From positions 1 through 64,000 of the forward strand of contig NZ_JAHKQN010000005.1 in assembly GCF_018861125.1 (NCBI RefSeq): a stretch of 64,000 bases of DNA, given 5' to 3'. This stretch comes from Cellulophaga baltica (lineage in GTDB: Bacteria > Bacteroidota > Bacteroidia > Flavobacteriales > Flavobacteriaceae). Numbering within the stretch: position 1 is the stretch's first letter; each line of letters starts with the position of its first letter. This document shows, piece by piece, positions 1 through 64,000 of the stretch. Under the pieces are notes generated by a model. It was not told the origin of the DNA and did no database searches. It was given only the letters and a program-made list of their open reading frames with translations. Position numbers and translations under genes: made by a program.

Positions 1-379
1 TTCCATCAGTATTTGCAACAATAGTAGTAAGTGTTTCTACAATATTTAAAGTACTTAAATTAACACTAGCAACTCCCCCATTTTCTAATTCTAGTGATAA
101 TTCATTTGTTGTTTCATCAAAACTAAAATTTTCAATTTGTTGATCATCTGAAGAGGTTAGTTCCCAAGAATCACCATCCCAAAAATATATTTCGCCAGTG
201 TCTGAATTCACATAGAGATCTCCTAAATCTGCTCCTGTGGGTGTAGACATTCCTGGTGTCACAACTTCAGTTCCTGTTAGAACCTTGCAATCACACTGAT
301 CTTCTAATGTAACTGTAGTTTGCGAAAAAGCAAATGCAGACATTAGCAGAAAAATTGGTAAAATTATTTTTTTATTCAT
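1..379 (-). CDS. Partial secreted surface protein (N-terminal 126 residues)
   Basis: The gene reads leftward off the window edge, so only its first 126 codons are present. It begins with a Sec signal peptide (MNKKIILPIFLLMSAFAFSQ, with cleavage expected after the Ala/Phe-Ser segment). A Cys-Asp-Cys motif follows, then a module containing GDLYVNSDTGEIYFWDG and a segment with NELSLELENGG. Such modules occur in large, repetitive secreted proteins of Flavobacteriia that often end in a T9SS sorting domain, but that end is not visible here. It lies just beyond the terminator of the T9SS module on the same strand and is probably a separate transcript. I do not recognise a function beyond surface/secreted protein. 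Confidence 0.7.
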   Translation of the reverse strand, partial: MNKKIILPIFLLMSAFAFSQTTVTLEDQCDCKVLTGTEVVTPGMSTPTGADLGDLYVNSDTGEIYFWDGDSWELTSSDDQQIENFSFDETTNELSLELENGGVASVNLSTLNIVETLTTIVANTDG

Positions 380-725
380 GATATTGGGGTATCTTTTTAT
401 GTAAGAAATTTCGTAACAAATATGATGGTGATATCATACTAATACACTCTACAAAACTATCATTTAACATTTTTGTAAGAAAACAAATGTTGTGTATATC
501 AATATTGTTATGGTAAATACATTAATATATGAAGTCTAACACCTTAACAACTCCTTATATTTAACATGCACTTAATCGATAAACTCCACAAAAACATGGA
601 CATAAAGAATTATATTACAATTAAAAAACATTTACAAAATCGTACTAAAAATTTAGTTCTTTGCATAAAAAAAGACCAGTTACAAGATGTAACTGGTCTT
701 TTAAAAATTATAAATAATTAAGAAT
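380..725. other. Intergenic region between surface protein gene and T9SS module
   Basis: This AT-rich stretch of about 345 bases holds the hairpin terminator at 671-702. Upstream of the leftward gene starting at 379 I see no exact TAnnTTTG element and no open reading frame that looks real. The promoter of the partial surface protein gene must lie here, but I cannot point to it. Confidence 0.6.
671..702 (-). terminator. Rho-independent terminator after the OmpA/PD40 gene
   Basis: A 14-bp perfect stem (AAAGACCAGTTACA against TGTAACTGGTCTTT) with a 3-nt loop is flanked by A-rich and T-rich runs. It sits about 24 bases past the stop of the leftward OmpA-like gene and ends the T9SS module transcript. 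Confidence 0.85.
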
Positions 726-2669
726 TTACTCCATAATAATAAACTCTGATCTTCTATTTAGATCATGTTCAGCAGAAGAACATTTTGAGTTGTTACCACA
801 ATCATTTACTAATTTAGTTTCACCAAAGCCTTCCCCTTGTAACCTATCTTCCGATATACCTTTTGAGACCATATAGCCAACTGTTGATTCTGCTCTTTTT
901 TGAGACAACCATAAATTGTAAGCATCTTTACCTCTGCTGTCTGTATGGGAATTTACTTTTAATTTTAAACTAGGATATTTTTCCATCGCTGCAATTATTT
1001 TTTGTATTTCTACTTCAGCATCAGGTCTAATATCATATTTATTTAAATCAAAATAAATTGTACTAAGTTGTAATAATTTTGCTAAATCATCACCAAAACC
1101 TGCAGAAACAGTGTCTCTTTCTAAATAAAAATCAACAATCTCTTCAGTTGCATCTGATTTTGTTATGTATTTTTCAGAAGGGATATAACCATCCATAAAA
1201 GCCCTTATAAAATTACCTTTACTACAATCAACATATAATTCATAATTACCGTTAGAGTCTGATAATGTTGCTGAAACTTCTTGATTTTCCTCATCGATAA
1301 CTTTAACTGTTGCGCCAACCAAAATTTGATTTGAAATTTTATCTCTAACCGTACCTGTAATACGTTTACGACAATCTAATTCAAGTGGCGTATTTTCTAT
1401 AAAACTATAAATATCATCATTCCCTAAACCAGTTTCTCTATTTGAAGCAAAATAGCCAGTTTTATCTTCATCATTATATATAAAGGTAAAATCATCTACT
1501 TTACTATTGATAGGTTCTCCAACGTTTTTAACAATATGTTTATATGTTGTTTCGTCAGAAATTTTAGTTCCAAATACATCTAAACCACCTAAGCCAGGGT
1601 GTCCGTCAGAAGAAAAATACAATACTTTTTCACTTGTAATATAAGGAAAAGTTTCTCTTGCCTCCGTATTAATAGTATTTCCTAAATTTTCTGGAGTCCC
1701 AAATGTTCCATCCTCATTAATTGCTACTTTAAAAATATCAGACTCACCTAGAGTTCCAGGCATATCAGATGCAAAATACAAAGTCTTTTCATCAGGACTT
1801 AAAGCTGGATGTGCCACAGAATAATCATTACTATTAAAAGGAAGCTCTTCTAATTCACTAAAAGCACCATCGATGATTTTAACTCTAAAAATTTTTAATC
1901 TAATAACTCCTTTTTCGTCTTTTATATATTTATTTTCTAAAATATTGTTTCTTGTAAAATATAAAACACTTCCATCTTTTGTTGCTATACTGGTTGACTC
2001 ATGTAATCTTGTATTAATAACATCTTTATCTAGCTTAACCACGGTATTTAAAGAAACACTATCAACATTAGATTTGTATAAATCTAAAAAATCTTTAGAG
2101 TTCCAAGTATGTCTATACTTAGCCAAATTACCCGTATCACGATCAGAAGAAAATATTAAGCCTTGCTTATAATACGAAGGAGCAAATTCAGAATAAACCG
2201 TATTAAATTCGAAAGGTTCAATTGTAAATCTTCCTGAATTTTCTTTTATTTCTTTTCTGTAATCTCTTTCATCATTAAACCCATTTGCTCTGTAATCATT
2301 AGAGGTCATCTCTGAAAATTTATCCATCAACACATCAGCTTCATCATAAGCATCTAGACTTTTTAAAGTTTGTGCATATCTAAAATAATATTCAGGTGTA
2401 ACATCTGATTCATATTCTTCTACTAATCTTTTATAAACTTGAGAAGCTTCTTTATAGTCCGCATTATAATAGTATGAATTGGCTAATTTTTTTAATAAAT
2501 CTGCAGATACATACCCTTTATCAATTACCTTTTTATAAACATCAATTGCAGGTTTAAAAGAATAAGCTTCATACTTTTCATTAGCTCTTTCTAAAACTTT
2601 TTCTTGCCCAACGGTTTGTTGAAAAGCAAAAATTAATATAGTAATTGTGAAAAATATTTTTTTTAACAT
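726..2669 (-). CDS. OmpA-family protein with TPR and PD40 repeats (T9SS-associated)
   Basis: This is a 647-residue periplasmic/outer-membrane protein. A signal peptide spans residues 1-21. A TPR-like helical region covers about 25-115. PD40/WD40-like beta-propeller blades cover about 165-410, with recurring LYFASD, LYFSSD and GYFASN motifs. A carboxypeptidase-regulatory-like fold covers about 430-510. A C-terminal OmpA domain (about 535-647) carries the peptidoglycan-binding signature: FDLNKYDIRPDA, then SHTDSRG, LSQKRAES and NRRSEF. Proteins with this architecture usually sit beside PorP/SprF genes in Flavobacteriia, as here. The likely role is to anchor the secretion or surface-display machinery to peptidoglycan. 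It lies 10 bases downstream of the SprF-like gene and is the last gene of the operon. Confidence 0.88.
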   Translation of the reverse strand: MLKKIFFTITILIFAFQQTVGQEKVLERANEKYEAYSFKPAIDVYKKVIDKGYVSADLLKKLANSYYYNADYKEASQVYKRLVEEYESDVTPEYYFRYAQTLKSLDAYDEADVLMDKFSEMTSNDYRANGFNDERDYRKEIKENSGRFTIEPFEFNTVYSEFAPSYYKQGLIFSSDRDTGNLAKYRHTWNSKDFLDLYKSNVDSVSLNTVVKLDKDVINTRLHESTSIATKDGSVLYFTRNNILENKYIKDEKGVIRLKIFRVKIIDGAFSELEELPFNSNDYSVAHPALSPDEKTLYFASDMPGTLGESDIFKVAINEDGTFGTPENLGNTINTEARETFPYITSEKVLYFSSDGHPGLGGLDVFGTKISDETTYKHIVKNVGEPINSKVDDFTFIYNDEDKTGYFASNRETGLGNDDIYSFIENTPLELDCRKRITGTVRDKISNQILVGATVKVIDEENQEVSATLSDSNGNYELYVDCSKGNFIRAFMDGYIPSEKYITKSDATEEIVDFYLERDTVSAGFGDDLAKLLQLSTIYFDLNKYDIRPDAEVEIQKIIAAMEKYPSLKLKVNSHTDSRGKDAYNLWLSQKRAESTVGYMVSKGISEDRLQGEGFGETKLVNDCGNNSKCSSAEHDLNRRSEFIIME

Positions 2670-2679
2670 AATTGTCTTT

Positions 2680-3636
2680 TTAGAAGAAACGAGGTGAAAC
2701 CAATTTCTGGAATGATTTTACAAGTTCGTATCTTAATAATACTTCAAACGATCCATCATTAAATCTTGTTGAACCTAATTCAGTAGTTTCCTTATCATAA
2801 GCCAAACCAATCATAAATTGATCACTTACTTGAAAACCTGCCATTGCACTTACTGCTGCATCCCAACGATAGGCTGCTCCAAATGTAAATTTGTTTACAA
2901 ACATAAAATTTGCTGATGCATCTACTTGTAAAGGTGCTCCACCAACCATTTTAGTCAAGACAGCTGGCTTAAATTTAAGGTCAGGTGTTATCTCAAAAAC
3001 ATAACCTGCTATTGCATAAAAATTAATTCGTTCTCTTGATAAAAAAGATACTGAATTCGCATCACTATTTGAATTATCAAAATGATTAGTTTCTATCACA
3101 TTTGGTGCAGAAAGACCCAAATAAAATTTATCTGTATGATAATAAAGTCCTAACCCAAAATTAGGCGAAAACTTATTTTCTATATTGTCTCCTGAAATTG
3201 GTTCACTGTCAAAATTATTAAGTTTTGCAAAATCAAGATTTAATAAATTACCTCCGACTTTTAGTCCGAATGATAATTTAGCCGTTTGAGAAACATCTAA
3301 TGTATATGAGATAATACCATCAAAATATGTTTCTTGAACTGTTCCATTACCAATCTCATCATTTACAATTGACACACCGTAACCTAACTTACTATTTCTA
3401 ATAGGTGAGTGTAAATTTAAAGTTTGAGTAGTTGGTGAGCCATCTAAACCAACCCACTGCGACCTGTAAAGTGCTGCAATACTTAACTGACCTCTTGAAC
3501 CTGCATATGCTGGGTTTACACTCATTGTATTAAACATATATTGTGTATACTGGGCATCTTGCTGTGCGTTTATTTTTTGGTTAAAAAATAATACTACAAC
3601 AATTGAAATTAAAAAAATATACTTCTTCATAATCAA
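2680..3636 (-). CDS. PorP/SprF family type IX secretion membrane protein
   Basis: This 318-residue outer-membrane barrel has a signal peptide ending near INAQ (residues 1-24, or starting at Met3). Immediately after it comes the family hallmark QDAQYTQYMFN, then NPAYAGSRG. The remainder alternates amphipathic strands typical of PorP/SprF proteins. In Flavobacterium johnsoniae SprF is needed for secretion of the adhesin SprB, which has a type B sorting domain. The gene upstream here encodes a protein with that same kind of sorting domain, so this barrel is probably its dedicated partner. The gene spacings of 19 and 10 bases indicate a three-gene operon. Confidence 0.9.
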   Translation of the reverse strand: MIMKKYIFLISIVVVLFFNQKINAQQDAQYTQYMFNTMSVNPAYAGSRGQLSIAALYRSQWVGLDGSPTTQTLNLHSPIRNSKLGYGVSIVNDEIGNGTVQETYFDGIISYTLDVSQTAKLSFGLKVGGNLLNLDFAKLNNFDSEPISGDNIENKFSPNFGLGLYYHTDKFYLGLSAPNVIETNHFDNSNSDANSVSFLSRERINFYAIAGYVFEITPDLKFKPAVLTKMVGGAPLQVDASANFMFVNKFTFGAAYRWDAAVSAMAGFQVSDQFMIGLAYDKETTELGSTRFNDGSFEVLLRYELVKSFQKLVSPRFF

Positions 3637-3655
3637 TAATATTCTCTAAACTTAA

Positions 3656-6600
3656 TTATTTACTTACGTATATGTAACCGCTATTTGTAATGCTTTCTCC
3701 GTTGATATCTTCATATTCGAAAATGTAGAAGTAAACACCTGATGGCAAATACTCTTCTTCTGAAATTGTTGACCTTCCTTTTGAACGACCATCGAACACA
3801 TTGTTTTGATTGTTATAATCAAGCCCTTCATAAACTGAAACTCCCCATCTATTAAAAATTTTCATTGAATTATTATAAGCAAACTCTACGTTTCTTATGA
3901 AAAGGAAATCATTCTTACCATCAGAATTTGGAGTTACTAATTGATTTACTTCAACTTCACCTTCAGTATTTTGCTCGATGGTATCTGGATCTAAGTAATC
4001 TGGTGTACCATCTCCATCTGTATCATCGTTTGTTGGATCGCCATCACCATCTGCATCTTCATCTGGAGTATCTATTCCGTCTCCATCGTCATCTAAATCT
4101 CTATAATTAACATCTTCTGTTCCATCTGTATCTGGTAAATCTGTTGCAGGATCATCTATCTCATCATTTACATCAAAGCCATCATTTACATCTGAACCTT
4201 CATAGCCGTCGTCTAAACCATCTCCATCTGTATCTATTCCTGTATACTCTTGATCTGGAATACCATCAAAATCAAAATCGTTTCCTTCGTTATTATCGAA
4301 AACAAAATCGTTATCTGAATCTAAATCAATATAATCTGCAGTGTCTTCTCCATCGTGATTGTTTGGTGTTAAACCTTCTGGATAAGCAGTGTTTAATCCG
4401 TTATTAGCTTCATAAGTTGCTTCATCATCTTCGTTTGGTGCTATATATCCCTCTGTAGTTTGAGCCTCTACATTGTCTGGAATACCATCATCATCCGCAT
4501 CAATATCTAAATGATTCGGAATGCCATCTCCATCAGTATCTGTTGGATTTGTTAATGGATCATTATCTCCATCAAGATTTTCATCCTCAACAGTATCTAA
4601 AATACCATCATTGTCATCGTCTAAATCTGTACTATCTGGAACTCCATCACCATCAGTATCTGTTCCATTATCATCTATTGGATCTAAATAATCTGGTGTA
4701 CCATCTCCATCTGTATCATCGTTTGTTGGATCGCCATCACCATCTGCATCTTCATCTGGAGTATCTATTCCGTCTCCATCATCATCTAAATCTCTATAAT
4801 TAACATCTTCTGTTCCATCTGTATCTGGTAAATCTGTTGCAGGATCATCTATCTCATCATTTACATCAAAGCCATCATTTACATCTGAACCTTCATAGCC
4901 GTCGTCTAAACCATCTCCATCTGTATCTATTCCTGTATACTCTTGATCTGGAATACCATCAAAATCAAAATCGTTTCCTTCGTTATTATCGAAAACAAAA
5001 TCGTTATCTGAATCTAAATCAATATAATCTGCAGTGTCTTCTCCATCGTGATTGTTTGGTGTTAAACCTTCTGGATAAGCAGTGTTTAATCCGTTATTAG
5101 CTTCATAAGTTGCTTCATCATCTTCGTTTGGTGCTATATATCCGTCTGTAGTTTGAGCCTCTACATTGTCTGGAATACCATCATCATCCGCATCAATATC
5201 TAAATGATTCGGAATGCCATCTCCATCAGTATCTGTTGGATTCGTTAATGGATCATTATCTCCATCAAGATTTTCATCCTCAACAGTATCTAAAATACCA
5301 TCATTGTCATCGTCTAAATCTGTACTATCTGGAACTCCATCACCATCAGTATCTGTTCCATTATCATCTATTGGATCTAAATAATCTGGTGTACCATCTC
5401 CATCTGTATCATTGTTTGTTGGATCGCCATCACCATCTGCATCTTCATCTGGAGTATCTATTCCGTCTCCATCATCATCTAAATCTCTATAATTAACATC
5501 TTCTGTTCCATCTGTATCTGGTAAATCTGTTGCAGGATCATCTATCTCATCATTTACATCAAAGCCATCATTTACATCTGAACCTTCATAGCCATCATCT
5601 AAACCATCTCCATCTGTATCTATTCCTGTATACTCTTGATCTGGAATACCATCAAAATCAAAATCGTTTCCTTCGTTATTATCTGGAACTGAATCATTAT
5701 CACTGTCTAAATCAATATAATCTGCAGTGTCTTCTTCGTCTGTGTTTACTGGTGTAATGCCTTCATCTCCAATTCCTTCATAAGCGTCGTCTAATCCATC
5801 CATGTCTGAATCAGTACCACTTGGTGCTATATATCCGTCTGTAGTTTGACCTTCTACATTGTCTGGAACACCATCATCATCCGCATCAATATCTAAATGA
5901 TTTGGAATGCCATCTCCATCAGTATCTGTTGGATTTGTTAATGGGTCATTATCTCCATCTGTATTTGGATCTTCAACAACATCTAAAATACCATCATTGT
6001 CATCGTCTAAATCTGTACTGTCTGGAACTCCGTCACCATCAGTATCTTTATTATCCGGATCTAAATAATCTGGTGTACCGTCTCCATCTGTATCATCGTT
6101 TGTTGGGTCGCCATCACCATCTACATCTTCATCTGGAGTATCTATTCCGTCTCCATCATCATCTAAATCTCTATAGTTAACATCTTCTGTACCATCTGTA
6201 TCTGGTAAATCTGTTGCAGGATAGTCTATCTCATCATTTACATCAAAGCCATCATTTACATCTGAACCTTCATAGCCATCGTCTAAACCATCTCCATCTG
6301 TATCTATTCCTGTATACTCTTGATCTGGAATACCATCAAAATCAAAATCGTTTCCTTCGTTATTATCTGGAACTGAATCATTATCACTGTCTAAATCAAT
6401 ATAATCTGCAGTGTCTTCTTCGTCTGTGTTTACTGGTGTAATGCCTTCATCTCCAATTCCTTCATAAGCGTCGTCTAATCCATCCATGTCTGAATCAGTA
6501 CCACTTGGTGCTATATATCCATCTGTAGTTTGACCTTCTACATTGTCTGGAACACCATCGTTATCTGAATCTATATCTCTATAATTAGGGTTTGAGTCTT

Positions 6601-7405
6601 CATCAGTATTTACTGGAGTTAAACCTTCACCTGAACCCGGACTTTCTTCATAATGATCATCTAAACCATTACCATCACTATCCATACCACATGGGGCTTG
6701 AAATTTAGATTCATCTTGAGCCTCAACATTATCTAATATACCATCATTATCAGAATCAATATCTCTGTAATCAGGAACGCTATCTCCATCAGTATCGATA
6801 GGAGTTATTCCTTGACCTGTTCCACAATAATCCTCATAATGATCATCCAAACCATTTTGATCTTTGTCTATTCCACAAGGGGCAATAAATTCATTTTCTG
6901 TTTGAGCCTCAACATTATCTAATATTCCATCATTATCAGAATCAATATCTCTATAATCAGGAATAGTATCACCATCAGTATCGATAGGAATCAAACCTTG
7001 CATTGGACAATGTTCGTAACTATCGTCAAGCCCATTATTATCCATATCCTTACCACTAGCCACAATAAAGCCAATAACGGCTTGCGCCTCTATATTATCT
7101 AAAACACCATCATTATCAGAATCAATATCTAAATAATCAGGAATACCATCTCCATCAGTATCTGTGGACAAACCATATGATGAATAACCTTCTTCTGTAT
7201 TAAGAATTCCATCACCATCAGCATCAATATCAATAGAATCAATTACACCGTCACCATCAGTGTCAGTATAATTTATATCAAATATAAGGTCCTCCGATAA
7301 GTCACTAAATGAGGATAAACCTACAAACGCGAAAAGAAGAATTAAAATTCTATAAGGCACTTTTAAACATTGCCTTGATTTTTTAATAAGAGTAAAAATT
7401 TCCAT
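3656..7405 (-). CDS. Asp-rich thrombospondin type 3 repeat protein with T9SS type B sorting domain
   Basis: This is a 1249-residue secreted protein. A hydrophobic signal sequence lies within residues 1-33. Residues about 45-1145 are dense thrombospondin-type-3-like calcium-binding motifs (for example DTDGDGIPD and [14 protein letters not shown]), giving an extremely acidic chain. The C-terminal 100 residues ([14 protein letters not shown], then FNRWG, then a closing GYIYVSK) match the gliding-motility-associated, type B T9SS sorting domain. The central part is built of about 230-residue tandem repeats that are also nearly identical at DNA level. Calcium probably rigidifies the chain into a surface fibre, but the ligand or surface function is not recognisable. 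Operon partners are the SprF-like barrel and the OmpA/PD40 protein downstream. Confidence 0.88.
3987..6558 (-). repeat. Tandem about 690-bp repeats inside the TSP3 gene
   Basis: Four copies start at 3987, 4680, 5373 and 6057, with periods of 693, 693 and 684 bp. The last copy stops matching near 6558. They correspond to roughly residues 283-1140. The two copies nearest the C-terminus (3987-4679 and 4680-5372) differ at only a handful of bases in what I read. The 684-bp copy and the partial copy share a different central segment (with [13 protein letters not shown]). Near identity at DNA level, not only in protein, points to recent duplication or ongoing homogenisation. Confidence 0.93.
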
Positions 7406-7803
7406 AAGCGATAGTTGTTACATTAAACTAATCACCATGGCAGTAAGAATTTCAATAAATGAGTAAGAAGTGGGAGCTTCAAATTAATCTGATGCAAGAT
7501 ATGGTTAAAAAATAAATCAATTAAATCAATTTTTAAGAGATGTATCTAAAGTCTACAAAATACATAAAAATCCGATTAACTGTATTGTTATGTGTTTTTT
7601 AGACTTATTTAACATACGTTACATCGAACCAAAAAGATTTCGAGTTTTTCAGAAATCTGAAAAAGAATACATTTTATCGAAAACAACACTACACTACACA
7701 TTGAAATCCAAATACTTAGTAGTTAAAAATCCATTTTTAAAATAAAAATTTAACAGAAAGCAACCTAAGTATAATTTAACTTATTTTTGCAAAAATTTTG
7801 TTT
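7406..7803. other. Divergent intergenic region between the T9SS module and prfC
   Basis: This is about 390 bases of AT-rich DNA between divergent genes. On the prfC side a TAnnTTTG element is present at 7782-7789. On the T9SS side I find only imperfect matches, for example a leftward TTAATTTG near 7480-7487. No hairpin terminator or plausible small gene was seen. Confidence 0.55.
7782..7789 (+). promoter_or_regulatory. prfC promoter -7 element
   Basis: The element TATTTTTG fits the Bacteroidota -7 consensus TAnnTTTG. It lies 14 bases before the chosen ATG at 7804, so the predicted 5' untranslated leader is only about 7-10 nt. No clear TTTG -33 element is visible. Confidence 0.6.
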
Positions 7804-9393
7804 ATGAGTTTTGAAAGTGAAATACAAAGAAGAAGAACTTTTGGTATTATATCTCACCCCGATGCAGGTAAAACAACACTAACTGAAAAATTATTGCTTT
7901 TTGGTGGTGCAATACAAGAAGCTGGCGCTGTAAAAAACAATAAAATCAAAAAAGGTGCAACTAGTGATTTTATGGAAATAGAACGTCAACGTGGTATTTC
8001 TGTAGCTACTTCTGTTCTTGCTTTTATATATAAGGATAAAAAAATAAACATATTAGACACACCTGGTCACAAAGATTTTGCCGAAGATACTTTTAGAACT
8101 TTAACTGCAGTTGATAGTGTAATTGTTGTTATTGATGTAGCGAAAGGTGTTGAAGAGCAAACTGAAAAATTAGTTGAAGTTTGTAGAATGCGTAAAATTC
8201 CAATTATTGTATTTATCAATAAAATGGATAGAGAAGGTAAAGATGCTTTTGATCTTTTAGATGAGGTAGAACAAAAATTAGGTTTAAAAGTCACTCCTTT
8301 AAGTTTCCCTATAGGTATGGGTTACGATTTTAAAGGTATTTATAATATTTATGAAAAAAACATTAACCTTTTTAGTGGTGACAGTAAGAAAAACATTGAA
8401 GATGTTATTGCTTTTAGTGACATACAAAGTGACGAATTAGAAAAAACTATTGGTACTGATGCCGCTGATGAACTTAGAGACAATTTAGAGTTAGTTTCTG
8501 GTGTATATCCTGAATTTGATAGAGATGAATATTTAAATGGAAATTTACAACCTGTATTTTTTGGCTCAGCATTAAATAATTTTGGTGTACGTGAACTACT
8601 TGATTGTTTTGTAGATATTGCACCTACTCCAAGACCTAAAATGTCTGAGGAACGATTAGTTGATTCAAAAGAAAAAGAATTTACTGGTTTTGTTTTTAAA
8701 ATCCATGCTAACATGGATCCTAAACATAGAGATAGATTAGCATTTATTAAGATTGTATCAGGCACGTTTGAAAGAAACAAACCTTATCTACATGTTAGAA
8801 ATAATAAAAAATTAAAATTCTCTAGTCCTAATGCTTTTTTTGCAGAGAAGAAAGAAATTATCGATATTTCATACCCAGGTGATATTGTAGGCTTACATGA
8901 CACCGGTAATTTTAAAATTGGAGACACTTTAACTGAGGGTGAAAATTTACATTACAAAGGCATCCCTAGCTTTTCTCCTGAACACTTTAGATATATTAAT
9001 AATGCAGACCCTTTAAAATCTAAACAATTATTTAAAGGTATTGATCAATTAATGGATGAAGGTGTTGCGCAATTATTTACTTTAGAAATGAATGGTCGTA
9101 AAGTTATTGGTACAGTAGGTGCCCTCCAATATGAAGTTATTCAATATAGATTGGAACATGAATATGGAGCAAAATGCACCTATGAAAATTTCCCTGTACA
9201 TAAAGCTTGTTGGGTAGATCCAAAGGATCCTAAAAATGATGAATTCAAAGAATTTAAACGTGTGAAACAAAAATTCTTAGCAAAAGATAAAAGAGGACAG
9301 TTAGTATTTTTAGCTGATTCTCAATTTTCATTACAAATGACACAACAAAAATACCCGAGCGTAACACTTAGATTTACTTCTGAGTTTGAGTAA
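7804..9393 (+). CDS. prfC: Peptide chain release factor 3 (RF3)
   Basis: This 529-residue translational GTPase recycles RF1 and RF2 from the ribosome after termination. The GTPase signatures are visible: G1 SHPDAGKTT at 17-25, G2 region with ERQRGISV, G3 DTPGH near 85 and G4 NKMD near 139. They are followed by the RF3-specific domains (LEMNGRKVIGTVGALQYEV). The frame stays open upstream to a TTG at 7798. I prefer the ATG at 7804 because family members begin just before the FGIISHPDAGKTT segment and the promoter leaves almost no leader. The length is normal for RF3. It is a monocistronic gene with its own terminator at 9421-9461. Confidence 0.95.
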   Translation: MSFESEIQRRRTFGIISHPDAGKTTLTEKLLLFGGAIQEAGAVKNNKIKKGATSDFMEIERQRGISVATSVLAFIYKDKKINILDTPGHKDFAEDTFRTLTAVDSVIVVIDVAKGVEEQTEKLVEVCRMRKIPIIVFINKMDREGKDAFDLLDEVEQKLGLKVTPLSFPIGMGYDFKGIYNIYEKNINLFSGDSKKNIEDVIAFSDIQSDELEKTIGTDAADELRDNLELVSGVYPEFDRDEYLNGNLQPVFFGSALNNFGVRELLDCFVDIAPTPRPKMSEERLVDSKEKEFTGFVFKIHANMDPKHRDRLAFIKIVSGTFERNKPYLHVRNNKKLKFSSPNAFFAEKKEIIDISYPGDIVGLHDTGNFKIGDTLTEGENLHYKGIPSFSPEHFRYINNADPLKSKQLFKGIDQLMDEGVAQLFTLEMNGRKVIGTVGALQYEVIQYRLEHEYGAKCTYENFPVHKACWVDPKDPKNDEFKEFKRVKQKFLAKDKRGQLVFLADSQFSLQMTQQKYPSVTLRFTSEFE

Positions 9394-9420
9394 AAACAAT
9401 TTAGATTATTTATCTAAATA

Positions 9421-9463
9421 AAAAAGCTAAGTAATAAATAGAATTTATTACTTAGCTTTTTTT
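9421..9463 (+). terminator. Terminator after prfC
   Basis: A 19-bp perfect inverted repeat (9421-9439 against 9443-9461) containing AAGCTAAGTAATAAAT closes on a 3-nt loop and ends in a run of seven T. It is symmetrical enough to act on both strands. Confidence 0.88.
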
Positions 9464-9534
9464 ACACTCTAAAATGAACTAATCATTCAATTTATTACAT
9501 AAATTTTTATGTTGAAATAATAGCTTTGTAAAAT

Positions 9535-9565
9535 AAAACCCCGTGATTTTCATCACGGGGTTTTT
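9535..9565 (-). terminator. Terminator of the rpoBC operon
   Basis: A GC-rich 9-bp stem (CCCCGTGAT against ATCACGGGG) with a 4-nt loop is flanked by A and T runs. It sits immediately beyond the stop of the leftward DUF3467 gene and is the end of the ribosomal protein/RNA polymerase operon. Together with the prfC terminator it isolates the two convergent units. Confidence 0.9.
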
Positions 9566-9567
9566 AT

Positions 9568-9879
9568 TTATGCCTCTCCAGTTGGACCAAAATTCATTGG
9601 TATTGAAGGTTGCTCGTAATCTTTAATAGTTCCGTGAGCTTTTTCAAATCTATTGACATTATCGTTTAATGCTTTTAAAAACTTTTTAGCATGTTGAGGA
9701 GTTAATACTATTCTACTCTTCACTTTTGCTTTTGGAGCTCCAGGCATCATACTTATAAAATCAACTACAAATTCAGATACAGAATGATTTATGATTGCTA
9801 AATTGGAATAAGTTCCCTCAGCAGTTTTTTCATCAAGCTCTATATTAATCTGCTTTTCTTTTTGATTTTTATCACTCAT
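9568..9879 (-). CDS. DUF3467 family protein downstream of rpoC
   Basis: This 103-residue soluble protein has a charged N-terminus and a core reading EGTYSNLAIINHS, then FVVDFISMMPGAP, then SRIVLTPQHAKKFLKAL. These features match the DUF3467 family. The family is often found right after rpoC in Bacteroidota but has no settled function. The start codon is 10 bases beyond the rpoC stop, so it belongs to the RNA polymerase operon. It has no signal peptide, membrane segment or catalytic motif. An AGTTTTTAATG context suggests no special ribosome binding site. The link to RNA polymerase is inferred from position only. Confidence 0.85.
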   Translation of the reverse strand: MSDKNQKEKQINIELDEKTAEGTYSNLAIINHSVSEFVVDFISMMPGAPKAKVKSRIVLTPQHAKKFLKALNDNVNRFEKAHGTIKDYEQPSIPMNFGPTGEA

Positions 9880-9889
9880 TAAAAACTAA

Positions 9890-12800
9890 TTAAAATTTAA
9901 ATTCTTCTTTACGAGCCATAATCTCATCATACTCTTCTTTAGACCCTACGATAATACTATCATAATCTCTCATACCTGTACCTGCTGGTATTTTATGACC
10001 TACAATAACATTTTCTTTCAAGCCTTCTAAACCATCAACTTTACCAGCTACTGCTGCTTCATTTAATACTTTAGTTGTCTCTTGGAACGATGCTGCAGAT
10101 ATAAACGACTTCGTCTGTAACGATGCACGTGTAATACCTTGAAGTATTGGCGTAGCAGTTGCCGCAATAGCGTCTCTAGCTTCAACTAAAGCTTTATCAC
10201 CACGACGTAAAACAGAGTTTTCATCTCTTAATTGACGTGCTGTAATAATTTGTCCTGCTTTTAATGTATCAGATTCACCAACTTCAACAACAACTTTCTT
10301 ACCAAAAATTTCATCATTCTCAGTAATAAAATCGTCTTTATGAGCTAATTGATTCTCTAAGAAAATAGTATCTCCTGGATCTTGAATTCTAACTTTACGC
10401 ATCATTTGACGTACTACAACCTCAAAGTGCTTATCGTTAATTTTCACCCCCTGTAAACGATATACTTCTTGTACTTCATTTACTAAATACTGCTGCACAG
10501 CAGATGGGCCTTTAATTTTCAATATATCCTCAGGAGTAATTGAACCATCAGAAAGTGGCATACCAGCACGAACATAATCATTCTCTTGTACTAATATTTG
10601 ATTAGAAAGTTTAACTAAATACTTTTTAACCTCACCTAATTTAGATTCAATAATAATCTCTCTATTACCTCTTTTAATTTTACCAAAAGAAACAACACCG
10701 TCAATCTCAGAAACTACAGCTGGATTAGAAGGATTACGAGCTTCAAATAACTCAGTAACTCTTGGAAGACCACCGGTAATATCACCAGACTTAGCAGATT
10801 TACGAGGAATCTTAACTAAGATCTTACCTTCCGTAACTTCTTCACCATTATCTACCATAATGTGAGAACCTACTGGTAAGTTATATGAACGTAATACTTC
10901 ATCCTTATTATTCTTAATAAGTAATGTTGGTATTAGCTTCTTATTTCTTGATTCAGATATTACTTTTTCTTGGAAACCAGTTTGCTCATCAATTTCAACT
11001 TGGTATGTTACACCTTGATCAATATTTTCATATGCAATTGTACCAGGGAATTCAGTAACAATAACACCATTATATGGATCCCATTGACAAATTACATCAT
11101 CTTTAGCGACCTTAGCTCCGTTCTTAATAAATAATTGAGAACCGTAAGATATATTATTTGTACTTAAAGTAATTCCTGTTTTTGGATCAACTATTTTTAC
11201 TTCAGAAGTTCTTGATATTACAATCTCTTCATCTTCGCCTTCACCATTTTTAGCTGTAACAGTTCTTAAATCTTCAATTTCAGCAATACCAGCAAATTTA
11301 GCAGAAAGCTTATTATCTTCAGAAATGTTACCTGCAATACCCCCAACGTGGAATGTACGTAGTGTTAACTGTGTACCAGGTTCACCAATAGATTGTGCAG
11401 CAACTACACCTACAGCTTCACCTCTTTGCACCATTTTATTAGTAGAAAGGTTTCTACCATAACATTTACCACAAATTCCTTTAGAAGCCTCACAAGTTAA
11501 TGCGGAACGAACTTCAACTTTATCAATCGGAGAAGCTTCAACACGTCTAGCATCTGCTTCATGTATTTCTTGACCTGCTTTAAGAAGTTGTTCTTCTGTA
11601 ATTGGATCAAAAACATCATGTAAAGAAACTCTACCTATAATACGTTCTCCTAATGATTCTACAATCTCTTCGTTTTTCTTTAATGCTTCAACTTCAATAC
11701 CTCTTAAAGTACCACAGTCTTCAGTATTAATAATAACATCTTGAGATACATCAACTAAACGACGTGTTAAGTAACCTGCATCGGCAGTTTTTAATGCCGT
11801 ATCCGCAAGACCCTTACGAGCACCGTGAGTAGATATAAAGTATTCAAGAATTGAAAGCCCCTCTTTAAAGTTTGATAAAATCGGGTTTTCAATAATCTCA
11901 CCACCACCGGCAGTAGATTTTTTAGGCTTAGCCATCAAACCACGCATACCTGTTAACTGACGGATTTGCTCTTTAGAACCCCTCGCACCAGAATCAAGCA
12001 TCATAAACACAGAATTAAATCCTTGTTGATCTTCACGAATACGTTTCATAGCTAACTCAGTTAACTGTGCATTTGTTGAAGTCCAAACATCAATAACTTG
12101 GTTATAACGTTCGTTGTTAGTAATAAGACCCATGTTATAGTTAGACATAATACCTTCTACCTGACCATTAGCATCACCAATCATGTCATGCTTTTCAGGT
12201 GGAATAATAATATCTCCTAAACTAAAGGAAAGACCACCTTTAAAGGCGAATTCGTAACCCATAGTTTTAATCTTATCTAAGAAATCAGCAGTAGTAGGCA
12301 CATCTGTAGCCTCTAAAATTCCACCAATAATATCTCTTAAAGATTTTTTATTTAATACAACGTTAATGTAACCAGCCTGTGGTGGTACCATTCTATTAAA
12401 TAGAACTCTACCTACAGTTGTTGGGATAATTTGATAAACTAACTCACCAGCTTCATTAAAATCTTTTGCTCTTACTTTAACACCTGCATTCAAATCAACC
12501 ATTCCCTCATTGTGAGCAATCACAACTTCTTGAGCAGAATAGAAAGTTAAACCTTCTCCTTTAATAGGAACTTCTGGTGTAGATTTACGCTCTTTGGTCA
12601 TATAATAAAGACCCAAGACCATATCCTGAGATGGTACCGTAATTGGAGAACCATTCGCAGGGTTTAATATATTATGAGAAGCCAACATTAATAATTGACA
12701 TTCTAAAATTGCCTCTGGCCCTAATGGTAAGTGAACCGCCATTTGATCCCCATCAAAATCCGCATTAAATGCAGTACATACAAGTGGGTGTAAACGAATA

Positions 12801-14188
12801 GCTTTACCTTCAATTAACTTAGGTTGGAATGCTTGAATACCTAAACGGTGTAATGTAGGAGCCCTGTTTAACATAACCGGATGTCCTTTCAATACATTTT
12901 CCAAGATATCCCAAACAACAGGCTCTTTTTTATCTATAATCTTCTTAGCAGACTTAACTGTTTTTACAATACCTCTTTCGATTAACTTACGAATTACAAA
13001 AGGCTTATAAAGTTCAGCAGCCATATCTTTTGGAAGACCACATTCAAATAATCTTAATTCTGGTCCTACAACAATTACAGAACGTGCTGAATAATCCACA
13101 CGCTTACCAAGCAAGTTTTGACGGAAACGACCTTGCTTACCTTTTAATGAATCAGAAAGTGATTTTAATGGTCTGTTCGATTCTGTTTTAACAGCAGAAG
13201 CCTTTCTTGTGTTATCGAATAAAGAATCAACGGATTCTTGAAGCATACGCTTCTCGTTTCTAAGAATTACTTCTGGAGCTTTTATCTCAACCAATCTTTT
13301 CAAACGGTTGTTACGGATAATAACTCTACGGTAAAGATCATTTAAATCTGAAGTCGCAAAACGACCACCATCAAGTGGCACAAGAGGACGTAATTCTGGT
13401 GGAATAACAGGGATTACTTTCATAATCATCCACTCAGGTCTATTCTCTCTATTTTCTTGAGACTCTCTTAAAGATTCAACAACTTGAAGTCTCTTTAAAG
13501 CTTCAGTTTTACGTTGCTTAGAAGTTTCTGTATTTGCTTTATGTCTTAATTCATAAGAAAGTACATCTAAATCGATACGAGCTAAAATATCAATTAAACA
13601 TTCAGCACCCATTTTAGCTATAAACTTATTAGGGTCAGAATCTTCTAAATATTGATTTTCTATTGGAATAGATTCCAATATGTTTAAATACTCTTCTTCA
13701 GTTAAGAAATCCATTTTATTGATTTCTTCACCTTCAGGACCTTTAGCAATACCTGCTTGAATTACAACATAACGCTCATAATAGATAATCATGTCTAATT
13801 TCTTAGAAGGCAAACCTAATAAGTATCCTATTTTATTGGGTAAAGATCTGAAGTACCAGATATGAGCGACAGGAACCACCAAATTAATGTGACCTACTCT
13901 ATCTCTACGTACTTTCTTTTCAGTAACCTCTACACCACAACGGTCACAAACAATACCACGGTAACGAATTCTCTTGTATTTTCCACAAGCACATTCGTAA
14001 TCTTTTACAGGGCCAAAAATACGCTCACAAAAAAGACCGTCACGCTCAGGTTTGTGCGTTCTATAGTTTATAGTTTCAGGCTTTAAAACTTCTCCTCTTG
14101 ACTCTGCCAGAATTGATTCTGGCGAAGCCAAACCTATTGAAATTTTATTGAACCTTTTTACTGTGTTATTATCTCTTTGTCTAGCCAT
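9890..14188 (-). CDS. rpoC: DNA-directed RNA polymerase subunit beta'
   Basis: This is the 1432-residue largest subunit of RNA polymerase. The N-terminal zinc site has Cys66, Cys68, Cys81 and Cys84. The catalytic Mg-binding loop NADFDGDQM lies near residues 473-481, and the second zinc cluster [16 protein letters not shown] lies near residue 910. The bridge helix and trigger loop regions follow ([24 protein letters not shown] split over the two). The start at MARQRDNN gives the usual length for Bacteroidota. It follows rpoB after 63 bases and precedes DUF3467. Confidence 0.98.
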
Positions 14189-14251
14189 AACAATATGGTG
14201 ATGATAAATTAAATTTGTTTTACTAAATAGTGTCTCTAAAACCTATTCTTA

Positions 14252-17200
14252 CTACTCTTCCAGTCTAATATCTAAACCTAATCCCTTAAGCTCATGCATT
14301 AATACATTGAAAGATTCTGGTAAACCAGGCTCTGGCATTGTTTCTCCTTTTACAATAGATTCGTAAGTTTTAGCTCTACCTACAACATCATCAGACTTCA
14401 CAGTCAAAATTTCTCGTAATGTAGCTGAAGCTCCATAAGCTTCAAGTGCCCAAACTTCCATCTCTCCAAAACGCTGACCACCAAATTGTGCTTTACCACC
14501 TAATGGTTGTTGTGTAATTAAAGAGTATGGTCCAATAGAACGAGCGTGCATCTTATCATCTACCATGTGACCTAATTTCAACATGTAAATAACACCAACC
14601 GTTGCTGGTTGATCAAAACGTTGCCCAGTTCCACCATCATGTAAATATGTATGACCGAATCTTGGAATTCCAGCTTCATCTGTAAATTCATTAATTTGAT
14701 CTAATGATGCTCCATCAAAAATTGGAGTAGCATATTTTTTACCTAATTTAAGACCTGCCCAACCAAGAACAGTTTCATAAATCTGACCAATGTTCATACG
14801 AGATGGTACACCTAATGGATTCAATACAATATCAACTGGTGTTCCGTCTTCTAAGAAAGGCATATCTTCATGACGAACAATACGAGAAACAATACCTTTG
14901 TTACCGTGACGACCCGCCATTTTATCACCTACTTTAAGCTTACGTTTTTTAGCTACATAAACTTTAGCTAACTTCATAATACCAGCTGGTAGTTCATCAC
15001 CTACAGAAATTGTAAACTTATCTCTTCTCAAGTTCCCTTGAAGGTCATTAAGCTTGATCTTGTAGTTATGTAATAAATCAGCAACTAATACATTTGTATC
15101 TTTATCAGTTGTCCAACTACCACCTACTAAGTGAGCAAAATCATCAACAGAGTTTAACATTTTCATGGTGTATTTCTTTCCTTTCGGAAGTACTTCTTCT
15201 CCAAGATCATTTAATACACCTTGAGAAGTTTTACCATTTACAAGATTGAATAGTTTTTCGACTAAAACATCTTTTAACTGTTGGAATTTTACTTCGTATT
15301 CTAACTCTAATTTAGATATTGCTTCTTTATCTTCAGAACGTTTTCTCTTATCTTTAATAGAACGAGAGAATAATTTCTTACCAATAACAACACCACGTAA
15401 TGAAGGAGAGGCTTTCAAAGAGGCATCTTTAACATCACCTGCTTTATCACCAAATATTGCACGAAGCAATTTTTCTTCTGGCGTTGGGTCAGATTCTCCT
15501 TTAGGAGTAATCTTACCAATTAAAATATCACCAGGCTTAACTTCAGCACCTATACGGATCATTCCGTTTTCATCTAAATCTTTTGTAGCTTCTTCAGAAA
15601 CGTTAGGAATATCATTTGTTAACTCCTCTGCACCCAATTTTGTATCTCTAACCTCTAGAGAATACTCATCAACGTGAATTGAGGTAAAAATATCATTACT
15701 AACAACTTTTTCTGAAATTACAATTGCATCCTCAAAGTTATACCCTTTCCAAGGCATGAAGGCAACTTTTAAGTTTCTACCTAAAGCTAACTCTCCGTTT
15801 TCAGTTGCATAACCTTCACAAAGTACTTGACCTTTTTTCACTCTATCACCCACTCTTACGATTGGTTTTAGATTGATACTTGTACCTTGGTTAGTTTTTC
15901 TAAACTTAACTAATTTATATGTTTTAGAGTCATCATCAAAACTAACTAAACGCTCTTCTTCTGTTCTATCATATTTAATAGTAACAATTTGAGAATCTAC
16001 GTATTGTATAGTTCCATCTCCTTCAGCATTTATTAATACTCTAGAATCTGAAGCTACTTGACGTTCTAAACCTGTACCAACAATTGGCGCATCAGGTCTC
16101 AATAATGGAACTGCTTGACGCATCATGTTTGACCCCATCAATGCACGGTTAGCATCATCATGTTCCAAAAAAGGAATTAATGAGGCCGATATAGATGCAA
16201 TTTGATTAGGAGCAACATCAGTAAAATGAATTTCTGAAGGATCCACAACAGGGAAATCACCTTCTTCTCTTGCAATTACTTTTTCTGCAGTAATAGTACC
16301 TTCATCATCCATAGGAATGTTTGCCTGAGCAATCATCATTCCTTCTTCTTCTTCAGCACTTAAATATCTAAAGTTTTCAATATCTACTTTTCCATTTTCA
16401 ACTGTTCTGTATGGAGTCTCCAAGAATCCCATAGAGTTTACTTTAGAAAAAACAGATAATGAAGAAATCAAACCAATATTTGGTCCTTCAGGTGTTTCAA
16501 TAGGACATAATCTACCATAGTGTGTATAGTGAACATCACGAACCTCGAAACCTGCTCTTTCTCTCGATAAACCGCCTGGTCCAAGAGCCGATAATCTTCT
16601 CTTGTGCGTAATCTCAGCTAATGGATTTGTTTGATCCATAAATTGAGACAACTGGTTAGTTCCAAAGAATGAATTAATAACTGAAGATAATGTCTTCGCA
16701 TTAATTAAATCAATAGGTGTAAAAACTTCGTTATCACGTACATTCATACGCTCACGAATTGTTCTCGCCATACGCGCAAGACCAACACCAAATTGTTGAG
16801 ATAATTGCTCACCGACTGTTCTAACACGACGGTTAGAAAGGTGATCAATATCATCAATCTCTGCTTTTGAGTTAATTAATTCAATAAGGTATTTGATGAT
16901 TGTTATGATATCTTCTTTAGTCAAGACTTGCTTGTCCATTCCAATATCTAACTGTAATTTTTTATTCATTCTATAACGACCAACTTCACCTAAGTTATAA
17001 CGTTGATCAGAGAAGAATAATTTATCAATAATACCACGTGCTGTTTCCTCATCTGGCGGTTCAGCATTACGTAATTGACGGTATATATGTTCTACTGCTT
17101 CTTTTTCAGAATTCGTAGGATCTTTTTGTAATGTATTATGAATAATACCATAATCAGATTGCGCTGCACTTTCTTTATGTAAAAGAACAGTTTTCACATC

Positions 17201-18061
17201 AGCATCTACAATTTGAGCAATATGATCTTTTTCTAAAACTGTGTCACGATCTAAAATAATTTCGTTTCTTTCAATAGAAACAACCTCACCAGTATCTTCA
17301 TCAACGAAATCTTCATGCCAAGTATTTAAAACCCTAGCAGCTAATTTACGTCCTAAAACTTTTTTAAGTCCTGCTACAGAAACTTTGATTTCTTCTGATA
17401 AATCAAAAATCTCTAATATATCTTTATCACTTTCAAAACCGATAGCTCTAAATAAAGTTGTAACAGGTAATTTTTTCTTTCTATCAATGTAAGCGTACAT
17501 AACGCCATTGATATCTGTAGCAAATTCTATCCAAGAACCTTTAAAAGGAATTACTCTTGCAGAATATAATTTTGTTCCATTTGCATGGAATGATTGTCCA
17601 AAGAAAACACCTGGAGATCTATGTAATTGTGAAACAACAACACGCTCTGCACCATTGATAACAAAGGTACCACTTGGTGTCATGTAAGGAATAGTTCCTA
17701 AATACACATCCTGAACAATAGTTTCGAAATCCTCATGTTCCGGATCAGTACAATATAATTTTAACCTTGCTTTTAGCGGAACGCTATGGGTAAGACCACG
17801 TTCTATACATTCTTGTATAGAATAACGAGGCGGGTCTATAAAATAATCTAAGAACTCTAATACGAACTGATTTCTCGTGTCCGTAATTGGAAAGTTCTCC
17901 ATGAACGTATTATATAGTCCTTCGTCTCCCCTTTCGTCAGATTTTGTTTCTAATTGAAAAAAATCTTGAAACGACTTAACCTGAATGTCCAAGAAATCCG
18001 GATAATTCGGAATATTCTTAGCGGATGCGAAATTTATTCTTTCAGTCTGATTTGTAAACAT
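14252..18061 (-). CDS. rpoB: DNA-directed RNA polymerase subunit beta
   Basis: This is the 1269-residue beta subunit. Visible signatures include the rifampicin-pocket region ([17 protein letters not shown], then [25 protein letters not shown] broken across the cluster), the GRHGNKG segment near the active site, and the C-terminal [11 protein letters not shown] motif. The rifampicin pocket residues look like the sensitive type (Gln, Asp, His and Ser at the usual places). The frame extends one codon upstream to a TTG. I chose the ATG at 18061 because relatives begin at the equivalent of [14 protein letters not shown] hairpin at 18134-18173 precedes the gene. Confidence 0.97.
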
Positions 18062-18133
18062 CAATGGACAAAATTTTGATTATGAATACTTACTCTAATA
18101 ATTATACATAGCTAAAGGCTACATACATAAATA

Positions 18134-18173
18134 GGTTTAGGTCTAAACACTAAAAAGTGAAAAGACCTAAACC
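18134..18173 (-). terminator. Hairpin between rplL and rpoB (partial terminator or processing site)
   Basis: A perfect 10-bp stem (GGTTTAGGTC against GACCTAAACC) encloses an inner 4-bp stem CACT/AGTG with an AAAA loop. The leftward RNA continues with CTATTTATG rather than a solid U run, so it is at most a partial terminator. In E. coli the equivalent rplL-rpoB spacer also holds an attenuator and an RNase III site. The same role here is inferred from position. Confidence 0.6.
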
Positions 18174-18195
18174 AAAAATACTATGGTTGCTTAAA

Positions 18196-18573
18196 TTACT
18201 TAAGCTCAACTTCTGCTCCTGCTTCTTCCAATGATTTTTGAATTCCTTCAGCTTCATCTTTAGAGATACCTTCTTTAATAGCTTTTGGTGCGCTATCAAC
18301 GATATCTTTAGCATCTTTTAATCCTAAACCAGTTAACTCTTTAACTAATTTTACTACAGCTAATTTAGATGAACCAGCAGCTTTTAAGATAACATCAAAT
18401 TCTGTTTTCTCTTCAGCAGCTTCACCACCTGCAGCACCACCTCCAGCAGCAACTGCAACCGCAGCAGCAGCAGGCTCAATACCGTACTCGTCTTTTAATA
18501 TGTTAGCTAATTCGTTAACTTCTTTTACTGTTAAGTTAACTAATTGTTCTGCGAAATCTTTTAAATCTGCCAT
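18196..18573 (-). CDS. rplL: Large ribosomal subunit protein bL12 (L7/L12)
   Basis: This 125-residue stalk protein recruits translational GTPases to the ribosome. The N-terminal dimerisation helix ([20 protein letters not shown]) is followed by an Ala/Gly-rich hinge near residues 35-55. The conserved C-terminal domain follows, with [20 protein letters not shown]. It lies 53 bases after rplJ in the conserved rplKAJL order. The length and hinge are normal. Confidence 0.98.
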
Positions 18574-18626
18574 TTTTCTACCGTTTAATAAATTTTTAAA
18601 ATATAATTGTTTTTAGTGCGTACTTT

Positions 18627-19145
18627 TTATTTCTCTGATAATGTCTTAAGAATACCAGCGATTTTACCACCACCAGACTTAAGCCCAGAAATAACATTCT
18701 TAGCTGGAGACTGAAGTATCGTAATAATTTCACCAATAACTTCTTCTTTAGACTTGATATCTACTAGAGCTTGTAATTGATCATCACCAATATAAACTGC
18801 TTCTTCAACAAAAGCACCTTTTAACAATGGCTTATCTTTAGTTTTAGCTCTAAAAGCTTTTATCAATTTTGCTGGAGCATTACCTACTTCAGAAAACATC
18901 AAAGATGTACTTCCCTTAAGAACCTCTGGTAATTCACCAAATTCTTTATCAGAAGCATTCATTGCTTTTTCAAGCAATGTATTTTTAACAACTGCTAATT
19001 TAATATTTGCTTTAAAACAAGCTCTTCTTAAATCTGAAGTTGTTGCTGCGTCTAAACCAGATATATCAGCTAAATATATAGTTGATGCATCACCTAATTG
19101 CGCAGTTAAATCTTCTATTACGTTTAATTTTTCCTCTCTTGTCAT
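18627..19145 (-). CDS. rplJ: Large ribosomal subunit protein uL10
   Basis: This 172-residue base of the L7/L12 stalk binds 23S rRNA and several bL12 dimers. The N-terminal rRNA-binding domain includes SGLDAATTSDLRR and KNTLLEKAM. The C-terminal helix (NVISGLKSGGGKIAGILKTL) is where bL12 docks. It starts only 12 bases after rplA, which leaves no room for the long structured L10-binding leader known upstream of rplJ in E. coli. Any autogenous control would have to act elsewhere. Confidence 0.97.
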   Translation of the reverse strand: MTREEKLNVIEDLTAQLGDASTIYLADISGLDAATTSDLRRACFKANIKLAVVKNTLLEKAMNASDKEFGELPEVLKGSTSLMFSEVGNAPAKLIKAFRAKTKDKPLLKGAFVEEAVYIGDDQLQALVDIKSKEEVIGEIITILQSPAKNVISGLKSGGGKIAGILKTLSEK

Positions 19146-19157
19146 AATATATCCGAA

Positions 19158-19847
19158 TTAAACTGATTTAGCATCTAATTGCACACTAGGACTCATAGTA
19201 CTAGACATGAAAATACTTTTAATATAAACACCTTTAGCCGCAGTTGGCTTTAACTTATTTAAAGTATCGATAAGTTCTTTTGCATTTTCTTCTATCTTCT
19301 CTGCAGAGAAAGATACTTTTCCAATCGCAGCGTGAACTATACCAGTTTTATCTACTTTAAAGTCAATTTTACCAGCTTTTACTTCAGACACCGCTTTCGC
19401 AACATCCATAGTTACTGTTCCAGTTTTTGGATTAGGCATTAAACCTCTAGGCCCTAAAACTCTACCTAATGGCCCTAATTTACCCATAACACTTGGCATA
19501 GTGATGATTACATCAACATCAGTCCAACCGCCTTTAATTTTATCCAAGTATTCTTGTAAACCAACAAAATCAGCACCAGCTTCTTTAGCTTCTGCTTCTT
19601 TATCAGGTGTTACCAATGCTAAAACTTTTACATCTTTACCAGTTCCATGAGGTAATGTTACAACTCCACGAACCATTTGATTAGCTTTTCTAGGATCAAC
19701 TCCTAAACGAACTGCTAAATCAACAGATGCATCAAATTTTGACTTTGTGATTTCTTTTACTAAAGCTGAACCTTCTTGTAAAGAATAGATTTTATTTTTA
19801 TCTATCTTAGAAAGCGCTTCTTTTTGATTCTTTGTTAATTTTGCCAT
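19158..19847 (-). CDS. rplA: Large ribosomal subunit protein uL1
   Basis: This 229-residue L1-stalk protein has the two-domain fold. Signatures include [19 protein letters not shown] and the RNA-binding segment [18 protein letters not shown] (both near the family consensus). In many bacteria uL1 represses its own rplK-rplA mRNA by binding near the start of rplK. The 64-base gap between nusG and rplK could hold such a site, but I did not identify it. It starts 19 bases after rplK. Confidence 0.98.
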
Positions 19848-19866
19848 TATAAATGCTTTTAAGATA

Positions 19867-20304
19867 TTAAAAAGGTCTAGTGCCAGAAACTTTTAAACCC
19901 ATAGATCTTGCAGTTCCAGCAATCATACTCATAGCAGATTCTACTGTAAATGCATTAAGATCTACCATTTTGTCCTCAGCGATTGTCTTAATCTGATCCC
20001 AAGATACGTTACCGTTCTTAACACGATTAGGCTCCCCTGAACCCTTTTTAATCTTAGCCGCTTCCATAAGCTGAACTGCCGCCGGCGGTGTCTTTACAAT
20101 AAAGTCAAACGACTTATCTTTGTATACCGTGATAGCAACAGGTAAAACTTTACCTTGTTTGTCCTGTGTACGCGCATTAAATTGCTTACAGAACTCCATG
20201 ATGTTAACACCGGCAGCACCTAAAGCGGGTCCAACCGGTGGCGATGGATTCGCTGCACCTCCCCTAACTTGTAGCTTAACTACTTTACTTACTTCTTTTG
20301 CCAT
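19867..20304 (-). CDS. rplK: Large ribosomal subunit protein uL11
   Basis: This 145-residue component of the GTPase-associated centre binds the 1070 region of 23S rRNA. It carries the N-terminal proline-containing segment [17 protein letters not shown], which is part of the thiostrepton pocket, and a C-terminal RNA-binding domain with [10 protein letters not shown]. uL11 is also required for ribosome-dependent stringent-factor activation in bacteria. It lies between nusG and rplA in the standard order. Confidence 0.98.
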
Positions 20305-20368
20305 TGTTTTTAATTAAATTAAATTGTGTCATTTGGAAGCAACACAACTTTTTATGTAACAGTTCTAA

Positions 20369-20920
20369 TTATACTTTTTCAACTTGCATATAACTTAACT
20401 CTAATGGAGTTTTTCTTCCGAAAATCTTAACCATTACCTCAAGCTTACGCTTTTCTTCATTAATTTTTTCAACTGTACCATTGAAACCATTAAAAGGTCC
20501 GTCAATCACCTTAACAGTTTCACCCATTACATAAGGTATAGCAACACTATCTGTTGCCACTGTTAATTCATCAACTTTACCTAACATTCTATTTACTTCA
20601 GTTTTCCTAAGCGGAACAGGATCACCCCCTTTAGTTTCACCTAAAAAACCGATAACATTAGTGATCGAACGCACAATATGCACCATCTCACCACCAAGAT
20701 TAGCCTTAATCATTATATAACCAGGAAAGTAAACTCTTTCTTTATTTGATTTTTTACCGTTACGAATTTGAACGACTTTTTCAGTAGGAACTAAAACCTC
20801 TTCTAAGTAATCAGAAAAACCTAATCTAGCTACCTCAGACTCGATATAACCTTTGATTTTATTTTCTTGACCACTTACAGCCCTAACAACATACCATTTT
20901 TTTTCTAATACTTCAGACAT
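20369..20920 (-). CDS. nusG: Transcription termination/antitermination protein NusG
   Basis: This 183-residue elongation factor binds RNA polymerase through its N-terminal NGN domain (WYVVRAVSGQENKIKGYIE). It contacts Rho or ribosomal protein S10 through a C-terminal KOW domain (DGPFNGFNGTVEKINEEK). The frame and length match the family. It follows secE by 10 bases and precedes rplK. Flavobacteria can also carry NusG paralogues (UpxY/LoaP type), but the housekeeping neighbourhood identifies this copy as NusG proper. Confidence 0.97.
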   Translation of the reverse strand: MSEVLEKKWYVVRAVSGQENKIKGYIESEVARLGFSDYLEEVLVPTEKVVQIRNGKKSNKERVYFPGYIMIKANLGGEMVHIVRSITNVIGFLGETKGGDPVPLRKTEVNRMLGKVDELTVATDSVAIPYVMGETVKVIDGPFNGFNGTVEKINEEKRKLEVMVKIFGRKTPLELSYMQVEKV

Positions 20921-20930
20921 AGAGCTTTTC

Positions 20931-21119
20931 TTAATTAATTAAATTATCAAAATAAATTTGAATCAACTTACCAAAAAGACTATCTACACCCCAAGTTGCC
21001 AAAGCGAATAAAATAGAAAATACAGCTACAATTACCATCAAATTAGAAGATTCTGACTTTGGAGGTAATGTAATATTAGTTCTAAGTTCCTCTATGGATT
21101 CCTTGATATATGTCAACAT
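20931..21119 (-). CDS. secE: Preprotein translocase subunit SecE
   Basis: This 62-residue single-span form of SecE stabilises SecY in the inner membrane. A short amphipathic helix (YIKESIEELRTNITLPP) precedes one hydrophobic segment from about residue 28 to 52. The small size is usual outside the gamma-proteobacteria. It sits between tRNA-Trp and nusG, the conserved secE-nusG arrangement. Confidence 0.94.
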   Translation of the reverse strand: MLTYIKESIEELRTNITLPPKSESSNLMVIVAVFSILFALATWGVDSLFGKLIQIYFDNLIN

Positions 21120-21183
21120 GCTGCGAAAGATTTAACTTTTTAAATTATTAAAAAGATCACCAAAGATAATCTTTTCTCATTTG

Positions 21184-21256
21184 CACGGGAGGAGAGACTC
21201 GAACTCCCGACACCTGGTTTTGGAGACCAGTGCTCTACCAACTGAGCTACACCCGT
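21184..21256 (-). tRNA. tRNA-Trp (anticodon CCA)
   Basis: A 73-nt cloverleaf read on the minus strand has an acceptor stem beginning ACGGGTG, the D-arm GCTCAGTTGGTAGAGC, the anticodon loop CTCCAAA closed by CTGGT/ACCAG, and a TTCGAGT T-loop. One T-T mismatch is seen in the acceptor stem with this fold. CCA is not encoded. It lies between tuf and secE in the same operon. Confidence 0.96.
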
Positions 21257-21330
21257 TTATATTTACATCGAAAGGTATCTGCTAAAAACAGACACCCTTG
21301 ATGTATATAATTTATTAATCTCTATAAAGA

Positions 21331-22518
21331 TTAATCTAATATCTCAGTTACCTGACCTGCACCTACAGTTCTACCACCTTCACGGATAGCAAAACGCAAA
21401 CCAATACTTAATGCAATTGGAGATAACAAATCAACAGTAATTGTAAGGTTATCACCTGGCATTACCATTTCAACTCCATCAGGAAGGTTGATTGTACCTG
21501 TAACATCCGTTGTTCTTACATAAAACTGTGGACGGTAATTATTATGGAATGGTGTATGACGACCACCTTCTTCTTTTTTAAGAACATAAACCTCAGCCTT
21601 AAACTTCGCATGCGGAGTTACAGAACCTGGCTTAACAATAACCATACCTCTTTTTATATCTGACTTTTCAATACCTCTTAATAAGATACCTACATTATCA
21701 CCAGCTTCACCTCTATCTAATATCTTACGGAACATTTCAACCCCAGTAATAGTAGAGTTTAATTTTTCAGCACCCATACCAATAATCTCAACAGGATCTC
21801 CAGTATTAGCAACACCAGTCTCTATACGACCAGTTGCAACAGTACCACGACCAGTAATAGTAAATACATCTTCAACTGGCATTAAGAAATCTTTTTCAAC
21901 ATCTCTCTTAGGAAGCTCGATCCAAGCATCAACCTCTTCCATTAACTTCATTACAGTATCAACCCACTTTTGCTCACCATTAAGCGCACCTAAAGCAGAA
22001 CCAGCAACAACAGGTCCGTTATCACCATCATACTCATAGAAAGATAATAATTCTCTTACTTCCATTTCAACAAGCTCTAAAAGCTCCTCATCATCAACCA
22101 TATCCACTTTATTCATGAATACAACGATTCTAGGAATACCAACCTGGCGACCTAAAAGGATGTGCTCACGAGTTTGAGGCATAGGACCATCAGTAGCAGC
22201 AACAACCAAAATAGCACCATCCATTTGAGCAGCACCAGTAACCATGTTCTTTACGTAATCGGCGTGACCTGGACAGTCAACGTGAGCGTAGTGACGGTTA
22301 GCTGTTGAATATTCAACGTGAGATGTATTAATAGTAATACCTCTTTCTTTCTCCTCAGGAGCGTTGTCAATTGAATCGAAACTTCTCAATTCAGACAATC
22401 CTGCATTAGCCAAAACAGTTGTAATAGCGGCAGTCAATGTAGTTTTACCGTGATCTACGTGTCCTATAGTACCGATATTTAAATGCGGTTTGGAACGATC
22501 GAAAGTTTCCTTAGCCAT
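21331..22518 (-). CDS. tuf: Elongation factor Tu
   Basis: This 395-residue GTPase delivers aminoacyl-tRNA to the ribosome. GTP-binding motifs are G1 GHVDHGKT at 19-26, G3 DCPGH near 81 and G4 NKVD near 136. Domains II and III follow, with [13 protein letters not shown] and a C-terminal [16 protein letters not shown]. The length is standard. Its location downstream of four tRNA genes and upstream of tRNA-Trp and secE mirrors the tufB locus of many bacteria. Confidence 0.99.
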
Positions 22519-22576
22519 GTGTATTTAATTTTAATCTTAGTTTATAATATTAGTGTACAAATAATGTTCTTTAGTG

Positions 22577-22648
22577 AGCCAATGATGAGATTTGAACTCA
22601 TGACCTCTTCCTTACCAAGGAAACGCTCTACCCCTGAGCTACACCGGC
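22577..22648 (-). tRNA. tRNA-Thr (anticodon GGT)
   Basis: This 72-nt minus-strand tRNA has acceptor arm GCCGGTG against CATTGGC (two G-U pairs), D-arm GCTCAGGGGTAGAGC and anticodon loop TTGGTAA, which reads ACC/ACU. CCA is not encoded. It is the last tRNA before tuf. Confidence 0.95.
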
Positions 22649-22718
22649 CTAATTGAGTCCACAACCTTATACAATGATTAAAAACTCAAAAAAACAACCT
22701 TACACTCAAGGTTTATAG

Positions 22719-22791
22719 AGCGGGAGACCGGGTTCGAACCGGCGACATTCAGCTTGGAAGGCTGACGCTCTACCAACTGAGCTACTCCCGC
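22719..22791 (-). tRNA. tRNA-Gly (anticodon TCC)
   Basis: This 73-nt minus-strand tRNA has a GCGGGAG acceptor arm with fully paired CTCCCGC, the D-arm GCTCAGTTGGTAGAGC, the anticodon loop CTTCCAA and the T-arm GCCGGTTCGAACCCGGT. It is the third tRNA of the pre-tuf cluster. Confidence 0.96.
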
Positions 22792-22893
22792 AAATTACCT
22801 ATGGATTTCAAAAATGCAAAAATCACATAAATATATCTCATTACAAAACTTAAAGAGAATAATTTTAAACTATTTCGCTTTAATTAAAAATTG

Positions 22894-22975
<82 letters not shown>

Positions 22976-23003
22976 AAACCAAAATTTTTAAGAACTTTAA
23001 AAG

Positions 23004-23077
23004 AGCCGATGGAGGGACTCGAACCCACGACCTGCTGATTACAAATCAGCTGCTCTAGCCAGCTGAGCTACATCGGC
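23004..23077 (-). tRNA. tRNA-Thr (anticodon TGT)
   Basis: This 74-nt minus-strand tRNA has an acceptor arm GCCGATG with fully paired CATCGGC, the anticodon loop TTTGTAA on a GCTGA/TCAGC stem and the T-loop TTCGAGT. It is the first gene of the tRNA-tuf operon, about 45 bases from the predicted start of transcription. Confidence 0.96.
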
Positions 23078-23097
23078 TTTTAACCACTTTTTTCGTT

Positions 23098-23126
23098 TAA
23101 AAAAAGCCCGCTATTTCTAACGGACT
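23098..23126 (-). terminator. Terminator of the xer-hpf unit overlapping the tRNA-tuf start site
   Basis: Read leftward, AGTCCGTT pairs with AGCGGGCT (8 bp, two G-U pairs) around the loop AGAAAT, followed by seven T. It is about 50 bases past hpf. The 5' arm overlaps the predicted start of the tRNA-tuf transcript, so RNA started there would keep only part of the stem. Confidence 0.65.
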
Positions 23127-23127
23127 G

Positions 23128-23157
23128 CAAAGGTAAATGATTTTTTAGTTTATCAAA
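23128..23157 (-). promoter_or_regulatory. Promoter of the tRNA-tuf-rpl-rpo operon
   Basis: On the minus strand, TTTG (23157-23154), an 18-base spacer and TACCTTTG (23135-23128) give an almost ideal Bacteroidota sigma-A promoter. Transcription should start near 23121-23124, about 45 bases before the first tRNA. Confidence 0.85.
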
Positions 23158-23176
23158 ATGTTTTTTTAATTTTTTT

Positions 23177-23467
23177 TTAATTTTTTTCTTTCTGCTTTAA
23201 CAACTGACGCTTCATAGCACCACACCCCAAATCAATAGCTTCCTCAAAAGACTTACACTGCTTACTTACAATAAATTCATTTTTAGGAACATAGACTTTA
23301 ATCTCTGCGATTTTATTTTCTTTACCTTTTGTTTTCTCAACTTTCAAATACACATCGGAGCCAATTACTTTATTATAGTATTGATCTAATTTATTTAATC
23401 GTTCATTAACAAAAACAATCAAATTTCCGTCTGCATTAAAATTTACTGACTGCGTATTTACTTTCAT
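23177..23467 (-). CDS. hpf: Ribosome hibernation promoting factor (HPF/RaiA family)
   Basis: This 96-residue short-form HPF/RaiA/YfiA protein binds the 30S decoding region and inactivates or stabilises ribosomes in stationary phase. The beta-alpha-beta pattern is visible, with KVNTQSVNFNADGNLIVFVN, KLDQYYNKVIGSDVYLKVEK and a C-terminal helix FEEAIDLGCGAMKRQLLKQK. It lacks the long C-terminal dimerisation extension. It follows the recombinase gene after about 38 bases and is probably cotranscribed with it. Confidence 0.9.
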   Translation of the reverse strand: MKVNTQSVNFNADGNLIVFVNERLNKLDQYYNKVIGSDVYLKVEKTKGKENKIAEIKVYVPKNEFIVSKQCKSFEEAIDLGCGAMKRQLLKQKEKN

Positions 23468-23505
23468 ATCTTAAAATTTAAAAGTTAAACATTACTTACA
23501 AAAAA

Positions 23506-24396
23506 CTATTTTTTGTTTCTCGGATGAGACAACTGATGTACTTTTTTTAATTCCGCAACACTGTTATGCGTATAAACTTGAGTTGAAGCTAAGCTTGAGT
23601 GACCTAATAATTCTTTTACCGAATTTAAATCAGCTCCTTTATTAATTAAATGAGTTGCAAATGTGTGCCGAAGTATATGCGGACTTTTTTTTACTTTACT
23701 TGACACCATACTAAAATAATGATTTATCACCCTATAAACAAGAGTATCATATATTTTAAATCCTGTTTTTGACAAAAAGATAAATTCTTTATCTACGAGT
23801 TTCTCAATTTTATTCCGCTCCTGCAAATAAACTTTAAATAAATCTAACATCGAACCTAAAAGCGGAATCACCCGCTGTTTATTCCTTTTACCTAAAACTT
23901 TTATTGTTTTTTGATTAAAATCAATATCCGTAATACGCAAATTAACCAACTCTATCCTTCGTATACCAGTTACATAAAGCAACTCAATAATTAATTTATC
24001 CCTTAAGCCTACAAAATCATCTGGAAAGATAATTTCACTAAGCATCTGTTCCATTTCAGCTTCAGAAAAAGGAATTTCAATTTTTTTAGCCGTTTTTAAC
24101 GCCTTATGTTTTGCAAGAGGATTGACTTTTATAGCTTCAATCTTCAAAAGAAACTTATAATATGACTTTAAAGATGCTATTTTCCTATTTATACTTCTAT
24201 TCGAAAGCTTAACATCAACAAGACTAACCACCCAACTTCTTACACTATTATATCCTACGTCAGTAATATCCTGTACCCCTAAATGTTCTTTACAAAAAAT
24301 TGAAAACTCAACTATATCACTTTCATAGGCTGTTACCGTATTAGCCGAATAATTCTTTTCTAAAGATATATAGGTTATAAATGCCGAAATACTCAT
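23506..24396 (-). CDS. xerC: Tyrosine recombinase, XerC type
   Basis: This 296-residue site-specific recombinase is of the Xer family, which resolves chromosome dimers at dif. It has the N-terminal SAM-like core-binding domain (ISLEKNYSANTVTAYESDI). The catalytic domain shows the Arg in GIRRIEL, HILRHTFATHL with the His-x-x-Arg pair, GHSSL with the second His, and the nucleophilic Tyr in QVYTHNS. The lineage usually carries XerC and XerD. The position next to hpf and tuf suggests the chromosomal XerC copy, not a phage or island integrase, and no attachment-site duplication was seen at the nearby tRNAs. XerC versus XerD cannot be settled from this sequence alone. Confidence 0.88.
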   Translation of the reverse strand: MSISAFITYISLEKNYSANTVTAYESDIVEFSIFCKEHLGVQDITDVGYNSVRSWVVSLVDVKLSNRSINRKIASLKSYYKFLLKIEAIKVNPLAKHKALKTAKKIEIPFSEAEMEQMLSEIIFPDDFVGLRDKLIIELLYVTGIRRIELVNLRITDIDFNQKTIKVLGKRNKQRVIPLLGSMLDLFKVYLQERNKIEKLVDKEFIFLSKTGFKIYDTLVYRVINHYFSMVSSKVKKSPHILRHTFATHLINKGADLNSVKELLGHSSLASTQVYTHNSVAELKKVHQLSHPRNKK

Positions 24397-24461
24397 ACAG
24401 TAAAGTTAGCAAACAAATTAAAGTAACTACTATTTTACAATCTTAAAATATATACAAATAA

Positions 24462-24490
24462 AAAAGCCCTGCTAATGCAGGGCTTTTATT
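24462..24490 (-). terminator. Terminator after rpsU
   Basis: An 11-bp stem, AAAAGCCCTGC against GCAGGGCTTTT, has a 4-nt TAAT loop and lies about 20 bases past the rpsU stop. It is a clean intrinsic terminator that makes rpsU a monocistronic unit. Confidence 0.9.
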
Positions 24491-24509
24491 ATATACTAAT
24501 GATAGTTAA

Positions 24510-24704
24510 CTATATTTCTTCTTGATCTCTTAAACCTTGAATATAGTTAGCTTTCTGAATCTGAGCTCTACGCTCTACAGATGGCTTAGTGAACTGTTGA
24601 CGCTTTCTTAATTGACGCATTGTTCCAGTTCTATCAAACTTACGTTTGAAACGCTTTAGCGCTCTATCGATGTTTTCTCCTTCTTTTATTGGTATTATTA
24701 ACAT
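24510..24704 (-). CDS. rpsU: Small ribosomal subunit protein bS21
   Basis: This 64-residue basic protein contacts the 3' end of 16S rRNA. The sequence MLIIPIKEGENIDRALKRFK followed by an Arg/Lys-rich helix (RQLRKRQQFTKPSVERRAQ) is typical of bS21. In Bacteroidota, bS21 together with bS18 and bS6 hides the anti-Shine-Dalgarno, which explains the general lack of Shine-Dalgarno use. This gene nevertheless has an exact AGGAGG 9 bases before its ATG. That matches the proposed autoregulation in Flavobacterium, in which ribosomes lacking bS21 recognise it. It has its own promoter (24742-24771) and terminator. Confidence 0.96.
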   Translation of the reverse strand: MLIIPIKEGENIDRALKRFKRKFDRTGTMRQLRKRQQFTKPSVERRAQIQKANYIQGLRDQEEI

Positions 24705-24713
24705 GGGCAGTAA

Positions 24714-24719
24714 CCTCCT
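24714..24719 (-). promoter_or_regulatory. Strong Shine-Dalgarno of rpsU
   Basis: On the minus strand AGGAGG stands 9 nt before the ATG at 24704, inside GAGAGGAGGTTACTG. The other major genes here that I looked at lack a comparable site, including the ribosomal proteins, tuf and trp genes. Known work on Flavobacterium links this rpsU site to feedback through bS21. Confidence 0.85.
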
Positions 24720-24741
24720 CTCTTTTGTGATTATAAGTCTG

Positions 24742-24771
24742 CAAATTTACAAACTAATTTATAATTGACAA
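24742..24771 (-). promoter_or_regulatory. rpsU promoter
   Basis: On the minus strand, TTG (24771-24769), a 19-base spacer and TAAATTTG (24749-24742) match the Bacteroidota promoter. The predicted leader of about 33 nt contains the AGGAGG site. Confidence 0.8.
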
Positions 24772-24798
24772 TTATTTTAATGAAAATAATTTGAAACT

Positions 24799-25977
24799 TT
24801 ATTTTTTATATGAAATTGCTGATTTATACTCCTTTTTATCTACAAGAATTTTCGCTAATATTTCTCTTAATATTTCTGAAGTTCCACCACCAATAGGCCC
24901 TAACCTACTATCTCGCAACAATCTCGCCATAGGATAATCTTCCATATAACCATAGCCACCTAAAAATTGTAAACAGTCATAAATAACCTCATCAGCCATT
25001 TTAGTTGATTTTAATTTAGAAATCGTAGCTTCTTTAACTACATATTCCCCTTTATTCAACCTATAAGCAACTGAGTAATTATATACTTTACAAAGTTCCA
25101 TATCAGCATACAAATCAACAAAACGATGACGCAATGCCTGAAACTTATTAATCTCCACGCCAAAAGCTGTACGCTCAGACATGTATTTTTGCGCATAGTC
25201 TAAAGCAAACTCCGCTCTAGCATGAGCATTAACCCCCATAATTAAGCGCTCTAAAGCAAAATGTTCCATTATGTAAGGAAAACCTTTGTTTTCTTCACCC
25301 ATTAGATTTGAAGCAGGGATTTCAACATTATCAAAAGCAATTTCTGCAGTATCGGAAGCCCTCCAACCTAATTTATTTAATTTACTAGCTGAAATACCTG
25401 GTGTATTTTTATCAACAAGAAAAATACTTATACCCTTATTACCTAATTCAGTATTTGTTTTTGCAGCAACTACCATATAGTCGCAATAAACACCATTTGT
25501 AATAAACGTTTTAGATCCATTAATAATATATGAATCTCCTTTCTTCACAGCTGCAGTTCGCATACCTGCAACATCACTACCGCCAAAAGGTTCTGAAATA
25601 CAAAGACAACCAATTTTATCTCCTAAAACACTAGGCTCTAAATAGTCTTTTTTAATTGCGTCACTACCTTCTTTATTTAAATGAGTCATCGCTAAATAAA
25701 CATGAGCCCAAATAGCAGCTGCAAAACCTCCAGAATTAATTTTTTGCAATTCTTCTAATAAAATAATGGTATAAAACAAATCGAGAGCTAAACCTCCATT
25801 TTCTTCAGGTGTTGCCAACCCAAAATACCCCATCTCACCAAACTTCTTCCAAATAAAACGATCAATAGTTCCTGATGATTCCCATTTTTCAATGTGAGGA
25901 ACTACTTCTTTATTTAAAAACTCACGTAAACTTTCTCTAAATAATTGATGTTCTTCAGTGAAGTACATACTTTCCAT
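24799..25977 (-). CDS. Acyl-CoA dehydrogenase family protein
   Basis: This 392-residue FAD-dependent dehydrogenase probably oxidises a fatty or branched acyl-CoA to the 2,3-enoyl form. The three-domain fold is visible: an N-terminal helical domain (MYFTEEHQLFRESLREF), a beta-domain with CLCISEPFGGSDVAGMRTAA and WRASDTAEIAFDNVEI, and a C-terminal helical domain. The C-terminal domain has LQFLGGYGYMEDYPMARLLRD and GGTSEILREI. The chain length of the substrate cannot be read from the sequence. A second in-frame ATG at 25968 is equally possible as start. A TATATTTG element at 25997-26004, overlapping the end of the upstream gene, could give it a separate promoter. Confidence 0.9.
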   Translation of the reverse strand: MESMYFTEEHQLFRESLREFLNKEVVPHIEKWESSGTIDRFIWKKFGEMGYFGLATPEENGGLALDLFYTIILLEELQKINSGGFAAAIWAHVYLAMTHLNKEGSDAIKKDYLEPSVLGDKIGCLCISEPFGGSDVAGMRTAAVKKGDSYIINGSKTFITNGVYCDYMVVAAKTNTELGNKGISIFLVDKNTPGISASKLNKLGWRASDTAEIAFDNVEIPASNLMGEENKGFPYIMEHFALERLIMGVNAHARAEFALDYAQKYMSERTAFGVEINKFQALRHRFVDLYADMELCKVYNYSVAYRLNKGEYVVKEATISKLKSTKMADEVIYDCLQFLGGYGYMEDYPMARLLRDSRLGPIGGGTSEILREILAKILVDKKEYKSAISYKK

Positions 25978-25987
25978 ATGCGTATTT

Positions 25988-26860
25988 TTACAACTGCAAA
26001 TATAAAGATATTATATCTATTTTTTCAGAAGGAAACCCCTCTATATTTAACAATTCACTAAACGATTTAATTCCGTTATTATCTTCTCTATATTGCACAA
26101 TCTTTTTTGAAAGATTATAATTGATGTACACTAATTGAGATATTTCATATGCCGAAGAAGCATTTATGTCTATTTTCATAATACTCGGCTTTGATTGAAT
26201 AGTATACATTTTCAATACTTTATTAGCAACCTCAGCATCTAAATAATAAACTTCATATAATTGCTTTTCAGTTATAAAACCACCTAGCCTATTTCTGTAT
26301 TTTACAATTCTTGCCGATAATTTGTCACCTACACCACTAATAAGTTTCAACTCCTCAGCTGTAACTTTATTCAAATCTTTCTTTACAATTGATTTTCGTT
26401 TTGAATCAACAACCTTAATAGCTGATTTCTTTTTCGCTTGATTTCTAACCCAATCAGGAAATTTAAAAAAAGGAGCAATTACACTCAATAATGAATCTGA
26501 CACTCGAGTAACTTTTTGAAACTCTTTTGAAGAGTTGACAAACTTTTTAGCACTTCTAAAACTATGAAGTCTATCTATCTCCTCAACAGACATTCCTAAT
26601 TGATACCCTTTATAATCTGTAATATAATTGGGGTTGAATGGATACATTTTATAAGTACCCTCTTGCAATTTTTCATTTTTTAGATGATTAATAGCTGCCT
26701 GATTATTTACATCTAAGACAAAATTAATTTTATCATTTGAAACAACATAACTCTTATATGCAAAATAACCTATTTGAAGTAATACGATAAATAATAACAA
26801 AAAGAAAATCCCACTTCGTTCTTGTTTATCGAACTTAAAGTGGGATTTAAATTTATTCAT
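25988..26860 (-). CDS. Membrane-anchored helix-hairpin-helix protein (ComEA-like)
   Basis: This 290-residue protein has a conserved N-terminus KSHFKFDKQERSGIFF and one transmembrane segment at about residues 17-35. At least two helix-hairpin-helix DNA-binding regions are recognisable: DLNKVTAEELKLISGVGDKL plus RIVKYRNRLGGF near 160-195, and DINASSAYEISQLVYINYNL plus the FSELLNIEGF segment near 235-285. Such proteins resemble ComEA, the DNA-uptake receptor, but Bacteroidota homologues are not proven competence factors. It follows the symporter gene by 15 bases. A strong hairpin (26806-26848) lies inside its first 20 codons. Confidence 0.78.
   Translation of the reverse strand: MNKFKSHFKFDKQERSGIFFLLLFIVLLQIGYFAYKSYVVSNDKINFVLDVNNQAAINHLKNEKLQEGTYKMYPFNPNYITDYKGYQLGMSVEEIDRLHSFRSAKKFVNSSKEFQKVTRVSDSLLSVIAPFFKFPDWVRNQAKKKSAIKVVDSKRKSIVKKDLNKVTAEELKLISGVGDKLSARIVKYRNRLGGFITEKQLYEVYYLDAEVANKVLKMYTIQSKPSIMKIDINASSAYEISQLVYINYNLSKKIVQYREDNNGIKSFSELLNIEGFPSEKIDIISLYLQL
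25997..26004 (-). promoter_or_regulatory. Possible promoter of the acyl-CoA dehydrogenase gene
   Basis: Minus-strand TATATTTG fits TAnnTTTG, 20 bases before the start codon and overlapping the last codons of the helix-hairpin-helix gene. No good -33 element was found. Confidence 0.5.
26806..26848 (-). terminator. Terminator-like hairpin inside the start of the helix-hairpin-helix gene
   Basis: Read leftward, AAATCCCACTT (26848-26838) pairs perfectly with AAGTGGGATTT (26816-26806), helped by an inner GTTC/GAAC pairing. It is followed by TTTCTTTTTG. It starts 12 bases after the ATG at 26860. It looks like an intrinsic terminator for the upstream symporter mRNA yet is made entirely of codons 5-18 of the next gene. 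Confidence 0.6.
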
Positions 26861-26875
26861 TACAATACTATTTTT

Positions 26876-28579
26876 TTACTCTTCAATAGCATCATACTTA
26901 AGCTTAATAGCATCTAAATATCTATTTAATTGTTTTTTAACAACTGGAAATAAGAAGAAAAGACCAACCATATTAGGGAAAACCATCGCAAAAATCATTG
27001 CATCTGAGAATGCCCATATTGATCCCATACTCGCCGCAGCTCCAATAACAACAAAAGTTAAGAATAAGATCTTGTAAGTTAAATCAGCCACTTTACCTCT
27101 ACCGAATAAAAATTTCCAAGATTGCAAGCCGTAGTATGACCAAGAAATCATAGTAGAAACTGCAAATAATACAACTGCAATTGTCAAGAATACATCTGAA
27201 AAAGGAATATATTCAGCAAATGCCTTAGCAGTAATACCTGCCCCTTGAACAACTTCATTACCAATTTGAACAGCACCACTACCATCAGTACTTACATCTA
27301 ATCCGTATTCAAAAAAGCCTCCAAAATTAAAAATTATAATTACTAAGGCAGTCATAGTACAAATTAATACTGTATCAATAAAAGGCTCTAATAAAGCAAC
27401 TAAACCTTCACTTGCAGAATATTTAGTTCTTACAGCAGAGTGAGCAATAGAAGCTGAACCAGCACCTGCTTCATTTGAAAAAGCAGCTCTTTTAAAACCA
27501 ACTAATAATACACCTATTACACCACCAACACCAATTGCCTTAGGGTTGAAAGCTTCTGTAACAATTAATGAAATTGCATCATCAACGTAACTGAAGTTTG
27601 CAAATATGATATACAAACATGCAACAACATACATAACTGCCATAAAAGGAACAACCTTTTCAGTCACTTGTGCGATTCTTTTAATACCACCTATAATAAT
27701 AATACCAACAAGTGTTGCTAAAACTAAACCAACTATTGCACCAGATGCAGCACTTTGCATATTAAATAATTCTTTTAAAACAATAGTTGCTTGATTAGAT
27801 TGCGCCGCATTGCCGCCTCCAAAAGAACCACCAATACAGAAAACTGCAAACACAATTGCTGCAACTTTTCCTAATTTTTTATAACCTCTTTCACCTAAAC
27901 CCTTACTTAGGTAATACATTGGACCTCCGTAAACGGTACCATCTTCACCAACATCTCTATATTGAACACCTAAAGTACATTCAACAAATTTTGTAGACAT
28001 TCCTAAAAGCCCACATACAATCATCCAAAATGTTGCTCCTGGTCCACCAAGTGCAATTGCCAATGCAACACCCGCAATATTTCCATTACCAACAGTACCT
28101 GAAACTGCTGTCGCTAAAGCTTGGAAGTGACTCACCTCACCATCAGAACTTTCATCTCTAATAGTATCAACAATATCACCATCAACAGCCAAATCATTTT
28201 CCATTTGCACTAAGTGATCTTCAATATCAACATTTGTTAAATCTTGTCCTTGAGCAATACCATCTTCACCATATAAGTTTTGAGCACCATGCTTTTCAAT
28301 ATCTTCATATTTACCACGCACGGTGTTTATCGCTTTAGCGAAAAATCTAACATTTGGAAAACCAAAATATATTGTAAAAAATGCCGCACTAGTAACTAAT
28401 AATAATAAAACGAAAGGTGCTTCTGTGCCGAAAAAAGGTATTGTAAAAAAGATAACATTTGAGAAGAAATCTGACACCGGTTTAAAAGCTTCATCAATTT
28501 TTTGGTCTAAGCCTTTTTCCTGTGCTGATGTAATTATTGGCATAATAACTGCCAATAAAGTAAGAAGTTTATACTTCAT
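26876..28579 (-). CDS. Alanine/glycine:cation symporter family protein (AGCS)
   Basis: This 567-residue inner-membrane sodium-coupled amino-acid transporter has about eleven hydrophobic segments. Family motifs include ALATAVSGTVGNGNIAGVA, GAGSASIAHSAVRTK near the substrate site and GLVALLEPFIDTVLICTMT. The N-terminal hydrophobic stretch ending at TSAQEKG looks like a signal sequence, an extra compared with shorter AGCS members. An acidic insert (about residues 95-145) lies between the first helices. The substrate is probably alanine or glycine, but this is inferred from the family. It lies upstream of the helix-hairpin-helix gene with a 15-base gap. Confidence 0.88.
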   Translation of the reverse strand: MKYKLLTLLAVIMPIITSAQEKGLDQKIDEAFKPVSDFFSNVIFFTIPFFGTEAPFVLLLLVTSAAFFTIYFGFPNVRFFAKAINTVRGKYEDIEKHGAQNLYGEDGIAQGQDLTNVDIEDHLVQMENDLAVDGDIVDTIRDESSDGEVSHFQALATAVSGTVGNGNIAGVALAIALGGPGATFWMIVCGLLGMSTKFVECTLGVQYRDVGEDGTVYGGPMYYLSKGLGERGYKKLGKVAAIVFAVFCIGGSFGGGNAAQSNQATIVLKELFNMQSAASGAIVGLVLATLVGIIIIGGIKRIAQVTEKVVPFMAVMYVVACLYIIFANFSYVDDAISLIVTEAFNPKAIGVGGVIGVLLVGFKRAAFSNEAGAGSASIAHSAVRTKYSASEGLVALLEPFIDTVLICTMTALVIIIFNFGGFFEYGLDVSTDGSGAVQIGNEVVQGAGITAKAFAEYIPFSDVFLTIAVVLFAVSTMISWSYYGLQSWKFLFGRGKVADLTYKILFLTFVVIGAAASMGSIWAFSDAMIFAMVFPNMVGLFFLFPVVKKQLNRYLDAIKLKYDAIEE

Positions 28580-28665
28580 AATAACTGTTTAAATTTTTTT
28601 AATTAGTATAGTCGGTAGCAATATCATGAAAAAAAGCTTGTCAATCAAGAATTATCATTGAAATA

Positions 28666-29676
28666 TCAATTATCAATATGAAACATTTCATTTAATTTTC
28701 TTATCTGCTCAGGTCTTCCTAATACAATAACCTTGCTTTTTGGTTGCAGAATTAAGTCTGCTTCTGGGTTAATTATATAATCACCAGTTGGCGAAATGTA
28801 ACCAATAATCGTACAGCCCGTTTTTCTACGTAAATCTAAGTCTCTTAAAGAGTTACACTCAACATGATTTGAAAAATCTTCAATTGCTAATTCTTCTAAA
28901 TTTGTAGTATGCTCACCTTCAACAGATAACTTATCCATAAAAGTAATTAAATCAGGCATTACAACTAAAGAAGCCATATGATCTCCTCCAATTTTATCTG
29001 GCATAATAACTTTGTCTGCACCTGCCAAAAGTAATTTTTTTTGCGAAGTTGCTAATGACGCCCTACTAATTATAAAAAGTGCCTTATTTAATTGGCGTGC
29101 AGAAAGTACTACAAAAAGATTTGTTGCGTCATCTGGTAAAGCTGCTATTAAAAACTGTGCATGATCAATTCCTGCTTCATTTAAAATTTCATCATCATTA
29201 GCATCACCTTCTATAAAGAGAAATTCATCTTCAAAACGTTCTATAACTTCTTTATCCCTTTCAACAACAACAAAAGGTTTTTTATACGCCTTTAAACGCT
29301 CAACTGCTTGTTGGCCATTTCTACCAAACCCACAAACAATTACATGGTTGGTTAATTTATTTATTGTCTGTTTCACCTTTTTCTTTTTTAATGTTTGCAA
29401 AGAATTTCTACTTAACACATATTCTGTTACTACAGATATTGCAAAGGCAATAATAAAAACACTCGATATAATAAGGAATATTGTAAAAAATTTTGAAGCT
29501 GTATCTAATGGTCTTACCTCAGAAAAACCAACTGTTGTAACCGTTATTATGGTCATATACAAAGCATCAATCCAGTCGTAATTTGATATAAAACGATACC
29601 CTAAAACTCCAAATAACAGCACAATAAGCAATAAAAACAGAGCGAGATATATTTTAGACCTAAATAGCTTTATCAT
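28666..29676 (-). CDS. Two-TM potassium channel with RCK (TrkA-N) domain
   Basis: This 336-residue potassium channel subunit has two transmembrane helices (about 10-28 and 62-88) around a pore loop with the filter TVTTVGFSEVRPL. A cytoplasmic Rossmann-type RCK domain follows (HVIVCGFGRNGQQAVERL, then DANDDEILNEAGI), with a TrkA-C-like end. The architecture is that of MthK-type ligand-gated channels. The filter reads TVGFSE rather than TVGYGD. It starts 3 bases after pspC and is the last gene of a probable DUF2851-pspC-channel operon. Ligand and ion selectivity cannot be read with certainty. Confidence 0.87.
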   Translation of the reverse strand: MIKLFRSKIYLALFLLLIVLLFGVLGYRFISNYDWIDALYMTIITVTTVGFSEVRPLDTASKFFTIFLIISSVFIIAFAISVVTEYVLSRNSLQTLKKKKVKQTINKLTNHVIVCGFGRNGQQAVERLKAYKKPFVVVERDKEVIERFEDEFLFIEGDANDDEILNEAGIDHAQFLIAALPDDATNLFVVLSARQLNKALFIISRASLATSQKKLLLAGADKVIMPDKIGGDHMASLVVMPDLITFMDKLSVEGEHTTNLEELAIEDFSNHVECNSLRDLDLRRKTGCTIIGYISPTGDYIINPEADLILQPKSKVIVLGRPEQIRKLNEMFHIDN

Positions 29677-29679
29677 ATT

Positions 29680-29907
29680 TTACAGGTCAAATACTGAAGT
29701 TCGTTTTGTATACAATAAGTCTTTTATTCTCAACCAAAAAGCCACAAATAAATATAGCGCAAACCCGAAACCTAAAGTTACAAATGTTAAATAGATAAAA
29801 GATGTTCTTACCACTCTTGCACGTATACCTAACCGCTCTGCTATTCTTCGGCATACCTCAAAACCATGTTTTTGAAAAAAATACAAAAATTGATAAAAAT
29901 TATTCAT
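29680..29907 (-). CDS. PspC domain-containing small membrane protein
   Basis: This 75-residue protein has an N-terminal soluble part carrying the PspC-like motif (VCRRIAERLGIRARVVR) and one long hydrophobic helix at about 37-60. In enterobacteria PspC senses envelope stress, but short stand-alone copies in Bacteroidota are uncharacterised. The tight spacing (9 bases after DUF2851, 3 bases before the channel) indicates cotranscription with both neighbours. Confidence 0.8.
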   Translation of the reverse strand: MNNFYQFLYFFQKHGFEVCRRIAERLGIRARVVRTSFIYLTFVTLGFGFALYLFVAFWLRIKDLLYTKRTSVFDL

Positions 29908-29916
29908 AAGATAAAA

Positions 29917-31200
29917 TTAATCATTTCCTTTCAATAAATAGTTACCTACAGCACATTGCAAACATTTATTTTTAGTGCAATAGACATTGTAGTTCTGTAA
30001 AATTGCCTGACTCTCAAAAGCATTTGAAATTTTAACTCCTGCTTTTTCAAAATTTGAAATTATACTGTTTTGTTCTTTTTTCAAATTTGACACTATATTT
30101 AACACCTCTTCTTCCACCTCTTTAGAGTGTTGTTTTGCATACTGAAACTTTAAAGGCAATATTGTATTAATAATTAAAAGATCTATAAATTTCTTAGTTA
30201 ACTTTTTAGTACTCTTTTTAGATTCTTTAGAAAATGTATAATGCGTGCTCCAGTAATCACTTGTTGCAACATCAAACAAACCATATATTTCTTCTAAATT
30301 TTTACTTTTGATTATTTTACTAAACAAATTTTGATGCTTATGATATAAACTAGCCACCTGTGACAATCGAATTGTCGGGAAATTTGGTGGTCTTAATTTA
30401 AAAAACTCTGGTTTTAAAACTCCTGAACCATCAAAGTCATACTTATGTTTAAGATACATATACTCTTTCTTTAATTTCTGACAATAAACATCTGCAACTT
30501 CATCATCCATTAACAAACCGGCTAAACCAAATAACAAACTTTCTAATTCAAAAGCATTGTTAGAAATTTTTCTAAGTAATGAAAAGTCAATATTTGTTGC
30601 TAAACTATAAAAAGAAGCTCCATTTACTTTTGAACCAAAATTTTTTAATAACATTACAAACAAAACCTGCTCCCAATCATTATTAAACTTATTTAAAAGT
30701 TCTTCAACGATTTTAGATTTTTGTTCTAATCGTTCAAAAAACATACGGTCTTTCCAATGTTGTATTACGAAGGCATCAACATACTTAATATCATTCTCGC
30801 AGTTAATAAATTTTCTGTTTTGTAAGGCGAATAGCTTTTTATATGATGCTAAAAGATTAGGAACAATATAATTTTTGAGTTCAAGCGTAGGTATTTCTGT
30901 ATTATCTTTTCTAAAAATAGCAACATCATCTTCCCATACCACATGAAGAATAACATTATCATAGTTGGGGTCAGTTTCATGACCGTGTGTATACCAGTCT
31001 GATGATTTTATATGTATTTCCACATTGCCAGCCCATAACTGATTAGCTATTTTAAGCTTTGCATTGAAAAAATCAGGACCTGCTAAAAAATTGTGATTGC
31101 CTTGAAATACAATTTCTACGTCTTCATTTTTTGTAGTATGTAATCTGTTATTATGAAGTTTTTTATGCTTCCAGATAAAATGTAAAAAATCTTCTTGCAT
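29917..31200 (-). CDS. DUF2851 family protein
   Basis: This 427-residue soluble protein starts MQEDFLHFIWKHKKL, the conserved beginning of DUF2851. Other conserved stretches are IVFQGNHNFLAGPDFFNA, WAGNVEIHIKSSDWY and VILHVVWEDD, with a C-terminal cysteine-rich tail (CTKNKCLQCAVGNYLL). An alternative upstream TTG at 31224 would add eight residues. The ATG is preferred because family members begin there. A near-consensus TATCTTTTG at 31222-31230 would start RNA about 15 bases before it. The catalytic-looking D/E-x-H residues in the N-terminal half hint at a nuclease-like fold, but no function is established. Confidence 0.82.
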   Translation of the reverse strand: MQEDFLHFIWKHKKLHNNRLHTTKNEDVEIVFQGNHNFLAGPDFFNAKLKIANQLWAGNVEIHIKSSDWYTHGHETDPNYDNVILHVVWEDDVAIFRKDNTEIPTLELKNYIVPNLLASYKKLFALQNRKFINCENDIKYVDAFVIQHWKDRMFFERLEQKSKIVEELLNKFNNDWEQVLFVMLLKNFGSKVNGASFYSLATNIDFSLLRKISNNAFELESLLFGLAGLLMDDEVADVYCQKLKKEYMYLKHKYDFDGSGVLKPEFFKLRPPNFPTIRLSQVASLYHKHQNLFSKIIKSKNLEEIYGLFDVATSDYWSTHYTFSKESKKSTKKLTKKFIDLLIINTILPLKFQYAKQHSKEVEEEVLNIVSNLKKEQNSIISNFEKAGVKISNAFESQAILQNYNVYCTKNKCLQCAVGNYLLKGND

Positions 31201-31255
31201 TAATTGAGTATAAATTGCCTGCAAAAGATAATAATTTCATTTTTAACTCCAATAC

Positions 31256-31306
31256 AAAAAAATATAGCTTTTGAAATGCTAAGCATTTTAAAAGCTATAT
31301 TTTTTT
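31256..31306 (-). terminator. Terminator after the rhodanese gene
   Basis: A long, nearly perfect hairpin has an outer arm AAATATAGCTTTT against AAAAGCTATATTT and an inner AAATGCT against AGCATTT. It is flanked by A and T runs, and it lies about 30 bases beyond the rhodanese stop. Confidence 0.85.
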
Positions 31307-31337
31307 TTCAACCTTACTATATTAAGGAGTACTATTT

Positions 31338-31649
31338 TTATTCTTCCCTTTCACCTTCCCAGTTCATAAAACCACCTACTAAATTGTAAGCATTTGCAAA
31401 ACCTAAGTTATTCATTAAAGCACAAGCTTGTCCACTACGCGCACCTGATCTACAATATACATAATAGTTTTTACTTTTATCTAGCTTTTCAACTTCATCA
31501 ATAAAACCTTGACCTAAATGAATATCTATATTAGTAGCATTTGGTATATAACCATCTTCAACTTCTTCTGGGGTTCTTACATCTAAAATAAATGCATTAG
31601 CATCATTTTCTAATTGTTCTTCCCATTCTACTTGTGATAAATCTGCCAT
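31338..31649 (-). CDS. Rhodanese-like domain protein
   Basis: This 103-residue single-domain rhodanese shows the opening FILDVRTPEEVEDGYIPNA and the active-site loop YCRSGARSGQA with catalytic Cys. It ends in GFANAYNLVGGFMNWEGE. Single-domain rhodaneses carry persulfide sulfur or act in sulfur relay. The true acceptor is unknown. It is monocistronic, with a TATTTTTG promoter element at 31669-31676 and its own terminator. Confidence 0.9.
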   Translation of the reverse strand: MADLSQVEWEEQLENDANAFILDVRTPEEVEDGYIPNATNIDIHLGQGFIDEVEKLDKSKNYYVYCRSGARSGQACALMNNLGFANAYNLVGGFMNWEGEREE

Positions 31650-31668
31650 TTTATTAAATTTTATTTTT

Positions 31669-31676
31669 CAAAAATA
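31669..31676 (-). promoter_or_regulatory. Promoter element of the rhodanese gene
   Basis: Minus-strand TATTTTTG fits TAnnTTTG, 19 bases upstream of the ATG. No obvious -33 element. Confidence 0.5.
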
Positions 31677-31857
31677 GTCCATTATTAATAAATATCCTTA
31701 CAACTCCAACCACTAATCTTAAATTAATGAATTTCTAAATCTGTGCCTATTCAAACTCTTTAAAATTCTTCATCTTTAACTAACTTGTTTACCAAAAAAC
31801 AGTCTTAACAGATTCAAAATTTAACACGCTCTTAATATTTACTTTAAATTTAAAACA

Positions 31858-31874
31858 TACATTTGTATATACAA
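31858..31874 (+). promoter_or_regulatory. marR promoter with overlapping 12-bp palindrome
   Basis: TACATTTG at 31858-31865 fits TAnnTTTG, 22 bases before the marR start codon. The perfect palindrome TTGTATATACAA at 31863-31874 overlaps its last bases and the expected start of transcription, a typical position for an autorepressor operator. Confidence 0.6.
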
Positions 31875-31887
31875 TTATTGTAGTAAC

Positions 31888-32334
31888 ATGAATGTGGAGC
31901 AGGTAATAAAAACAGACATACCAATACCTTTAAAACAAAGGACATTAATTCATTTAAGTTTAGTTACTAATAAAATTAATGAAACTGTTGCTTCTCAATT
32001 AAAACCCTATGATGTATCTCTACAGCAATTTAATGTACTACGAATTTTAAGAGGTCAAAAAGGTAAACCTGCTAATTTAAGTACACTGAATGAACGTATG
32101 GTTACAAAAATGAGTAACACTACTAGGTTAGTTGACAAACTCATTATTAAAAAATTTGTAAAGCGTAGTACATGTGAAACCAATAGAAGAAAAGTAGACA
32201 TTTACATTACTGAAGATGGCGAAAAAGCTTTATTACAAATGGACAATGCCATGAAAAAAGCTCAAGACACTATTTTAAAAAACTTTAATACTGAAGATTT
32301 AAAAAATCTGAATAATTTATTTGACAAATTTTAA
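31888..32334 (+). CDS. MarR family transcriptional regulator
   Basis: This 148-residue winged-helix regulator has an N-terminal dimerisation helix, a DNA-recognition region near residues 58-85 (LSTLNERMVTKMSNTTRLVDKL), and a wing containing RSTCETNRRKVDIYIT. The single Cys in the wing could be a redox sensor as in OhrR/MgrA-like members, but it is not at their classical N-terminal site. It lies immediately upstream of yceI on the same strand with 27 bases between them. The palindrome over its own promoter suggests autoregulation of the pair. Confidence 0.9.
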   Translation: MNVEQVIKTDIPIPLKQRTLIHLSLVTNKINETVASQLKPYDVSLQQFNVLRILRGQKGKPANLSTLNERMVTKMSNTTRLVDKLIIKKFVKRSTCETNRRKVDIYITEDGEKALLQMDNAMKKAQDTILKNFNTEDLKNLNNLFDKF

Positions 32335-32361
32335 ACACAAAAACAATCACAAATTCTAAAA

Positions 32362-32955
32362 ATGAAAATCATGAAAAAAAACATCTTTACAGCAGTATTT
32401 GCATTAATTGTAGGAACTACAGCAGTATCAGCAACAGTTAACCCAATTGATGGAGACAAAAAACAAATTAAAACAAGTGAGAGTAAAGTTACTTGGAAAG
32501 CTTATAAGGTAACTGGATCACACGAAGGGTTAATTGATTTAAAAGAAGGTGCTCTTATGTTTAAAGAGGATAAATTAACTGGTGGGGATTTTGTTGTTGA
32601 TATGACTTCAATTAACACTACAGATTTAACAGGTGGCGGAAAAGAAAAATTTGAAGGCCACTTACATTCAGATGATTTTTTTGCCACAGCAAAACATGAT
32701 ACTGCAACATTAGTTTTTACAGATGTTAAATCAACAGGTAAAAACTCATATACTGTAACAGCAGATTTAACTATTAAAGGTATTACAAAACCAATTGATT
32801 TAGATGTATCCGTTTACGGTAGCAAAGCAACTGCAACTATGAAAGTTGACAGAACTAAATACGATATTAAATATGGTTCTGGTAGCTTTTTTGACGGTTT
32901 AGGAGATAAAGCTATTTATGATGAATTTGACCTTGTTGTAGACTTACAGTTCTAA
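32362..32955 (+). CDS. YceI family periplasmic protein
   Basis: This 197-residue secreted lipocalin-like protein has a signal peptide (KKNIFTAVFALIVGTTAVSA). The YceI core follows, with KVTWKAYKVTGSHEGLIDLK, FVVDMTSINTTDL and KFEGHLHSDDFF. YceI proteins bind polyisoprenoids. In Bacteroidota they often follow a MarR-type gene, as here. A second start at 32371 would give the same mature protein. The gene ends before a modest hairpin and the trp promoter. Confidence 0.92.
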   Translation: MKIMKKNIFTAVFALIVGTTAVSATVNPIDGDKKQIKTSESKVTWKAYKVTGSHEGLIDLKEGALMFKEDKLTGGDFVVDMTSINTTDLTGGGKEKFEGHLHSDDFFATAKHDTATLVFTDVKSTGKNSYTVTADLTIKGITKPIDLDVSVYGSKATATMKVDRTKYDIKYGSGSFFDGLGDKAIYDEFDLVVDLQF

Positions 32956-32977
32956 TTTAAATTAAGTTAAAAATCAC

Positions 32978-33023
32978 AAAACCTCACAAGCCTGTTAATT
33001 TGGTTCGTAAGGTTTATTTTTTT
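32978..33023 (+). terminator. Probable terminator after yceI
   Basis: AAACCT at 32979-32984 pairs with AGGTTT at 33010-33015, with partial pairing inside. TATTTTTTT follows. The stem is imperfect, but the position between yceI and the trp promoter fits. Confidence 0.45.
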
Positions 33024-33034
33024 ACGGTTTCGTT

Positions 33035-33065
33035 TTTGTAATCTTAAAAATGATTTCTATCTTTG
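33035..33065 (+). promoter_or_regulatory. trp operon promoter
   Basis: TTTG (33035-33038), a 19-base spacer and TATCTTTG (33058-33065) match the Bacteroidota consensus exactly. Transcription should begin at about 33069-33072, so the leader peptide ATG at 33071 is at or next to the first nucleotide. Confidence 0.85.
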
Positions 33066-33070
33066 ATACA

Positions 33071-33121
33071 ATGAAAAATTTAACTACAAATACTTGGTGG
33101 TGGAAAAACTTACGTCAATAA
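33071..33121 (+). CDS. trpL: trp operon leader peptide
   Basis: A 16-codon reading frame (MKNLTTNTWWWKNLRQ) has three consecutive UGG codons at 33095-33103. It lies between the trp promoter and a terminator hairpin that precedes trpE. Three Trp codons in a 16-residue peptide just upstream of trpE are the signature of translation-coupled attenuation: ribosomes pausing for charged tRNA-Trp decide which hairpin forms. The start codon is almost at the predicted 5' end of the RNA, so it would be translated as a nearly leaderless message. It has no Shine-Dalgarno. Confidence 0.88.
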   Translation: MKNLTTNTWWWKNLRQ

Positions 33122-33192
33122 CGTGAGCAAAGCATCATTGTAGTATAAACAATATAAGGCTTGTCTTCACGACAAGCCTTACTTATTTTATA
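33109..33192 (+). promoter_or_regulatory. trp attenuator (alternative RNA pairings)
   Basis: Hand folding finds three competing pairings. Arm 1, 33109-33115 (CTTACGT), pairs with arm 2, 33121-33127 (ACGTGAG). Alternatively 33125-33133 pairs with 33159-33165 with two bulges, stacked on ATTGT (33137-33141) with ACAAT (33149-33153); this is the antiterminator. The terminator stem is 33156-33165 against 33171-33180. A ribosome stalled on the UGG codons covers arm 1, frees arm 2 and favours the antiterminator. One reaching the stop at 33119-33121 covers arm 2 and favours termination. Pairing energies were not computed. Confidence 0.72.
33156..33192 (+). terminator. Intrinsic terminator of the trp leader
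   Basis: A perfect 10-bp stem AAGGCTTGTC/GACAAGCCTT closes a TTCAC loop. The following run is only moderately U-rich (ACTTATTTTAT). It ends 26 bases before trpE, where a leader terminator is expected. Confidence 0.85.
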
Positions 33193-33205
33193 GAATTAAA
33201 GAAAA

Positions 33206-34603
33206 ATGGAATATCAGCTTAAAACACATTTCAAGAAAATACTTGCAGACACCGTTACACCTGTAAGTGTATACTTGAAAATTCGTGACCGTTTCCCTAA
33301 TAGTATATTACTTGAGGGTAGTGATTATCATGCAAATGACAATAGCTTCTCTTATATATGTTGCAATCCAATAGCATCTATAAAAGTTGAAAACGAAATT
33401 ATTACGCAACAATTCCCTGACTGTACTACTGAAGAAATTCAGATAGATGCTTCTACAGATGTTGTTAATATAATTGAAGATTTTAGCAGACGATTTAAAG
33501 CTGACGACAATGGTTTTAAATTTATCGACAATGGTTTGTTTGGCTATATGGCTTATGATGCCGTTAGGTATTATGAAGATGTTGAGCTTACTAAAAAAGA
33601 TAACTCCATTGCTATTCCTGATATTTATTACGCAGTATACAAAAACATTATAGCTATTAATCATTTTAAAAATGAAGCTTATATTTTTTCTAACTGCTAT
33701 AATTCTGAAAGTAATGTTTCTGAAATAGAACAAATACTACAGGTTAAAAACTTCGCGTCTTACAACTTTACTTTAGATGGTGAGGTTTCTTCTAACTTAG
33801 AAGATGATGAATTTAAAGAGCAAGTAGAATTAGCTAAAAAACACTGCCAACGTGGTGATGTTTTTCAACTAGTACTCTCCCGTAGATTTTCACAAGGTTT
33901 TAAAGGTGATGAATTTAATGTTTATAGAGCATTACGTTCTATAAACCCTTCACCCTATCTTTTCTATTTTGATTATGGTGATTTTAAAATATTTGGTAGT
34001 TCACCTGAAGCTCAATTAATTGTTCAAGAAGGTAAAGCTGAAATTCACCCAATCGCAGGTACTTTTAAACGTACTGGTAATGATGAAAAAGATGCCATTT
34101 TAGCCAAAGAATTAACTGAAGACGAAAAAGAAAATAGCGAACATGTTATGTTGGTTGATCTTGCTCGTAACGATCTAAGTAGAAATGGTAATATGGTAGA
34201 AGTTGCAAATTACCGTGAAGTACAATTCTTTTCCCATGTTATTCACTTAGTTTCAAAAGTTACTGGTATTAAAAAAGACAATATACCTACAATGAAAGTT
34301 GTGGCAGATACTTTTCCTGCGGGCACATTAAGTGGCGCACCCAAACACATGGCGATGCAACTTATTGAAAAATATGAAAAAACAAGTCGTGGGTATTATG
34401 GTGGCGCAATAGGTTTTATGGATTTTAACGGAAACTTTAATCACGCAATTATGATTAGAACTTTTTTAAGTAAAAACCACCAATTACATTACCAAGCTGG
34501 TGCTGGCCTTGTTGCTGCATCAAACCAAGAAGATGAATTACAAGAAACATATAATAAACTTGGCGCTTTAACTAAAGCTCTTCAAATAGCTGAGACCATA
34601 TAA
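33206..34603 (+). CDS. trpE: Anthranilate synthase component I
   Basis: This 465-residue chorismate-using subunit makes anthranilate together with TrpG. The C-terminal chorismate-binding domain is intact, with HPIAGTFKRTGNDEKDA, LVDLARNDLSRNG, GTLSGAPKHMAMQLIE and YYGGAIGFMDFNGN. The N-terminal regulatory domain has LLEGSDYH at the place where feedback-sensitive enzymes carry LLES, a motif contacting tryptophan; this may matter for inhibition. It is the first structural gene after the attenuator and is separated from trpG by one base. Confidence 0.96.
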   Translation: MEYQLKTHFKKILADTVTPVSVYLKIRDRFPNSILLEGSDYHANDNSFSYICCNPIASIKVENEIITQQFPDCTTEEIQIDASTDVVNIIEDFSRRFKADDNGFKFIDNGLFGYMAYDAVRYYEDVELTKKDNSIAIPDIYYAVYKNIIAINHFKNEAYIFSNCYNSESNVSEIEQILQVKNFASYNFTLDGEVSSNLEDDEFKEQVELAKKHCQRGDVFQLVLSRRFSQGFKGDEFNVYRALRSINPSPYLFYFDYGDFKIFGSSPEAQLIVQEGKAEIHPIAGTFKRTGNDEKDAILAKELTEDEKENSEHVMLVDLARNDLSRNGNMVEVANYREVQFFSHVIHLVSKVTGIKKDNIPTMKVVADTFPAGTLSGAPKHMAMQLIEKYEKTSRGYYGGAIGFMDFNGNFNHAIMIRTFLSKNHQLHYQAGAGLVAASNQEDELQETYNKLGALTKALQIAETI

Positions 34604-34604
34604 A

Positions 34605-35168
34605 ATGAAAAAGATATTAGTCATAGACAACTACGATAGTTTCACATATAATTTAGTTCACTATTTAGAGGATTTAGATTGTGAAGTTTTCGTTAAACGA
34701 AACGATCAGCTAGCGATTGAAGAAATTGATGAATTTGATAACATAGTGCTTTCTCCAGGACCTGGAATACCTGATGAAGCTGGTTTACTAAAAGAAATCA
34801 TCAAGCAATATGCTACTACTAAAAAAATATTTGGTGTTTGCCTTGGTCAACAAGCCATTGCTGAAGTTTTTGGAGGCAAGCTTGTAAATTTAGACAAAGT
34901 ATACCACGGTATCTCTACTGAAATTGACATCGTAGGTGATGATCCTCTTTTTAAAGGTTTATCAAGAAAAGTTCAAGTAGGCCGTTACCACTCTTGGGTT
35001 GTGCATTCTAAATTACCTGAGTTGCTTGAAGCCACTTCTTTTGACGAAAACGGACAAATAATGTCAATTCGCCATAAAATATACAACATTAGTGCTGTTC
35101 AATTTCATCCAGAATCTGTACTTACTCCAAATGGTAAAAAGATGTTAGAAAACTGGGTAAACAGCTAA
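34605..35168 (+). CDS. trpG: Anthranilate synthase component II (glutamine amidotransferase)
   Basis: This 187-residue class I glutamine amidotransferase supplies ammonia to TrpE. The nucleophile Cys lies in FGVCLGQQAIAE, and the His-Glu pair in QFHPESVLT. The start DNYDSFTYNLVHYLED is typical for TrpG/PabA. In the absence of a visible pabA in the window it could also serve folate synthesis, but its position between trpE and trpD assigns it to tryptophan. Confidence 0.95.
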   Translation: MKKILVIDNYDSFTYNLVHYLEDLDCEVFVKRNDQLAIEEIDEFDNIVLSPGPGIPDEAGLLKEIIKQYATTKKIFGVCLGQQAIAEVFGGKLVNLDKVYHGISTEIDIVGDDPLFKGLSRKVQVGRYHSWVVHSKLPELLEATSFDENGQIMSIRHKIYNISAVQFHPESVLTPNGKKMLENWVNS

Positions 35169-35220
35169 AAAACATCAGTATAAAGAATAAATATATTCTG
35201 AATACTAAATAATATTCAAA

Positions 35221-36216
35221 ATGAAAGACACATTAAATAGACTTATAAATCACGAGGTACTTACTAAAGAAGATGCCAGACAAATTTTAGTAAACATTGC
35301 TAAAGGTGATTATAACACAAGCCAAATAGCCGCTTTTTTAACGGTTTATATGATGCGTAGCGTCACTATTGAAGAACTTGAAGGTTTTCGCGATGCGTTA
35401 TTAGATTTATGTTTGGCAGTAGACTTATCTGCTTACAACCCTATAGATTTATGTGGTACAGGTGGTGATGGCAAAGACACTTTTAACATCTCTACACTTT
35501 CTTCTTTTGTTACCGCAGGTGCTGGAATAAAAGTAACCAAACATGGTAATTACGGGGTATCATCTAAATGTGGTAGTAGCAACGTAATGGAATTTTTAGG
35601 TATTAAGTTTAGTAGCGATGCTAGCTTTCTTGAAAAATCAATTGATAAAGCTGGCATTTGTGTATTACATGCACCTCTTTTTCACCCTGCAATGAAAAAT
35701 GTTGCCCCTATTCGAAGAGAATTGGCGGTAAAAACATTTTTTAATATGTTAGGACCAATGGTAAATCCAGCTTTTCCAAAAAATCAAATGGTTGGTGTTT
35801 TTAATTTAGAATTAGCCAGAATGTACGGCTATCTATACCAAAATACAGATAAGAACTTTACTGTTTTACATGCTTTAGATGGCTATGATGAAATATCATT
35901 AACTGGAAATACAAAAACTATTTCTAATCATACAGAAAGCATGCTTAAACCATCAGATTTTGGTGTGAAAGCTGTTACAATGAAACAAATTGAGGGTGGC
36001 GATAGTATTGAAGAATCTGCTAAAATCTTCTTAGATATATTAAATGGTAAAGGTACTGAAGCACAAAACAATGTAGTTTGTGCCAATGCAGGAATTGCTA
36101 TTGCTACAGTTCAAAATTTAACACCACTTGAGGGTTTTGAAAAAGCAAAAGAATCTCTTTTAAGTGGAAATGGATTAAATGCTCTTAAAAAATTACAAGC
36201 ACTAAGCGCAATATAG
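35221..36216 (+). CDS. trpD: Anthranilate phosphoribosyltransferase
   Basis: This 331-residue enzyme transfers phosphoribosyl from PRPP to anthranilate. The PRPP/Mg-binding motif CGTGGDGKDTFNIST is near residue 78. KHGNYGVSSKCGSSNVME and the NMLGPMVNPA segment follow. It lies 52 bases after trpG and 7 bases before trpC. Confidence 0.96.
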   Translation: MKDTLNRLINHEVLTKEDARQILVNIAKGDYNTSQIAAFLTVYMMRSVTIEELEGFRDALLDLCLAVDLSAYNPIDLCGTGGDGKDTFNISTLSSFVTAGAGIKVTKHGNYGVSSKCGSSNVMEFLGIKFSSDASFLEKSIDKAGICVLHAPLFHPAMKNVAPIRRELAVKTFFNMLGPMVNPAFPKNQMVGVFNLELARMYGYLYQNTDKNFTVLHALDGYDEISLTGNTKTISNHTESMLKPSDFGVKAVTMKQIEGGDSIEESAKIFLDILNGKGTEAQNNVVCANAGIAIATVQNLTPLEGFEKAKESLLSGNGLNALKKLQALSAI

Positions 36217-36223
36217 TTTACCA

Positions 36224-37012
36224 ATGAACATATTAGATAAAATAGTAACCGATAAACGTAAAGAAGTAGCAATTAGAAAATCGCTAATTCCTGTTTCACA
36301 ATTAGAGCAATCTATCTTGTTCAACAGACCAGAAAATTCGCTTGCCAATGCTTTGAAAAATAGCGAAAGTGGAATTATTGCAGAACACAAAAGACGCTCG
36401 CCTTCAAAATCTGAAATTAACCAAAGCTTAAATGTACAAGATGTTGCTAGTGGTTATGAAAATGCAGGAGTTTGCGGAATGTCTGTTCTAACGGATGCTA
36501 AATATTTTGGTGGTTCTTTAGATGATTTATTGTTAGCTAGAGCAACAACAGAATTCCCTTTACTTAGAAAAGAGTTTATTATTGATGAATATCAATTGTT
36601 AGAAGCAAAAGCTTATGGTGCTGATGTTATTTTATTAATAGCCGCTATTTTAACGAGAGAAGAAATAAAAAATCTTTCTGAATTTGCAAAAAGCCTCAAC
36701 TTAAATGTTTTACTTGAAGTGCATAATGAAGAAGAGTTACATAAGGCTATTATGCCTAGTTTAGATATGCTAGGTGTAAATAACAGAAACTTAAAAACTT
36801 TTGAGGTTAGCTTAGCTACAAGTAAAGCACTATCAACTATTATCCCTGATGATTTTGTAAAAGTCTCTGAAAGTGGTATCAGTTCAATTGAAGCTATTAC
36901 CGATTTAAAAAATTATGGATATGAAGGTTTTCTAATAGGTGAGAATTTTATGAAAACTGATAATCCTGGCGCTAATGCGAAAGTATTTATTAATCAATTA
37001 GCAACAAATTAA
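36224..37012 (+). CDS. trpC: Indole-3-glycerol phosphate synthase
   Basis: This 262-residue TIM-barrel enzyme closes the indole ring. Catalytic and binding segments include IIAEHKRRSPSKSEI (with the active-site Lys), LLRKEFIIDEYQL, LLEVHNEEEL, LGVNNRNLKTFEV and VSESGISS. It is a free-standing enzyme, not fused to TrpF as in E. coli. Confidence 0.96.
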   Translation: MNILDKIVTDKRKEVAIRKSLIPVSQLEQSILFNRPENSLANALKNSESGIIAEHKRRSPSKSEINQSLNVQDVASGYENAGVCGMSVLTDAKYFGGSLDDLLLARATTEFPLLRKEFIIDEYQLLEAKAYGADVILLIAAILTREEIKNLSEFAKSLNLNVLLEVHNEEELHKAIMPSLDMLGVNNRNLKTFEVSLATSKALSTIIPDDFVKVSESGISSIEAITDLKNYGYEGFLIGENFMKTDNPGANAKVFINQLATN

Positions 37013-37025
37013 AAGTATAAATATC

Positions 37026-37661
37026 ATGAAAAACAACAGCTTGAAATTGAAAATTTGTGGTATGAAATTAAATACAAATCAAGTTGCTGAATTACAACCT
37101 GATTATCTTGGCTTTATATTTTGGAAAAACTCTAAACGGAATTTTACGGGTGCAATTGAAGAAATTTCTGATTCAATTAAAAAGATTGGTGTCTTTGTAA
37201 ATGCATCAATTCAAGAAGTAAAAGAAAAAATAAATACATACAACCTTCAAGCGGTTCAATTACATGGTAAGGAATCTGTTGAGTTTTGCAAAGAACTTAA
37301 AGAAGAATTGCCTTCAATAGAAATAATTAAAGTATTCTCTATTAAAGACGAATTTGATTTTTGCGTCTTAGAACCTTTTGAAACGGTAGCCGATTATTTT
37401 TTATTCGATACTAAAGGAAAGCTTCCTGGGGGAAATGGTTACACCTTTAATTGGGATGTTTTAAAACAATACCCATCAACAAAACCTTTCTTTTTAAGTG
37501 GAGGAATCGGGCTTGAAGAAGTAGAACAACTCTATGCTTTTTTAAAAACTCCAGCATCAAAATATTGCCATGCGATTGATGTGAATAGTAAATTTGAAAT
37601 TGAACCTGGGTTAAAAAATATTGACAAATTAAAAGAATTGATTTTAACACTAAGTAATTAG
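37026..37661 (+). CDS. trpF: Phosphoribosylanthranilate isomerase
   Basis: This 211-residue TIM-barrel isomerase has the catalytic Cys in LKICGMK and the catalytic Asp in YFLFDTKGKLPGGNGYTFNW. FFLSGGIGLEE and DVNSKFEIEPGLKN form the phosphate-binding end. It sits between trpC and trpB, with about 14 and 29 base gaps. Confidence 0.96.
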   Translation: MKNNSLKLKICGMKLNTNQVAELQPDYLGFIFWKNSKRNFTGAIEEISDSIKKIGVFVNASIQEVKEKINTYNLQAVQLHGKESVEFCKELKEELPSIEIIKVFSIKDEFDFCVLEPFETVADYFLFDTKGKLPGGNGYTFNWDVLKQYPSTKPFFLSGGIGLEEVEQLYAFLKTPASKYCHAIDVNSKFEIEPGLKNIDKLKELILTLSN

Positions 37662-37690
37662 TTGAAAAATCAATATTAAAAGCATATAAA

Positions 37691-38872
37691 ATGAATTATA
37701 ACGTAAACGAGAAAGGATATTATGGCGAGTTTGGTGGTGCATACATTCCTGAAATGTTATATCCGAATGTAGAAGAACTTCGCCAAAACTATTTAAAAGT
37801 AATGGCTGAACCTGAATTCAAAAAAGAATTTGATCAGTTATTAAAAGATTATGTAGGCAGGCCTTCACCACTCTATTTGGCGAAACGATTATCAGAAAAA
37901 TATAATACAAAAGTATATTTAAAGCGTGAAGATTTAAACCATACTGGTGCTCACAAAGTAAACAATACTATAGGTCAAATTTTAATGGCCAAAAGGTTAA
38001 AAAAAACAAGAATAATTGCTGAAACTGGCGCAGGACAACATGGCGTTGCTACCGCTACTGTTTGTGCTCTTATGGGAATGAAATGTGTAGTATACATGGG
38101 TGAGATTGATATTGCCCGTCAAGCACCAAATGTTGCTCGTATGAAAATGTTAGGTGCAGAAGTTAGACCTGCATTATCAGGTAGTAAGACTTTAAAAGAT
38201 GCTACTAACGAAGCTATTCGTGATTGGATTAATAACCCTGTTGATACTCATTATATTATCGGTTCTGCTATTGGCCCACATCCTTATCCAGATATGGTGA
38301 CTAAATTTCAGTCTATCATTTCTGAGGAAATAAAATGGCAATTAAAAGAAAAAGAAGGTCGTGAAAACCCTGATTATGTAGTAGCCTGTATTGGTGGAGG
38401 TAGTAATGCTGCTGGCACATATTATCATTTTTTAGATCAAAAAGAAGTAGGAATTATTGCAGTTGAAGCAGCAGGAAAAGGAGTTGATTCTGGTGAAAGC
38501 GCTGCAACTTCAGCATTAGGACAAGAAGGCATTATTCATGGTTGTAAAACTTTATTAATGCAAACTAAAGATGGACAAATTACAGAGCCTTATTCCATTT
38601 CTGCAGGTTTAGATTATCCTGGTGTTGGCCCTTTACACGCACATTTATATAAATCTGGTCGTGGAGAATTTTATTCTGCTACTGATGATGAAGCTATGCT
38701 TGCCGGTTTAGAGTTAACTAAACTTGAAGGTATTATTCCCGCTATAGAAAGCAGTCATGCTTTAGCTATTTTTAAGCATAAAACTTTTAAACCCGATGAT
38801 GTTGTTGTTATAAGTCTTTCTGGCCGAGGTGATAAAGATTTAGATAATTACATTAAATATTTCAACCTATAG
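37691..38872 (+). CDS. trpB: Tryptophan synthase beta chain
   Basis: This 393-residue PLP enzyme condenses indole with serine. The PLP Lys is in HTGAHKVNN. GAGQHGVATATVCALMGM, the phosphate-binding GGGSNAAG and C-terminal ISLSGRGDKDL segments are all present. It resembles the standard TrpB1 form that pairs with TrpA. Confidence 0.98.
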   Translation: MNYNVNEKGYYGEFGGAYIPEMLYPNVEELRQNYLKVMAEPEFKKEFDQLLKDYVGRPSPLYLAKRLSEKYNTKVYLKREDLNHTGAHKVNNTIGQILMAKRLKKTRIIAETGAGQHGVATATVCALMGMKCVVYMGEIDIARQAPNVARMKMLGAEVRPALSGSKTLKDATNEAIRDWINNPVDTHYIIGSAIGPHPYPDMVTKFQSIISEEIKWQLKEKEGRENPDYVVACIGGGSNAAGTYYHFLDQKEVGIIAVEAAGKGVDSGESAATSALGQEGIIHGCKTLLMQTKDGQITEPYSISAGLDYPGVGPLHAHLYKSGRGEFYSATDDEAMLAGLELTKLEGIIPAIESSHALAIFKHKTFKPDDVVVISLSGRGDKDLDNYIKYFNL

Positions 38873-38928
38873 AATAGTATTTTAATAAACTTTAAATACA
38901 TATTACTAACAACCTAGTATTATCAAAA

Positions 38929-39690
38929 ATGAATAGAATTAATCAAAAAATGCAAGAGGACAAAAAACTCTTGTCTATATATTTTACCGCAGGATACCCA
39001 TCATTAAATGATACTGTAAAAATTATTCAAGATTTAGAAGCTAGTGGTATTGACATGATTGAAATAGGATTACCATTTAGTGACCCTTTAGCAGATGGAC
39101 CAACAATTCAAAATAGTTCTACTGCCGCTTTAAAAAACGGAATGACAACTAATATTCTTTTTGAACAATTGAAAGATATTAGAAAAACAGTTTCTATTCC
39201 TTTAATATTAATGGGATATTTTAACCCGATGCTGCAGTATGGCGTTGAAGCATTTTGTGCTAAATGTCAAGAAATCGGCATTGACGGTTTAATATTACCA
39301 GATTTACCTTTAGCCGTTTATCAAGATGAATACGAAGCTATCTTTAAAAAACACGATTTAAAGAATGTGTTTTTAATTACACCACAAACTAGTGATGAGC
39401 GTATCAAACAAATTGATGATGCTTCTAATGCTTTTATTTATATGGTTAGTTCTGCAAGTGTTACAGGTTCAAAATCCGGTTTTGGAAATACTCAAGAAAC
39501 TTACTTCGAACGAATTGCTAGCATGAAATTAAATAATCCTCAAATAGTTGGATTCGGAATTAATAATGCTGACACTTTTAATCAAGCTACAAAAAATGCA
39601 AAAGGTGCAATAATAGGCTCTGCCTTTATTAAGCATTTAACTAAAAATGGTGTTAATACCATATCGAAGTTTGTAAGTAAAATTAGATAG
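38929..39690 (+). CDS. trpA: Tryptophan synthase alpha chain
   Basis: This 253-residue TIM-barrel subunit cleaves indole-3-glycerol phosphate. The catalytic Glu is in DMIEIGLPFSDPLADGPTIQ, the catalytic Asp region in GIDGLILPDLPL, and the phosphate-binding loop in VGFGI followed by IIGSAF. It is the last gene of the trp operon. I saw no strong terminator before the peptidase gene 120 bases on. Confidence 0.97.
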   Translation: MNRINQKMQEDKKLLSIYFTAGYPSLNDTVKIIQDLEASGIDMIEIGLPFSDPLADGPTIQNSSTAALKNGMTTNILFEQLKDIRKTVSIPLILMGYFNPMLQYGVEAFCAKCQEIGIDGLILPDLPLAVYQDEYEAIFKKHDLKNVFLITPQTSDERIKQIDDASNAFIYMVSSASVTGSKSGFGNTQETYFERIASMKLNNPQIVGFGINNADTFNQATKNAKGAIIGSAFIKHLTKNGVNTISKFVSKIR

Positions 39691-39810
39691 TAATATTGAC
39701 TTTGTTATTCTAGTTAAGGTTTTGATAAAATAGGCTGTTAAATAAAAGTGATTTTTAACATAAAATCGATACATTTATTCTTACAATTTAAACGAAACTA
39801 AAACTAGAAA

Positions 39811-41307
39811 ATGAAGAGGATTATTGTTAGTCTTTTGTCTTTGGCTAGTGTATACATACATGCACAAGATAAAGCTCAATTAGAGTCACAAATTAGACAG
39901 AGTATTGATGAAATCAGAGATTTCGTTGCAATTCCGAATAATGCTACAGATCACGCAGACATAAATAGAAACTTAACTTGGTTAAGTAAAAAATTTAAAG
40001 AAAGAGGTTTTAATTCCTCTATATTACCTACCGAGGGTGAATCAATATTTTTTGCAACATTACCCATTGTTGAAGAAAAACCAACCATACTTTTTTATAT
40101 GCATTTTGACGGGCAACCTGTTGATGCTTCAAAATGGAATCAAAGCAACCCCTATCAAGTTGTTTTAAAATCCCCTGATGGTTCAAGCTATAAAAATGAA
40201 TCTTTCGAAAGTTTAAATGAAAATTTAAACGAAGACTGGCGTTTATTTGGCAGGTCCACTTCAGATGATAAAGGGCCAATTGTTATGTTCTTAAATGCGT
40301 TTGATCTCATCAAAAAGAACACTAAAGAATTACCTTTTAATGTAAAGGTAATTTTAGATAGCGAAGAAGAGCGTGGTAGCAAACCATTACCAAAAGCTGT
40401 TAAAGAATACAAAGAATTATTAGAAGCAGATTTTTTAGTCATAAATGACGGACCAATTCATAGCTCTGGAAAACCAACTATAATTTACGGTTGTAGAGGT
40501 ATCACTACATTGGCTCTTACTACTTACGGACCAGCAAAACCACAACATAGTGGTCATTATGGTAACTATGCTCCAAACCCTGCACTACAATTATCACAAT
40601 TACTATCTAGCATGAAAGACACAGATGGTAAAGTGATTATTGATGGTTACTATGACGGAATTACATTAGACGATGCCACAATAGCTACATTAAAAAATGT
40701 ACCAGATGACGTTGACGTTATCGCTGACAACTTACAAATACACACGCCGGAAAAAGTAGGCTCGTTTTATCAAGAAGCATTACAATACCCGTCTTTAAAT
40801 ATAAGAGGTTTATCTTCTGGTTGGACAGGTGAAAATGCAAGAACTATTATACCTTCTAGTGCAACAGCAGATTTAGACTTAAGGTTAGTGCCAGAAACTG
40901 ATGGAAACAAACTAAAAGCCTTAGTAAAAAAACAAATTGAAAATAAAGGATTTTATATCACAACAAAAGAACCTACGAAAGAGGAACGCTTGCTGCATGA
41001 TAAAATAATTAAAGTTACAGAAGGCGGTGTTACCGATGCTTTTAGAACAGACCTCAACAATACTTATGGTGATTTTATTTTAAAGACATTAAAAAATAGG
41101 TTTGAAGACGATGTTGTTCAAATAAGAATTATGGGTGGTACTGTACCAATAGCTCCATTTATAAATGAATTAAAAATTCCTGCTTTTATTGTTCCTATGG
41201 TAAATCCTGATAACAATCAACATAGCCCAAATGAAAATTTAAAAATTAGCCAGATAAAATATGGCTTACAAACTTTTTATAGTCTTTTGACCACTCCATT
41301 GAAGTAA
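39811..41307 (+). CDS. Secreted M20/M28-type zinc peptidase
   Basis: This 498-residue metallopeptidase has a short signal peptide (MKRIIVSLLSLASVYIHAQ). Metal-binding motifs of the M20 family are MHFDGQPVD (His and Asp), GRSTSDDKGPIV (bridging Asp) and DSEEERGS (catalytic Glu pair). A dimerisation-domain insert follows, then a C-terminal His in NPDNNQHSPNENL. It resembles dipeptidases acting in the periplasm, but the substrate is unknown. It is separated from trpA by 120 bases and probably has its own promoter. Confidence 0.88.
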   Translation: MKRIIVSLLSLASVYIHAQDKAQLESQIRQSIDEIRDFVAIPNNATDHADINRNLTWLSKKFKERGFNSSILPTEGESIFFATLPIVEEKPTILFYMHFDGQPVDASKWNQSNPYQVVLKSPDGSSYKNESFESLNENLNEDWRLFGRSTSDDKGPIVMFLNAFDLIKKNTKELPFNVKVILDSEEERGSKPLPKAVKEYKELLEADFLVINDGPIHSSGKPTIIYGCRGITTLALTTYGPAKPQHSGHYGNYAPNPALQLSQLLSSMKDTDGKVIIDGYYDGITLDDATIATLKNVPDDVDVIADNLQIHTPEKVGSFYQEALQYPSLNIRGLSSGWTGENARTIIPSSATADLDLRLVPETDGNKLKALVKKQIENKGFYITTKEPTKEERLLHDKIIKVTEGGVTDAFRTDLNNTYGDFILKTLKNRFEDDVVQIRIMGGTVPIAPFINELKIPAFIVPMVNPDNNQHSPNENLKISQIKYGLQTFYSLLTTPLK

Positions 41308-41408
41308 AACACTGTTTAACAGCATCATAACAAAGGTTTGCAATAGCTTTAACGGAGTTTTCATGTATATATAAGTAACTTGTGGCTGAACGTAAAAAAT
41401 AAGAAACT

Positions 41409-41552
41409 ATGGGAATTATAGATGATAAGAGATTAAAAAGAAAAGTAAAACAAAATAATCCTACAAATCCAACGGGAAATATCAATATTGACAATAACAC
41501 GTTTGACATAGAGGAAAAAACTATTAAAAAGCAACAAAATAATAAGTTATAA
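41409..41552 (+). CDS. Small uncharacterised protein (47 residues)
   Basis: This is a 47-codon frame starting MGIIDDKRLKRKVKQNN and ending KKQQNNKL. It is rich in Lys, Asn and Asp and strongly charged, with no signal peptide or hydrophobic segment. A 42-bp perfect palindrome terminator begins 27 bases after its stop. That suggests a dedicated short transcript. I do not recognise it. It might be a basic nucleic-acid-associated protein or a conserved Flavobacteriaceae orphan, but it could also be fortuitous. Confidence 0.5.
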   Translation: MGIIDDKRLKRKVKQNNPTNPTGNINIDNNTFDIEEKTIKKQQNNKL

Positions 41553-41578
41553 TTTAGACAACAGTAACAAACCTAAAT

Positions 41579-41625
41579 AAAAGTCCCTTAAAATCAATTA
41601 ATTGATTTTAAGGGACTTTTATTTT
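41579..41625 (+). terminator. Terminator after the 47-codon gene
   Basis: A perfect inverted repeat of 21 bases per arm has outer bases AAAAGTCCCTTAAAATC and a mirror arm ending GGGACTTTT. ATTTT follows. It lies 26 bases past the small gene. Symmetry means it could act in both directions. Confidence 0.88.
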
Positions 41626-41762
41626 ATAAATCACTAACTAACAGTGTCTTAAATTAAAAAACGCATGAATTTAAAAAACTTTACTTATGTTAATGTTATA
41701 TTAAAATATTAAATGTAAAGCTTTGTATATACTTCTGTGATACTTTCATGATGATTCACCAA

Positions 41763-41770
41763 TAAGTTTG
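41763..41770 (+). promoter_or_regulatory. Possible promoter of the DM13 lipoprotein gene
   Basis: TAAGTTTG fits TAnnTTTG. The leader of about 70 nt that follows contains an 8-bp inverted repeat (AAATTGTT at 41780-41787, AACAATTT at 41803-41810). No good -33 element was seen. Confidence 0.5.
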
Positions 41771-41845
41771 CCAGTATAAAAATTGTTAGAGATATAAACC
41801 ACAACAATTTAATAACTATTTAATTAATTATAAAGCAAATTTATT

Positions 41846-42328
41846 ATGAAAAATGCAATCTTATCAATCTCAAAAGTAGCCTTAATGTCTGTATTCGTTT
41901 TAACAACTAGCTGTTCTAGTGACGATGATTCTACAGAAACAATTGTAGAAACAGTAGAAGTTGATTCTTCTTTACCAAGCGGAACTTTAGTTGTAGCAAA
42001 ATCTGGGGAATTTATTGCTGAAAGCGGAACACCTACTATGGGAACTGCGGAATTAGGTACTGATGATGATGACTCAAGTTTTGTACACTTTACTAGTGAT
42101 TTTACAACTGAATTAGGTACAGGTACTGTTGGTGTATTTTTATCTACATCTTCTGAGTATACTGCAGATCCTGCAAACGGAAATCCAGACCTAATGTTAA
42201 TCGGTAACGTAGATGCAAATGGTGAAAAATTCATCAAATTATCTGCTACTCCAGACGACAAATACACACATGTAATTTTATGGTGTGCAACAGCTAACAT
42301 TCCTTTTGGAAACGCTGAGTTAAACTAA
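41846..42328 (+). CDS. DM13-domain surface lipoprotein
   Basis: This 160-residue lipoprotein has a lipobox LTTSC at residues about 19-23. The acidic SSDDDS directly after the Cys resembles the Flavobacterium/Capnocytophaga lipoprotein export signal that sends lipoproteins to the cell surface. The rest matches the DM13 fold: GTLVVAKSGEF near the start and a closing VILWCATANIPFGNAEL with the conserved Cys. DM13 domains have been suggested to take part in electron transfer, based on domain partners. No bound cofactor is evident here. It precedes an outer-membrane barrel gene on the same strand, separated by a 16-bp hairpin. Confidence 0.82.
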   Translation: MKNAILSISKVALMSVFVLTTSCSSDDDSTETIVETVEVDSSLPSGTLVVAKSGEFIAESGTPTMGTAELGTDDDDSSFVHFTSDFTTELGTGTVGVFLSTSSEYTADPANGNPDLMLIGNVDANGEKFIKLSATPDDKYTHVILWCATANIPFGNAELN

Positions 42329-42345
42329 TTCATTGTTTTATAAAC

Positions 42346-42391
42346 AACACCTTTTAAGTAGTTCTCTAATGCCAACTATTTGAAAGGTGTT
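42346..42391 (+). terminator. Intercistronic hairpin after the DM13 gene
   Basis: A 16-bp stem with two G-U pairs is built from AACACCTTTTAAGTAG (42346-42361) and CTATTTGAAAGGTGTT (42376-42391) around a 14-nt loop. TATAATCC follows, not a U run. It may be a weak terminator or stabilise the upstream mRNA end. Confidence 0.5.
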
Positions 42392-42444
42392 TATAATCCT
42401 TTATCAGGACAAAGATAAAATCTAAATCAACAAAAAATAGCCAT

Positions 42445-43308
42445 ATGAAAAATTATAATTTTTTAATAGCCATCACCTTTATCTTATTAGCATCACAAGT
42501 AAATGCACAAAGTGGATGGACTAGAGAAGCAAAAGGGTTTTATGGACAAGTTAGTGCTTCTACATTCTCTTCAAGTGATTATTATACTACTGAAGGAAAC
42601 CTTTCTGATCAAGGAAGCACATTTAACACCCATAGCCTTTCTTTATATGGTGAATATGGTATTACAGATAGACTTACTACAATTTTAGATGTACCTGCTG
42701 TAGTATTAAATAATTTTAGCACTACAGAAACTGTTTCTGGTGTTGGAAGTATTAGGCTAGGTTTTAAATATAAAATTTTTAAAGAAACACCAATAGCTAT
42801 AAAAGTAGACCTTGATATACCAACTAATGATGGTGTAAACTTTGCAACATCAAATGAACCTGATGATTTTGGACAAATAAATACTATAAACCTACCAACA
42901 TCCGATGGTGAGTTTAATGTTTGGACAAATTTAATTGCTTCACATTCTTTCCCAAATGGAAGCACTTATGGTAGCATATATACTGGAGTAAATTTCAGAA
43001 CAGAATCATTCAGTAATCAATTTCAAGCAGGAGCCGAGTTAGGACATTTATTTTTAGATAAATTTTACTTAATTGGGAAACTTAAAATATTAGAAAAATT
43101 ATCATCAAATGATGATGCCAACCAGGGCGGTTCTTTTTTATACGGAGAAGGAACAACCTACACCTCATTTGGTTTTAACGGCGTATATAAATTAAGTGAT
43201 AAATATAGCCTTGTGGCTGCATACTCAGATTATACAGATATTTTAGTAAGCAGAAAAAATATTTATGATGGTGCTACTTTTTCTCTTGGCCTATCAGTTG
43301 AATTTTAA
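42445..43308 (+). CDS. Outer-membrane beta-barrel protein, transporter-like
   Basis: This 287-residue protein has a signal peptide (ILLASQVNAQ end) and a series of amphipathic strands, with GFYGQVSASTF at the start and a C-terminal aromatic end FSLGLSVEF typical of barrels. The fold resembles outer-membrane porin/transporter-like proteins (the phenol-degradation MetA-type family). No catalytic motif is seen. It follows the DM13 lipoprotein gene and may act with it at the outer membrane. That link is inferred only from proximity. Confidence 0.68.
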   Translation: MKNYNFLIAITFILLASQVNAQSGWTREAKGFYGQVSASTFSSSDYYTTEGNLSDQGSTFNTHSLSLYGEYGITDRLTTILDVPAVVLNNFSTTETVSGVGSIRLGFKYKIFKETPIAIKVDLDIPTNDGVNFATSNEPDDFGQINTINLPTSDGEFNVWTNLIASHSFPNGSTYGSIYTGVNFRTESFSNQFQAGAELGHLFLDKFYLIGKLKILEKLSSNDDANQGGSFLYGEGTTYTSFGFNGVYKLSDKYSLVAAYSDYTDILVSRKNIYDGATFSLGLSVEF

Positions 43309-43314
43309 TTATTA

Positions 43315-43968
43315 TTAAAAATAATTTCTATACTGTAATATCCGAAAATCAATTGTATTGAATTTCGGATTTTTTCTTTTCATCATCTTATAAGCATCAA
43401 GACTACCTACTGCCCTATTAGCCGCACCAGAAGGCGCTGTTAATGACACCGTTTTAATTACTCTTCCATCTAAAGCAAATTGATGTATTCTTGGCACCAC
43501 ATCACAAACAAGCTCTAGTTTAAACTTATGTTCTTTTAAATGTTTTCTAAAAAAATATTCAGGTCCGTTTTTACTATTCCCGCCAGTAAATAATAAAGTA
43601 TCAATATTTGGGTATTTTTTTAAATAACCAATTAGGTTACGTAATTTAATATTTTGCATACCTAAATCTGAAGCATCAATTTTAGCTCTTTCAGAACTCG
43701 CTACAATATCACAAATACCAATTTTTCTTTCTTTTAAAAAATCTTTGCGTTGCTGTATGGCTTTATCTGTAGTTTCATACACAAGATTCAAATTGAAAAT
43801 CTGATCTAGAATTTTCCATAATTGCCCATCTCGACTACCATAGCAAAAATCCACGTCATCTGGCTTTAACTCTCCTTTCGTAAATCGTGGTGGCGGTAAC
43901 GTACCAACGATAAGTTTAGTTGCTTCGTTAAACAAAAATGGTTTGTATGGGTGCGTATGTTTAAACAT
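43315..43968 (-). CDS. Uracil-DNA glycosylase superfamily protein
   Basis: This 217-residue protein has a UDG-like fold: KLIVGTLPPPRFTK at the first motif, FCYGSRDGQLWKIL at the second, and a final SLTAPSGAANRAVGS that resembles the Pro-Ser-rich DNA-contact loop of the family. In hypoxanthine/uracil glycosylases of family 6 the equivalent motifs are GTMPS and YYGHPRN. The catalytic residue cannot be assigned with certainty. A role in base-excision repair is likely. It ends head-to-head against the barrel gene with only 6 bases between stops. Confidence 0.75.
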   Translation of the reverse strand: MFKHTHPYKPFLFNEATKLIVGTLPPPRFTKGELKPDDVDFCYGSRDGQLWKILDQIFNLNLVYETTDKAIQQRKDFLKERKIGICDIVASSERAKIDASDLGMQNIKLRNLIGYLKKYPNIDTLLFTGGNSKNGPEYFFRKHLKEHKFKLELVCDVVPRIHQFALDGRVIKTVSLTAPSGAANRAVGSLDAYKMMKRKNPKFNTIDFRILQYRNYF

Positions 43969-43990
43969 AATTTAAAGGTATTAAAAACAA

Positions 43991-44018
43991 AAAACCTGTA
44001 AGCGAACTTACAGGTTTT
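43991..44018 (-). terminator. Terminator after ppc
   Basis: A perfect 12-bp stem AAAACCTGTAAG/CTTACAGGTTTT with a CGAA loop lies 22 bases beyond the stop of the leftward ppc gene and just upstream of the UDG-fold gene. Confidence 0.9.
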
Positions 44019-44039
44019 CATTCTTAAAAATTACAACTA

Positions 44040-46586
44040 TTAAGCTGAGTTACGACTCGCATTAATATTTCCGTATAATGAACGGGTTACTATTTTTTCA
44101 TAGAGCTCTTTAAATGAAGAATCTTCTCCTATTTTCTGAAGTGCGTATTGTTGAATTACTAATAATGGCAAAACGATGTTTTCTCTAATTTTAATAGACT
44201 CACGAGAAAGCGCTTCTTTCTCCATCAATATTTCCATACCAGAAATCTCTAAAAGCATTTCTTTTGATAATTCATACTCTGCACGTAAAATCATCCAGAA
44301 TTCACCGTATTCTTTATCTTCTTTCATATAACTAGTCAATTCAAAATAACATTTTGAAAGTGACATCATACTATTAGACATTAAGGCTCTGAAGAAAGGT
44401 ACTTCTTTATAGATAGCCTTAACCTCATCAATTCTACCTTGGTCTTTCATCGCTTTAATTGCTGTACCCAAACCAAAGTAACCTGGTACATTTTGTTTTA
44501 ATTGACTCCAAGAACCAACGAAAGAAATGGCACGTAAATCAGATAATTCTAATTTAGCCTTATTTCCTCTTTTACCTGGTCGGCTACCAATATTTGCTTT
44601 CGTATAATACTTAAGCGTGCTCATATTTTCTAAATACGGCATAAAGTTTTTATGATGCTTTAAAGCATCATATTTCTCAAAACTTAATTCCGACAATTCT
44701 TCAATTAAGCTTCTAGCATCATCTGTAATAATATTTTCCTCATCAAAGAAATTATTTGACAAACCAGCAGTTAACAATTGCTCACAGTTATAAATAAACT
44801 GTTCTTTAGTACCATAAGTACTCGTAATTGTTTGCCCTTGAATAGTTAATTGAATTTCGTTGTTAGCAACATCTTTAGTTTGTGCTGCATAAAAACGGTG
44901 TGTTTTTCCTCCTCCACGTGCAGGTGGTCCTCCACGACCATCAAAGAATATTGCTTTAATATTATTTTTAGCACAAACACCAGATAAGCTTTCTTTTGTT
45001 TTTAAGATAGACCAGTTTGCTTTTAAGTAACCACCGTCTTTAGTACCATCAGAGAAACCAAGCATCATTGTTTGTTTCATATCTCTTTTTTCAAGATGCT
45101 TCATGTATGCTGGCATATCAAACAATTGTTGCATAATAGCTTCAGCACCATCCATACCAATCATTGTTTCAAAAAGAGGAACAATATCATATGTAATTTC
45201 ATCTTCTTTCCAACCACACCATTTAAATAATCCGAATACAAAAAGTACAGAGAATATATCTTCAGAATTACTTATAATATACCTATTACAACCTTCTTCA
45301 CCGTTCTTTAATTGAACAGCTTTTAACTGGCTGATATTCTTAATCGTATCTTTTACAATTGATTCTTCAAAATCATAAGGAGATAACTTAAAGTCTTTCT
45401 CCAACAAAACACTTATTAAATCTGCCTCACTAATTTCCGAAAGATCTTCTTTTATGACTCCATTTTTAATTAAAACAGCTTCAACTGTTTTATAGTGCAT
45501 ACTATGATCTTGTCTAACATCAAGTGTAGCAAAGTGAGTTTTAAATATTTTCACCTTATCAATAAAATACTCTAAATCTGCTAAATACAAACTGTGGTAT
45601 TTTTCAACTAAGGTTACCTTAATTTTTTCTAACGGGCCAATAATGTCTTCATAACCTACATGCTTGTTGGGGTTGAACATTGCTGTATAAAGATTTTCTC
45701 TTAACTCAACAATATCATCTTGAAGATCATTAAAAGTAAGCTTTTGCTGTAATTTTTTTAAGTCATTATAATAACATTTCATTAAAGTTACACGTAACTC
45801 ATCAGCCACATCACTAGTAATATCAGCTGTTACATACGGGTTGCCATCACGGTCACCACCTGGCCAAAAACCAAGTTTCATGATGTTATAATTTTCGAAA
45901 TTATCGTTATTTACGTTTCTTTTTAAATAAGAATACAACTCACCAACAGCATCATAATATACATTTCTTAAAATGTATATTATATTTTTAGCTTCATCTA
46001 AAGGTGTTGGTTTTTTAGAATTTATTAATGATGTTAGTCCTAACTGTTGTAAAGCAACATCAATATCGTCAATCTTATCTTCAAGAATTAAACTTCTTAA
46101 TTCCGTAATAATATCTAAAACCGCAGGAGTATAAAATTGTGTAGGGTGCGCTGTTAATACTAAACGAGCACTAAACGTAGATAATTGCTCCGCAATTTTA
46201 TCCCAACTTTTATTTTTATCAACTAGCTCAAAATAATCTTTTATCGCTAGATTACTACTATGCTTATATAATTTAGGAAATGCAGCATCTTCAACACTAT
46301 CATACAATACAACTTGACGTTCTACATATTGAATAATGCGAAACATAAAATCTATCTGATCTTTTTCTGAAGCTATATCTACATAATTCTCAAAAAATGA
46401 TTCTAATATTTCTTTTGGATTTTTACCAGACTTTAATCCTTTTTGACATTGATCTAACATCAAAGGAATAAGCATACCTACATTCTCAATATTTCTATAT
46501 GGTAAATTTAAAAATAAGCTGTTGTAAACATTAAATTTATTGTTTACCGATTTTTTAAATTCCTTCAACCTCTCTGTTTGCTTCAT
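44040..46586 (-). CDS. ppc: Phosphoenolpyruvate carboxylase
   Basis: This 848-residue anaplerotic enzyme turns PEP and bicarbonate into oxaloacetate. Motifs include VLTAHPTQFYTPA (first active-site His), GFWPGGDRDGNPYVTA, and the loop FFDGRGGPPARGGGK. The classical loop is FHGRGGxxGRGG, so the usual His of that loop is Asp here. A conserved SWSQLKQNVPGYFGLGTA segment and a C-terminal ASRNSA end follow, which differs from the RNTG terminus of many homologues. It lies downstream of pyruvate carboxylase on the same strand with its own promoter at 46681-46712. The length is slightly shorter than the usual 880-960. Confidence 0.93.
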   Translation of the reverse strand: MKQTERLKEFKKSVNNKFNVYNSLFLNLPYRNIENVGMLIPLMLDQCQKGLKSGKNPKEILESFFENYVDIASEKDQIDFMFRIIQYVERQVVLYDSVEDAAFPKLYKHSSNLAIKDYFELVDKNKSWDKIAEQLSTFSARLVLTAHPTQFYTPAVLDIITELRSLILEDKIDDIDVALQQLGLTSLINSKKPTPLDEAKNIIYILRNVYYDAVGELYSYLKRNVNNDNFENYNIMKLGFWPGGDRDGNPYVTADITSDVADELRVTLMKCYYNDLKKLQQKLTFNDLQDDIVELRENLYTAMFNPNKHVGYEDIIGPLEKIKVTLVEKYHSLYLADLEYFIDKVKIFKTHFATLDVRQDHSMHYKTVEAVLIKNGVIKEDLSEISEADLISVLLEKDFKLSPYDFEESIVKDTIKNISQLKAVQLKNGEEGCNRYIISNSEDIFSVLFVFGLFKWCGWKEDEITYDIVPLFETMIGMDGAEAIMQQLFDMPAYMKHLEKRDMKQTMMLGFSDGTKDGGYLKANWSILKTKESLSGVCAKNNIKAIFFDGRGGPPARGGGKTHRFYAAQTKDVANNEIQLTIQGQTITSTYGTKEQFIYNCEQLLTAGLSNNFFDEENIITDDARSLIEELSELSFEKYDALKHHKNFMPYLENMSTLKYYTKANIGSRPGKRGNKAKLELSDLRAISFVGSWSQLKQNVPGYFGLGTAIKAMKDQGRIDEVKAIYKEVPFFRALMSNSMMSLSKCYFELTSYMKEDKEYGEFWMILRAEYELSKEMLLEISGMEILMEKEALSRESIKIRENIVLPLLVIQQYALQKIGEDSSFKELYEKIVTRSLYGNINASRNSA

Positions 46587-46680
46587 TCTCTCTTATTTAC
46601 TTTTAAATATCCGTTTAATGGTTTCGTTTATTTTTTTAATTTCTATGTCTAAAAATTAAGCTTAAAAAATTACTTAGAGC

Positions 46681-46712
46681 AAAAATATTCAAAGGGAATA
46701 TTTTAAATCAAT
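46681..46712 (-). promoter_or_regulatory. ppc promoter
   Basis: Minus-strand TTG (46712-46710), a 21-base spacer and TATTTTTG (46688-46681) fit the Bacteroidota consensus. It lies in the gap between pyc and ppc, giving ppc an independent start with a leader of about 90 nt. Confidence 0.6.
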
Positions 46713-46717
46713 TAATT

Positions 46718-49700
46718 TTATTTTAATGTTAATACTAAATCATCAGCATTAACCAATGTACCACCTTGCAATTGGATTGATGCTACAACACCTTCTTCTG
46801 TTGCTGTAACAGTTGTTTCCATTTTCATGGCTTCAATTACAAATAATGCCTGATTACGTTTTACTTCTTGTCCTTTTTTAACCAATACATTTGAAAGCAA
46901 GCCTTGTAATGGCGCTCCTACTTGTTTTGCATTGCTTGTATCTGCTTTTGCGTTTTCAACTTTAGTTACTTTAACCGATGTATCTTTAACAATCACATTT
47001 CGCAATTGACCATTTACTTTGAAATAAATACTCACATTACCTGATTCGTCTGGCTCTCCTTTTAACATTAAAGAGATCAATACATTTTTACCGCGATCTA
47101 ACTCCACCATAATCTCTTCTCCAATGTCCATTCCATAAAAGAAATTTTTAGTAGGAATGTTCATTACATTACCATACTTCACATGTTTGTTGTAAGCATC
47201 TGTAAACACTTTTGGGTATAATTTATAAGATAGAAAATCAGTTATTAATAATTTTCTACCCATTCCCTTTTTAAACTTTCTTTTGAAAGCTTTGAACTCT
47301 TTATCAAAATCTATTGATTCTAAATGAGCATTAGGCCTTTCTGTATAAGGCTTTTCATCTTTTAAGATTATTTGCTGAATCAATGTTGGAAAACCACCAA
47401 CTGGTTGCCCTAAATCTCCTCTAAAGAAACTTTTTACTGATTCAGGAAAAGAAATATCTTTCCCTTTTGTCAACACATCATCAATTGTAAGACTATTACT
47501 AATCATATATTGCGCCATATCGCCAACCACTTTTGAACTTGGTGTTACTTTTATAACATCACCAAATAGTTGATTTACCTCACCGTACATTTTAGTAATT
47601 TCTGGGAACTTATCTTCAAGACCTAAAGCAATTGCTTGCCCTTTTAGATTTGAATATTGCCCACCAGGAATTTCGTGATTATACACCTCACCTGTACCCG
47701 ATTTTAAACCTGATTCAAAAGTGTAATAATAATTACGAACTGTTTCCCAGTAATTTGAATATTCCGCTAATTTTTGAGTATTTAAATTATTTGCTCTATC
47801 AGTATAGCGTAACATTTCAACAACTGAATTAAAGTTTGGTTGCGATGTTAAACCTGATAAACCACCTAAAGCAACATCAACTACATCAACACCCGCTTCA
47901 ACGGCTTTTAAATACATTGCTGCTTGTGTAGATGATGTATCATGTGTATGTAAATGAATAGGAATATTAATTTCAGATTTTAATGCCGATATTAATTCAT
48001 ATGCTGCATAAGGCTTTAATAAACCAGCCATATCTTTTACACCTAAAATATGAGCACCAGCATTCTCAATATCTTTCGCTAACTGAACATAATATTTAAT
48101 ATCATACTTAGTTTTAGATTTATCTAAAATATCGCCAGTGTAACAAATTGAACCTTCTGCCAAACCACCTGTTTTTGTTCGAACATGCTCAATACATGGT
48201 GCGATAGATTCCATCCAGTTTAGTGAATCGAAAATCCTAAAAACATCAACTCCAGTTTCCCAAGACTGTTCTACAAACTTTTCAATTAAATTATCTGGGT
48301 AAGCAGTATAACCTACTCCGTTTGAACCTCTAATTAACATTTGCAATAGTACATTTGGCATTGCTTTACGTAAGCTTGACAAACGTTCCCAAGGATTTTC
48401 TTGTAAAAAACGCAAACAAACATCAAAAGTAGCGCCACCCCAAACCTCCATGCTGAATATTTCAGGATGATTTTTAGCATAACCTTCTGCTACTTTCAAC
48501 ATATCAATAGTACGCATACGTGTTGCTAGCAAACTTTGGTGTGCATCACGCATAGTAGTATCGGTAAAATGAACTTTCTTTTCATTTTTTAACCACTCTG
48601 AAAATTTCTCAGGACCTAATTCCGTTAACAGGTCTTTTGTTCCTTTTGGATAAGGATCAAACTTTGGATATGATGGAACTATAGGTTTTGAAAATATATG
48701 GTTATCATCTTTCTTTTTAACATCAGGATTACCATTAACAATAACATCACCTAGGAAGTGAACTAATTTATTGGCACGGTCGCGAGGCTCAACAAACTCA
48801 AAAAGTTCAGGTTCGTTTTTAATAAAGTTCACCGTAACTTCACCATCTCTAAAAGTCTGATGTTTTAAAATATTATCTAAGAAAGCCATATTCGTTTTCA
48901 CACCACGAATACGGAACTCTGCTAATGCTCTACGCATTTTTCTACAAGAGCCATCTAAAGTTCTACTAATTGCAGAAACTTTTACTAACATAGAATCGAA
49001 GAAAGGCGAAATTACCACACCTTGATAAACACTACCCGCATCTAATCGGATACCTAAACCAGATGCACTACGGTAGGTGGTAACAACACCATAATCTGGT
49101 TTAAAGTCATTTGCAGGATCTTCTGTAGTAATTCTACACTGTAAAGCATAACCTGTAATTTTTACAGCTTCTTGACTTTCTATTTTTATTTGTTGATCTG
49201 ATAATTTGTAACCACCAGCAATAAAGATTTGCGTTTTTATCAAATCGATATTTGTAATCATTTCCGTAACCGTATGCTCTACTTGAACTCTTGGGTTTAC
49301 TTCAATAAAATAAATACTACCATCGTCATCAACTAAAAACTCAACAGTACCAATATTGTTATAATTAACGGCCTTACAAATATTAATTGCATGCGTATAT
49401 AAGCTATCTAAAGTTTCTTGTGGTAAACCATAAGAAGGTGCAAATTCAATTACTTTTTGGTAACGACGTTGCACTGAGCAATCACGTTCAAAAAGGTGAA
49501 CTATATTACCATGTAAATCGGCAACAATTTGTATTTCAATATGTTTAGGATTTTCAACAAATTTTTCTAAAAAGACAGTATCATCACCAAACGCGTTTAA
49601 CGATTCTCTACGTGCTTCAGGAAATCCTTTTCTAAGTTCATCTTCCGTTCTAATAACACGCATTCCTCGACCACCCCCACCCGATGCAGCTTTTAGCATT

Positions 49701-50170
49701 ACAGGGTAACCAATACGTTTTGCTTCAGCTAAAGCTATTTCAACCTCATCTAAATCTTTATCACTACTTTGTATTACCGGAATATTATTTGCTACGGCAA
49801 CTTCCTTTGCCGTAATCTTATCACCCAAGGCTTTTAGCACCGATACTTTGGGGCCGATAAAAATTATATCATTATCCTCACATGCTTGAGCAAAGCTGGC
49901 ATTTTCAGATAAGAAACCATAACCGGGGTGTATGGCATCAATATCATTATCCTTTGCTACTTTAATAATAGCATCAATATCTAAATAAGGTTTTAAAGGT
50001 TCATTCTCCTCCCCTATTTGATAACATTCGTCTGCTTTATAACGATGTAAGGAATACCTATCTTCATAGGTATAAATCCCCACAGTTTTAATTCCAATTT
50101 CAACACAAGCTCTAAAAATACGAATGGCTATTTCCCCTCTATTTGCTACTAAAACCTTTTTTATTTTCAT
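46718..50170 (-). CDS. pyc: Pyruvate carboxylase
   Basis: This 1150-residue biotin enzyme converts pyruvate to oxaloacetate. The N-terminal biotin carboxylase (VLVANRGEIAIRIFRAC, then AASGGGGRGMRVI and FIEVNPRVQVEHTVTE) is followed by the carboxyltransferase domain (FTDTTMRDAHQSLLATRMRT) and a C-terminal biotinyl domain with EAMKMETTV, whose Lys near residue 1115 carries biotin. The frame is open further upstream (GTG at 50206, ATG at 50203). The start at 50170 is preferred because homologues begin at MKIKKVLVANRG. Biotinylation could come from birA at 60700. It is followed by ppc. Confidence 0.95.
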   Translation of the reverse strand: MKIKKVLVANRGEIAIRIFRACVEIGIKTVGIYTYEDRYSLHRYKADECYQIGEENEPLKPYLDIDAIIKVAKDNDIDAIHPGYGFLSENASFAQACEDNDIIFIGPKVSVLKALGDKITAKEVAVANNIPVIQSSDKDLDEVEIALAEAKRIGYPVMLKAASGGGGRGMRVIRTEDELRKGFPEARRESLNAFGDDTVFLEKFVENPKHIEIQIVADLHGNIVHLFERDCSVQRRYQKVIEFAPSYGLPQETLDSLYTHAINICKAVNYNNIGTVEFLVDDDGSIYFIEVNPRVQVEHTVTEMITNIDLIKTQIFIAGGYKLSDQQIKIESQEAVKITGYALQCRITTEDPANDFKPDYGVVTTYRSASGLGIRLDAGSVYQGVVISPFFDSMLVKVSAISRTLDGSCRKMRRALAEFRIRGVKTNMAFLDNILKHQTFRDGEVTVNFIKNEPELFEFVEPRDRANKLVHFLGDVIVNGNPDVKKKDDNHIFSKPIVPSYPKFDPYPKGTKDLLTELGPEKFSEWLKNEKKVHFTDTTMRDAHQSLLATRMRTIDMLKVAEGYAKNHPEIFSMEVWGGATFDVCLRFLQENPWERLSSLRKAMPNVLLQMLIRGSNGVGYTAYPDNLIEKFVEQSWETGVDVFRIFDSLNWMESIAPCIEHVRTKTGGLAEGSICYTGDILDKSKTKYDIKYYVQLAKDIENAGAHILGVKDMAGLLKPYAAYELISALKSEINIPIHLHTHDTSSTQAAMYLKAVEAGVDVVDVALGGLSGLTSQPNFNSVVEMLRYTDRANNLNTQKLAEYSNYWETVRNYYYTFESGLKSGTGEVYNHEIPGGQYSNLKGQAIALGLEDKFPEITKMYGEVNQLFGDVIKVTPSSKVVGDMAQYMISNSLTIDDVLTKGKDISFPESVKSFFRGDLGQPVGGFPTLIQQIILKDEKPYTERPNAHLESIDFDKEFKAFKRKFKKGMGRKLLITDFLSYKLYPKVFTDAYNKHVKYGNVMNIPTKNFFYGMDIGEEIMVELDRGKNVLISLMLKGEPDESGNVSIYFKVNGQLRNVIVKDTSVKVTKVENAKADTSNAKQVGAPLQGLLSNVLVKKGQEVKRNQALFVIEAMKMETTVTATEEGVVASIQLQGGTLVNADDLVLTLK

Positions 50171-50232
50171 CTGAAGTGTTTCTGTAAAATTAATATAAAG
50201 CATCACCCTTGCACCCAGTTAGGCACTGATAA

Positions 50233-50263
50233 CAAAATTACAATTTTTGCCCATGCATAACAA
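50233..50263 (-). promoter_or_regulatory. pyc promoter
   Basis: On the minus strand, TTG (50263-50261), a 20-base spacer and TAATTTTG (50240-50233) match the consensus. The predicted leader is about 57 nt to the chosen ATG. Confidence 0.6.
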
Positions 50264-50456
50264 TTATATAAAACTATATAATCAAGCAATTTTGTTACAA
50301 TTTGTTAGCATTATAAAACATCTTTCTCAAATAATTTAAAGAATTAACCTTTTTACTTTTAATTTAAAGAAGCCTAATTAGTTTTAACATAAGTCTAAGA
50401 GCTTATAATTGTAATTGGCGCCTATTTATTCTAGTTTTATAAAAAACACTACTAAA

Positions 50457-50585
50457 ATGGGAAAAGGAGATAAAAAATCTAAAAAAGGAAAAATATTCAG
50501 TGGTTCTTTTGGAGCTAAACGACCTAGAAAAATAAAAAGAAGACCTACTGTTGAAGAGAAAATAAGCATAAAAAAGAAGAAGTGA
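50457..50585 (+). CDS. Small ribosomal subunit protein bTHX
   Basis: This 42-residue, extremely basic protein begins MGKGDKKSKKGKIFSGSFGA and continues KRPRKIKRRP. The MGKGDKK-T/S-KRGKI start and the SxG-x-RPRK core are hallmarks of the THX protein first described on Thermus ribosomes and common in Bacteroidota. It is short enough to be missed by automatic annotation. A perfect hairpin terminator overlaps its stop codon. It lies alone between pyc and yaaA on the plus strand. Confidence 0.92.
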   Translation: MGKGDKKSKKGKIFSGSFGAKRPRKIKRRPTVEEKISIKKKK

Positions 50586-50613
50586 TTTTTAATTAAAAAT
50601 CACTTCTCCTTTT
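50580..50613 (+). terminator. Terminator overlapping the bTHX stop codon
   Basis: A perfect 26-base palindrome, AAGTGATTTTTAA and its mirror, contains the TGA stop. CTCCTTTTTTTT follows. It can serve both bTHX and the convergent yaaA. Confidence 0.85.
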
Positions 50614-50635
50614 TTTTAACAGCGTAAAATTTAAA

Positions 50636-51397
50636 CTACCTAATAAATGTAGGTTGATTTTCTTTTAAAGTATGCTCTTGACTAAACATATAACCATCTA
50701 AATCAAATTGTTTTAAATCATTAAGAGTATTTATGTCGTTATCAATAATATAGCGAACCATACTTCCTCTAGCTTTTTTAGCGTAAAAACTAATAACTTT
50801 TAAGTTATCATTTTTCCAGTCTTTAAAAACAGGCGTAATTACTGGCACGTTTAAACTTTTAGCATCAACAGAACCAAAATATTCATTGCTTGCTAAGTTT
50901 ACAAATAACTCATCATCTTTCAACTCTTCATTTAAATACGCGGTTAAATCTTTTTTCCAGAATTCATGTAAGTTTTTATTCTTACCTACTTTTAATTGCG
51001 TCCCCATTTCTAAACGATAGGGTTGCATTAAATCTAATGGTTTTAAAGCACCGTATAATCCAGACAAGATTCGCAACGAATCTTGCAACTTATCTAATTT
51101 ATTTTCAGGAATTGAATATGCATCTAAACCTTGATACACATCTCCGTTAAATGCATATACTGCCTGTCGTGCATTTTCCGTAGTAAACGGAACAGAAAAA
51201 TCTTGATTGCGTTGCCAGTTTAATTGTGCCAAATTATCGGAGATTTTCATTAAATCAGACAAGTCTTTAGGCTTCAACTTTTTTAAAACCTTGTTTAATT
51301 TTTCTGCTTGAGGAATAAAACTTGGTTCCGTATATTTATTTGTTGGTAATTCGCTTTCAAAATCAAGCGATTTTGCTGGTGAAATAACAATTTTCAT
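50636..51397 (-). CDS. yaaA: Peroxide stress protein YaaA
   Basis: This 253-residue DUF328/YaaA protein has [14 protein letters not shown] at the start, [15 protein letters not shown] in the middle and the C-terminal [14 protein letters not shown]. In E. coli YaaA lowers intracellular iron damage during hydrogen peroxide stress and binds DNA. It is monocistronic, facing bTHX. The length is typical. Confidence 0.93.
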
Positions 51398-51484
51398 AAT
51401 TCTACTTTTTTGTAAAAATACTAAAGAATATAAGGGTTATAAATCAAATTGAAAACGTTTTTTTGATAGTTGTATTATTAAAAT

Positions 51485-52516
51485 CTATTCATTAGTACTA
51501 TTTTTAGAGTACTGTCTCCATTTTTCTATACACGAAGCCATATCATCAGGAACTTCAGAATCAAAACTCATAAACTCCTTCGTTACAGGATGAACAAAAC
51601 CTAATGTTTTTGCATGTAACGCTTGCCTTGGCAATAATTTAAATGCATTTTCTACAAACTGTTTGTACTTTGTAAACGTTGTCCCCTTTAAAATACGCTC
51701 ACCACCATAACGTGCATCATTAAATAAGGTATGACCAATATGTTTCATGTGAACACGAATTTGGTGTGTACGACCAGTTTCTAGCTTACAAGAAATTAAA
51801 GTTACATAACCTAACCGCTCAATAACCTTATAGTGCGTTACAGCTTCTTTTCCACTTTCACCATCAGGAAAAACCGTCATTTGCAACCTGTTTGAAGGAT
51901 GCCTACCCACATGACCTTCAACGGTACCACTATCTTCTTTTACATTACCCCAAACAAGTGCTAGGTATTCACGTTCACTAGTTTTATCAAAAAATTGTTT
52001 TGATAAATGAGTCATCGCTTCATCAGTCTTCGCTATCACTAATAAACCTGAGGTATCTTTATCAATTCTATGAACTAAACCAGGACGTTCATTTCTATTA
52101 ACCGGTAAATCTTTTATGTGAAATAAAACGGCATTTATCAATGTACCTGTATAATTTCCATGTCCAGGATGCACTACCATTCCTGCCACTTTATTAACCA
52201 CCAACAAAGCATCATCTTCATAAACAATGTCAATCGGAATATCTTCCGGAACTAGTAAATCTTCATGTGGCGGGTACTCAAACAACACACTTACCTCATC
52301 ACCTGCTTTTACTTTATAATTTTGCTTTACCGCAACATTATTCACCCAAATATGACCTTCTTTGGCTGCTTTCTGTATTTTATTTCGAACTGCATTTTCA
52401 ATAAAATTCATTAAAAACTTATCTACACGCAATGGTTCTTGCCCTTTTGAGGCAACAACTTTATGATGCTCAAAAAGATCATCTTTTTCTAAATCCGGAC
52501 CCATTTCTTCTACCAT
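51485..52516 (-). CDS. rluD: RluD-family 23S rRNA pseudouridine synthase
   Basis: This 343-residue RluA/RluD-type pseudouridine synthase has an N-terminal S4 RNA-binding domain (LRVDKFLMNFIENAVRNKIQ). The catalytic domain shows VVNKVAGMVVHPGHGNYTGT, the active-site Asp in GLVHRIDKDTSGLLVIAK and KLETGRTHQIRVHMKHIGHT. RluD modifies helix 69 of 23S rRNA. A paralogue such as RluC cannot be excluded, so the symbol is tentative. It follows the PASTA gene after 3 bases, a conserved pair in Flavobacteriia. Confidence 0.88.
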   Translation of the reverse strand: MVEEMGPDLEKDDLFEHHKVVASKGQEPLRVDKFLMNFIENAVRNKIQKAAKEGHIWVNNVAVKQNYKVKAGDEVSVLFEYPPHEDLLVPEDIPIDIVYEDDALLVVNKVAGMVVHPGHGNYTGTLINAVLFHIKDLPVNRNERPGLVHRIDKDTSGLLVIAKTDEAMTHLSKQFFDKTSEREYLALVWGNVKEDSGTVEGHVGRHPSNRLQMTVFPDGESGKEAVTHYKVIERLGYVTLISCKLETGRTHQIRVHMKHIGHTLFNDARYGGERILKGTTFTKYKQFVENAFKLLPRQALHAKTLGFVHPVTKEFMSFDSEVPDDMASCIEKWRQYSKNSTNE

Positions 52517-52519
52517 ATA

Positions 52520-53113
52520 CTATTCGTCTTCTGACTCCGATTTTACTTGATTTGATTCACTTTCATTTCCATTACCGCAAATCAATTCTATTTTTGAAGT
52601 TTTAGGCAACTTATACCCTTCTTCAATATATTTACCTTTGTATTTAATACGGTACACCATATCTTTACCAAACTCATCAATATATGTCACACGTTGCACA
52701 TCTAAACCAATTGCCCTTAATTTAGCCGTTGCATTTCTTCGTGTTACTTGAATTATTTTAGGTACAGACACCTTCTTATAACCTGATGGATTAACGGTTA
52801 CATAAACTTTTCTATTTTCTTTTACCTTATTGCCTGCTGGAGGGTTTTGTTCAATAACTGAAAACCTAGGATAATCAGGGTTATAATTTGCAGAATCTAA
52901 TACTTCATACCTTAAACTAGCCTCATCAACAACATCACGCATTTCTGTTACTGTTAATTTTGCTAAATCTGGCACTACAACAAATTCACCATGGTTTGTT
53001 GAACTATTCAACCACCTTAAAACAACAAATACAAATACCAGTATAACGGCTAATGCAATGCCTATTTGAATAAAGAAAACTTTACTTTTTAGAAAGTTTA
53101 AAAAATTTTTCAT
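52520..53113 (-). CDS. PASTA domain membrane protein
   Basis: This 197-residue protein has one N-terminal transmembrane helix (about 13-33) and two to three extracytoplasmic PASTA domains: VVPDLAKLTVTEMRDVVDEA, then VSVPKIIQVTRRNATAKLRA. PASTA domains bind peptidoglycan fragments in kinases and penicillin-binding proteins. Here there is no kinase or transpeptidase part. It is cotranscribed with the pseudouridine synthase and divergent from ddl, which fits a cell-wall role. Confidence 0.87.
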   Translation of the reverse strand: MKNFLNFLKSKVFFIQIGIALAVILVFVFVVLRWLNSSTNHGEFVVVPDLAKLTVTEMRDVVDEASLRYEVLDSANYNPDYPRFSVIEQNPPAGNKVKENRKVYVTVNPSGYKKVSVPKIIQVTRRNATAKLRAIGLDVQRVTYIDEFGKDMVYRIKYKGKYIEEGYKLPKTSKIELICGNGNESESNQVKSESEDE

Positions 53114-53132
53114 CGTGTATTATCTTATCTGG

Positions 53133-53140
53133 CAAATATA
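53133..53140 (-). promoter_or_regulatory. Promoter element of the PASTA-rluD operon
   Basis: Minus-strand TATATTTG fits TAnnTTTG, about 20 bases upstream of the PASTA gene start at 53113. Confidence 0.5.
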
Positions 53141-53263
53141 AGAAATGCCAAATTAGAAATGATTGCAATGAAAATAATTATTCTTTTGCATTAATTCTCA
53201 ACTTGATTTCTTTACTTTGATATCATATTAATAAATTATTTACGTCATATAGTTTTACTGCAT

Positions 53264-54244
53264 ATGAAAAAGAATATTGCAATTATAATGGGAGGTTACT
53301 CCAGTGAATACAAAATATCACTAATAAGTGGGAGTGTTGTTTATAAGTTTATTGACAAAGAAAAATACAATACATATCGCATTCATATTTTTAAGGATAA
53401 ATGGCTTTGTATAACTGAAGATGACAAAGAAATAATTGTAAATAAAAATGATTTCTCAATTGTTATAGCAAATGAGAAATTAACATTTGACTGTGTTTTT
53501 AATGCGATACATGGTACACCAGGTGAAGATGGCTTAATACAGTCGTATTTTGAATTATTAAATATCCCACAAACGTCATGTGGAGCTTACCAAGCTGCAA
53601 TTACTTTTAATAAGAGAGACTTATTAAGTATTTTAAAACCTTACGGAATTAAATCGGCTCCTTCATATTACTTAAATTTAGGAGATACCGTTAATGAAGA
53701 TGAAATTATTGAAACCGTAGGCTTGCCTTGTTTTGTAAAAGCAAATAAAGCAGGTAGTAGTTTCGGAATTTCAAAAGTGCATAAAAAAGAAGATTTAGCC
53801 ACTGCTATTGACGTGGCTTACAAAGAAGATGATGAAATAATTATTGAAGGTTTTTTAGATGGTACTGAAGTATCTGTAGGCGTAATAACCTACAAAGGAG
53901 ACGTTATCGTTCTACCAATTACTGAAATTGTTTCTGAAAATGATTTTTTTGACTACGAAGCCAAATACAATGGAAAATCTGAAGAAATAACACCTGCTAG
54001 AATTTCAAAAATTCAAGAACAAAATGTAACTGAGCTAGCCAAAAGAGCTTATAATGTTTTAAAAATGAAAGGCTTTTCTCGAAGTGAATTCATTTTTATT
54101 GGTGATGAGCCTTTTATGTTAGAAATGAATACAACTCCTGGTTTGACAGAAGAAAGTATTTTACCACAACAAGCAAAAATTGCTGGCATATCACTCTCTG
54201 AGCTTTTCGAAAATGCAATAACTGAAGCAATAAAGAACAATTAA
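53264..54244 (+). CDS. ddl: D-alanine--D-alanine ligase
   Basis: This 326-residue ATP-grasp ligase makes the D-Ala-D-Ala dipeptide for peptidoglycan. Motifs are IIMGGYSSEYKISLISG, AIHGTPGEDGLIQSYF (dipeptide site), KANKAGSSFGISKV, and the Mg-binding FMLEMNTTPGLTEES. It looks complete with all ATP-grasp elements. It reads divergently from the PASTA gene and is followed by coaD after 24 bases. Confidence 0.96.
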   Translation: MKKNIAIIMGGYSSEYKISLISGSVVYKFIDKEKYNTYRIHIFKDKWLCITEDDKEIIVNKNDFSIVIANEKLTFDCVFNAIHGTPGEDGLIQSYFELLNIPQTSCGAYQAAITFNKRDLLSILKPYGIKSAPSYYLNLGDTVNEDEIIETVGLPCFVKANKAGSSFGISKVHKKEDLATAIDVAYKEDDEIIIEGFLDGTEVSVGVITYKGDVIVLPITEIVSENDFFDYEAKYNGKSEEITPARISKIQEQNVTELAKRAYNVLKMKGFSRSEFIFIGDEPFMLEMNTTPGLTEESILPQQAKIAGISLSELFENAITEAIKNN

Positions 54245-54268
54245 GTATATTTACTCTAAATTTTAACT

Positions 54269-54724
54269 ATGAGACGCGCTATTTTTCCAGGTTCATTTGA
54301 CCCAGTTACTTTAGGTCATTATGACATTATCAATAGAGGTATAACACTTTTTGACGAATTAATTATTGCTATAGGTGTAAATTCAGACAAAAAATACATG
54401 TTCTCACTAGAAGACCGAAAGCAGTTTATAAAGGAGGCATTTATTGATGAACCTAAAATAAAGGTTTTAACTTATGAAGGTTTAACTGTAGATTTCTGTA
54501 AAAAAGTAAACGCTAATTTTATTTTAAGAGGCTTGAGAAATCCTGCAGATTTTGAGTTTGAAAAAGCAATCGCACACACTAATAGAAAATTATCAGAAAT
54601 AGAAACTGTATTCTTATTAACTTCTTCTGGAAAATCATATATAAGCTCATCAATTGTTAGAGATGTTATAAAAAATGGTGGTGACGTGAGTGGCTTGGTT
54701 CCTGAATCTGTTCGTATACTTTAA
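54269..54724 (+). CDS. coaD: Phosphopantetheine adenylyltransferase
   Basis: This 151-residue nucleotidyltransferase converts 4'-phosphopantetheine to dephospho-CoA, the penultimate step in CoA synthesis. It has the T/HxGH motif in FPGSFDPVTLGHYDII, FILRGLRNPADFEFE and ISSSIVRDVIKNGGD. It follows ddl after 24 bases. It is a core gene of normal length. Confidence 0.97.
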   Translation: MRRAIFPGSFDPVTLGHYDIINRGITLFDELIIAIGVNSDKKYMFSLEDRKQFIKEAFIDEPKIKVLTYEGLTVDFCKKVNANFILRGLRNPADFEFEKAIAHTNRKLSEIETVFLLTSSGKSYISSSIVRDVIKNGGDVSGLVPESVRIL

Positions 54725-54892
54725 AACATTTATTCGAAAGTCATTATTAATAGCACTCAAAACATTAATTCTTACAAATTTATTCCTACAAATAACAAAA
54801 ACCGTTGCTAACACAACTATTTTAACCTTATTCACAACAAAGCCTGAATTTCTTCATAGCTACACACTACTTTAGTAAGAAATCAACTACAA

Positions 54893-56740
54893 TTGTTGCG
54901 ACGAAAAACCGAAAATAAAACCAAAAACTTAATAAAGCAGCTTCCGAAAGCTACTGCTTTTGTTGACTTAAACTTAGATATTGTTTATGTCTCAGATAGC
55001 TTATTATTAAAATTTGAATGCGAGGAGAAAATTCAAAATTCTTCTAGTATTTTAAAATTATTCCCACACTTGAGCAAAAAATGGAAGAAAGACTTTGATA
55101 ACACACAGAAAGGCTTTGAAAACTTTCCAAAAACAAGCAAATATTTTAACAGCAATAATGAACTTAACTGGGTAGAATGGGAAATAACCTCATGGTTAAA
55201 TGAATACAATGACGTAGTAGGATCTATAATACAATTAGAGGATGTCACAAAAAAAACTGAGTATTATCAAAAATTTAAAAAACTTGAAACTTTAGTTGAA
55301 GTTAAATCACAAACAGCAAAAATTGGAAGCTGGGAATATAATGCAACCACAGACGAACTAACATGGTCTAATATAACTAAGTTAATTCATGAAGTTTCTG
55401 AAGATTATATACCAAATGTTGATACTGCTATAAGTTTCTATAAAAAAGGGCCTTGCAGAGATAAAATTCTAAAATGTTTTGATAATGTTATCAAAAATGG
55501 GATTGCTTATGAAGAAAAATTACAACTAATAACCGCAAAAGGTAATAGTTTGTGGGTAAGAGTAGCAGGCACTCCTTTTTTTGAAAACAACAAATTTGTT
55601 GGCATAATGGGTTCTTTTCAAGATATTACTGAAGAAGTTTTGATCCCGCAAAAAACTAAAGAAAGCGAACAACTGTTAAGAACATTAATAGATAGCTTAC
55701 CCTTAAACGTATATATTAAGGATTTAGAATCTAGAAAAACTTTAATTAATAAATCTGAAGCTGATTTTATAGGTCTTCCAATGCAACAAATAATTGGTAA
55801 AAATGATTTTGATTTATTCCCCCCCGAAATCGCACAAATACATAGGAATCAAGACCTTAAAGTAATTAACACTAAAGAACCAGTTTTAGGAATTGAAAAT
55901 AGAAATGTAAAAAAAGATGGAACAGTAACACATTTTTTAAGTTCCAAAATTCCATTAATAAACGAACATAAAGAAGTAACATCAATTATAGGGTTTAGCT
56001 TAGACATAACCAATCTCAAAGAAAAAGAAAGTGAGTTAAAAAAGCTCTTCGAAATATCATCATTACAAAATAAGAAGCTTGTAAATTTCGCTCATATTAT
56101 TTCTCATAACTTAAGATCTCACACTGCAAATTTCTCTATGCTATTAGGATTTTTGATTAGAGAAAAAAATGAAACCGAAAAAGCAAACTTAATTGATATG
56201 TTAATGACTGCTTCTGACAATTTATTAGAAACTTTAGATGACTTAAATAACGTTGTTGAAATTAATACCAACATAAGTTTAACTAATAAAAAGATAAATA
56301 TTAATAGTGAGTTAAACACTATTCAAACAAAACTTAGTTCATTAATTAAAACAAAAAAAGCATTAATTAAAAATCATATTCCTAATTGCACCACAATAAA
56401 TGGAACACCTGAATATGTAGAAAACATTTTGCTAAACGTACTCTCAAATGCTATAAAATTTTCAAAAACCGACAAAGAAAATATTATAGAGTTATATGCT
56501 GAAAAAACAAACCATTACACAGTAATAACAATTAAAGATTATGGTTTAGGAATCGACTTGATAAAAAACAAAGACAAGTTTTTTGGTATGTACAAAACCT
56601 TTCACCAAGTACCTAATTCTAATGGAGCAGGCCTATACATTTCAAAAAATCAAATTGAAGCTATGAATGGCAAATTTGAAGTAACCAGTGAAGAAAACGT
56701 AGGAACTACTTTTAAAATATATTTTAATGAGAATAATTAA
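54893..56740 (+). CDS. PAS-domain sensor histidine kinase
   Basis: This is a 615-residue cytoplasmic-looking kinase with no transmembrane segment. It has up to three PAS-like domains: about 20-125, about 130-245 (KIGSWEYNATTDELTWSN, a PAS_3 type) and about 255-375 (LIDSLPLNVYIKDLE). The kinase core has the H-box NFAHIISHNLRSHT, the N-box NVLSNAIKFSK, and the G-box DYGLGID plus GAGLYISKNQIEAMNGKF. No ATG precedes the first PAS domain in this frame. The start is therefore a TTG at 54893 or 54896. The last 14 bases overlap the response regulator gene. Confidence 0.85.
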   Translation: MLRRKTENKTKNLIKQLPKATAFVDLNLDIVYVSDSLLLKFECEEKIQNSSSILKLFPHLSKKWKKDFDNTQKGFENFPKTSKYFNSNNELNWVEWEITSWLNEYNDVVGSIIQLEDVTKKTEYYQKFKKLETLVEVKSQTAKIGSWEYNATTDELTWSNITKLIHEVSEDYIPNVDTAISFYKKGPCRDKILKCFDNVIKNGIAYEEKLQLITAKGNSLWVRVAGTPFFENNKFVGIMGSFQDITEEVLIPQKTKESEQLLRTLIDSLPLNVYIKDLESRKTLINKSEADFIGLPMQQIIGKNDFDLFPPEIAQIHRNQDLKVINTKEPVLGIENRNVKKDGTVTHFLSSKIPLINEHKEVTSIIGFSLDITNLKEKESELKKLFEISSLQNKKLVNFAHIISHNLRSHTANFSMLLGFLIREKNETEKANLIDMLMTASDNLLETLDDLNNVVEINTNISLTNKKININSELNTIQTKLSSLIKTKKALIKNHIPNCTTINGTPEYVENILLNVLSNAIKFSKTDKENIIELYAEKTNHYTVITIKDYGLGIDLIKNKDKFFGMYKTFHQVPNSNGAGLYISKNQIEAMNGKFEVTSEENVGTTFKIYFNENN

Positions 56741-57131
56741 CGCCATAAATATCATAGATGATGATACAATCACTGTGTTCGGAATTAGGAAACTAATTAC
56801 TACCGTTGCTGAGTGCAACGACATAAAAACCTACAACAATGGAAAATTAGCATTAAATAAATTAAGAGACATCATTGCTAATAATGAAACATTACCTGAC
56901 ATTATATTCCTAGATTTGAACATGCCTATTATGGACGGTTGGGAGTTTTTAGAAGAATTTATAGCATTACCGATTGAAAAGATTATAAAAATAAATATAG
57001 TAACCTCTTCAATTAACAAAGAAGATAGAGATAAGTCCGAATTATACAAATGTCGCACTCACCATTGCCTTTCATACAATACAAAACCACTAAATGTTGA
57101 GGAAATGAAAATAATGACAACCCCTTTATAA
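56727..57131 (+). CDS. Single-domain response regulator
   Basis: This 134-residue CheY-like receiver overlaps the kinase gene by 14 bases, so the two are translationally coupled partners. The acidic pair Asp11/Asp12, phosphoacceptor Asp63 in FLDLNMPIMDGWE, Thr93/Ser94 in VTSSI, and Lys120 in NTKPL are all present. There is no output domain. It may relay phosphate or act by protein interaction. The C-terminal tail (MTTPL) is short. A target is not visible. Confidence 0.88.
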   Translation: MRIINAINIIDDDTITVFGIRKLITTVAECNDIKTYNNGKLALNKLRDIIANNETLPDIIFLDLNMPIMDGWEFLEEFIALPIEKIIKINIVTSSINKEDRDKSELYKCRTHHCLSYNTKPLNVEEMKIMTTPL

Positions 57132-57243
57132 TTAAAACCCTTATTTGATTATTTTTGAAGTCCAAACAATTACCAAAATATAATAAGACAGATTAGCTGA
57201 TGGTTTATTCTTAATGCAATCTGCTTAATAAACTTCCGAAAAA

Positions 57244-59007
57244 ATGAAATTTCTATATGCAATTCTCTTCACTTTCTTATTATTTGGTTGTGAATCTCAA
57301 ACTGAAAGTGAAACTTCAATTCTGAAAACTCATTTTGAAAATTCTAACGGTACAGAGACTGCTACATACCAAGAAACAATAGATTTTTACATAAAATTAG
57401 CCAAAGAATATCCTGAAATAAATATTCAAACCATTGGAGATACAGATAGTGGCTTCCCGTTACACCTTGTGACTTACAATTTAGATGGCGACTTTAATTT
57501 TAAAAAAATTCAAGATTCTAAAACTACTATTCTAATTAATAATGGTATTCACCCAGGTGAAAGTGATGGTATTGATGCTACTATGCTATTATTTAGAGAT
57601 TTAGCAACTGAAAAAAATAATTCTCCAGAAAATACTGTTATTGCAACCATACCTATTTATAATATTGGTGGCTCTTTAAACAGAAATTCAACCACCCGAG
57701 CCAACCAAAACGGACCAAAAGAATACGGTTTTAGAGGTAATGCAAACAATTACGACTTAAATCGCGACTTCATAAAATCAGACACTAAAAACTCAAAAAC
57801 TTTTGCTTCAATTTTTCATTTGGTAAAACCCGATATTTTTATTGATAATCACGTAAGTAACGGTGCCGATTACCAATATACACTTACACATTTATTTACA
57901 CAACACAACAAATTAGGTTTTGAATTGGGCAATTATTTGAATACAGAATTAATGCCTAAACTTGAAGAAGATTTAGCAAAAGACAATTGGGATATTACTC
58001 CTTACGTAAATGTTTTTAATAGAGTACCTGAGAGCGGATTTTCTCAATTTATGGATTCTCCAAGATATTCTTCAGGGTATACTACACTATGGAATACATT
58101 AGGTATGATGGTTGAAACTCATATGCTTAAACCTTATAAAACTAGAGTTGAAGGCACCTATGAGTTAATGGTTAAGATGATTTCTATTACTGAAAATGAA
58201 GGCCTAAAAATAAAAGAACTGAGAGAGAAATCACTGGAAGAATTAATGGTTTTAGAGGACTATCATATACAATGGAAAATTGACACTACGCAAACCACTA
58301 CTTTAAACTTTAAAGGTTTTGAAGCTGACACATTAATTAGTGAAGTTACTGGCTTACCAAGACTTAAATATGATAAAAGTAGACCTTTTACAAAACCCGT
58401 CACGTATCAGAATTATTTTAAACCTAAGAAAACTATTAAAATACCAGATGCTTATATCATTAAAAAAAGCAATTACAAAGTAATTAACTTATTGCGTAAA
58501 AATTTCATTGAATTTACTAGCCTTAAAAAAGATACGCTTATAGAAGTAGAATCATATAAAATTAAAGATTACGACACTAAAAAAGGTAGTTATGAAGGTC
58601 ATTATTTACATCAAAACACAACAGTAACGAGTACTGTTAAAAATGTACAATTTAAACAAGGAGATATTTACATCCCTACAAGGCAATCAGGCATTAGATA
58701 TATTCTTGAAACTTTAGAACCTGAAGCGGTAGATTCATTTTTTAACTGGAATTTTTTCGATACTATTTTACAACAAAAAGAAGGCTTTTCTCCATATGTT
58801 TTTGAAGATGTTGCTATTGAAGTATTAAAAGAGAATAGTCTTTTAAGTGATGCTTTTCAGTACAAAAAATTGACAGATGAAAAATTTGCAAATGATTACT
58901 ATGCGCAATTAGAATATATATTTCAACATTCTGAATATTATGAACCAGCACATTTGCAATATCCTGTTTATAGAGTCTTGAAAGATTTTAAATTGGAGGT
59001 AGACTAA
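57244..59007 (+). CDS. M14 family zinc carboxypeptidase-like lipoprotein
   Basis: This 587-residue secreted protein has a lipobox LLFGC at residues about 12-16 and an N-terminal metallocarboxypeptidase domain. Zinc motif His-x-x-Glu is visible in NGIHPGESDGIDA, with the third ligand in FIDNHVSNGADYQYTL. A long C-terminal beta-rich region (about 340-587) follows that I cannot assign. A specific substrate is unknown. It ends by sharing stop-codon bases with the convergent NUDIX gene. Confidence 0.85.
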   Translation: MKFLYAILFTFLLFGCESQTESETSILKTHFENSNGTETATYQETIDFYIKLAKEYPEINIQTIGDTDSGFPLHLVTYNLDGDFNFKKIQDSKTTILINNGIHPGESDGIDATMLLFRDLATEKNNSPENTVIATIPIYNIGGSLNRNSTTRANQNGPKEYGFRGNANNYDLNRDFIKSDTKNSKTFASIFHLVKPDIFIDNHVSNGADYQYTLTHLFTQHNKLGFELGNYLNTELMPKLEEDLAKDNWDITPYVNVFNRVPESGFSQFMDSPRYSSGYTTLWNTLGMMVETHMLKPYKTRVEGTYELMVKMISITENEGLKIKELREKSLEELMVLEDYHIQWKIDTTQTTTLNFKGFEADTLISEVTGLPRLKYDKSRPFTKPVTYQNYFKPKKTIKIPDAYIIKKSNYKVINLLRKNFIEFTSLKKDTLIEVESYKIKDYDTKKGSYEGHYLHQNTTVTSTVKNVQFKQGDIYIPTRQSGIRYILETLEPEAVDSFFNWNFFDTILQQKEGFSPYVFEDVAIEVLKENSLLSDAFQYKKLTDEKFANDYYAQLEYIFQHSEYYEPAHLQYPVYRVLKDFKLEVD

Positions 59008-59591
59008 TCGTCAAACAAAATTTTAATATTAGTGTAAGAGTTTTTTAAAGCTTTGGCAATTTTGTTAGGCCCTTTCCATTTAACTTTTTCAATACCTTCA
59101 TTAATTTGACCAACTAATTCCCCTGTATAAGAAGTTTTCATTGCATACCAATGTACTTCTTTAAGTTTATAAACACCGTTACGTTTAAAAACGTGATAGG
59201 TAGTTTTTAAAAAGTTCTCTATTTTAAGACCTTTTACACCTGTTTCCTCTTCAACCTCTCTAATCGCACAATGTTCGATAGTTTCTCCTTTATCTAACTT
59301 ACCCTTAGGCAGATCCCACTTATCATTTCTATAAATAAAAAGTACTTTACCTTCTTTATTTGTTACAACACCTCCTGCTGCAACTACTAAAGGAATTTTT
59401 TTAGTGAATTTATTTAAAATCTCTTCACCATTCGGGTGATAAATGTAGGCAACACCCTTTTTATTCGCAGAAAGTAAAACTATTGCATCATTAATTGATT
59501 TTTCATTCAATGAAAAATATTTATTATTAGCAATATCCGACAGTTTATTTGTTAAAATCAACTGAGCCTCATTCACAAAAACTTTATACAT
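59004..59591 (-). CDS. NUDIX hydrolase
   Basis: This NUDIX-fold pyrophosphatase is 195 residues from the ATG at 59591. The NUDIX box is complete: GKLDKGETIEHCAIREVEEE followed by TGV, matching Gx5Ex7REUxEExGU. An N-terminal region starting MYKVFVNEAQLILTN precedes it. The frame is open to a GTG at 59618 and an ATG at 59597. I prefer the ATG at 59591 or 59597 because homologues begin there and the divergent pyrE starts at 59599. The substrate (a nucleotide sugar, dinucleotide or oxidised nucleotide) cannot be deduced. Confidence 0.87.
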   Translation of the reverse strand: MYKVFVNEAQLILTNKLSDIANNKYFSLNEKSINDAIVLLSANKKGVAYIYHPNGEEILNKFTKKIPLVVAAGGVVTNKEGKVLFIYRNDKWDLPKGKLDKGETIEHCAIREVEEETGVKGLKIENFLKTTYHVFKRNGVYKLKEVHWYAMKTSYTGELVGQINEGIEKVKWKGPNKIAKALKNSYTNIKILFDD

Positions 59592-59594
59592 TTG
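59587..59594 (+). promoter_or_regulatory. pyrE promoter element
   Basis: TACATTTG fits TAnnTTTG and ends 4 bases before the pyrE ATG at 59599, so the pyrE mRNA may be leaderless. It overlaps the first codon of the divergent NUDIX gene. Confidence 0.55.
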
Positions 59595-59598
59595 CATT

Positions 59599-60240
59599 AT
59601 GGTTTTAAACAAAGACACCGCTAAAAAAACAGCAGAACTTCTATTGCAAATTAATGCAATAAAGTTGAATCCTGAAAATCCTTTTTCATGGGCATCAGGT
59701 TGGAAATCTCCAATATATTGTGATAATCGAATAATTTTATCGTATCCACCAATTAGAAACTATGTTCGTGAAGAAATAGCGAAGCAAGTTGAAGAGCTTT
59801 ATGGCAAACCAGACGTTATTGCAGGCGTCGCTACTGGAGCAATTGGTATTGGTATGTTAGTTGCAGATTATTTAGGCTTGCCTTTTATCTACGTTCGTCC
59901 AGAAGCAAAATCTCATGGAAGACAAAATCAAATTGAAGGAACTTTAGAGGATGGCCAAACCGTAGTTGTTATTGAAGATTTAATAAGTACAGGAAAAAGT
60001 AGTCTTAATGCTGTAAAAGCATTAGAAGCTTCTGGTGCAAAAATTAAAGGCATGGTAGCTATTTTTACTTATGGTTTTGATGTTGCTACAGAAAACTTTA
60101 AAGAAAATAACATTGAGCTTCATACATTAAGTGATTATGAAAACTTAGTGGAGCGAGCTTCTGAAACAAACTATATTAAAGAAGAACAATTTAAAACATT
60201 GTTAGAATGGAAAAAAAATCCATCACAATGGAAACAATAA
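59599..60240 (+). CDS. pyrE: Orotate phosphoribosyltransferase
   Basis: This 213-residue pyrimidine biosynthesis enzyme transfers phosphoribosyl from PRPP to orotate. The PRPP-binding loop VVVIEDLISTGKSSLNAV and the dimer-loop RPEAKSHGRQNQIEG are present, as is ASGWKSPIYCDNR at the start. It reads divergently from the NUDIX gene with only 7 bases between the start codons. The SRPBCC gene follows after 10 bases. Confidence 0.96.
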   Translation: MVLNKDTAKKTAELLLQINAIKLNPENPFSWASGWKSPIYCDNRIILSYPPIRNYVREEIAKQVEELYGKPDVIAGVATGAIGIGMLVADYLGLPFIYVRPEAKSHGRQNQIEGTLEDGQTVVVIEDLISTGKSSLNAVKALEASGAKIKGMVAIFTYGFDVATENFKENNIELHTLSDYENLVERASETNYIKEEQFKTLLEWKKNPSQWKQ

Positions 60241-60250
60241 TACTTATGTT

Positions 60251-60643
60251 ATGCATATAGAAACTCCTAAAAAAACAATACAAAAAAGCAGTAAAGAGGT
60301 TTACGACTTTTTATTAGACATTAAAAATTTTGAACACCTAATGCCTGAAAACATTAGTAAATTTGAAGTTTTAAATGAAGAGCGATTCCTTTTTGCTTTA
60401 AAAGGGATGCCAGAAATAGTCTTACAATTAAAAGAATCAACACCAACAAGTAAAGTTGTTTTAGGTGCTGCAAGCGACAAACTACCATTTACACTTACTG
60501 CCAATATTGATGAAATTAGTGCAAATGAATCTGAAGTTGTTTTAAATTTTGAAGGTGAATTTAATGCAATGATGGCAATGATGATTAAAAGTCCTATCAC
60601 AAATTTTATGGGTACTTTATCTGATAATTTAGCAAAAGTTTAA
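60251..60643 (+). CDS. SRPBCC (START-like) family protein
   Basis: This 130-residue hydrophobic-cavity protein shows VYDFLLDIKNFEHLMPENI near the start and LNFEGEFNAMMAMMIKSPI near the end. This matches the polyketide-cyclase/SRPBCC fold. The ligand is unknown. In Flavobacteriia it commonly follows pyrE, as here with a 10-base gap, suggesting cotranscription. Confidence 0.8.
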   Translation: MHIETPKKTIQKSSKEVYDFLLDIKNFEHLMPENISKFEVLNEERFLFALKGMPEIVLQLKESTPTSKVVLGAASDKLPFTLTANIDEISANESEVVLNFEGEFNAMMAMMIKSPITNFMGTLSDNLAKV

Positions 60644-60666
60644 ACCTTACTAACAAAATAGATTTC

Positions 60667-60701
60667 AAAGTTTCTGATTTTAAAAGATCAGAAACTTTTT
60701 T
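60667..60701. terminator. Bidirectional terminator between pyrE operon and birA
   Basis: A 12-bp stem AAAGTTTCTGAT/ATCAGAAACTTT with an 8-nt loop is followed by T residues on both strands. It ends at the birA stop codon. Confidence 0.85.
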
Positions 60702-61431
60702 AGTATAATAACTTTACTTCTTTTAACCCAAACTCTATTATAATTTCGTCTTCAATTTCAACTAACAATTTACCTTCTTTTGATATTCCTCTTATAATAC
60801 CAGTAAACATTTGTTCATTTTCTGATTTAAAAGTTGATGGCTTATCCTTTCTAAACAACGTTTTTAAATATAACTCTTTTAATTCTTCTACTTTATTTTC
60901 TGATAGTTTCAAAAAACTCTTTTTAAGATTCTTAACCAAATTCAATAAAACTTCATCTAAATCAAACTGCTTCCCAGTAAGCAATTTTAAAGACGATACA
61001 TAAGGTAAATTATTAAAAGATAATTGATTTACATTTAAACCAATACCTATAATGCTAGATTGAATTTTTTTTCCAGAAAGTATATTTTCTATTAATACGC
61101 CACATATTTTATTATTTCCTGACAAAATGTCGTTAGGCCATTTAACCTTTAAATCAGGTATTTGCATGCTATTTAATGTATCATAAACAGCTAATGAAAC
61201 ACAAATGTTTAATAAAAATTGATCTTCTATATTAAAATTTGTTATTTTCTTCAACGTACTGAAAGTAAGATTTTTACCTTCTTCGGAAACCCAAGTAGTA
61301 CCCATTTGACCACGTCCTTGAATCTGATTTTCAGCTACAACCACAGTAAAATCTGTAAGCTTACGCTCTAACATCATACTTTTCAAGTAACTGTTTGTTG
61401 AGTCTATGGCACTAAGTTTGATTATTTGCAT
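60700..61431 (-). CDS. birA: Biotin--[acetyl-CoA carboxylase] ligase
   Basis: This 243-residue biotin protein ligase has DSTNSYLKSMMLERKLTDF at the start, the biotin-binding GRGQMGTTWVSEEGKNLTFS, KWPNDIL and the C-terminal domain GIIRGISKEGKLLVEIEDE. There is no N-terminal DNA-binding domain, so it is an enzyme only and not a BioB-type repressor. It can activate the pyruvate carboxylase found in the same window and acetyl-CoA carboxylase elsewhere. Confidence 0.94.
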   Translation of the reverse strand: MQIIKLSAIDSTNSYLKSMMLERKLTDFTVVVAENQIQGRGQMGTTWVSEEGKNLTFSTLKKITNFNIEDQFLLNICVSLAVYDTLNSMQIPDLKVKWPNDILSGNNKICGVLIENILSGKKIQSSIIGIGLNVNQLSFNNLPYVSSLKLLTGKQFDLDEVLLNLVKNLKKSFLKLSENKVEELKELYLKTLFRKDKPSTFKSENEQMFTGIIRGISKEGKLLVEIEDEIIIEFGLKEVKLLY

Positions 61432-61498
61432 ATGTTAACTATTCTGTAAAACTTAAATCTTATTACACAAAACAATAGTTAAAAAAACAAAAAAATAA

Positions 61499-61506
61499 TA
61501 ACTTTG
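61499..61506 (+). promoter_or_regulatory. Promoter of rsfS-ftsH
   Basis: TAACTTTG fits TAnnTTTG, 19 bases before the rsfS ATG at 61526. No good -33 element is visible. Confidence 0.55.
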
Positions 61507-61525
61507 TGCAAATTAAATTTTTTGA

Positions 61526-61897
61526 ATGCAAAAAAAGCAAACTAGCGTAGATGAACTCATAAGTTTTATTCTAGAAGGAATAGAAGAAGTTAAAGGGAAT
61601 AATATTAATTTACTTGACCTAAGAGAAATTGAAAATACAGTTTGCGACTATTTCATTATCTGTAACGGTACTTCAAACACACATGTAAATGCAATTGTTG
61701 GTTCAATCCAAAAAACAGTTAGCAAAAACATTCAAGACAAACCTTGGCATGTAGAGGGTTCAGATAACTCTGAATGGATTTTGATGGATTATGTTAACGT
61801 TGTTGTTCATGTTTTTCAAAAACAAGTTAGAGAGTTTTACGACATTGAAGGACTGTGGGGTGACGCAAAAGTTACTGTAATTGAAAATAGTTTATAA
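61526..61897 (+). CDS. rsfS: Ribosome silencing factor RsfS
   Basis: This 123-residue protein binds uL14 and blocks joining of ribosomal subunits under nutrient limitation. The conserved segments are IENTVCDYFIICNGTSNTHV, the core WHVEGSDNSEWILMDYVNVV and VHVFQKQVREFYDIEGLWGD. It precedes ftsH by 16 bases, a conserved pairing in Flavobacteriia. Confidence 0.95.
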   Translation: MQKKQTSVDELISFILEGIEEVKGNNINLLDLREIENTVCDYFIICNGTSNTHVNAIVGSIQKTVSKNIQDKPWHVEGSDNSEWILMDYVNVVVHVFQKQVREFYDIEGLWGDAKVTVIENSL

Positions 61898-61913
61898 TTA
61901 GAAAAAAACAAGA

Positions 61914-63908
61914 ATGGCAAAAGAGAATAATTCAGGTCAAAAGAAACCTAAGTTTAATACTTGGTGGATTTATGGTATTATAGCAGTACTAATAATCGGT
62001 TTTCAATTACTAAACAGTGCAAATATTGCAAGTGTAAATAAAACCACAACATCTGATCTACAAGATTACTTAAGAAACGGTGATGTTTCTAAAGTATTAA
62101 TTGTTACAAATACGAGGCAAGCTAAAGTTTTTTTAACAAAAGAAGCATTAGCTAAAGATGATCATAAAGATGTTTCAGCAAAACCGTTTGGTTTAACAAC
62201 TGCTGAATCACCACAATATGTTTTAGATTATGGTGATCCTCAAAATTTTGAAAATGATATTAAAAATACAATCGCTGAAAATAATTTAGACACTGTTGTT
62301 GATTATACAACTGAGTCTAACATCTTCGGAGATATTTTATTAAGCGTTTTACCATTTGTTTTAATTATTGGTATTTGGATATACTTAATGAGAAGAATGT
62401 CTGGCGGTGGTGGCGCTGGTGGTGGAGGTCAAATCTTCAACATCGGAAAATCTAAAGCTAAATTATTTGATGAAAAAACAGACACTAGAACTTCTTTTAA
62501 AGATGTTGCCGGTTTAGAAGGTGCAAAAGAAGAGGTTGAAGAAATAGTTGAGTTTTTAAGAAACCCAGAAAAATATACATCATTAGGTGGTAAAATACCT
62601 AAAGGAGCTTTACTAGTAGGACCCCCTGGTACTGGTAAAACATTATTAGCTAAAGCCGTTGCTGGTGAAGCTAAAGTTCCTTTCTTTTCTCTTTCAGGTT
62701 CTGATTTTGTTGAAATGTTTGTTGGTGTTGGTGCATCAAGAGTTCGTGACCTATTTAAGCAAGCGAAAGATAAATCTCCTGCCATTATATTTATTGATGA
62801 AATTGATGCTATTGGTAGAGCTAGAGGTAAAAACAACATGACAGGTTCTAATGATGAACGTGAAAACACATTAAACCAATTATTAACAGAAATGGATGGT
62901 TTTGGCACAAATACTAATGTAATTGTATTAGCTGCAACCAACAGAGCTGATGTATTGGATAAAGCCTTAATGAGAGCTGGTCGTTTTGATAGACAGATTT
63001 ATGTTGACTTACCAGATATTAGAGAACGAAAAGAAATTTTTGAAGTTCATTTAAAGCCTATTAAGACTTCTGAAACTTTAGATTTAGATTTCTTAGCAAA
63101 ACAAACTCCAGGTTTCTCTGGCGCTGATATTGCAAACGTTTGTAATGAAGCTGCACTTATTGCTGCTCGTAAAGAGAAAAAAGCTGTTTCTAAACAAGAT
63201 TTCCTAGATGCTGTTGATAGAATAGTTGGTGGTCTTGAAAAGAAAAATAAAATTATCACTAAAGGTGAAAAAGAAACAATTGCATTCCACGAAGCTGGTC
63301 ATGCAACTGTTAGTTGGATGCTAGAACATGCCGCTCCTTTAGTTAAAGTTACTATTGTACCAAGAGGTCAATCATTAGGTGCCGCATGGTATTTACCTGA
63401 AGAAAGATTAATTGTTCGTCCTGATCAAATGAAAGACGAGATGTGTGCAACATTAGGTGGTAGAGCCGCTGAAAAAGTAATTTTTAATAAAATTTCTACA
63501 GGTGCATTAAGTGATTTAGAAAAGGTAACTAAGCAAGCAAAAGCGATGGTAACCATTTACGGACTCAATGATAAAATAGGAAACATTACTTATTACGATT
63601 CTTCAGGTCAAGATTCATACGGTTTCTCTAAGCCTTATAGCGAAGAAACTGCTCAAACAATTGACAAAGAAATTTCTATATTAATTGAAGAACAATACCA
63701 ACGTGCTATTGAACTTCTTGAAAATAACAAAGATAAACTTACAACATTAGCTGAAAGACTATTAGAGAAAGAGGTTATTTTTAAAGATGATTTAGAAAAG
63801 ATATTTGGCAAAAGAATGTTTGATAAAGATCTTGCTGAAGAAGCTAAATTATTAGAAGAAAAAAATATTTCTTCTACTGATGCAACATCAGGTTCTGAGA
63901 ATATTTAA
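61914..63908 (+). CDS. ftsH: ATP-dependent zinc metalloprotease FtsH
   Basis: This 664-residue membrane protease degrades misfolded membrane proteins and regulatory substrates. There is one transmembrane helix at about 17-33 and a second at about 145-160. The AAA module has Walker A GPPGTGKT near 236 and Walker B IIFIDEIDAIG. The SRH (second region of homology) motifs and the zinc site HEAGH at residues 459-463 are present. The central glycine-rich linker is expanded (GGGGAGGGG). It is cotranscribed with rsfS and followed by a strong terminator. Confidence 0.97.
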   Translation: MAKENNSGQKKPKFNTWWIYGIIAVLIIGFQLLNSANIASVNKTTTSDLQDYLRNGDVSKVLIVTNTRQAKVFLTKEALAKDDHKDVSAKPFGLTTAESPQYVLDYGDPQNFENDIKNTIAENNLDTVVDYTTESNIFGDILLSVLPFVLIIGIWIYLMRRMSGGGGAGGGGQIFNIGKSKAKLFDEKTDTRTSFKDVAGLEGAKEEVEEIVEFLRNPEKYTSLGGKIPKGALLVGPPGTGKTLLAKAVAGEAKVPFFSLSGSDFVEMFVGVGASRVRDLFKQAKDKSPAIIFIDEIDAIGRARGKNNMTGSNDERENTLNQLLTEMDGFGTNTNVIVLAATNRADVLDKALMRAGRFDRQIYVDLPDIRERKEIFEVHLKPIKTSETLDLDFLAKQTPGFSGADIANVCNEAALIAARKEKKAVSKQDFLDAVDRIVGGLEKKNKIITKGEKETIAFHEAGHATVSWMLEHAAPLVKVTIVPRGQSLGAAWYLPEERLIVRPDQMKDEMCATLGGRAAEKVIFNKISTGALSDLEKVTKQAKAMVTIYGLNDKIGNITYYDSSGQDSYGFSKPYSEETAQTIDKEISILIEEQYQRAIELLENNKDKLTTLAERLLEKEVIFKDDLEKIFGKRMFDKDLAEEAKLLEEKNISSTDATSGSENI

Positions 63909-63925
63909 TAATTACAATAATTCAT

Positions 63926-63970
63926 ATTACGCTTTCGTTTATTTTAAATGAAAGCGTAATTTTAGTTTAA
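63926..63970 (+). terminator. Terminator after ftsH
   Basis: A 16-bp stem (ATTACGCTTTCGTTTA against TAAATGAAAGCGTAAT, one G-U pair) with a 3-nt loop is followed by TTTTAGTTT. It lies 17 bases past the ftsH stop. Confidence 0.85.
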
Positions 63971-63977
63971 AAAATAA

Positions 63978-64000
63978 ATGGGTCTATTCAGCAAACTCTT
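63978..64000 (+). CDS. Partial gene at the window edge (first residues only)
   Basis: Only MGLFSKL is visible before the window ends. In Flavobacteriia a LUD/LutC-like domain protein often follows ftsH and starts similarly. That identity is a guess from neighbourhood and cannot be supported by seven residues. Confidence 0.3.

Follow-up and report, generated by a model that had tools for sequence, protein, structure and literature searches.

The window, the whole 64,000-nucleotide stretch of Cellulophaga baltica DNA analyzed here, contains the trp genes in the order trpE-G-D-C-F-B-A on the forward strand. This gene order, proposed in a preliminary description of the DNA, was confirmed with NCBIfam: TrpG, TrpD, TrpC, TrpB and TrpA each passed at least one curated cut-off, and TrpE and TrpF had the right best matches, with scores below the cut-offs. 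The consensus promoter and the 16-codon frame with three consecutive UGG codons that had been described upstream of trpE were both found, the promoter being of the Bacteroidota type. The features of the locus are as follows.

33035-33065, + strand: Bacteroidota-type promoter, with TTTG at 33035-33038, a 19-nt spacer and the -7 box TATCTTTG (TAnnTTTG) at 33058-33065
33070, + strand: transcription start predicted from the position of the box, 1 nt upstream of the leader ATG
33071-33121, + strand: leader peptide ORF MKNLTTNTWWWKNLRQ, 16 codons, ATG at 33071 and stop codon TAA at 33119-33121, with homologous frames in close loci
33095-33103, + strand: three tandem Trp codons (TGG x3), of which bases 33096-33102 also form the outer 1:2 stem with 33133-33139
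33109-33115, + strand: region 1, the 5' arm of the 1:2 hairpin (CTTACGT, spanning the Leu-Arg codons)
33121-33139, + strand: region 2, in which ACGTGAG (33121-33127) can pair with region 1, and GTGAG (33123-33127) and AAGC (33130-33133) alternatively with region 3
33155-33170, + strand: region 3, the terminator 5' arm and loop, in which GCTT (33159-33162) and TTCAC (33166-33170) can form the antiterminator with region 2
33155-33193, + strand: predicted intrinsic terminator, a hairpin (33155-33181, 11 bp, 5-nt loop TTCAC) and T-rich tail recognized by sequence pattern and conserved pairs
33206-39690, + strand: trpE-G-D-C-F-B-A operon identified by profile matches, putatively controlled by the upstream element

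The leader was compared in a close set made up of the window and the best 80 of at least 583 confirmed trpE relatives, mostly from Maribacter, Cellulophaga, Arenibacter, Zobellia, Flagellimonas and their kin; among the matches listed, the nearest named trpE loci were from Cellulophaga and Maribacter. All 81 loci carried an in-frame TGGTGGTGG leader, preceded in each by a -7 box reading TATATTTG, TATCTTTG or, in one locus, TATCTTTA. Since the loci are mutually related, these 81 occurrences were not counted as independent. A peptide core around N-T-WWW-x-N-L/S-R recurred in the close relatives. This recurrence, together with the precedent of Sinorhizobium meliloti peTrpL and rnTrpL described in PMC7298713, could point to a second function in trans, exerted by the peptide or by the leader RNA left after termination, a reading that we consider very unlikely. 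Residues 2-6 of the peptide vary widely; the Leu/Ser-Arg codons coincide with region 1 of the hairpin, and RNA pairing can therefore account for why they recur.

Tandem Trp codons were also frequent beyond the close set. The family sample comprised 70 genomes, one per genus, of which 64 had a strong trpE match (at least 480 bits); 61 upstream regions besides that of the window were read, one locus without an open frame at the expected place (L157) and one with trpE cut by a contig end (G224) having been dropped. Two scans combined detected a tandem-Trp leader in 60 of these 61 upstreams, including one with a TTG start (L158) and one located farther upstream (L204); L228 had none. Under a strict ATG rule the count was 58/61, compared with 0.3 expected in dinucleotide shuffles. 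Thus, the conserved WW or WWW peptide that the preliminary description had proposed to seek in relatives was recovered both at close range and across the family. In the class sample, which excluded a genome with trpE at a contig end (G005), a W(x)W short frame was found in 39/51 upstreams (own genome included, alternative starts allowed). The strict ATG rule gave 37/47 (own genome included) compared with 0.55 expected in dinucleotide shuffles, a test that needed at least 300 nt of upstream DNA and left out L090, L102, L107 and L128. Three of the 12 class misses were cut by contig ends (L090, L102 and L107, whose upstream DNA extends for only 63, 151 and 21 nt, respectively). In another three (L124, L127 and L132, from genomes G107, G073 and G139), a match to the Rfam family RF01692, considered below, lies about 1.3 kb farther upstream and presumably precedes another trp gene. 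The other six upstreams without a W(x)W short frame were those of L091, L092, L101, L106, L113 and L133. A loose TTTG-ATG-TGGTGG pattern matched the own genome 70 and 87 times, compared with 80 and 89 times in a reversed control, and so says nothing on further Trp leaders.

The strong hairpin described in front of trpE was present, but its 3' end lies 24 nt, not 26 nt, before the trpE ATG (33206). Scanning 32500-33600 for terminator-like sequences returned two sites, the hairpin at 33155-33181 read on either strand, compared with a mean of 0.3 in shuffled sequence. Its tail in the window, CTTATTTT, is an interrupted T tract rather than a pure T run. In an alignment of 50 of the 53 eligible family sequences (L212, L218 and L219 left out), nine consensus pairs of the terminator were unbroken in all 50, and four pairs were changed on both sides. 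Under a permissive rule, applied without a shuffle control, all 98 leader-bearing upstreams of the family and class samples likewise had a hairpin followed by a T-rich tail; in L136 the hairpin and the end of the leader frame overlap.

A lone terminator hairpin would look identical to the one found here. Nevertheless, it is extremely unlikely that the element is a plain terminator, or an attenuator controlled by a protein or metabolite (TRAP, riboswitch or T-box), with the Trp-rich frame incidental, as tandem-Trp frames recur at near-zero chance expectation in genomes with differing terminator sequences. In addition, the own genome (99.48% complete) gave no match to TRAP (PF02081), for which the B. 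subtilis control was positive. The only matches in the window at the Rfam gathering score were five tRNAs, with no riboswitch and no T-box, and T-box was also absent among 28 covariance matches up to E 10 at 33020-33240. The genome likewise gave no match to TrpR (TIGR01321), with a positive E. coli control. With neither a TrpR nor a TRAP match, the operon may depend on attenuation as its principal control at the level of transcription.

The leader stop codon and trpE are 84 nt apart in the window, and many close relatives have a spacing of about 70-90 nt. Spacing this short would also suit a leader or hairpin that governs trpE translation, for example by re-initiation, rather than transcription. 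We regard such translational control as highly improbable, given that 7 of the 81 close loci carry an extra gene between leader and trpE, with stop-to-trpE distances of 433-521 nt, and nevertheless keep both leader and terminator. The hairpin and T-rich tail common to the 98 leader-bearing upstreams of the wider samples also argue for an effect on transcription.

Computed folding yielded each of the mutually exclusive 1:2, antiterminator and terminator pairings previously derived by hand. In the fold without a ribosome, the 1:2 hairpin formed together with the terminator. The 1:2 hairpin has two storeys, an inner stem CTTACGT:ACGTGAG (33109-33115:33121-33127) and an outer stem 33096-33102:33133-33139. 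In a simple footprint model, with the ribosome edge assumed 14 nt downstream of the first base of the A-site codon, a ribosome whose A site holds the second or third TGG covers region 1, and one on the first TGG leaves the inner 1:2 stem free. Masking arm 1 in the complete RNA, the check suggested in the preliminary description, left the terminator as the minimum-energy fold (-20.8). Since the full-length leader at equilibrium forms the terminator either way and so cannot separate the two states, folding was repeated on a partial transcript that ends before the terminator 3' arm; masking arm 1 in this shorter RNA gave the antiterminator GTGAG:TTCAC plus AAGC:GCTT (-8.5 kcal/mol for the whole partial fold). 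The E. coli K-12 trpL control gave the same three folds, and its terminator likewise won in the complete masked RNA. Since the two leaders behave alike at equilibrium, the order of synthesis, and not the final equilibrium, would have to decide between the pairings.

The pairing of region 2 with region 3 was next compared with shuffled sequences and with pairs drawn between genomes; one of 98 rows was dropped from this and the 1:2 test because its middle part was too short, and the region 3 segment took in 4 bases of the terminator 3' arm. In the family, duplex energy averaged -12.9 compared with -7.4 in shuffles, and 48/60 sequences were in the best 5%. The class mean was -13.7, compared with -9.1 in shuffles and -10.3 between genomes, with 19/37 in the best 5%. 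The window itself was marginal, 12 of 200 shuffles being as good (rank 0.06). Perfect complements of at least 6 were present in 22/37 own pairs of the class compared with 18.7% of cross pairs, and in 49/60 own pairs of the family compared with 60% of cross pairs. Own and cross energies in the family were -12.9 and -11.8, and own region 2 was among the best 10% of partners for own region 3 in 10/60 family and 15/37 class sequences. The cross-genome controls of the family are low in power because region 2 hardly varies; TCGTGA is at least 90% conserved in the family alignment of 50. The region 2 variants TCGTGAA, GAACAGC, TGTCGCAAT and GCGATGA are each complemented in their own terminator, and both sides were changed with GAACAGC (several class genomes), TGTCGCAAT (L213) and GCGATGA (L215). 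The compensatory changes proposed as a check on the pairing were thus present in distant genomes. The 1:2 hairpins were moderately above shuffles, with a mean z of -1.5 in the family and -1.3 in the class (window, z -2.9), and 20/60 and 13/37, respectively, were in the best 5%. RNAalifold on the 50 aligned family sequences recovered the terminator alone and not the 1:2 hairpin, arms 1 and 2 being shifted by insertions between clades.

The locus therefore combines the parts of a classical attenuator: a leader ORF with tandem regulatory codons (TGG x3), an intrinsic terminator, as judged from sequence pattern only, before the first structural gene, and exclusive 1:2, 2:3 and 3:4 pairings with compensatory changes. 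Collectively, this anatomy and the comparison of relatives make it very probable that the trp operon is controlled by a ribosome-mediated transcription attenuator, and favor the earlier proposal of control by charged tRNA-Trp through ribosome pausing. The possible pairings and their conservation are properties of the sequences analyzed; ribosome stalling, termination and the response to Trp would follow by analogy with the classical system. Under this model, RNA polymerase would start about 1 nt before the leader AUG, and a ribosome would initiate at this exposed codon with no Shine-Dalgarno sequence to guide it. When Trp-tRNA is sufficient, the ribosome would translate through the three UGG codons to the stop codon, region 2 would be sequestered in 1:2 or lie under the ribosome, and region 3 would pair with region 4, ending transcription before trpE. 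When Trp-tRNA is scarce, the ribosome would stall at the second or third UGG and cover region 1; region 2 would then be free to pair with the 5' arm and loop of the terminator while the 3' arm has yet to be synthesized, allowing read-through into trpEGDCFBA.

The element is not new in kind; it is a well-supported addition to a type of control already described in these bacteria. RF01692 (Bacteroid-trp, "Bacteroidete tryptophan peptide leader RNA") appears in Table 1 of PMC2864571, and an element conserved before the trp operon of Flavobacterium psychrophilum was explained by analogy with E. coli in 2019 (PMC6414381). These two reports answer the doubt, expressed in the preliminary description, about how far such attenuation had been described in Flavobacteriia. 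The whole RF01692 model (1-131) matched the window at 33051-33165 with 48.2 bits (E 4e-05 for 221 bases), 0.8 bits short of the gathering score of 49 bits, so that the element falls outside the family by score and is missed by a default scan. The model occupies the same place as the window element, covers the leader frame and the 1:2 region, and ends in the terminator 5' arm. In contrast to the element outlined here, its pairs lie upstream of the terminator, leaving the terminator loop, the 3' arm and the antiterminator outside, and some of them are poorly fitted by the window. Homology with the family was nevertheless evident: the leader, the CGTGA of region 2 and the terminator align with L003, L005, L019 and L020, which pass the cut-off, and likewise with the passing L141 (genome G190, 75.4 bits). 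A Trp-rich frame upstream of trp genes in Bacteroidota, a further mark of the family, is also present.

Among the matches listed, 7 of the 20 nearest named relatives passed the RF01692 cut-off and 13 failed, including L001 and L002. With the stricter Infernal filters, which lose weak matches, RF01692 was detected in 54/70 family genomes (41 over the cut-off) and in 10/159 class genomes (5 over the cut-off). Only 5 of the 39 leader-bearing class upstreams came from genomes with an RF01692 match (G000, G065, G089, G101 and G134). Searched in this way, RF01692 thus seems to overlook most of the trp leaders in the class.

The window resembles E. coli trpL in its tandem Trp codons, its 1:2, 2:3 and 3:4 pairings, the placement of Trp codons in the outer 1:2 stem and its folding, a likeness of anatomy and folding. 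E. coli trpL has a Shine-Dalgarno-bearing 5' UTR and is subject to TrpR repression, whereas the window has a predicted nearly leaderless start and no TrpR match. A start of this type has a parallel in another phylum, in S. meliloti trpL, where the 5' end of the leader RNA (rnTrpL) is described as the AUG of the leader ORF (PMC7298713); nothing in the window points to the trans functions reported for that system.

The position of the leader start was examined further. Taking the first in-frame ATG after the box as the start, the leader ATG lies 4-8 nt after the -7 box in 79 of the 81 close loci; the two exceptions are L016 (28 nt) and L035 (30 nt). The F. psychrophilum TAnnTTTG box is placed at -12 to -5 in PMC9723704, which predicts a 5' UTR of 0-4 nt for these loci and of 1 nt in the window. 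As PMC9723704 gives only 5.5% of F. psychrophilum mRNAs as leaderless, retention of this distance in 79/81 loci would suggest selection for early loading, with ribosome and polymerase in step. In the wider samples, gaps were taken from the most downstream match to a relaxed box motif. The 61 family upstreams had gaps of 4-8 nt (20), 9-12 nt (11), 14-21 nt (26) or 33 nt (1), with no box in 1 and no ATG leader in 2. Those of the 50 class upstreams besides the own genome were 4-8 nt (16), 9-13 nt (6), 14-21 nt (4) or more than 21 nt (2), with no box within 40 nt in 9 and no ATG leader in 13. A universally leaderless start in the family was rejected, gaps of 14-21 nt (predicted 5' UTR 10-17 nt, 26/61) being as common as those of 4-8 nt (20/61). 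Thus, a short predicted 5' UTR is frequent, and a leaderless one appears to be a trait of part of the family.

A broader proposal is that the trp attenuator of this clade uses a leaderless leader gene (AUG at most 4 nt from the 5' end), with ribosomes loading independently of a Shine-Dalgarno sequence once the 5' end leaves the polymerase, and that such attenuators, mostly beyond the Rfam model, are common in the whole class. We advance it tentatively, giving it slightly less than an even chance. Among the titles and abstract openings listed from the open-licence literature, none concerned a leaderless trp leader in this phylum. What the comparison would add to the known control is a leader AUG 0-4 nt from the predicted start in 79 of the 81 close loci, and putative leaders in a class where RF01692 finds few. 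The attenuator reading places one more trp operon under known control. More widely, the leaders of the trp and his operons in these bacteria could serve as natural codon-specific reporters for transcription-translation coupling in Bacteroidota. The same leaders could be used to ask whether nearly leaderless, Shine-Dalgarno-free messages load ribosomes early enough to control termination.

A His-rich short frame was found upstream of hisG in 32 of the 33 family genomes with a hisG match (41 searched, own included; no shuffle control). In the own genome, the His leader peptide MRNQTTHHHHFYTCFQAR (L115:742-798) precedes hisG. The ATG of this leader lies 7 nt downstream of a relaxed box, TACTTTTA, and a terminator-like hairpin was identified by eye before the gene; the architecture is that of the trp leader. 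Upstream of ilvD in the own genome, no clear attenuator adjoined the gene. The reverse strand of L116 contains a short frame, MRNYILNKVIIIVSSKR, whose stop codon lies 356 nt before the ilvD match. A strong hairpin and a T run come after this frame, which could be an Ile/Val leader or merely mark where another unit ends.

The extra gene between attenuator and trpE occurs in L006, L046, L052, L061, L063, L070 and L074. Its protein in L046 is a GIY-YIG protein (PF01541), and the others look alike, the ATG frame of L006 being just 71 aa long. Next to the extra gene are short hairpin-like sequences, and it is possibly a mobile unit under trp attenuation. At the other end of the operon, an M20-family peptidase gene (PF01546, 39811-41307) follows trpA by 120 nt on the same strand, and no terminator-like site was found in the gap between them. 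In F. psychrophilum, an elastinolytic protease is reported on the trp mRNA (PMC6414381).
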